This document shows positions 1 through 12,962 of a DNA stretch of 12,962 nucleotides, piece by piece. Numbering within the stretch: the stretch's first letter is position 1; every line of letters begins with the position of its first letter. A model generated the notes under the pieces. That model worked only from the letters and a program-made list of their open reading frames with translations, was not told where the DNA came from and did no database searches. Source of the stretch: an archaeon (GTDB taxonomy: Archaea; Thermoproteota; Nitrososphaeria; Nitrososphaerales; CADDZS01); the NCBI GenBank assembly GCA_021806865.1, contig JAKAPU010000047.1, positions 2,396-15,357 of the forward strand, read 5' to 3'. The translations under genes and the position numbers were made by a program.

Positions 1-1
1 T

Positions 2-742
2 ATGGCAATTGGAATCTCAAGATTGCCGTTCAAGTGTCCTGCGGCTCCTTACGAAGTAGCGCTACTGCTGGATGATTACTACGGCAAGAAGGGATTGAGA
101 AACAAGATAAAGTTCGAGCTCTTCACTCCAGAAGGTATCCCGGTTCCTGCGGTCGGTCCTGACATTGGCAACAAGGTACTAGAGCTAATGAAGTCCAGAG
201 GAATGAACTACCATCCAAAGGTGAGAGTCAAGGAAATCCGATCAGGCGAGATCAGATTTGAGGGCGGAGGTGAGCCGATAGCGTACGATTTGCTTTTTTG
301 TGTCCCTCCACACGTCGCGCCTCAACCAGTGAGAGAGGCAGGACTCACCGACGAAACAGGTTGGATTCCAGTAAATTCCAACATGCTCGAAACAAATCAC
401 AGTGGAATCTATGCAGTCGGAGATGTTACATCCATAAAAACTCCTAATGGATACGTACCGTTCCTGCCCAAAGCAGGCGTTTTCGCTCATGGTCAGGCGG
501 AAGTCGTGGGAAACAATCTTGTGGTACAAATTTTGGAACGATCAGGCAGGTTGAACAAGAGCAAGAAAGAGTGGGATGGTCACGGCTCTTGCTTTCTTGA
601 AGTGGGGAATGGACAGAGCGCGTTCGTGAAAGGAGCTTTTCTTGAGCAGCATAAGCCAATGATTGAGTTCCACATGCCTGGAAAGGTTTGGCACATGCAA
701 AAGGTTGCGTTTGAAAAGTACTGGATGCATCACTGGTTCTGA
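2..742 (+). CDS. Sulfide:quinone oxidoreductase-like FAD flavoprotein (5' end outside window)
   Basis: This is the C-terminal 246 residues of an SQR/flavocytochrome c sulfide dehydrogenase-like member of the two-dinucleotide-binding flavoprotein family. Such enzymes oxidise sulfide or polysulfide at the membrane face and pass electrons to quinone. Visible hallmarks (numbered from the first ATG in the window) are the KCPAAPYE segment with Cys12, the place of a redox Cys in SQRs; the FAD-contacting TxHSGIYAVGDVTSI stretch (residues 131-145); PKAGVFAHGQAE (156-167), where the isoalloxazine and quinone pocket usually lies; and a GHGSCFLEVGNG block (193-204) near the end. The frame is open to the window edge and the N-terminal Rossmann fold is missing, so the ATG at base 2 is internal. 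It heads a plus-strand run with DsrEFH-like and LbpA-TusA-like genes, which supports a sulfur role. It could instead be a related enzyme with another acceptor. The family is confident; the substrate is inferred. Confidence 0.85.
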   Translation: MAIGISRLPFKCPAAPYEVALLLDDYYGKKGLRNKIKFELFTPEGIPVPAVGPDIGNKVLELMKSRGMNYHPKVRVKEIRSGEIRFEGGGEPIAYDLLFCVPPHVAPQPVREAGLTDETGWIPVNSNMLETNHSGIYAVGDVTSIKTPNGYVPFLPKAGVFAHGQAEVVGNNLVVQILERSGRLNKSKKEWDGHGSCFLEVGNGQSAFVKGAFLEQHKPMIEFHMPGKVWHMQKVAFEKYWMHHWF

Positions 743-825
743 CCGAGCTATTCACTACTGTTGGCATCTCTCTTCAGAATAGCCAAAGGAATGAGAGCAA
801 GATAGGGTCAGGTGGAGCCTGGAAA

Positions 826-1152
826 GTGAAAGGAAGGTATCTGAACGCACAAAACGAATGGGAGATCGCCTGGAACGAGGCGCTGGACAGAATCGATCAG
901 CACAAGAAAGAAGGAAGCTCGCAATTGGTTATAGACCCGTACAAAGAAGCTTGGAATGCGTCTGATGTCAAGAGGATCGAAGAAGGCGTGCTGCGTCATG
1001 AATGGAACTATGAACTCTGCCGGAAATACACTTCGCTCGAGCTTGAAAATCAGAAAAGATTGAGGGATTGGGGCAGGAAGTACATGCCCGAGGAGCAGAG
1101 CGACCTTGAAAAGCGTCAACGCGAGAGGATCAAACACCTGAAGACAGAATGA
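826..1152 (+). CDS. Small charged hypothetical protein in the sulfur operon
   Basis: I do not recognise this 108-residue protein. It starts with GTG, with a GGTGG purine motif about 10 bases upstream. It is strongly charged and tryptophan-rich for its size, looks largely alpha-helical, and has no signal peptide or membrane segment. It contains a single Cys (in ELCRK, near residue 65) and a Lys/Arg/Glu-rich C-terminal third that may form a coiled coil. It lies 83 bases after the flavoprotein gene and 47 bases before dsrE, all on one strand, so co-transcription is likely. Position suggests an accessory or scaffold role in sulfur transfer, but this is guilt by association only. Confidence 0.7.
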   Translation: MKGRYLNAQNEWEIAWNEALDRIDQHKKEGSSQLVIDPYKEAWNASDVKRIEEGVLRHEWNYELCRKYTSLELENQKRLRDWGRKYMPEEQSDLEKRQRERIKHLKTE

Positions 1153-1199
1153 ATGAACTAGCTAATTCTTGTTTGTAAAGGAGATTTGGGAACATAGCC

Positions 1200-1570
1200 A
1201 TGGAAGAATCGAAGACGCAGAGGAAACACCTGGGCATCCTGCTTTTCACAACGCCGTACAGTTCCGAAAACACCGACACCGCAGTTAAGCTAGCGCAGGC
1301 TGCTCTAAATCAAGGACACAGTGTCACCGTCTTTGCGTACGGCGACAGCGTTCACAGTTTCACAAAGGGACAAAGAGCCACAGGAATACCTAATGCAGAA
1401 AAGGAGTTTCAAGTTCTGCTTGATAGAGGGCTGAAAGTGGAGCTCTGCGGAACCTGCCTTAACTTCAGGGGGATAGGAAACGAACTCATCATCAAGGGTG
1501 CAGAACCTACAGCATGCGAAACCTCTGCAAGCTGATAGACGATTGTGACAGATTTGTCACGTTCATGTGA
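1200..1570 (+). CDS. dsrE: DsrE-like sulfurtransferase subunit, apparent one-base frameshift near its 3' end
   Basis: DsrE/TusD-family proteins bind sulfane sulfur on a conserved Cys and pass it to carriers such as TusA. The main frame (1200-1535) gives a beta-alpha start (HLGILLFTTPYSSENT), a helix with AVKLAQAALNQGH, and the conserved ELCGTCLNFRGIG motif with Cys83 and Cys86, so the likely sulfur-carrying residue is present. After IIKG (about residue 100) this frame ends in an unrelated tail. Another frame continues from 1496 as GCRTYSMRNLCKLIDDCDR and so on to a stop at 1568-1570, which looks like a proper DsrE C-terminus. One extra G in the GGG at 1496-1498 would join them into a protein of about 123 residues, normal for the family. 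The cause is either a real mutation or a sequence error. An AAAGGAG motif lies about 15 bases before the ATG, rather far. DsrF- and DsrH-like genes follow directly. Confidence 0.8.
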
Positions 1571-1598
1571 AATTGCGACTAGAGTAAGAGAACTCACA

Positions 1599-1961
1599 AT
1601 GAAATCTCTTTCAATCATCATAACCAAACCGCCATTTGGGATGATCCATGCCGCAGAAGCTGTAAGGTTAGCGAACGGAGCGGTAGCATACGGTCACGAT
1701 GTTTCACTGATTCTAGTGGATGATGGTATCCTGGTAGCAAAAAAGGAGCAGAGAGCAGAGAATGGTGGCTGGACCTCTCTTTCTCCTTTGATAGAGAAAT
1801 TAGCAGCATCGTCGTCCAAGAAATCCAAAGTGCTTGCCGATGTTCAAAACGCAAGGAGAATAGGCCTACATCAAATTGATCTCGTGGAGGGAGTGAAGCT
1901 GGTTGATAGCGGGATTATCGCATCGACCATAAGTGCGAGCGACAGGACGGCAATATTCTAG
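1599..1961 (+). CDS. dsrF: DsrF-like (DsrE/DsrF superfamily) subunit lacking cysteine
   Basis: This 120-residue DsrE/F-superfamily protein is the second of a trio matching the DsrE-DsrF-DsrH complex, in which these subunits assemble together. It opens with the family's first beta strand and loop (MKSLSIIITKPPFGMIHAAEAVRLANGA) and a GHDVSLILVDDGI second strand. It ends with a GLHQIDLVEGV block and a DRTAIF C-terminal strand. It has no Cys at all, so it cannot carry sulfur itself and is probably structural, as DsrF is in known complexes. A longer reading from GTG 1545 is possible, but ATG 1599 gives the proper family N-terminus and avoids overlap with the repaired dsrE frame. Assignment to DsrF rather than another DsrE paralogue rests on gene order. 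Confidence 0.72.
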   Translation: MKSLSIIITKPPFGMIHAAEAVRLANGAVAYGHDVSLILVDDGILVAKKEQRAENGGWTSLSPLIEKLAASSSKKSKVLADVQNARRIGLHQIDLVEGVKLVDSGIIASTISASDRTAIF

Positions 1962-1984
1962 TTAACAAAGTGAACAAGGAAAGA

Positions 1985-2311
1985 ATGAAAGAAGTAATTC
2001 TGTTTACCTCCCCCAGAAGCTCCGCGAATAACGCAGCGGGTCTCAAGCTCCTTCAAGAATTGTCCAAGAAACATAAAGGCGGAAATGATGACGTAATCGT
2101 TGTACTTATGCAAGATGCTGTCCTTCTGGCTCTGAAGGACTTTTCGCAATCTGACTTTTCGGAGACCTCTGAAGGATACGTGTTAGACGAGCACCTAGCA
2201 AAGAGAGGCTTCACGCCTCAATCTTTGAAATCACCTTTCAAACCTGCGAGTTACGATGAGATCGTTGGGCTAATAATGAAAGACGGAACGCATGTAGTGG
2301 GCTCGTTCTGA
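1985..2311 (+). CDS. dsrH: DsrH/TusB-like subunit lacking cysteine
   Basis: This protein of about 108 residues has the DsrH/TusB layout: a first strand MKEVILFTSPRSS, a VIVVLMQDAV strand, and the typical ending in which a YVLDEHLAKRG segment is followed by SYDEIVGLIMKDGTHVVGSF. In known DsrEFH/TusBCD complexes DsrH is the third subunit. No Cys is present, so the sulfur-relay Cys of canonical DsrH is missing and only DsrE in this trio could carry persulfide. I chose ATG 1985 because it places the first strand at the N-terminus; GTG 1970 in the same frame would add five residues. It lies 23 bases after the DsrF-like gene and 39 bases before the lipoyl-TusA fusion, consistent with one operon. 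Confidence 0.68.
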   Translation: MKEVILFTSPRSSANNAAGLKLLQELSKKHKGGNDDVIVVLMQDAVLLALKDFSQSDFSETSEGYVLDEHLAKRGFTPQSLKSPFKPASYDEIVGLIMKDGTHVVGSF

Positions 2312-2350
2312 TTCAGGAGAGCAAGGTGATGATTTCATCTCATCCGAGCG

Positions 2351-3040
2351 ATGAAGGTGATTTGCAAGATCATGATAATTGAAAATTGTTCATTCCCAGA
2401 TAACTTGAGCTACGATATTGAGGAAAATGTCTGGGTTCGGAGGGAGAACGATTTACTAACAATCGGCATCATCTGCGTGTCCGCATTTAGCGCAGGAAGG
2501 ATCAATACCGTCAAGTTCAAACCCATAGGAACTTTGTTGGAGAGAGGAAAGAGCGTTGCAACAATCGAAAGCGCGAAGTTCTTTGGAGCAGTCCGTACGC
2601 CCATCAGCGGGAAACTTGTTGAAACAAACCAACAACTTCTGGAGGAGCCCGATCTAGCAAACAAGTATTCATATTCAAATGGGTGGTTTGCAAAGATAAA
2701 ACCAACGAGCAATGAAGAAGAATATTCCAGAGAGTTTGAGCTACTAGTCGCCCCCAAATTTGCAGAAACCAAGCTGCGGAGCTTGATTGAGCAGCTACAC
2801 ATCAGATGCTTTTCGGTTTATCCGGACTACGAAATCTCTGGAATCGGCGGAGAATGTCCAGAGACGTTGAACCAGTTAGATCAACTGATGCAGGGTATTC
2901 AAAAGGACGAGAGCGTTCATCTTGTGACGGATAATCCTCTTGCAGACAAAGACGTGCCTCAGTGGGTCTCGATACGAGGTCATAAGATTTTGGAGACGAG
3001 AAGAGAAGGCACGTTGTTCCATTTCATAATAGGTAGGTAA
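2351..3040 (+). CDS. Fusion of a GcvH/LbpA-like lipoyl domain and a TusA-like sulfur carrier domain
   Basis: The 229-residue protein has two recognisable domains. Residues about 11-118 follow the GcvH/LbpA pattern: LSYDIEENVWVR, an LLTIGI strand, then VATIESAKFFGAVRTPISG with Lys76 in the ESxK lipoylation context, and a YSYSNGWFAKIKP ending like the PYxxGW of glycine cleavage H proteins. Residues about 138-229 follow the TusA pattern: ISGIGGECPETL with the sulfur-carrying Cys169-Pro170, DESVHLVTDNPLADKDVPQW, then GHKILETRREGTLFHFIIGR. LbpA-type lipoate proteins serve the sHdr sulfur-oxidation pathway and TusA donates sulfane sulfur. Here both sit on one chain, in an operon with DsrEFH-like genes and an SQR-like gene. 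No glycine cleavage T or P gene is nearby, which argues against a GcvH role. Lipoylation and sulfur exchange between the domains are inferred. Confidence 0.85.
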   Translation: MKVICKIMIIENCSFPDNLSYDIEENVWVRRENDLLTIGIICVSAFSAGRINTVKFKPIGTLLERGKSVATIESAKFFGAVRTPISGKLVETNQQLLEEPDLANKYSYSNGWFAKIKPTSNEEEYSREFELLVAPKFAETKLRSLIEQLHIRCFSVYPDYEISGIGGECPETLNQLDQLMQGIQKDESVHLVTDNPLADKDVPQWVSIRGHKILETRREGTLFHFIIGR

Positions 3041-3148
3041 ATCGTTGGTAGTCAAGCAAATCTTGTCAAACTGAGACAAAGCTTCCGACCGTGATTGAAT
3101 GTACAAGTTTCGGCTACGGAAGCGAGAAACGAGTGAATTCATTCATAA
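3041..3148. other. Convergent intergenic region
   Basis: This stretch of about 108 bases separates the 3' end of the plus-strand sulfur operon from the 3' end of the minus-strand surface protein gene. I see no ORF with family features, no strong hairpin and no clear poly-T tract. It presumably carries the termination signals of both units. Confidence 0.4.
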
Positions 3149-5332
3149 TTAGTTCAGATACTTCCGTCGCCTTCTCCATACGGCAAATCCATACAATCCA
3201 CCAGCAGCAAGCATCACCATTGCGGCGATGAATATGATCAGTCTAGAGTAATCCACGACCCACACTGCCGTAAGTTGCGTCGGTGAATCAACTGTCATGA
3301 AGTAAGGATTTGATGCCTTCGTGACCGAACCAGTCGATGTCCTCCAGCCTGAAAACACCTTGTAGACGAGGAATCCAGAAGGCACTATAGTCGTGTCGAG
3401 CTTTAGCTCCGCCACAGAGCCTGCTTTGAAATAGCCCGAGCCGTTGACGACCTGTCCGTAACTCGTGCTTGCAGAAACCATGTATTCTGTCATGTATTCA
3501 GCGGTTACGTTCGAACCAGCGGAGACAAACCGCGTGGTGGCATCTACTCCGTCAGACCAGCCCGTGAAGACATAGAGCGCACCTTGCTCCGATCCCAGCA
3601 CAGTCACGGGAGTCGACACTGTGAGGCCTCGTGGAGCAACAAGAGTGAATGTACCTGACTCAGTCTTGTTGATCAAGGGGTAGCTGTTTGACTCATAGTA
3701 GGAAACAGACATGTTGACCACAGGCATCGGAAGATTTGTCCCTAGCGTAGTCAGAAAGCTGTTCTTCGTGTAGTAAGCAAACAGCGTAGAAGTGCTCTGA
3801 ACGTAGTCCGTAGTTGAGTTTGCAAAGGTGCCGAGCCAGTAGCTGAACTCATATTGCGTTGTCCCGTTATTGGCAATGAGATACTCGGGTGCGCTCACAA
3901 CTGAAGGCTCGGACAGTCGAACCGATGAGTTTGTTAGGACATAGCTTTTGTTTTGCACCGACTGGATTGTGAAATTTGCGTTCGGAACGTTGCTCTCGAC
4001 TGTTACTGTGAAAGGCGTGTACAGCAGCGCTGCCGAAAAGTTGGAAGCGTACATCCCTTCAGACTGTGCCAGGAAAGCGGCGGAACCAAGCATGAAAGAG
4101 GTGATGTTCAGCTCGGCGAACCCATCGGTGAAGTAAACAACCTGAGCCGGAACCCCCGAATAGGAGGAGGTAACTTCTGCAGTAGCTTGAGTTAGGTGGA
4201 TTGGCAGGCTGATATTTGACACCGTCGTGGGCGTGGAGATCACTTCAAGAAGCTGAGAGGGGTTTGCGTAGGAGCTCAAGGGACCATATGCCCTGATCGT
4301 GAAAGGCTGTTGGGAGGTGACGCAGTTGAGAGTGATAGTTACGGGAAGATAGCCTTGCTCCTGAAACGTTATCGCCGCACTCCCAACCTTTGAGGCCTGA
4401 ACATAGAATATTTCGTAGTACTCGCTCTGGATGGGTGAGCCGACTACCGAAGCGACAGACGGATCGCTACTTGTGCTCGAAAGTTGTTGGAAGCCAGAGA
4501 TCGTGGGAAGACCGTTTTCCGTTGGATAGATAATCACTGGCCATGCCGACCCCACCGAAACATTCGAAATATAGGAAGCTTGCAGAGAGTACACCCCGTT
4601 GCCTGCTATTGGCTCTTCTGAAGGGTCGAGGACGTTGACGAATGATTGGTTCCCTGGAGAGAAGTAGTTGCCCGAGGCGCTTATTGCCCACGTACCATTG
4701 CTCGGGAGATCCATGTACTCGACAGAGTAAGGGCCTCCCTGGAAAGATCCTGATTCCAACAAAGGTGCCTTCGAGATGTTGCCTTCTAACAGAGACGAGG
4801 AAAGCTCGAAGGAAAGCGAGCTTGCAAAGGGATTGCCGCCCGCACTCTCAGATTCGATTATCAAGGGCACTTGCTCTCCCTCTATTGCAATAGAGGGAGT
4901 AACGATGTTCAGAGTGTATGGAGAGGCACTAACCGGGCTGGCGACCTCAACAGATACCGAGGACGGAAGGAAGCCCCTGCCGCCTGCGTACATCGTGACG
5001 CTTCCCGCGTTTGTGGCATTCGCGTAAAAGACACCCTGACCGTCAACAAGGTTCACCTCAGAGGCCATAGGATTCAGGATTCCACGTGAAGATGACGATA
5101 CATAGACGGTCGCGTTCAGGTCAACCGGCAGTCCAGTGGAGCTTTCAGCTTGGACGAGGAAGGGGGAAAGGTGACTGTCGGATGCAATGGCAGGAGGCGC
5201 ATAGATAGCTAGAGTCTGCGATGAAGAGGGCGAATAGGCGCCAGCATGCTCATCGGGCAATACAATGGCCAACCCCGGTAGAAGCAGTAGGCACACCATA
5301 ACAGCTTTGAATGCCCTAGTAGTGAAGTTCAT
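3149..5332 (-). CDS. Large secreted, C-terminally anchored surface protein with InlB-like repeats
   Basis: The 727-residue protein begins with a Sec-type signal peptide: basic MNFTTRAFKA, a hydrophobic core VMVCLLLLPGLAIVL, and likely cleavage near AGA-Y (residues 30-33). It ends with one transmembrane helix (about 697-719) and an RRRRKYLN stop-transfer tail, so the bulk faces outside. Between them are Ser/Thr/Tyr-rich beta domains and about 18 N-x-S/T sequons, typical of glycosylated archaeal envelope proteins. Residues about 440-695 hold three divergent repeats resembling InlB B-repeats, each with an aromatic-tryptophan strand (FSYWLGTF, FTGWSDG, FSGWRTS). The role may be S-layer association, adhesion or binding; no catalytic motif is visible. 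ATG 5332 gives the intact signal peptide and follows a TATA-like box by about 30 bases. The gene contains a 24-base perfect palindrome at 4876-4899. Confidence 0.85.
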   Translation of the reverse strand: MNFTTRAFKAVMVCLLLLPGLAIVLPDEHAGAYSPSSSQTLAIYAPPAIASDSHLSPFLVQAESSTGLPVDLNATVYVSSSSRGILNPMASEVNLVDGQGVFYANATNAGSVTMYAGGRGFLPSSVSVEVASPVSASPYTLNIVTPSIAIEGEQVPLIIESESAGGNPFASSLSFELSSSLLEGNISKAPLLESGSFQGGPYSVEYMDLPSNGTWAISASGNYFSPGNQSFVNVLDPSEEPIAGNGVYSLQASYISNVSVGSAWPVIIYPTENGLPTISGFQQLSSTSSDPSVASVVGSPIQSEYYEIFYVQASKVGSAAITFQEQGYLPVTITLNCVTSQQPFTIRAYGPLSSYANPSQLLEVISTPTTVSNISLPIHLTQATAEVTSSYSGVPAQVVYFTDGFAELNITSFMLGSAAFLAQSEGMYASNFSAALLYTPFTVTVESNVPNANFTIQSVQNKSYVLTNSSVRLSEPSVVSAPEYLIANNGTTQYEFSYWLGTFANSTTDYVQSTSTLFAYYTKNSFLTTLGTNLPMPVVNMSVSYYESNSYPLINKTESGTFTLVAPRGLTVSTPVTVLGSEQGALYVFTGWSDGVDATTRFVSAGSNVTAEYMTEYMVSASTSYGQVVNGSGYFKAGSVAELKLDTTIVPSGFLVYKVFSGWRTSTGSVTKASNPYFMTVDSPTQLTAVWVVDYSRLIIFIAAMVMLAAGGLYGFAVWRRRRKYLN
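4876..4899. repeat. 24-base perfect palindrome inside the surface protein gene
   Basis: The half-site CTCCCTCTATTG is followed at once by its exact reverse complement, giving two 12-base arms with no spacer. It encodes PSIAIEGE in the surface protein frame. The flanking bases (T on both sides) do not extend the pairing. Confidence 0.9.
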
Positions 5333-5361
5333 CTATTTCGTAACGCAAGAAACGGCGAGAA

Positions 5362-5369
5362 CTTAAAAC
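5362..5369 (-). promoter_or_regulatory. TATA-like box for the surface protein gene
   Basis: Read on the minus strand this is GTTTTAAG, ending about 30 bases before the ATG at 5332. That spacing predicts a very short or absent leader. The same octamer precedes the pilin gene at 7371 and the regulator gene at 11298. Confidence 0.55.
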
Positions 5370-5457
5370 ACAGTCAATTGCGAGACGCACGCTTGTACTT
5401 CAAAAACATGCGCCCGCTTAGCAGTCCGTCAAACGCAACAAACTCTGGGAACTATCA

Positions 5458-6105
5458 TCAATATCGATCTGAAAGATCGTATCCCCGAGTTTTGAATCTT
5501 TTCAAAGTCTTCAAACGACGTTGGGTATTCGCGTTCAGCTTCTCAGCTCTCATTACAGTGCCGAATGTTCCATCTTCTAGGAAGACGAGCATCCGAAGAT
5601 ACTTATAGGGATCTTTAGCTTCTAGAGCTTCTCGATCGATGGAAGCTGCGACTATGCGCCCGAGTATGATGATTTCGCTTCCGTATGAGAAGTGTTTGTC
5701 AAGAACACATTCCAGATGAGCCCCGCACTCTTCTATCCTTGGCGGCTTGACTTTTAGAGAAGGAATCGGCGTGAGCTTCAACGATTCGACTGGTCTCGGA
5801 TGATCCAAATACCCTGCTTCCCAGATGGTATCTACGAGCTCCGCTCCAGGTATGTTTATCACAAACTCTCTTGATCTTAGAATATTCTTGGCTGTCCAGT
5901 GCTTTGTGCTGCAGCCGAGAGCGATGATCGAGGGACCGAATGCCATGTACGATATCCAGTTCTTGGGCGCAACGTTCGAAACCCCGTCTTCATTCAACGT
6001 GGTAACCAGAACCAATTGACCGAGTATAGGCGAGGGGTGCCACTTTCGCTTATCGGGTGCAAAGGCTACCTTGTCCTTCAGGTTTGGTCCCTTCTTCCTA
6101 GCCAC
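5458..6105 (-). CDS. Flavin reductase-like FMN-binding split-barrel protein
   Basis: The 215-residue protein follows the flavin reductase-like (FMN-binding split barrel) pattern: SPILGQLVLVTTLNEDGVSNVAPKNWISYMAFGPSIIALGC (about 25-65), then KHWTAKNILRSREFVINIPGAELV, and EIIILGRIVAASID later in the barrel. Members bind FMN and either reduce it with NAD(P)H or act on unknown substrates. No partner oxygenase is nearby, so the substrate cannot be named. A short basic C-terminal tail (RRLKTLKRFKTRGYD) extends past the core. The start is GTG 6105; an in-frame stop lies about 20 bases further upstream, so no longer form exists. A possible TATA-like ATTTATC lies about 50 bases upstream. The gene is cytosolic with no signal peptide. 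Family is confident, function unknown. Confidence 0.85.
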   Translation of the reverse strand: MARKKGPNLKDKVAFAPDKRKWHPSPILGQLVLVTTLNEDGVSNVAPKNWISYMAFGPSIIALGCSTKHWTAKNILRSREFVINIPGAELVDTIWEAGYLDHPRPVESLKLTPIPSLKVKPPRIEECGAHLECVLDKHFSYGSEIIILGRIVAASIDREALEAKDPYKYLRMLVFLEDGTFGTVMRAEKLNANTQRRLKTLKRFKTRGYDLSDRY

Positions 6106-6212
6106 TGGCGCGTAAGCGAGTCTTCATTTGCTTCTGGCATATCCTTTCAGATGATGATAAATGCTTTCTTTGATGGCTGTGACGATCATGGCAGGATCTG
6201 GAGTCGCGAAGC

Positions 6213-6234
6213 GAGGGGCGCGGAACGGCCCCTC
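6213..6234. repeat. GC-rich stem-loop between methyltransferase and flavin reductase genes
   Basis: GAGGGGC at 6213-6219 pairs perfectly with GCCCCTC at 6228-6234 around an eight-base loop. It lies about 38 bases after the stop codon of the minus-strand methyltransferase gene. There is no T-run beyond it on the minus strand, so it is not a classical terminator. It could be a 3' RNA stabiliser or part of the leader region ahead of the flavin reductase gene. Confidence 0.6.
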
Positions 6235-6271
6235 ACAATACTACTAGGGCAACAACTCAACTATCCGTAAG

Positions 6272-6868
6272 TCAATAAGACGACAACCGCGAGTAGACGA
6301 ACAAATTCTTTCCAACAACCGCGGCAGGGCGAAGTCCGGGAATCCTATGGGAGTACGAGATAATCAGGCATCCAGGCTTGAGCGCTCTCATTCTGTCTCT
6401 AAACTCCTGTCTCTTCAATATCAAAGGAGACAAAAACAGGTACAAAACATCTGCGTCAGAGAAATAGAGTCTGAGCAGATCGCCTTTGACGAGCATTACG
6501 CGAGCGCCGTATCCAAGCTTCCGAATCCGTCGTCTTGCTATCGCATACTTCAACCAATCAGCTTCTATTCCAGTGCAGATTGCGTTGGGAAGTTTTTCTG
6601 CAATATCCATCAGGACACCGCCGAATCCAGAACCCAGATCGTAGAAAACGAATCTTTCTCCTGATTGAAATCTCTGCTCAAGTAGCCCAATCAATTGCTT
6701 GCGAACGAACCCGTTGGTCGGCTCGTATCCCGCGCCCCACACCCATCCAAGAGCAAAGAAAAGGAGCAGAAAGATCGCGATAATGAGCAAGAGGATTCCA
6801 AATGCAGTTGAGGAATGGGAAAAGAAAAAGAGTAGGAGGGATGGAAGAGAAGGAATTTCAGATCCCAT
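6272..6868 (-). CDS. Membrane-anchored SAM-dependent methyltransferase (FAM173-like)
   Basis: The 198-residue protein has an N-terminal hydrophobic helix (about 22-46, FGILLLIIAIFLLLFFALGWVW) followed by a class I methyltransferase domain. Motif I is FYDLGSGFGG (75-84), the acidic ribose-binding end of strand 2 is GIEAD (100-104), and VKGDLL (128-132) is the motif after strand 4 that contacts the adenine. The YEPTNGFVRKQLIGLL segment before motif I, the DADVLYLFLSP strand and the LKPGCLIISY strand resemble the FAM173 group. Its eukaryotic members are membrane-anchored lysine methyltransferases acting on ATP synthase and ADP/ATP carrier proteins. A protein lysine target is therefore plausible but not shown. 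ATG 6868 lies 26 bases after the pilin stop codon on the same strand, so the two are probably co-transcribed and the pilin or its assembly machinery is a candidate substrate. Confidence 0.75.
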   Translation of the reverse strand: MGSEIPSLPSLLLFFFSHSSTAFGILLLIIAIFLLLFFALGWVWGAGYEPTNGFVRKQLIGLLEQRFQSGERFVFYDLGSGFGGVLMDIAEKLPNAICTGIEADWLKYAIARRRIRKLGYGARVMLVKGDLLRLYFSDADVLYLFLSPLILKRQEFRDRMRALKPGCLIISYSHRIPGLRPAAVVGKNLFVYSRLSSY

Positions 6869-6894
6869 CCCTTTTTGTTTTGGCTTCTCCTGTC

Positions 6895-7371
6895 CTATTG
6901 GACCGTGATTGTTTCGGTTATGGTGTAGGTTGCTCCATTAGATCCGGTCACGAGGACCGTTATCACATGGGACTCGCCTATCGACCACCCCCCTTCCGAG
7001 AATGTTGCGGATGCTGAAGCTCCTGCTGCGAGCGGCGAACTGGAGCCGATGCTCGGTGACCAGGTAGGTTGCGTTGCAAGTACCTTGCCATCGACAGATA
7101 CGCTTGCGGCCGTAATTGCAACTGATCCGCTGTTCTTGATCGTGAGTGAGACCACTGCGCCTCCTGCAGAAGTAGCGTAGTTTGCCTGAGCGTTTGTCAT
7201 GTACGCAACGAGGTTCGAGGACGCCGAACCTGCGTATCCTGTGTAGACGATGTACACCCCTGCCGCCGCGATGACTCCGATCCCGATGAGTATCAGGGTC
7301 GTGATGACGTTTGAGATCGCTACTTTCTTCGTTGTCTTTCTATGCTCTAAGAGAGATTGTTTGTTAAGCAT
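6895..7371 (-). CDS. Archaeal type IV pilin-like protein
   Basis: The 158-residue protein has a class III signal peptide: a basic leader with EHRKTTKKVA followed by the hydrophobic helix ISNVITTLILIGIGVIAAAGVYIVYTG (about 19-45). PibD/ArlK-type peptidase would cut near Ala18, and the helix would pack into the pilus core. The C-terminal part is a Ser/Ala/Gly-rich beta domain with VVSLTIKNSGSVAITAASVSVDG and ends in TITETITVQ. It is a clear paralogue of the frameshifted pilin at 11481-11935. I chose ATG 7371 rather than an in-frame ATG at 7407, because the extra 12 codons contain the GTTTTAAG TATA-like box and 7371 lies 22 bases after it, as expected for a leaderless gene. A membrane methyltransferase gene follows. 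Confidence 0.85.
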   Translation of the reverse strand: MLNKQSLLEHRKTTKKVAISNVITTLILIGIGVIAAAGVYIVYTGYAGSASSNLVAYMTNAQANYATSAGGAVVSLTIKNSGSVAITAASVSVDGKVLATQPTWSPSIGSSSPLAAGASASATFSEGGWSIGESHVITVLVTGSNGATYTITETITVQ

Positions 7372-7392
7372 GTCCGTAAGAAAATTGCTTTG

Positions 7393-7400
7393 CTTAAAAC
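7393..7400 (-). promoter_or_regulatory. TATA-like box for the first pilin gene
   Basis: The minus-strand reading is GTTTTAAG, 22 bases before ATG 7371, with TGTTTTAAGC context shared with the regulator promoter at 11321-11328. The spacing fits a leaderless transcript. Confidence 0.6.
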
Positions 7401-7480
7401 ACGCCAAAATGAAAGGCCAGTACCTGAGTTTGGATTGGTGGTGAGGAAAGGGGAAAGAAAGATTCCCTCGCGCGCGTGAT

Positions 7481-7510
7481 CTTTATCAAGCCGTGCACCT
7501 ATATTATATT
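7481..7510 (+). promoter_or_regulatory. AT-rich promoter region for abiEi
   Basis: Two TATA-like stretches are visible, CTTTATCA at 7481-7488 and TATATTATAT at 7500-7509, upstream of the ATG at 7523. The first has better spacing for a short leader; the second would place initiation at about the ATG or just after it. The region is divergent from the pilin promoter. Confidence 0.4.
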
Positions 7511-7522
7511 CACGATAACCGT

Positions 7523-8344
7523 ATGCTGACACTGACATCGTTGAAGAAATATAGGCACTCCCTGTCTGACAGGGAATCCAAAATCCTGTCGAACCTGAGC
7601 TACAGCGGCAAGTCAGTGTTCACTCTTGAAGATATCAAGAGATTAGTCAAGGATCCCAAGAATGTCTTGGACAGCTTAAGACGCAAGAAATGGATACTGA
7701 AGATAAAGAGAGGCGTTTACGCGATTGCCCCACTCGAAGCTGGAGAGAAGGGATCCGAGTCTTACGCACTTCACAGCTTCACAATTGCATCGTTCTTGGT
7801 AGAACCCTATTACATCGGATACTGGAGTGCTCTAAACTACCACGGCCTTACTGATCAGACGCCACCGGCCGTTTACGTAGTTACCACAAAACCGAGAAAT
7901 TCCAGAAGAGTACTCAATACTCAATTCAAGTTTGTGACAATACCGAAGAGGAAATTGTTTGCTGTAGAAAAAGTTGAGATAGAGAAAAGGAAAATCAACA
8001 TATCGTCGCGGGAAAAAACAATCGCAGATTGCTTGGATCACCCTGAGCACGCTGGTGGGGTGGAAGAGGTAGCGAAAGCAATCTACTTTGCAAGCAGGAA
8101 CGCGGAACTTGATTTCAACCGTCTGGTCGATTATTCGCGAAAGCTGGGTAACAGCGCAGTTCTCAAGAGACTGGGTTTCATAGCAGAGGCGCTGAGCATC
8201 AAAGAGCTATCCAGTTTGCTTTCCGGTGCCAAGCTTGCAAGCGGCTATTCGGTACTCGATCCACTGCTACCGAAAAAGGGGAAGATCAGGGAACGCTGGA
8301 AGATACTCGTGAACACTTCAATAGATCCGGAAAGGTGGGGCTGA
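7523..8344 (+). CDS. abiEi: AbiEi-family antitoxin (AbiE toxin-antitoxin system)
   Basis: The 273-residue protein matches AbiEi antitoxins, which repress their own operon through an N-terminal winged helix and block the AbiEii nucleotidyltransferase. The N-terminus (about 10-65) shows LSDRESKILSNLSYSGKSVFTLEDIKRLV and an LRRKKWILKIKRGVYAI winged-helix ending. The middle carries YYIGYWSALNYHGLTDQTPPAVYVVTT, the characteristic AbiEi signature, followed by REKTIADCLDHPEHAGG. A longer start at GTG 7493 would run across the promoter AT-rich region, so ATG 7523 is preferred. The toxin gene starts one base after the stop codon, the normal tight pairing. Here the toxin is broken by an insertion, so the antitoxin is an orphan that may still act as a repressor or protect against related toxins. 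Confidence 0.85.
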   Translation: MLTLTSLKKYRHSLSDRESKILSNLSYSGKSVFTLEDIKRLVKDPKNVLDSLRRKKWILKIKRGVYAIAPLEAGEKGSESYALHSFTIASFLVEPYYIGYWSALNYHGLTDQTPPAVYVVTTKPRNSRRVLNTQFKFVTIPKRKLFAVEKVEIEKRKINISSREKTIADCLDHPEHAGGVEEVAKAIYFASRNAELDFNRLVDYSRKLGNSAVLKRLGFIAEALSIKELSSLLSGAKLASGYSVLDPLLPKKGKIRERWKILVNTSIDPERWG

Positions 8345-8345
8345 T

Positions 8346-8534
8346 TTGATATCCGCACAGGAGCTCCGGAGAAACGCGAGAGAGCGTGGACTGGCCCTGG
8401 ACCTCGTCGAGAAGGACTACGCTCTGGGCTGGCTACTGTACGGCATCGCTTCCAGCTCAATTTCGTCTCGCTTAGCATTCAAGGGCGGGACTGCTCTTTC
8501 AAAGATCTATTTCCCTGGCAAGTGGCGGCTTTGA
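8346..8534 (+). pseudogene. abiEii: AbiEii toxin, 5' fragment interrupted by an insertion element
   Basis: The fragment begins with TTG one base after abiEi. It encodes the N-terminus of an AbiEii/AbiGii nucleotidyltransferase toxin: ALDLVEKDYALGWLLYGIA, then LAFKGGTALSKIYFPGKWRL. KGGTALSK (46-53) is the first nucleotidyltransferase motif. Coding sense ends within the Leu62 codon at base 8530, and the element then supplies a TGA. The next residues, SEDLDF with the D-x-D metal-binding pair, resume in the fragment starting at 9893. The split separates the two halves of the active site, so the product cannot be catalytic. Confidence 0.85.
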
Positions 8535-8538
8535 CACT

Positions 8539-8559
8539 CTCCCGCCCAAAGGCATGGAG
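8539..8559 (-). repeat. Right-end hairpin of the element (downstream of tnpB)
   Basis: On the minus strand CTCC and GGAG pair outside, and GCC and GGC pair around TTTG inside, with a small internal bulge. It lies between the tnpB stop and the element end and resembles the imperfect right-end hairpins of this family. It is also where a TnpB guide RNA scaffold would end. Confidence 0.6.
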
Positions 8560-8578
8560 ATTCTTGTTACCTAAGGAT

Positions 8579-9820
8579 TCATCGCCATTCATTGTAGTTC
8601 CACCTCAGGAGCAAGGGCTCTGTCATGAGCCTGCTACCGCTGGCCCCTTCCAATGTGCTTAGGACTGAGAGGGGCCTCTTCACGGCTACCTTCATAATAT
8701 TCACGGCTCCGTTTACGTCTGCGTTGACTGATTGATGCGCTTCCCTACAGACCATCAAACCGCGGTTGATTCTGCCGTTGTGCATCTTGTTGCATAAACA
8801 GCACGTCTTGGACGTGTCTCGCTCAGAGACTTTTGTGACAGTGATTCCATACTCCTCACCCAATTCGTAGATTCGACCTGCAATCATGTTGAATACCCAA
8901 AAGTTGTGTAATTTCTGGTTCACTTTATCTCCATAGTTTGCCTCATCCCGTATGTGCATGAGATCTCCGATGAACAATTCACTAACGCCTTTTGATTTCA
9001 GAATCTCGAATATTGACCGTAGCATCGAGTTGATCGCGTGTCTCAGTCTTCGCTGCCTACTTCTGAAAGCGGTTGAGATTTCTTTTGATGTATATCTTCT
9101 CTTAGCAAGTTTGCCTTGTTTCTCCGCTATCTTTTTTGTTTTGTAGATCCAATCGCTTAGGACTGCTCGACCAGAGTAGACTATCGGTCTCTCGCCTTGA
9201 ATGTAGAGAGCTGTTAGGTTGCAGATGCCAATATCCAAAGAAGCCTTTTTCTGGCTTGTTCGACACAGAGGTTGTTGAACCTCGACCGGAATATAGGCAT
9301 ACCACTTGCTGCTGCCATTGTCTTTTAGGACTTCTAGCCTTCCTTGTTTGCCTACCCAGAGCTGACCGCAGTTGTATGGTATTTTGAGATTCTTTGAAAG
9401 TGAGATGGTCGTATCATTCAGACTCCATCCATCGTTTCTGACGTAAAAACAACGAACCACTCGCTTCCCGTTTTCCTTCCAGTAGTTAGGCGGAGAGACT
9501 TTCTTGACGTGCAAAGGCAGCTGACCCTTCTTCTTGAGCCTCATCAAAGCCCAGAAGCTTCGCCAACATTCATCAAGTTTTGATAAGAGTGCTTGAGCCT
9601 TGCACGTACCGAGAATTTTGAACGCATCGGTCGCTTTGAGGGATTTGCATTGTGCCGAGTATGCTTGGATTTTGGTATGTTCGAAGAATGCCTTGCGCCG
9701 TTCGTAGTTGGCCGTATTCCAGAGGATGCTTGATGCGCCCGCAAGCTCCTGAAGTTGTGTTTCATCCCCGACAGTAGGATTGAGGAGTATCGTCGATGTC
9801 CTAAGCACACTCAAATGCAT
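8579..9820 (-). CDS. tnpB: TnpB RNA-guided nuclease of an IS200/IS605-family element
   Basis: TnpB proteins are RuvC nucleases guided by an RNA from the element's right end. This 413-residue protein has RuvC motif I as SLDIGICN (Asp196) and an arginine-rich bridge-like helix near 254-266 (FRSRQRRLRHAIN). Motif II is read as ELFIGDLMHIR (281-291), where Gly285-Asp286 replaces the common Glu-Asp. Motif III is NADVNGAVNI (Asp368). The zinc finger has TSKTCCLC (Cys340, Cys343), but its second half is CREAHQSV, with Cys358 and His362 instead of Cys-x2-Cys. Length and domain order are normal and the frame is intact. The N-terminus MHLSVLRTSTILLNP starts at ATG 9820. Cleavage activity is uncertain because of motif II. 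No tnpA lies in the element. Confidence 0.9.
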   Translation of the reverse strand: MHLSVLRTSTILLNPTVGDETQLQELAGASSILWNTANYERRKAFFEHTKIQAYSAQCKSLKATDAFKILGTCKAQALLSKLDECWRSFWALMRLKKKGQLPLHVKKVSPPNYWKENGKRVVRCFYVRNDGWSLNDTTISLSKNLKIPYNCGQLWVGKQGRLEVLKDNGSSKWYAYIPVEVQQPLCRTSQKKASLDIGICNLTALYIQGERPIVYSGRAVLSDWIYKTKKIAEKQGKLAKRRYTSKEISTAFRSRQRRLRHAINSMLRSIFEILKSKGVSELFIGDLMHIRDEANYGDKVNQKLHNFWVFNMIAGRIYELGEEYGITVTKVSERDTSKTCCLCNKMHNGRINRGLMVCREAHQSVNADVNGAVNIMKVAVKRPLSVLSTLEGASGSRLMTEPLLLRWNYNEWR

Positions 9821-9852
9821 ACAATCCGATTACTTAAGGCTGAGCTCGCTAA

Positions 9853-9873
9853 CCTCCGCCTAAAAAACGGAGG
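9853..9873. repeat. Left-end hairpin of the element (upstream of tnpB)
   Basis: CCTCCG at 9853-9858 pairs with CGGAGG at 9868-9873 around a nine-base A-rich loop. Flanking AA and TT bases can extend the stem. It lies about 20 bases inside the element's left end, where a transposase-recognised hairpin is expected. Confidence 0.7.
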
Positions 9874-9892
9874 CTTGCGCTCGGCGTTTACT

Positions 9893-10148
9893 GTCAGAAG
9901 ATCTTGATTTCACTCTGCTTGATGACCGAGAAATATCGACGCTCGCAGATGGATTTTCCAACGAGGTGTCGCATAATATCCGAGAGGCGGGCTGCATGCC
10001 GGTCGTAATGAAGAAAGCACCATTCAACAACCCGAACTATCTGCAGTCGAGGATAAAGAAACTACTCCAGTATACTATTTCCAAAACAGTATCACTGATA
10101 CAATTGTTTGCGTCTTTCAATCTGAGCGCAGAGCAAGCAAAACGATAA
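9893..10148 (+). pseudogene. abiEii: AbiEii toxin, 3' fragment after the insertion, also truncated
   Basis: Reading from 9894 continues the toxin frame: SEDLDFTLLDDREISTLADG, then SNEVSHNIREAGC and KKAPFNNPNYLQSRIK. SEDLDF supplies the second nucleotidyltransferase motif (D-x-D). After YLQSRIK the family's remaining C-terminal half, roughly another 130-150 residues in a usual AbiEii of about 280-300, is absent. The frame ends at TAA 10146-10148 after an unrecognised tail (KLLQYTISKTVSLIQ onwards). The gene therefore has two lesions: the insertion and a 3' truncation. No downstream frame resembles the missing half. There is no start of its own at the junction; the first ATG in frame is at 9966. 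Confidence 0.75.
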
Positions 10149-10156
10149 TTATATAT
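10149..10156 (+). promoter_or_regulatory. TATA box for the small winged-helix gene
   Basis: TTATATAT lies 28-35 bases before ATG 10184, the right distance for initiation at about 10180 and an almost leaderless transcript. Confidence 0.55.
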
Positions 10157-10183
10157 CCTGATACAATATAAACATAGAACACG

Positions 10184-10459
10184 ATGGCGACTCAAACATA
10201 CTACAAACCTCGCGATCCTAGGTTGAGCACAATCACCATGGTAGAACACACCATCAGGGAAAGCGATGAGCTCCTGAGCAAGACACAGCTCTGGAATGCT
10301 CTTCCAAGGAAAATCATGTACCCGACATTCAAAGAGATTATGGAATATCTCGAGGCATCAAACAAAATCATTTATGACAAGAAAGGCAAGATTGCCTGGA
10401 TAGCCGCGGATAACCCGAAACTCAGAAAATTTTTCAAGAACTCGGTGAAGCTGCGCTAG
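10184..10459 (+). CDS. Small winged-helix-like archaeal protein
   Basis: This 91-residue protein resembles a common archaeal small winged-helix type: a helical start (MVEHTIRESDELLSKTQLWNALPRKIMYPTF), a recognition-helix-like EIMEYLEASNKI and a beta wing YDKKGKIAWIAADN, with a basic end. DNA binding is therefore likely, but the target is unknown. It has its own TATA box and a leaderless-type start. Its 3' end overlaps the 3' end of the convergent RelE-like toxin gene by four bases. It could regulate the neighbouring toxin or be an unrelated repressor; the opposite orientation is unusual for a classical antitoxin. No membrane or signal segment is present. Confidence 0.7.
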   Translation: MATQTYYKPRDPRLSTITMVEHTIRESDELLSKTQLWNALPRKIMYPTFKEIMEYLEASNKIIYDKKGKIAWIAADNPKLRKFFKNSVKLR

Positions 10460-10773
10460 TAGCGGAACTTCCTTTCGTACTCTTTGTGAGACCTAAAGAA
10501 GTCAATTATTCTGACTTCGCCGTTGCGGTCGTCTATTCGTCTGACTGTGTATGTTGCTCGCATCGAGTCGTCCACTTCGTATCTGAAAACATTATCAAAG
10601 TGCTGCTTCCTGTAATCTTTGGGCCACAAACTTCTCTGAATCTGTTCTCCCGCCCCAGGATTGATCTCCAAAATATCTATCATTTTCTCAATCTTCTTTC
10701 TAACCGCGTCGCCAAATGGAAGTGCATGCAAATATCGCTTAAATTCCTCACTTCCAGTGACTACAACGCCCAA
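10456..10773 (-). CDS. RelE/ParE-superfamily toxin-like protein
   Basis: The 105-residue protein has the RelE fold pattern: EEFKRYLHALPFGDAVRKKIEKMIDIL (two helices), NPGAGEQIQRSLWPKDYRKQHFDNVFRYEVDDSMRATYTVRR (central strands), and EVRIIDFFRSHKEYERKFRY at the C-terminus. RelE-type toxins cleave mRNA on the ribosome. The late basic and aromatic residues (Arg in RATYT, the final HKEYERKFRY) are the usual active-site region in this archaeal subgroup. The start is TTG 10773; no ATG or GTG fits upstream in frame. It overlaps the end of the plus-strand winged-helix gene. A partner antitoxin is not certain: see the small broken frame at 10761-10875 just upstream. Length is normal, so the protein could be active. 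Confidence 0.8.
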   Translation of the reverse strand: MGVVVTGSEEFKRYLHALPFGDAVRKKIEKMIDILEINPGAGEQIQRSLWPKDYRKQHFDNVFRYEVDDSMRATYTVRRIDDRNGEVRIIDFFRSHKEYERKFRY

Positions 10774-10875
10774 ATTCGAACGTATCCGTCTAATGTATTC
10801 CGTTTAACAAACTTTCGCGCTTCCTCTTCTCCGGCTCTTTCGCGCTTCGCAACCCAAAGGGGGTTTGTCTAACAT
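10761..10875 (-). pseudogene. Possible tiny antitoxin frame with a homopolymer frameshift
   Basis: From ATG 10875 the minus strand reads MLDKP and then goes out of frame at a run of five C (10859-10863). Removing one C gives a 37-residue product that continues LWVAKRERAGEEEARKFVKR and ends RIWAL at TAG 10761-10763. That product is charged and helical like the toxin-binding end of an antitoxin, and its stop overlaps the toxin start by 13 bases, as in many TA operons. I do not recognise it by family, and no clear TATA box precedes it. Confidence 0.3.
10812..10848. repeat. Two direct copies of CTTTCGCGCTTC upstream of the toxin gene
   Basis: The 12-mer occurs at 10812-10823 and 10837-10848, a 25-base period. 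The copies fall in different codon phases of any one frame, so this is not a protein repeat. They lie 40-75 bases before the toxin start and could be operator sites. Confidence 0.6.
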
Positions 10876-10968
10876 TACTGTGGTGCAAACGCTAGATCAC
10901 TTGAAATTTGGCCACATCTTTGAAGTAAAGAGATTTGTTGAGCTACAAATGACTTGAAAGACGCGGAC

Positions 10969-11298
10969 TCATGCGCTATGAGTGGGATCTAACAGACAAG
11001 GATTCTGCGGCAATACCGCGCTGATTCTCATGTCTTCCTTTATCTTGCGATACTTGGCGAGGAGCTCAAAACCTCTCTGCGTCAAATGATAGCTCTTCCT
11101 CCCCTCAGCATCGGCTGACTCGACTATGCCCCTGTTCTCAAGATTCCTGATGTAATCTTGCATAACTACCCATGACAGGTTTGCTTTGTACATGATATGT
11201 GCCGGCTTTTGGTTGCCAGCGCCCACCACCTCTATGATCGAGAAATAGGTTTCCAACTTTGACCTTCTTTTCAACTGACGTTCCGTTCTGTCTTGCAT
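10969..11298 (-). CDS. Archaeal winged-helix regulator (HTH_45/Sso10a-like)
   Basis: The 109-residue protein follows the archaeal HTH_45/Sso10a-like pattern: RRSKLETYFSIIEVVGAGNQKPAHIMYKANLSWVVMQDYIRNLENRGIVES (about 10-62), then a wing KSYHLTQRGFELLAKYRKIKEDM. KPAHIMYKANLSW is the signature of the group and contains the recognition helix. These proteins bind DNA as dimers and often act as local transcription regulators. ATG 11298 lies 23 bases after the GTTTTAAG box, as for a leaderless gene. It lies downstream of the pilus operon on the same strand but has its own promoter. Because that promoter is nearly identical to the one of the pilin at 7371, it may control itself and the pilus genes; this is inference. 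Confidence 0.85.
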   Translation of the reverse strand: MQDRTERQLKRRSKLETYFSIIEVVGAGNQKPAHIMYKANLSWVVMQDYIRNLENRGIVESADAEGRKSYHLTQRGFELLAKYRKIKEDMRISAVLPQNPCLLDPTHSA

Positions 11299-11320
11299 GC
11301 CGAAAGGGAAATTGCATGTG

Positions 11321-11328
11321 CTTAAAAC
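11321..11328 (-). promoter_or_regulatory. TATA-like box for the winged-helix regulator gene
   Basis: The minus-strand reading is GTTTTAAG with GCTTGTTTTAAGCAC context, 23 bases before ATG 11298. Position and sequence closely match the first pilin promoter. Confidence 0.6.
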
Positions 11329-11346
11329 AAGCCATCATCGGGTTCT

Positions 11347-11400
11347 TCAAAAAATCTCAGTCCCAAAACAAAGAAAGTGAACAAGAATGATTTCTGGTGC
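11347..11400 (-). terminator. T-rich tract after the pilus operon
   Basis: On the minus strand, about 80-135 bases after the second pilin stop, the sequence is rich in T, with TTTCTTTGTTTTG followed by a run of six T. Archaeal termination commonly uses such tracts without a hairpin. It lies just ahead of the regulator promoter. Confidence 0.35.
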
Positions 11401-11480
11401 TTCCGTCAAGCGCCTAACTCGTGTCACGAAATTTGGTGGATGACAGTTTGAAGAAAGCGCTTGCATTGACTTTTGATTGT

Positions 11481-11935
11481 TCAAAACACGGTAACGTCCT
11501 GCGTTGCGGTATAATCACCACTCGAGGACGAAGCTGAAGTGATGGTGATAACATGGGTCGTACCCTGAACCCATCTCGCTCCTGACATGAGTACGAATGT
11601 GGTCGCGCTGCCTCCCCATTGGACGGGCCACGTCGGAGGAGACGGCTGCCAAGTTGCGTTCACGGAGTTCCGTCGACGGAAAGTGAAATCGAAGAAATTG
11701 AAATTGTACCTGCATTCTTCACAGTGACAGAGAGCACTGTCTCATCAGTGGCAGGGATGTAGGTTGCCTGCGCCCCTGTGATGTAGATGACCGTGCTCGA
11801 AAGAGCTGTTCCGCTTGTACTCACGAATATCATGTAAATTCCAGCAGCAGCGACGACAGCAATCCCGATGAGTATGATCGTCGTGAGTACCTCTGCGACC
11901 GCCGCTCTTCGTCCCTCATTCATCTTCATCCACAC
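11481..11935 (-). CDS. Second archaeal type IV pilin-like protein, apparent one-base frameshift
   Basis: The first part (11660-11935) encodes a class III signal peptide and pilin helix, MNEGRRAAVAEVLTTIILIG then IAVVAAAGIYMIF, followed by VLSVTVKNAGTISISSISLSVDG. Here the frame stops right after GTP. The other frame (to 11481) continues VNATWQPSPPTWPVQWGG and ends HVITITSASSSSGDYTATQDVTVF. Aligned by eye with the intact pilin at 6895-7371, the two pieces join exactly at SVDG, so one base is missing in the CC before GTGAAC (near 11662-11665). Repaired, the product is about 151 residues. The GTG start at 11935 follows the platform gene's stop directly; ATG 11929 or 11923 are alternatives. It is the probable filament subunit for the adjacent TadC-like protein. 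Confidence 0.8.
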
Positions 11936-12928
11936 TCAGGGAACATCTGCTGTACCAAAGTTGATGCCGCCAACAATGGACGGGACCAGGTAGAATGCTA
12001 CTATTATCAGAATGCATGCGATGGCAATTCTGGTCGTGTTGTGTATGGTGAGATCGATGGACTTCATTAGGGCAAACACTATGCTGATCGTTGCGCTAGC
12101 AGCAAGCGCTTGAATCAGAATTGGGTTGATTGGGGAGGCAGTAAGAATGGGAAGGTGAGCCATGCCCGAGAAGGGTACTGTCATCTTGTCTATGATGGAA
12201 GTCATCAGGAAAACCACGAACGGCGTGGAATAAGCGAGCAGGAGAAAGATCTTGACAGAAGACATTGCCTCCTTCTTCGATCTCGTTATCTCTGAAACAA
12301 AGCGCCTTAGTTTGTCTATCTGGCTGGGAGTTCCGCCTCCGCTCTCCGATAGCTTTGCGATCATGAAGAAAACGTATCTGACGAGCCAGCTTGGCGTCCT
12401 GACCTCGAGCTCGCCGAACCTTCTGTTCATGGAGAACTGCGCCCTAATGTGACGCATGAGTGATAGGAGAGCTCCAGTATACCTCCTTTGAGCTTCGTCC
12501 ATCACGAGCCTTCGCATCGCCCCGTTGAGATCAAAGCCAAGCTTCCTCAATTCGGCAATGTCTCCCAGCAGAGTTGTCATTCCCTTCTCGAGCTCTCTTA
12601 TCTCGCGTATCACGATTTGCGACTTGATACCGTACCCAAAGGTTATGCCCCCGAATATCAAGACAAACATCGGAACCACTCCGAGTCGGGCAAGAGCACC
12701 TGCCACGGCTGAGCCGGCTCCTCCGATCATTGCTAGCCTTAAATCACCGGATATGTTGTCTCTGAAACCTCCGGGCTGGGTTTGCCTTGAAACCGCGTAC
12801 AGCGCAAATGCAAGAAGAGGGGAGAGCAGTATTCCAATCAACATCAATGTGGATCCAAATCCTCCAGGCGAGATAACGGCCATCACAGCAGCGAGGGCTG
12901 GAAAGAGCATGAGAAGCATAGTGATCAC
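11936..12928 (-). CDS. TadC/ArlJ-like type II secretion F-domain platform protein
   Basis: The 330-residue polytopic membrane protein has hydrophobic segments near 1-17, 24-48 and 70-100. A cytoplasmic T2SSF-type helical region follows (about 105-220: REIRELEKGMTTLLGDIAEL, KLGFDLNGAMRRLV, KLRRFVSEITRSKKEAM), and then further helices to the end (LLLAYSTPFVVFLMTSII, ALAASATISIVFALM, IACILIIVAFYLVPSIVGG). Such proteins form the inner-membrane platform of archaeal type IV pili and work with a secretion ATPase. GTG 12928 is the only upstream start before an in-frame TAG, and its GTGA overlaps the TGA of the preceding gene. The pilin gene starts on the base after its stop, so the three are translationally linked. 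The ATPase gene is not in the window and may lie upstream. Confidence 0.82.
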   Translation of the reverse strand: MITMLLMLFPALAAVMAVISPGGFGSTLMLIGILLSPLLAFALYAVSRQTQPGGFRDNISGDLRLAMIGGAGSAVAGALARLGVVPMFVLIFGGITFGYGIKSQIVIREIRELEKGMTTLLGDIAELRKLGFDLNGAMRRLVMDEAQRRYTGALLSLMRHIRAQFSMNRRFGELEVRTPSWLVRYVFFMIAKLSESGGGTPSQIDKLRRFVSEITRSKKEAMSSVKIFLLLAYSTPFVVFLMTSIIDKMTVPFSGMAHLPILTASPINPILIQALAASATISIVFALMKSIDLTIHNTTRIAIACILIIVAFYLVPSIVGGINFGTADVP

Positions 12929-12962
12929 CTCTGCGGTCGCCGAGTCTCTGTCCTAGAATGTC
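12925..12962 (-). CDS. 3' end of an upstream gene overlapping the platform gene
   Basis: Eleven codons reading HSRTETRRPQR and a TGA at 12925-12927 are visible, overlapping the platform gene start by four bases (GTGA). A basic tail and such an overlap suggest the end of another pilus assembly gene, perhaps the ATPase or a paired platform protein, but too little is seen to name it. Confidence 0.35.
   Translation of the reverse strand, partial: HSRTETRRPQR

Follow-up and report, generated by a model that had tools for sequence, protein, structure and literature searches.

An archaeal LbpA–TusA fusion with conserved cysteines and a variable lipoyl position

The fusion gene and its neighbourhood in the window

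The stretch of archaeal DNA analysed here (12,962 nucleotides, hereafter the window) carries a run of genes on the + strand in which a partial SQR/FCSD-like flavoprotein gene, a gene for a 108-aa protein and genes for DsrE-, DsrF- and DsrH-type proteins are followed, in last place, by a gene that joins a lipoyl-type domain to a TusA domain in a single chain:

2..742, + strand: SQR/FCSD-like flavoprotein, C-terminal part, cut by the window edge (score under the NCBIfam cut-off)
826..1152, + strand: small protein of 108 aa, without a Pfam family match, in the same gene run
1200..1535, + strand: DsrE/TusD-like sulfurtransferase with cysteines 83, 86 (CGTC) and 106 (Pfam DsrE over cut-off)
1599..1961, + strand: DsrF/TusC-like protein, without cysteine from the ATG at 1599; frame open from 1545 (Pfam DsrE)
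1970..2311, + strand: DsrH/TusB-like protein, without cysteine (Pfam DsrH over cut-off)
2351..3040, + strand: LbpA–TusA fusion gene, 229 aa as listed; probable true start at ATG 2372, giving 222 aa
2387..2389, + strand: codon of Cys13, the invariant N-terminal cysteine of the fusion (alignment)
2411..2722, + strand: GcvH/LbpA-type domain, fusion residues 21–124 (Pfam GCV_H 1e-26; predicted structure)
2576..2578, + strand: codon of Lys76, the lipoyl-attachment position (alignment)
2807..2809, + strand: codon of Cys153, 16 residues ahead of Cys169 (alignment)
2849..3031, + strand: TusA domain, fusion residues 167–227 (Pfam TusA 5.2e-9; predicted structure)
2855..2857, + strand: codon of Cys169, the TusA sulfur-carrying cysteine (alignment)

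The initial annotation had proposed such a fusion with both key residues kept, and this is borne out: both domains exceed their Pfam cut-offs, both folds (GcvH/LbpA and TusA) are visible in a confident predicted structure, relatives are fused in the same way, and Lys76 and Cys169 are both present. The C-terminal half, on which the proposal could have failed, passes the TusA profile PF01206 with 36.3 bits against a curated cut-off of 28.6. GCV_H is the top-scoring Pfam domain of the protein, which nevertheless reaches neither the NCBIfam gcvH equivalog cut-off (60.5 vs. 115.85 bits) nor that of TusA (27.2 vs. 78 bits). The usual carrier-cysteine motif of TusA is CPxP; the window protein reads CPET at this point, and a proline directly after the TusA cysteine is missing in 70 of the 90 fusions compared below. 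With E. coli TusA (PF01206; 3lvj/3lvk) it shares the fold, the sulfur-carrying cysteine and, in the case of the window, DsrE/F/H-type neighbours, but it differs in being fused and in an extra conserved cysteine 16 residues upstream of the carrier position.

Pfam matches to DsrE, DsrE and DsrH stand consecutively ahead of the fusion, all over cut-off and all three below the Tus/Dsr equivalog cut-offs, and among these three DsrE-fold subunits only DsrE has cysteines. The gene order, in the window and in locus L001, and the confinement of cysteines to DsrE in the window recall the DsrE/DsrF/DsrH proteins that work with TusA in sulfur oxidizers, and TusBCD; unlike in those systems, the TusA partner here bears an LbpA fold, and a Pfam scan of 17 window proteins found no DsrC. 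L001 belongs to the closest relative with a genome compared (G001), whose fusion is 56% identical to that of the window (protein P0003, from a metagenome contig, is closer at 87%). Its order of SQR-like, DsrE, DsrF, DsrH and fusion genes matches the window, with a longer SQR-like counterpart, and the 108-aa protein has no counterpart in L001–L035. A link to sulfur trafficking, as anticipated, is thus supported by the SQR-like and DsrE/F/H genes directly upstream of the fusion. In the first genome set (the 33 genomes behind L001–L034, L014 left out) a DsrH match occurs in only two, marking the SQR/DsrEFH neighbourhood as a local one. The second of these genomes is G024 (locus L107), whose fusion, L025, adjoins a rhodanese gene. 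The window shows no rhodanese; there and at L001 the SQR-like and DsrE/F/H genes take its place.

Elsewhere in the window, an AbiEi-type antitoxin gene (7493–8344, + strand; PF09407 9e-10, PF13338 1.2e-6) is followed just downstream by a gene for a TnpB-type protein (8579–9820, - strand; OrfB_IS605 8.3e-19, Cas12f1-like TNB 1.5e-12), which, judged by eye, appears to split the gene that would pair with AbiEi. The frames at 6895–7407, 11660–11935 and 11936–12928 (-) hold two proteins that by eye resemble archaeal pilins, neither matched by Pfam; next to the second lies a T2SSF match too weak for the cut-off (0.0027).

Fused relatives and their neighbourhoods across archaea

Database searches returned 38 proteins matching the fusion, 32 of them over both halves, including P0002, which is the window itself. 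Both Pfam labels are present in 30 of the other 31, and the remaining one, P0029, lacks the TusA label yet aligns throughout. A scan with one peptide pattern around Cys169, over one genome per species (84,980 species), yielded 35 loci, all with archaeal titles (Nitrososphaera, Nitrosocaldus, Nitrosocosmicus, Nitrososphaeraceae, bins assigned to Thaumarchaeota and Euryarchaeota, Thermoplasmata, Marsarchaeota, Thermoprotei and others), and the same fusion is encoded in one frame at 33 of them, the exceptions being broken (L014) or partial (L035). Scanning 398 genomes of the phylum with a profile added more fusions, including a distant set; in the family of Nitrososphaera sp. AFS (G004), 41 of 70 genomes match at E <= 1e-30, one of these (G479) over the first half only. 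The fear that an assembly join had created the fusion can therefore be set aside: the same in-frame architecture in 31 other database proteins and at 33 of 35 loci rules it out, dozens of archaeal relatives being fused alike.

At L014 (about 5804–6511) the fusion gene is split into two frames, and G465, apparently the same record by its coordinates, has one internal stop. P0042, a short relative of 126 aa made up of TusA and only the tail of GCV_H, looks truncated.

The initial annotation also held the architecture to be undescribed. We found neither a published description of an LbpA–TusA fusion nor an experiment on such a protein in open-licence literature, an absence that is no proof, and to that extent the claim stands; any suggestion of rarity does not, as the fusion is common in some archaea, with the 41 of 70 genomes in one family as the clearest case. 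Annotation pipelines recognise both halves, as names such as that of P0021 indicate ('glycine cleavage system H lipoate-binding protein/TusA-related sulfurtransferase'). In a quick tree, calculated without bootstraps and flagged for joined long branches, a branch (support 89, not starred) sets all 90 fusions apart, which makes a single origin of the fusion likely.

A rhodanese gene is the wider neighbourhood rule for the fusion family. Of the 55 loci compared (L001–L035 and L086–L105; the metagenome contigs of P0003–P0006 and P0008–P0012 are not included), 41 also hold a two-domain rhodanese gene, within 300 bases of the fusion in 29 and further away, up to 4.4 kb, in 12. Its orientation varies, upstream on the same strand in some lineages and convergent in others, and the 14 loci where none was found include several with short flanks. 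All 17 neighbouring rhodaneses examined carry a CRIGER loop, which we take to be of the thiosulfate-sulfurtransferase type, and the two tested against NCBIfam matched 3-mercaptopyruvate sulfurtransferase best, below cut-off.

Conserved cysteines, the lipoyl position and lipoate genes

Conservation was counted over 90 fusions, made up of 33 pattern-scan loci, 25 profile-scan loci and 32 proteins from the database or the window. Rows dropped beforehand were P0002 (the window itself), L014 (broken frame) and L035 (partial), together with L036, L037, L039, L040 and L046, which duplicated other rows. P0040 (Lys at position 76) and P0041 (Thr) stand outside all counts, and the counts at position 76 leave out L105 as well as the further fusions of the AFS family. 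Cys13 is present in all 87 rows with a residue at that position, Cys153 in 89 of 90 and Cys169 in 90 of 90, amounting to 0, 1 and 0 changes on the tree, and Cys153 and Cys169 are spaced by 16 residues in 89 of 89 cases.

Stand-alone LbpA/GcvH-type proteins provide a comparison. Among 24 such proteins (20 loci chosen among the matches listed, same profile), 15 have an N-terminal cysteine aligned with Cys13, and the same 15 end in a CKR motif that falls near the Cys153 position, while the other nine have neither feature. LbpA proteins of the sHdr system, in the excerpted text of Cao et al. 2018 (PMC6067878), carry two conserved cysteines alongside the lipoyl lysine; the pair is missing in GcvH, the lysine is strictly conserved in 95 LbpA proteins, and lysine and cysteines occur together, with some archaeal exceptions for the cysteines. 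This cysteine evidence suggests that the first half of the fusion is LbpA-like, not GcvH-like, with TusA attached behind it. Like LbpA, the fusion has the GcvH fold, sulfur-linked genes nearby and a conserved cysteine towards each end of that fold, the N-terminal one being Cys13 and the C-terminal one Cys153; LbpA differs in being a separate protein within Hdr-like gene clusters, whereas here the domain is fused to TusA and no such cluster appears among the window proteins scanned. Three GcvH-like proteins of 150–154 aa (P0034–P0036; P0035 is named from Amycolatopsis) have a lipoyl lysine, an N-terminal cysteine and a CxRC end, and are apparently LbpA-like.

Were the protein simply a TusA, with the LbpA fold as a relic or solubility domain and the other two cysteines structural, an invariant Cys169 and a frequently lost lipoyl site would both be in keeping. 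We regard this as distinctly unlikely, however, as six residues of the LbpA half (Cys13, Tyr21, Gly39, Gly49, Asn93 and Trp112) change 0 times on the tree, which is hardly expected of a relic, and the TusA half is itself atypical in the motif described above.

Position 76 behaves differently from the cysteines. It is Lys in 39 of the 90 fusions, Arg in 40 and another residue in 11, so that the lipoyl lysine is replaced in 51; an earlier alignment of 67 rows gave K 31, R 28, T 3, S 2, I 1, L 1 and one gap, with Lys in all six GcvH-like proteins of that alignment as well. At least 19 changes between Lys and non-Lys are needed on the tree, and the column undergoes 25 residue changes, where the median of the 214 columns is 21 and 128 of them change less. 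Replacement occurs between close relatives, the five K/R pairs compared being 71–77% identical (in the Nitrosocaldus group, for example, L007 has Arg and L010 Lys). The 24 stand-alone proteins all keep Lys (Fisher p 6e-8 against 39 of 90, uncorrected for kinship); the lysine that is strictly conserved in LbpA is variable in the fusion family, though it is present in the window. Misalignment is an unlikely cause of the lost lysine, since the alignment is gap-free around the ES-x-K motif in the printed stretches. A shift of the lipoyl site to a nearby lysine was rejected, with only five of the 51 non-Lys rows having Lys within residues 72–82. Position 76 is not free of all constraint, being K or R in 79 of 90 rows, and the window's own subclade has Lys76 in 7 of 7 rows compared. 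The Nitrosocosmicus group (L045, L047, L048 and L033) has Ile, Val or Asn here, with loss of the positive charge too.

The genomes were scanned for lipoate ligase, LipA, E2, GcvP and GCV_H. The ligase search also bears on the LipS1/S2 route, which begins with a ligase according to excerpted text of PMC10332631. In the first set, the same 15 of 33 genomes keep the fusion, as their only GCV_H, without LplA, LipA, E2 or GcvP over cut-off, and all 15 belong to Nitrososphaera/Nitrososphaeraceae, Nitrosocaldus or Nitrosocosmicus lineages (by title, family list or tree position); their fusions have Lys in five and another residue in ten. Ligase matches below cut-off occur in G006 and G020, and LipA matches below cut-off in G005 and G032. 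Gene absence in single genomes means little (completeness values are not given), but agreement over five families is telling, and excerpted text of Borziak et al. 2014 (PMC3904984) reports the lipoylation pathway as absent from five Thaumarchaeota species surveyed. A further 19 genomes that carry the fusion formed a second set: LipA exceeds its cut-off in G427, a member of the G004 family, and G443 shows weak pieces, which means that the lineage as a whole does not lack lipoate genes. Over 58 genomes, Lys76 occurs in 16 of 30 with a lipoate ligase vs. 7 of 28 without (Fisher p 0.035), an association that comes down to four independent pairs and a sign test that is not significant; that Lys76 tracks lipoate genes is thus no more than a possibility. 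Lipoylation of the window's protein is possible, judging from Lys76 throughout its subclade and from LipA and ligase in G001. In that genome LipA, ligase and E2 all lie on contig C64, so that E2 may be what LipA and ligase serve; GcvP lies on C71 and the fusion, its only GCV_H, on C70.

These gene contents also bear on whether the fusion is a glycine-cleavage H-protein that has acquired a TusA domain, with no main role for sulfur. The top-scoring GCV_H domain and the company of GcvP in G001, where no other GCV_H was found, point that way, yet the fusion falls far short of the GcvH equivalog cut-off, its cysteines are conserved and its lysine is not, and GcvP matches occur in 16 of the 33 fusion-bearing genomes, G001 included, and not in the other 17. 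In G033, which has GcvP, the fusion is the sole GCV_H and carries Leu in place of Lys76, a combination for which a GcvH missing from the MAG is a likely cause. With sulfur genes adjoining the fusion in the window and rhodanese genes in many relatives, we consider an H-protein function very improbable.

The initial annotation related the fusion to the sHdr pathway, where LbpA, TusA and DsrE-type proteins come from one locus as separate products. The Pfam scan of 17 window proteins turned up no sHdr genes. In a scan for CCG domains over ten genomes, G001 has one two-CCG protein only, G008 has three and G014 one, while G004, G007 and G012, all of the Nitrososphaera/Nitrosocaldus lineage, have none; three comparison genomes have 10–11 matches each. 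The exception is G002, with eight CCG matches spread over four proteins, one of which has two CCG domains and, at 296 aa, the size of HdrB, and so an Hdr-type enzyme is possible in some fusion-bearing members; the fusion of G002 is itself Thr-type at position 76.

Weighed together, these results speak to the mechanism first suggested for the fusion, in which Lys76 is lipoylated and the Cys169 persulfide passes its sulfur to the dihydrolipoyl arm of the same chain, feeding an sHdr-like oxidation. In favour of this reading are Lys76 in the window and its subclade, LipA, ligase and E2 in G001, the SQR-like and DsrE/F/H genes adjoining the fusion, the greater frequency of Lys in ligase genomes, the HdrB-size protein of G002 and the membership of LbpA in sHdr systems (excerpted text of PMC6067878). 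For the family it is not supported. Of the 90 fusions, 51 have another residue in place of the lysine, and in the first set 15 of 15 genomes of the lineages named above retain the fusion although lipoate genes over cut-off were not found in them. No sHdr genes were seen next to the window's fusion, G001 has a single two-CCG protein, and its LipA, ligase and E2 genes sit on a different contig from its fusion; the p value of 0.035 fails once independent pairs are counted. We therefore consider transfer to a lipoyl arm unlikely, though possible in the window's own subclade.

A candidate cysteine relay

The suggested mechanism should instead be reversed, as what the family conserves is its thiols and not the lipoyl site. 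In our judgement the LbpA–TusA fusion is probably a sulfane-sulfur relay that works through cysteines, with lipoate not needed for its common function. This reading starts from what was observed, namely the fusion, its conservation pattern, its gene neighbourhood and a part of the family in which lipoate genes were not found; what we infer is how sulfur moves at every step, in which direction, in what order the cysteines take part and which acceptor receives it last. Cys169 of the TusA domain would be loaded by a sulfur donor, probably the neighbouring two-domain rhodanese in most relatives, where it is the likely partner, and probably sulfur from the SQR-like flavoprotein, handed on via DsrE, in the window. 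The persulfide would then be passed to, or resolved with, Cys153 in the stretch leading into TusA and Cys13, where the LbpA fold begins; the fold itself would serve as a scaffold for docking and presentation. Lipoate on Lys76 may be an added feature in lineages that have both the lysine and lipoate synthesis, such as that of the window. DsrE is the likely partner there because it alone among the three subunits has cysteines and because TusA and the DsrE cysteine of DsrEFH exchange sulfur in both directions in cable bacteria, as described in excerpted text of PMC13293266.

The cysteine relay is favoured by the contrast between cysteines that change 0, 1 and 0 times and a column 76 that changes 25 times, and by the 15 genomes that keep the fusion without lipoate genes over cut-off. 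It is weakened by the retention of Lys76 in the window's subclade together with LipA and ligase in G001, by the commoner Lys76 in genomes with a ligase, by the predominance of K or R at the position, by LipA in G427, by the HdrB-size protein of G002, and by the lack of a rhodanese in the window and in 14 of 55 loci. The fuller proposal, that in archaeal lineages without lipoate genes over cut-off a lipoate-free route runs from rhodanese to LbpA–TusA with all three cysteines active, and that the cysteine pair of LbpA, not its lipoyl arm, is the ancient core of its sulfur chemistry, is more tentative, and we would put it at slightly less than an even chance.

What is new here is the joining of two known kinds of protein, LbpA and TusA, with a testable consequence for the function of LbpA. 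To our knowledge, how the lipoate-binding proteins of the sHdr pathway handle sulfur is unsettled; by separating features that go together in LbpA, so that the cysteines stay while the lipoyl lysine often goes, the fusion family makes the role of each directly testable. Nitrososphaera- and Nitrosocaldus-type lineages are known for ammonia oxidation, and we know of no fusion-bearing archaea recognised as sulfur oxidizers. The fusion family points to a rhodanese-coupled sulfur carrier in archaea outside the known sulfur oxidizers, and the lipoate-free relay, if true, would be an undescribed route for sulfane sulfur on a lipoate-carrier fold.
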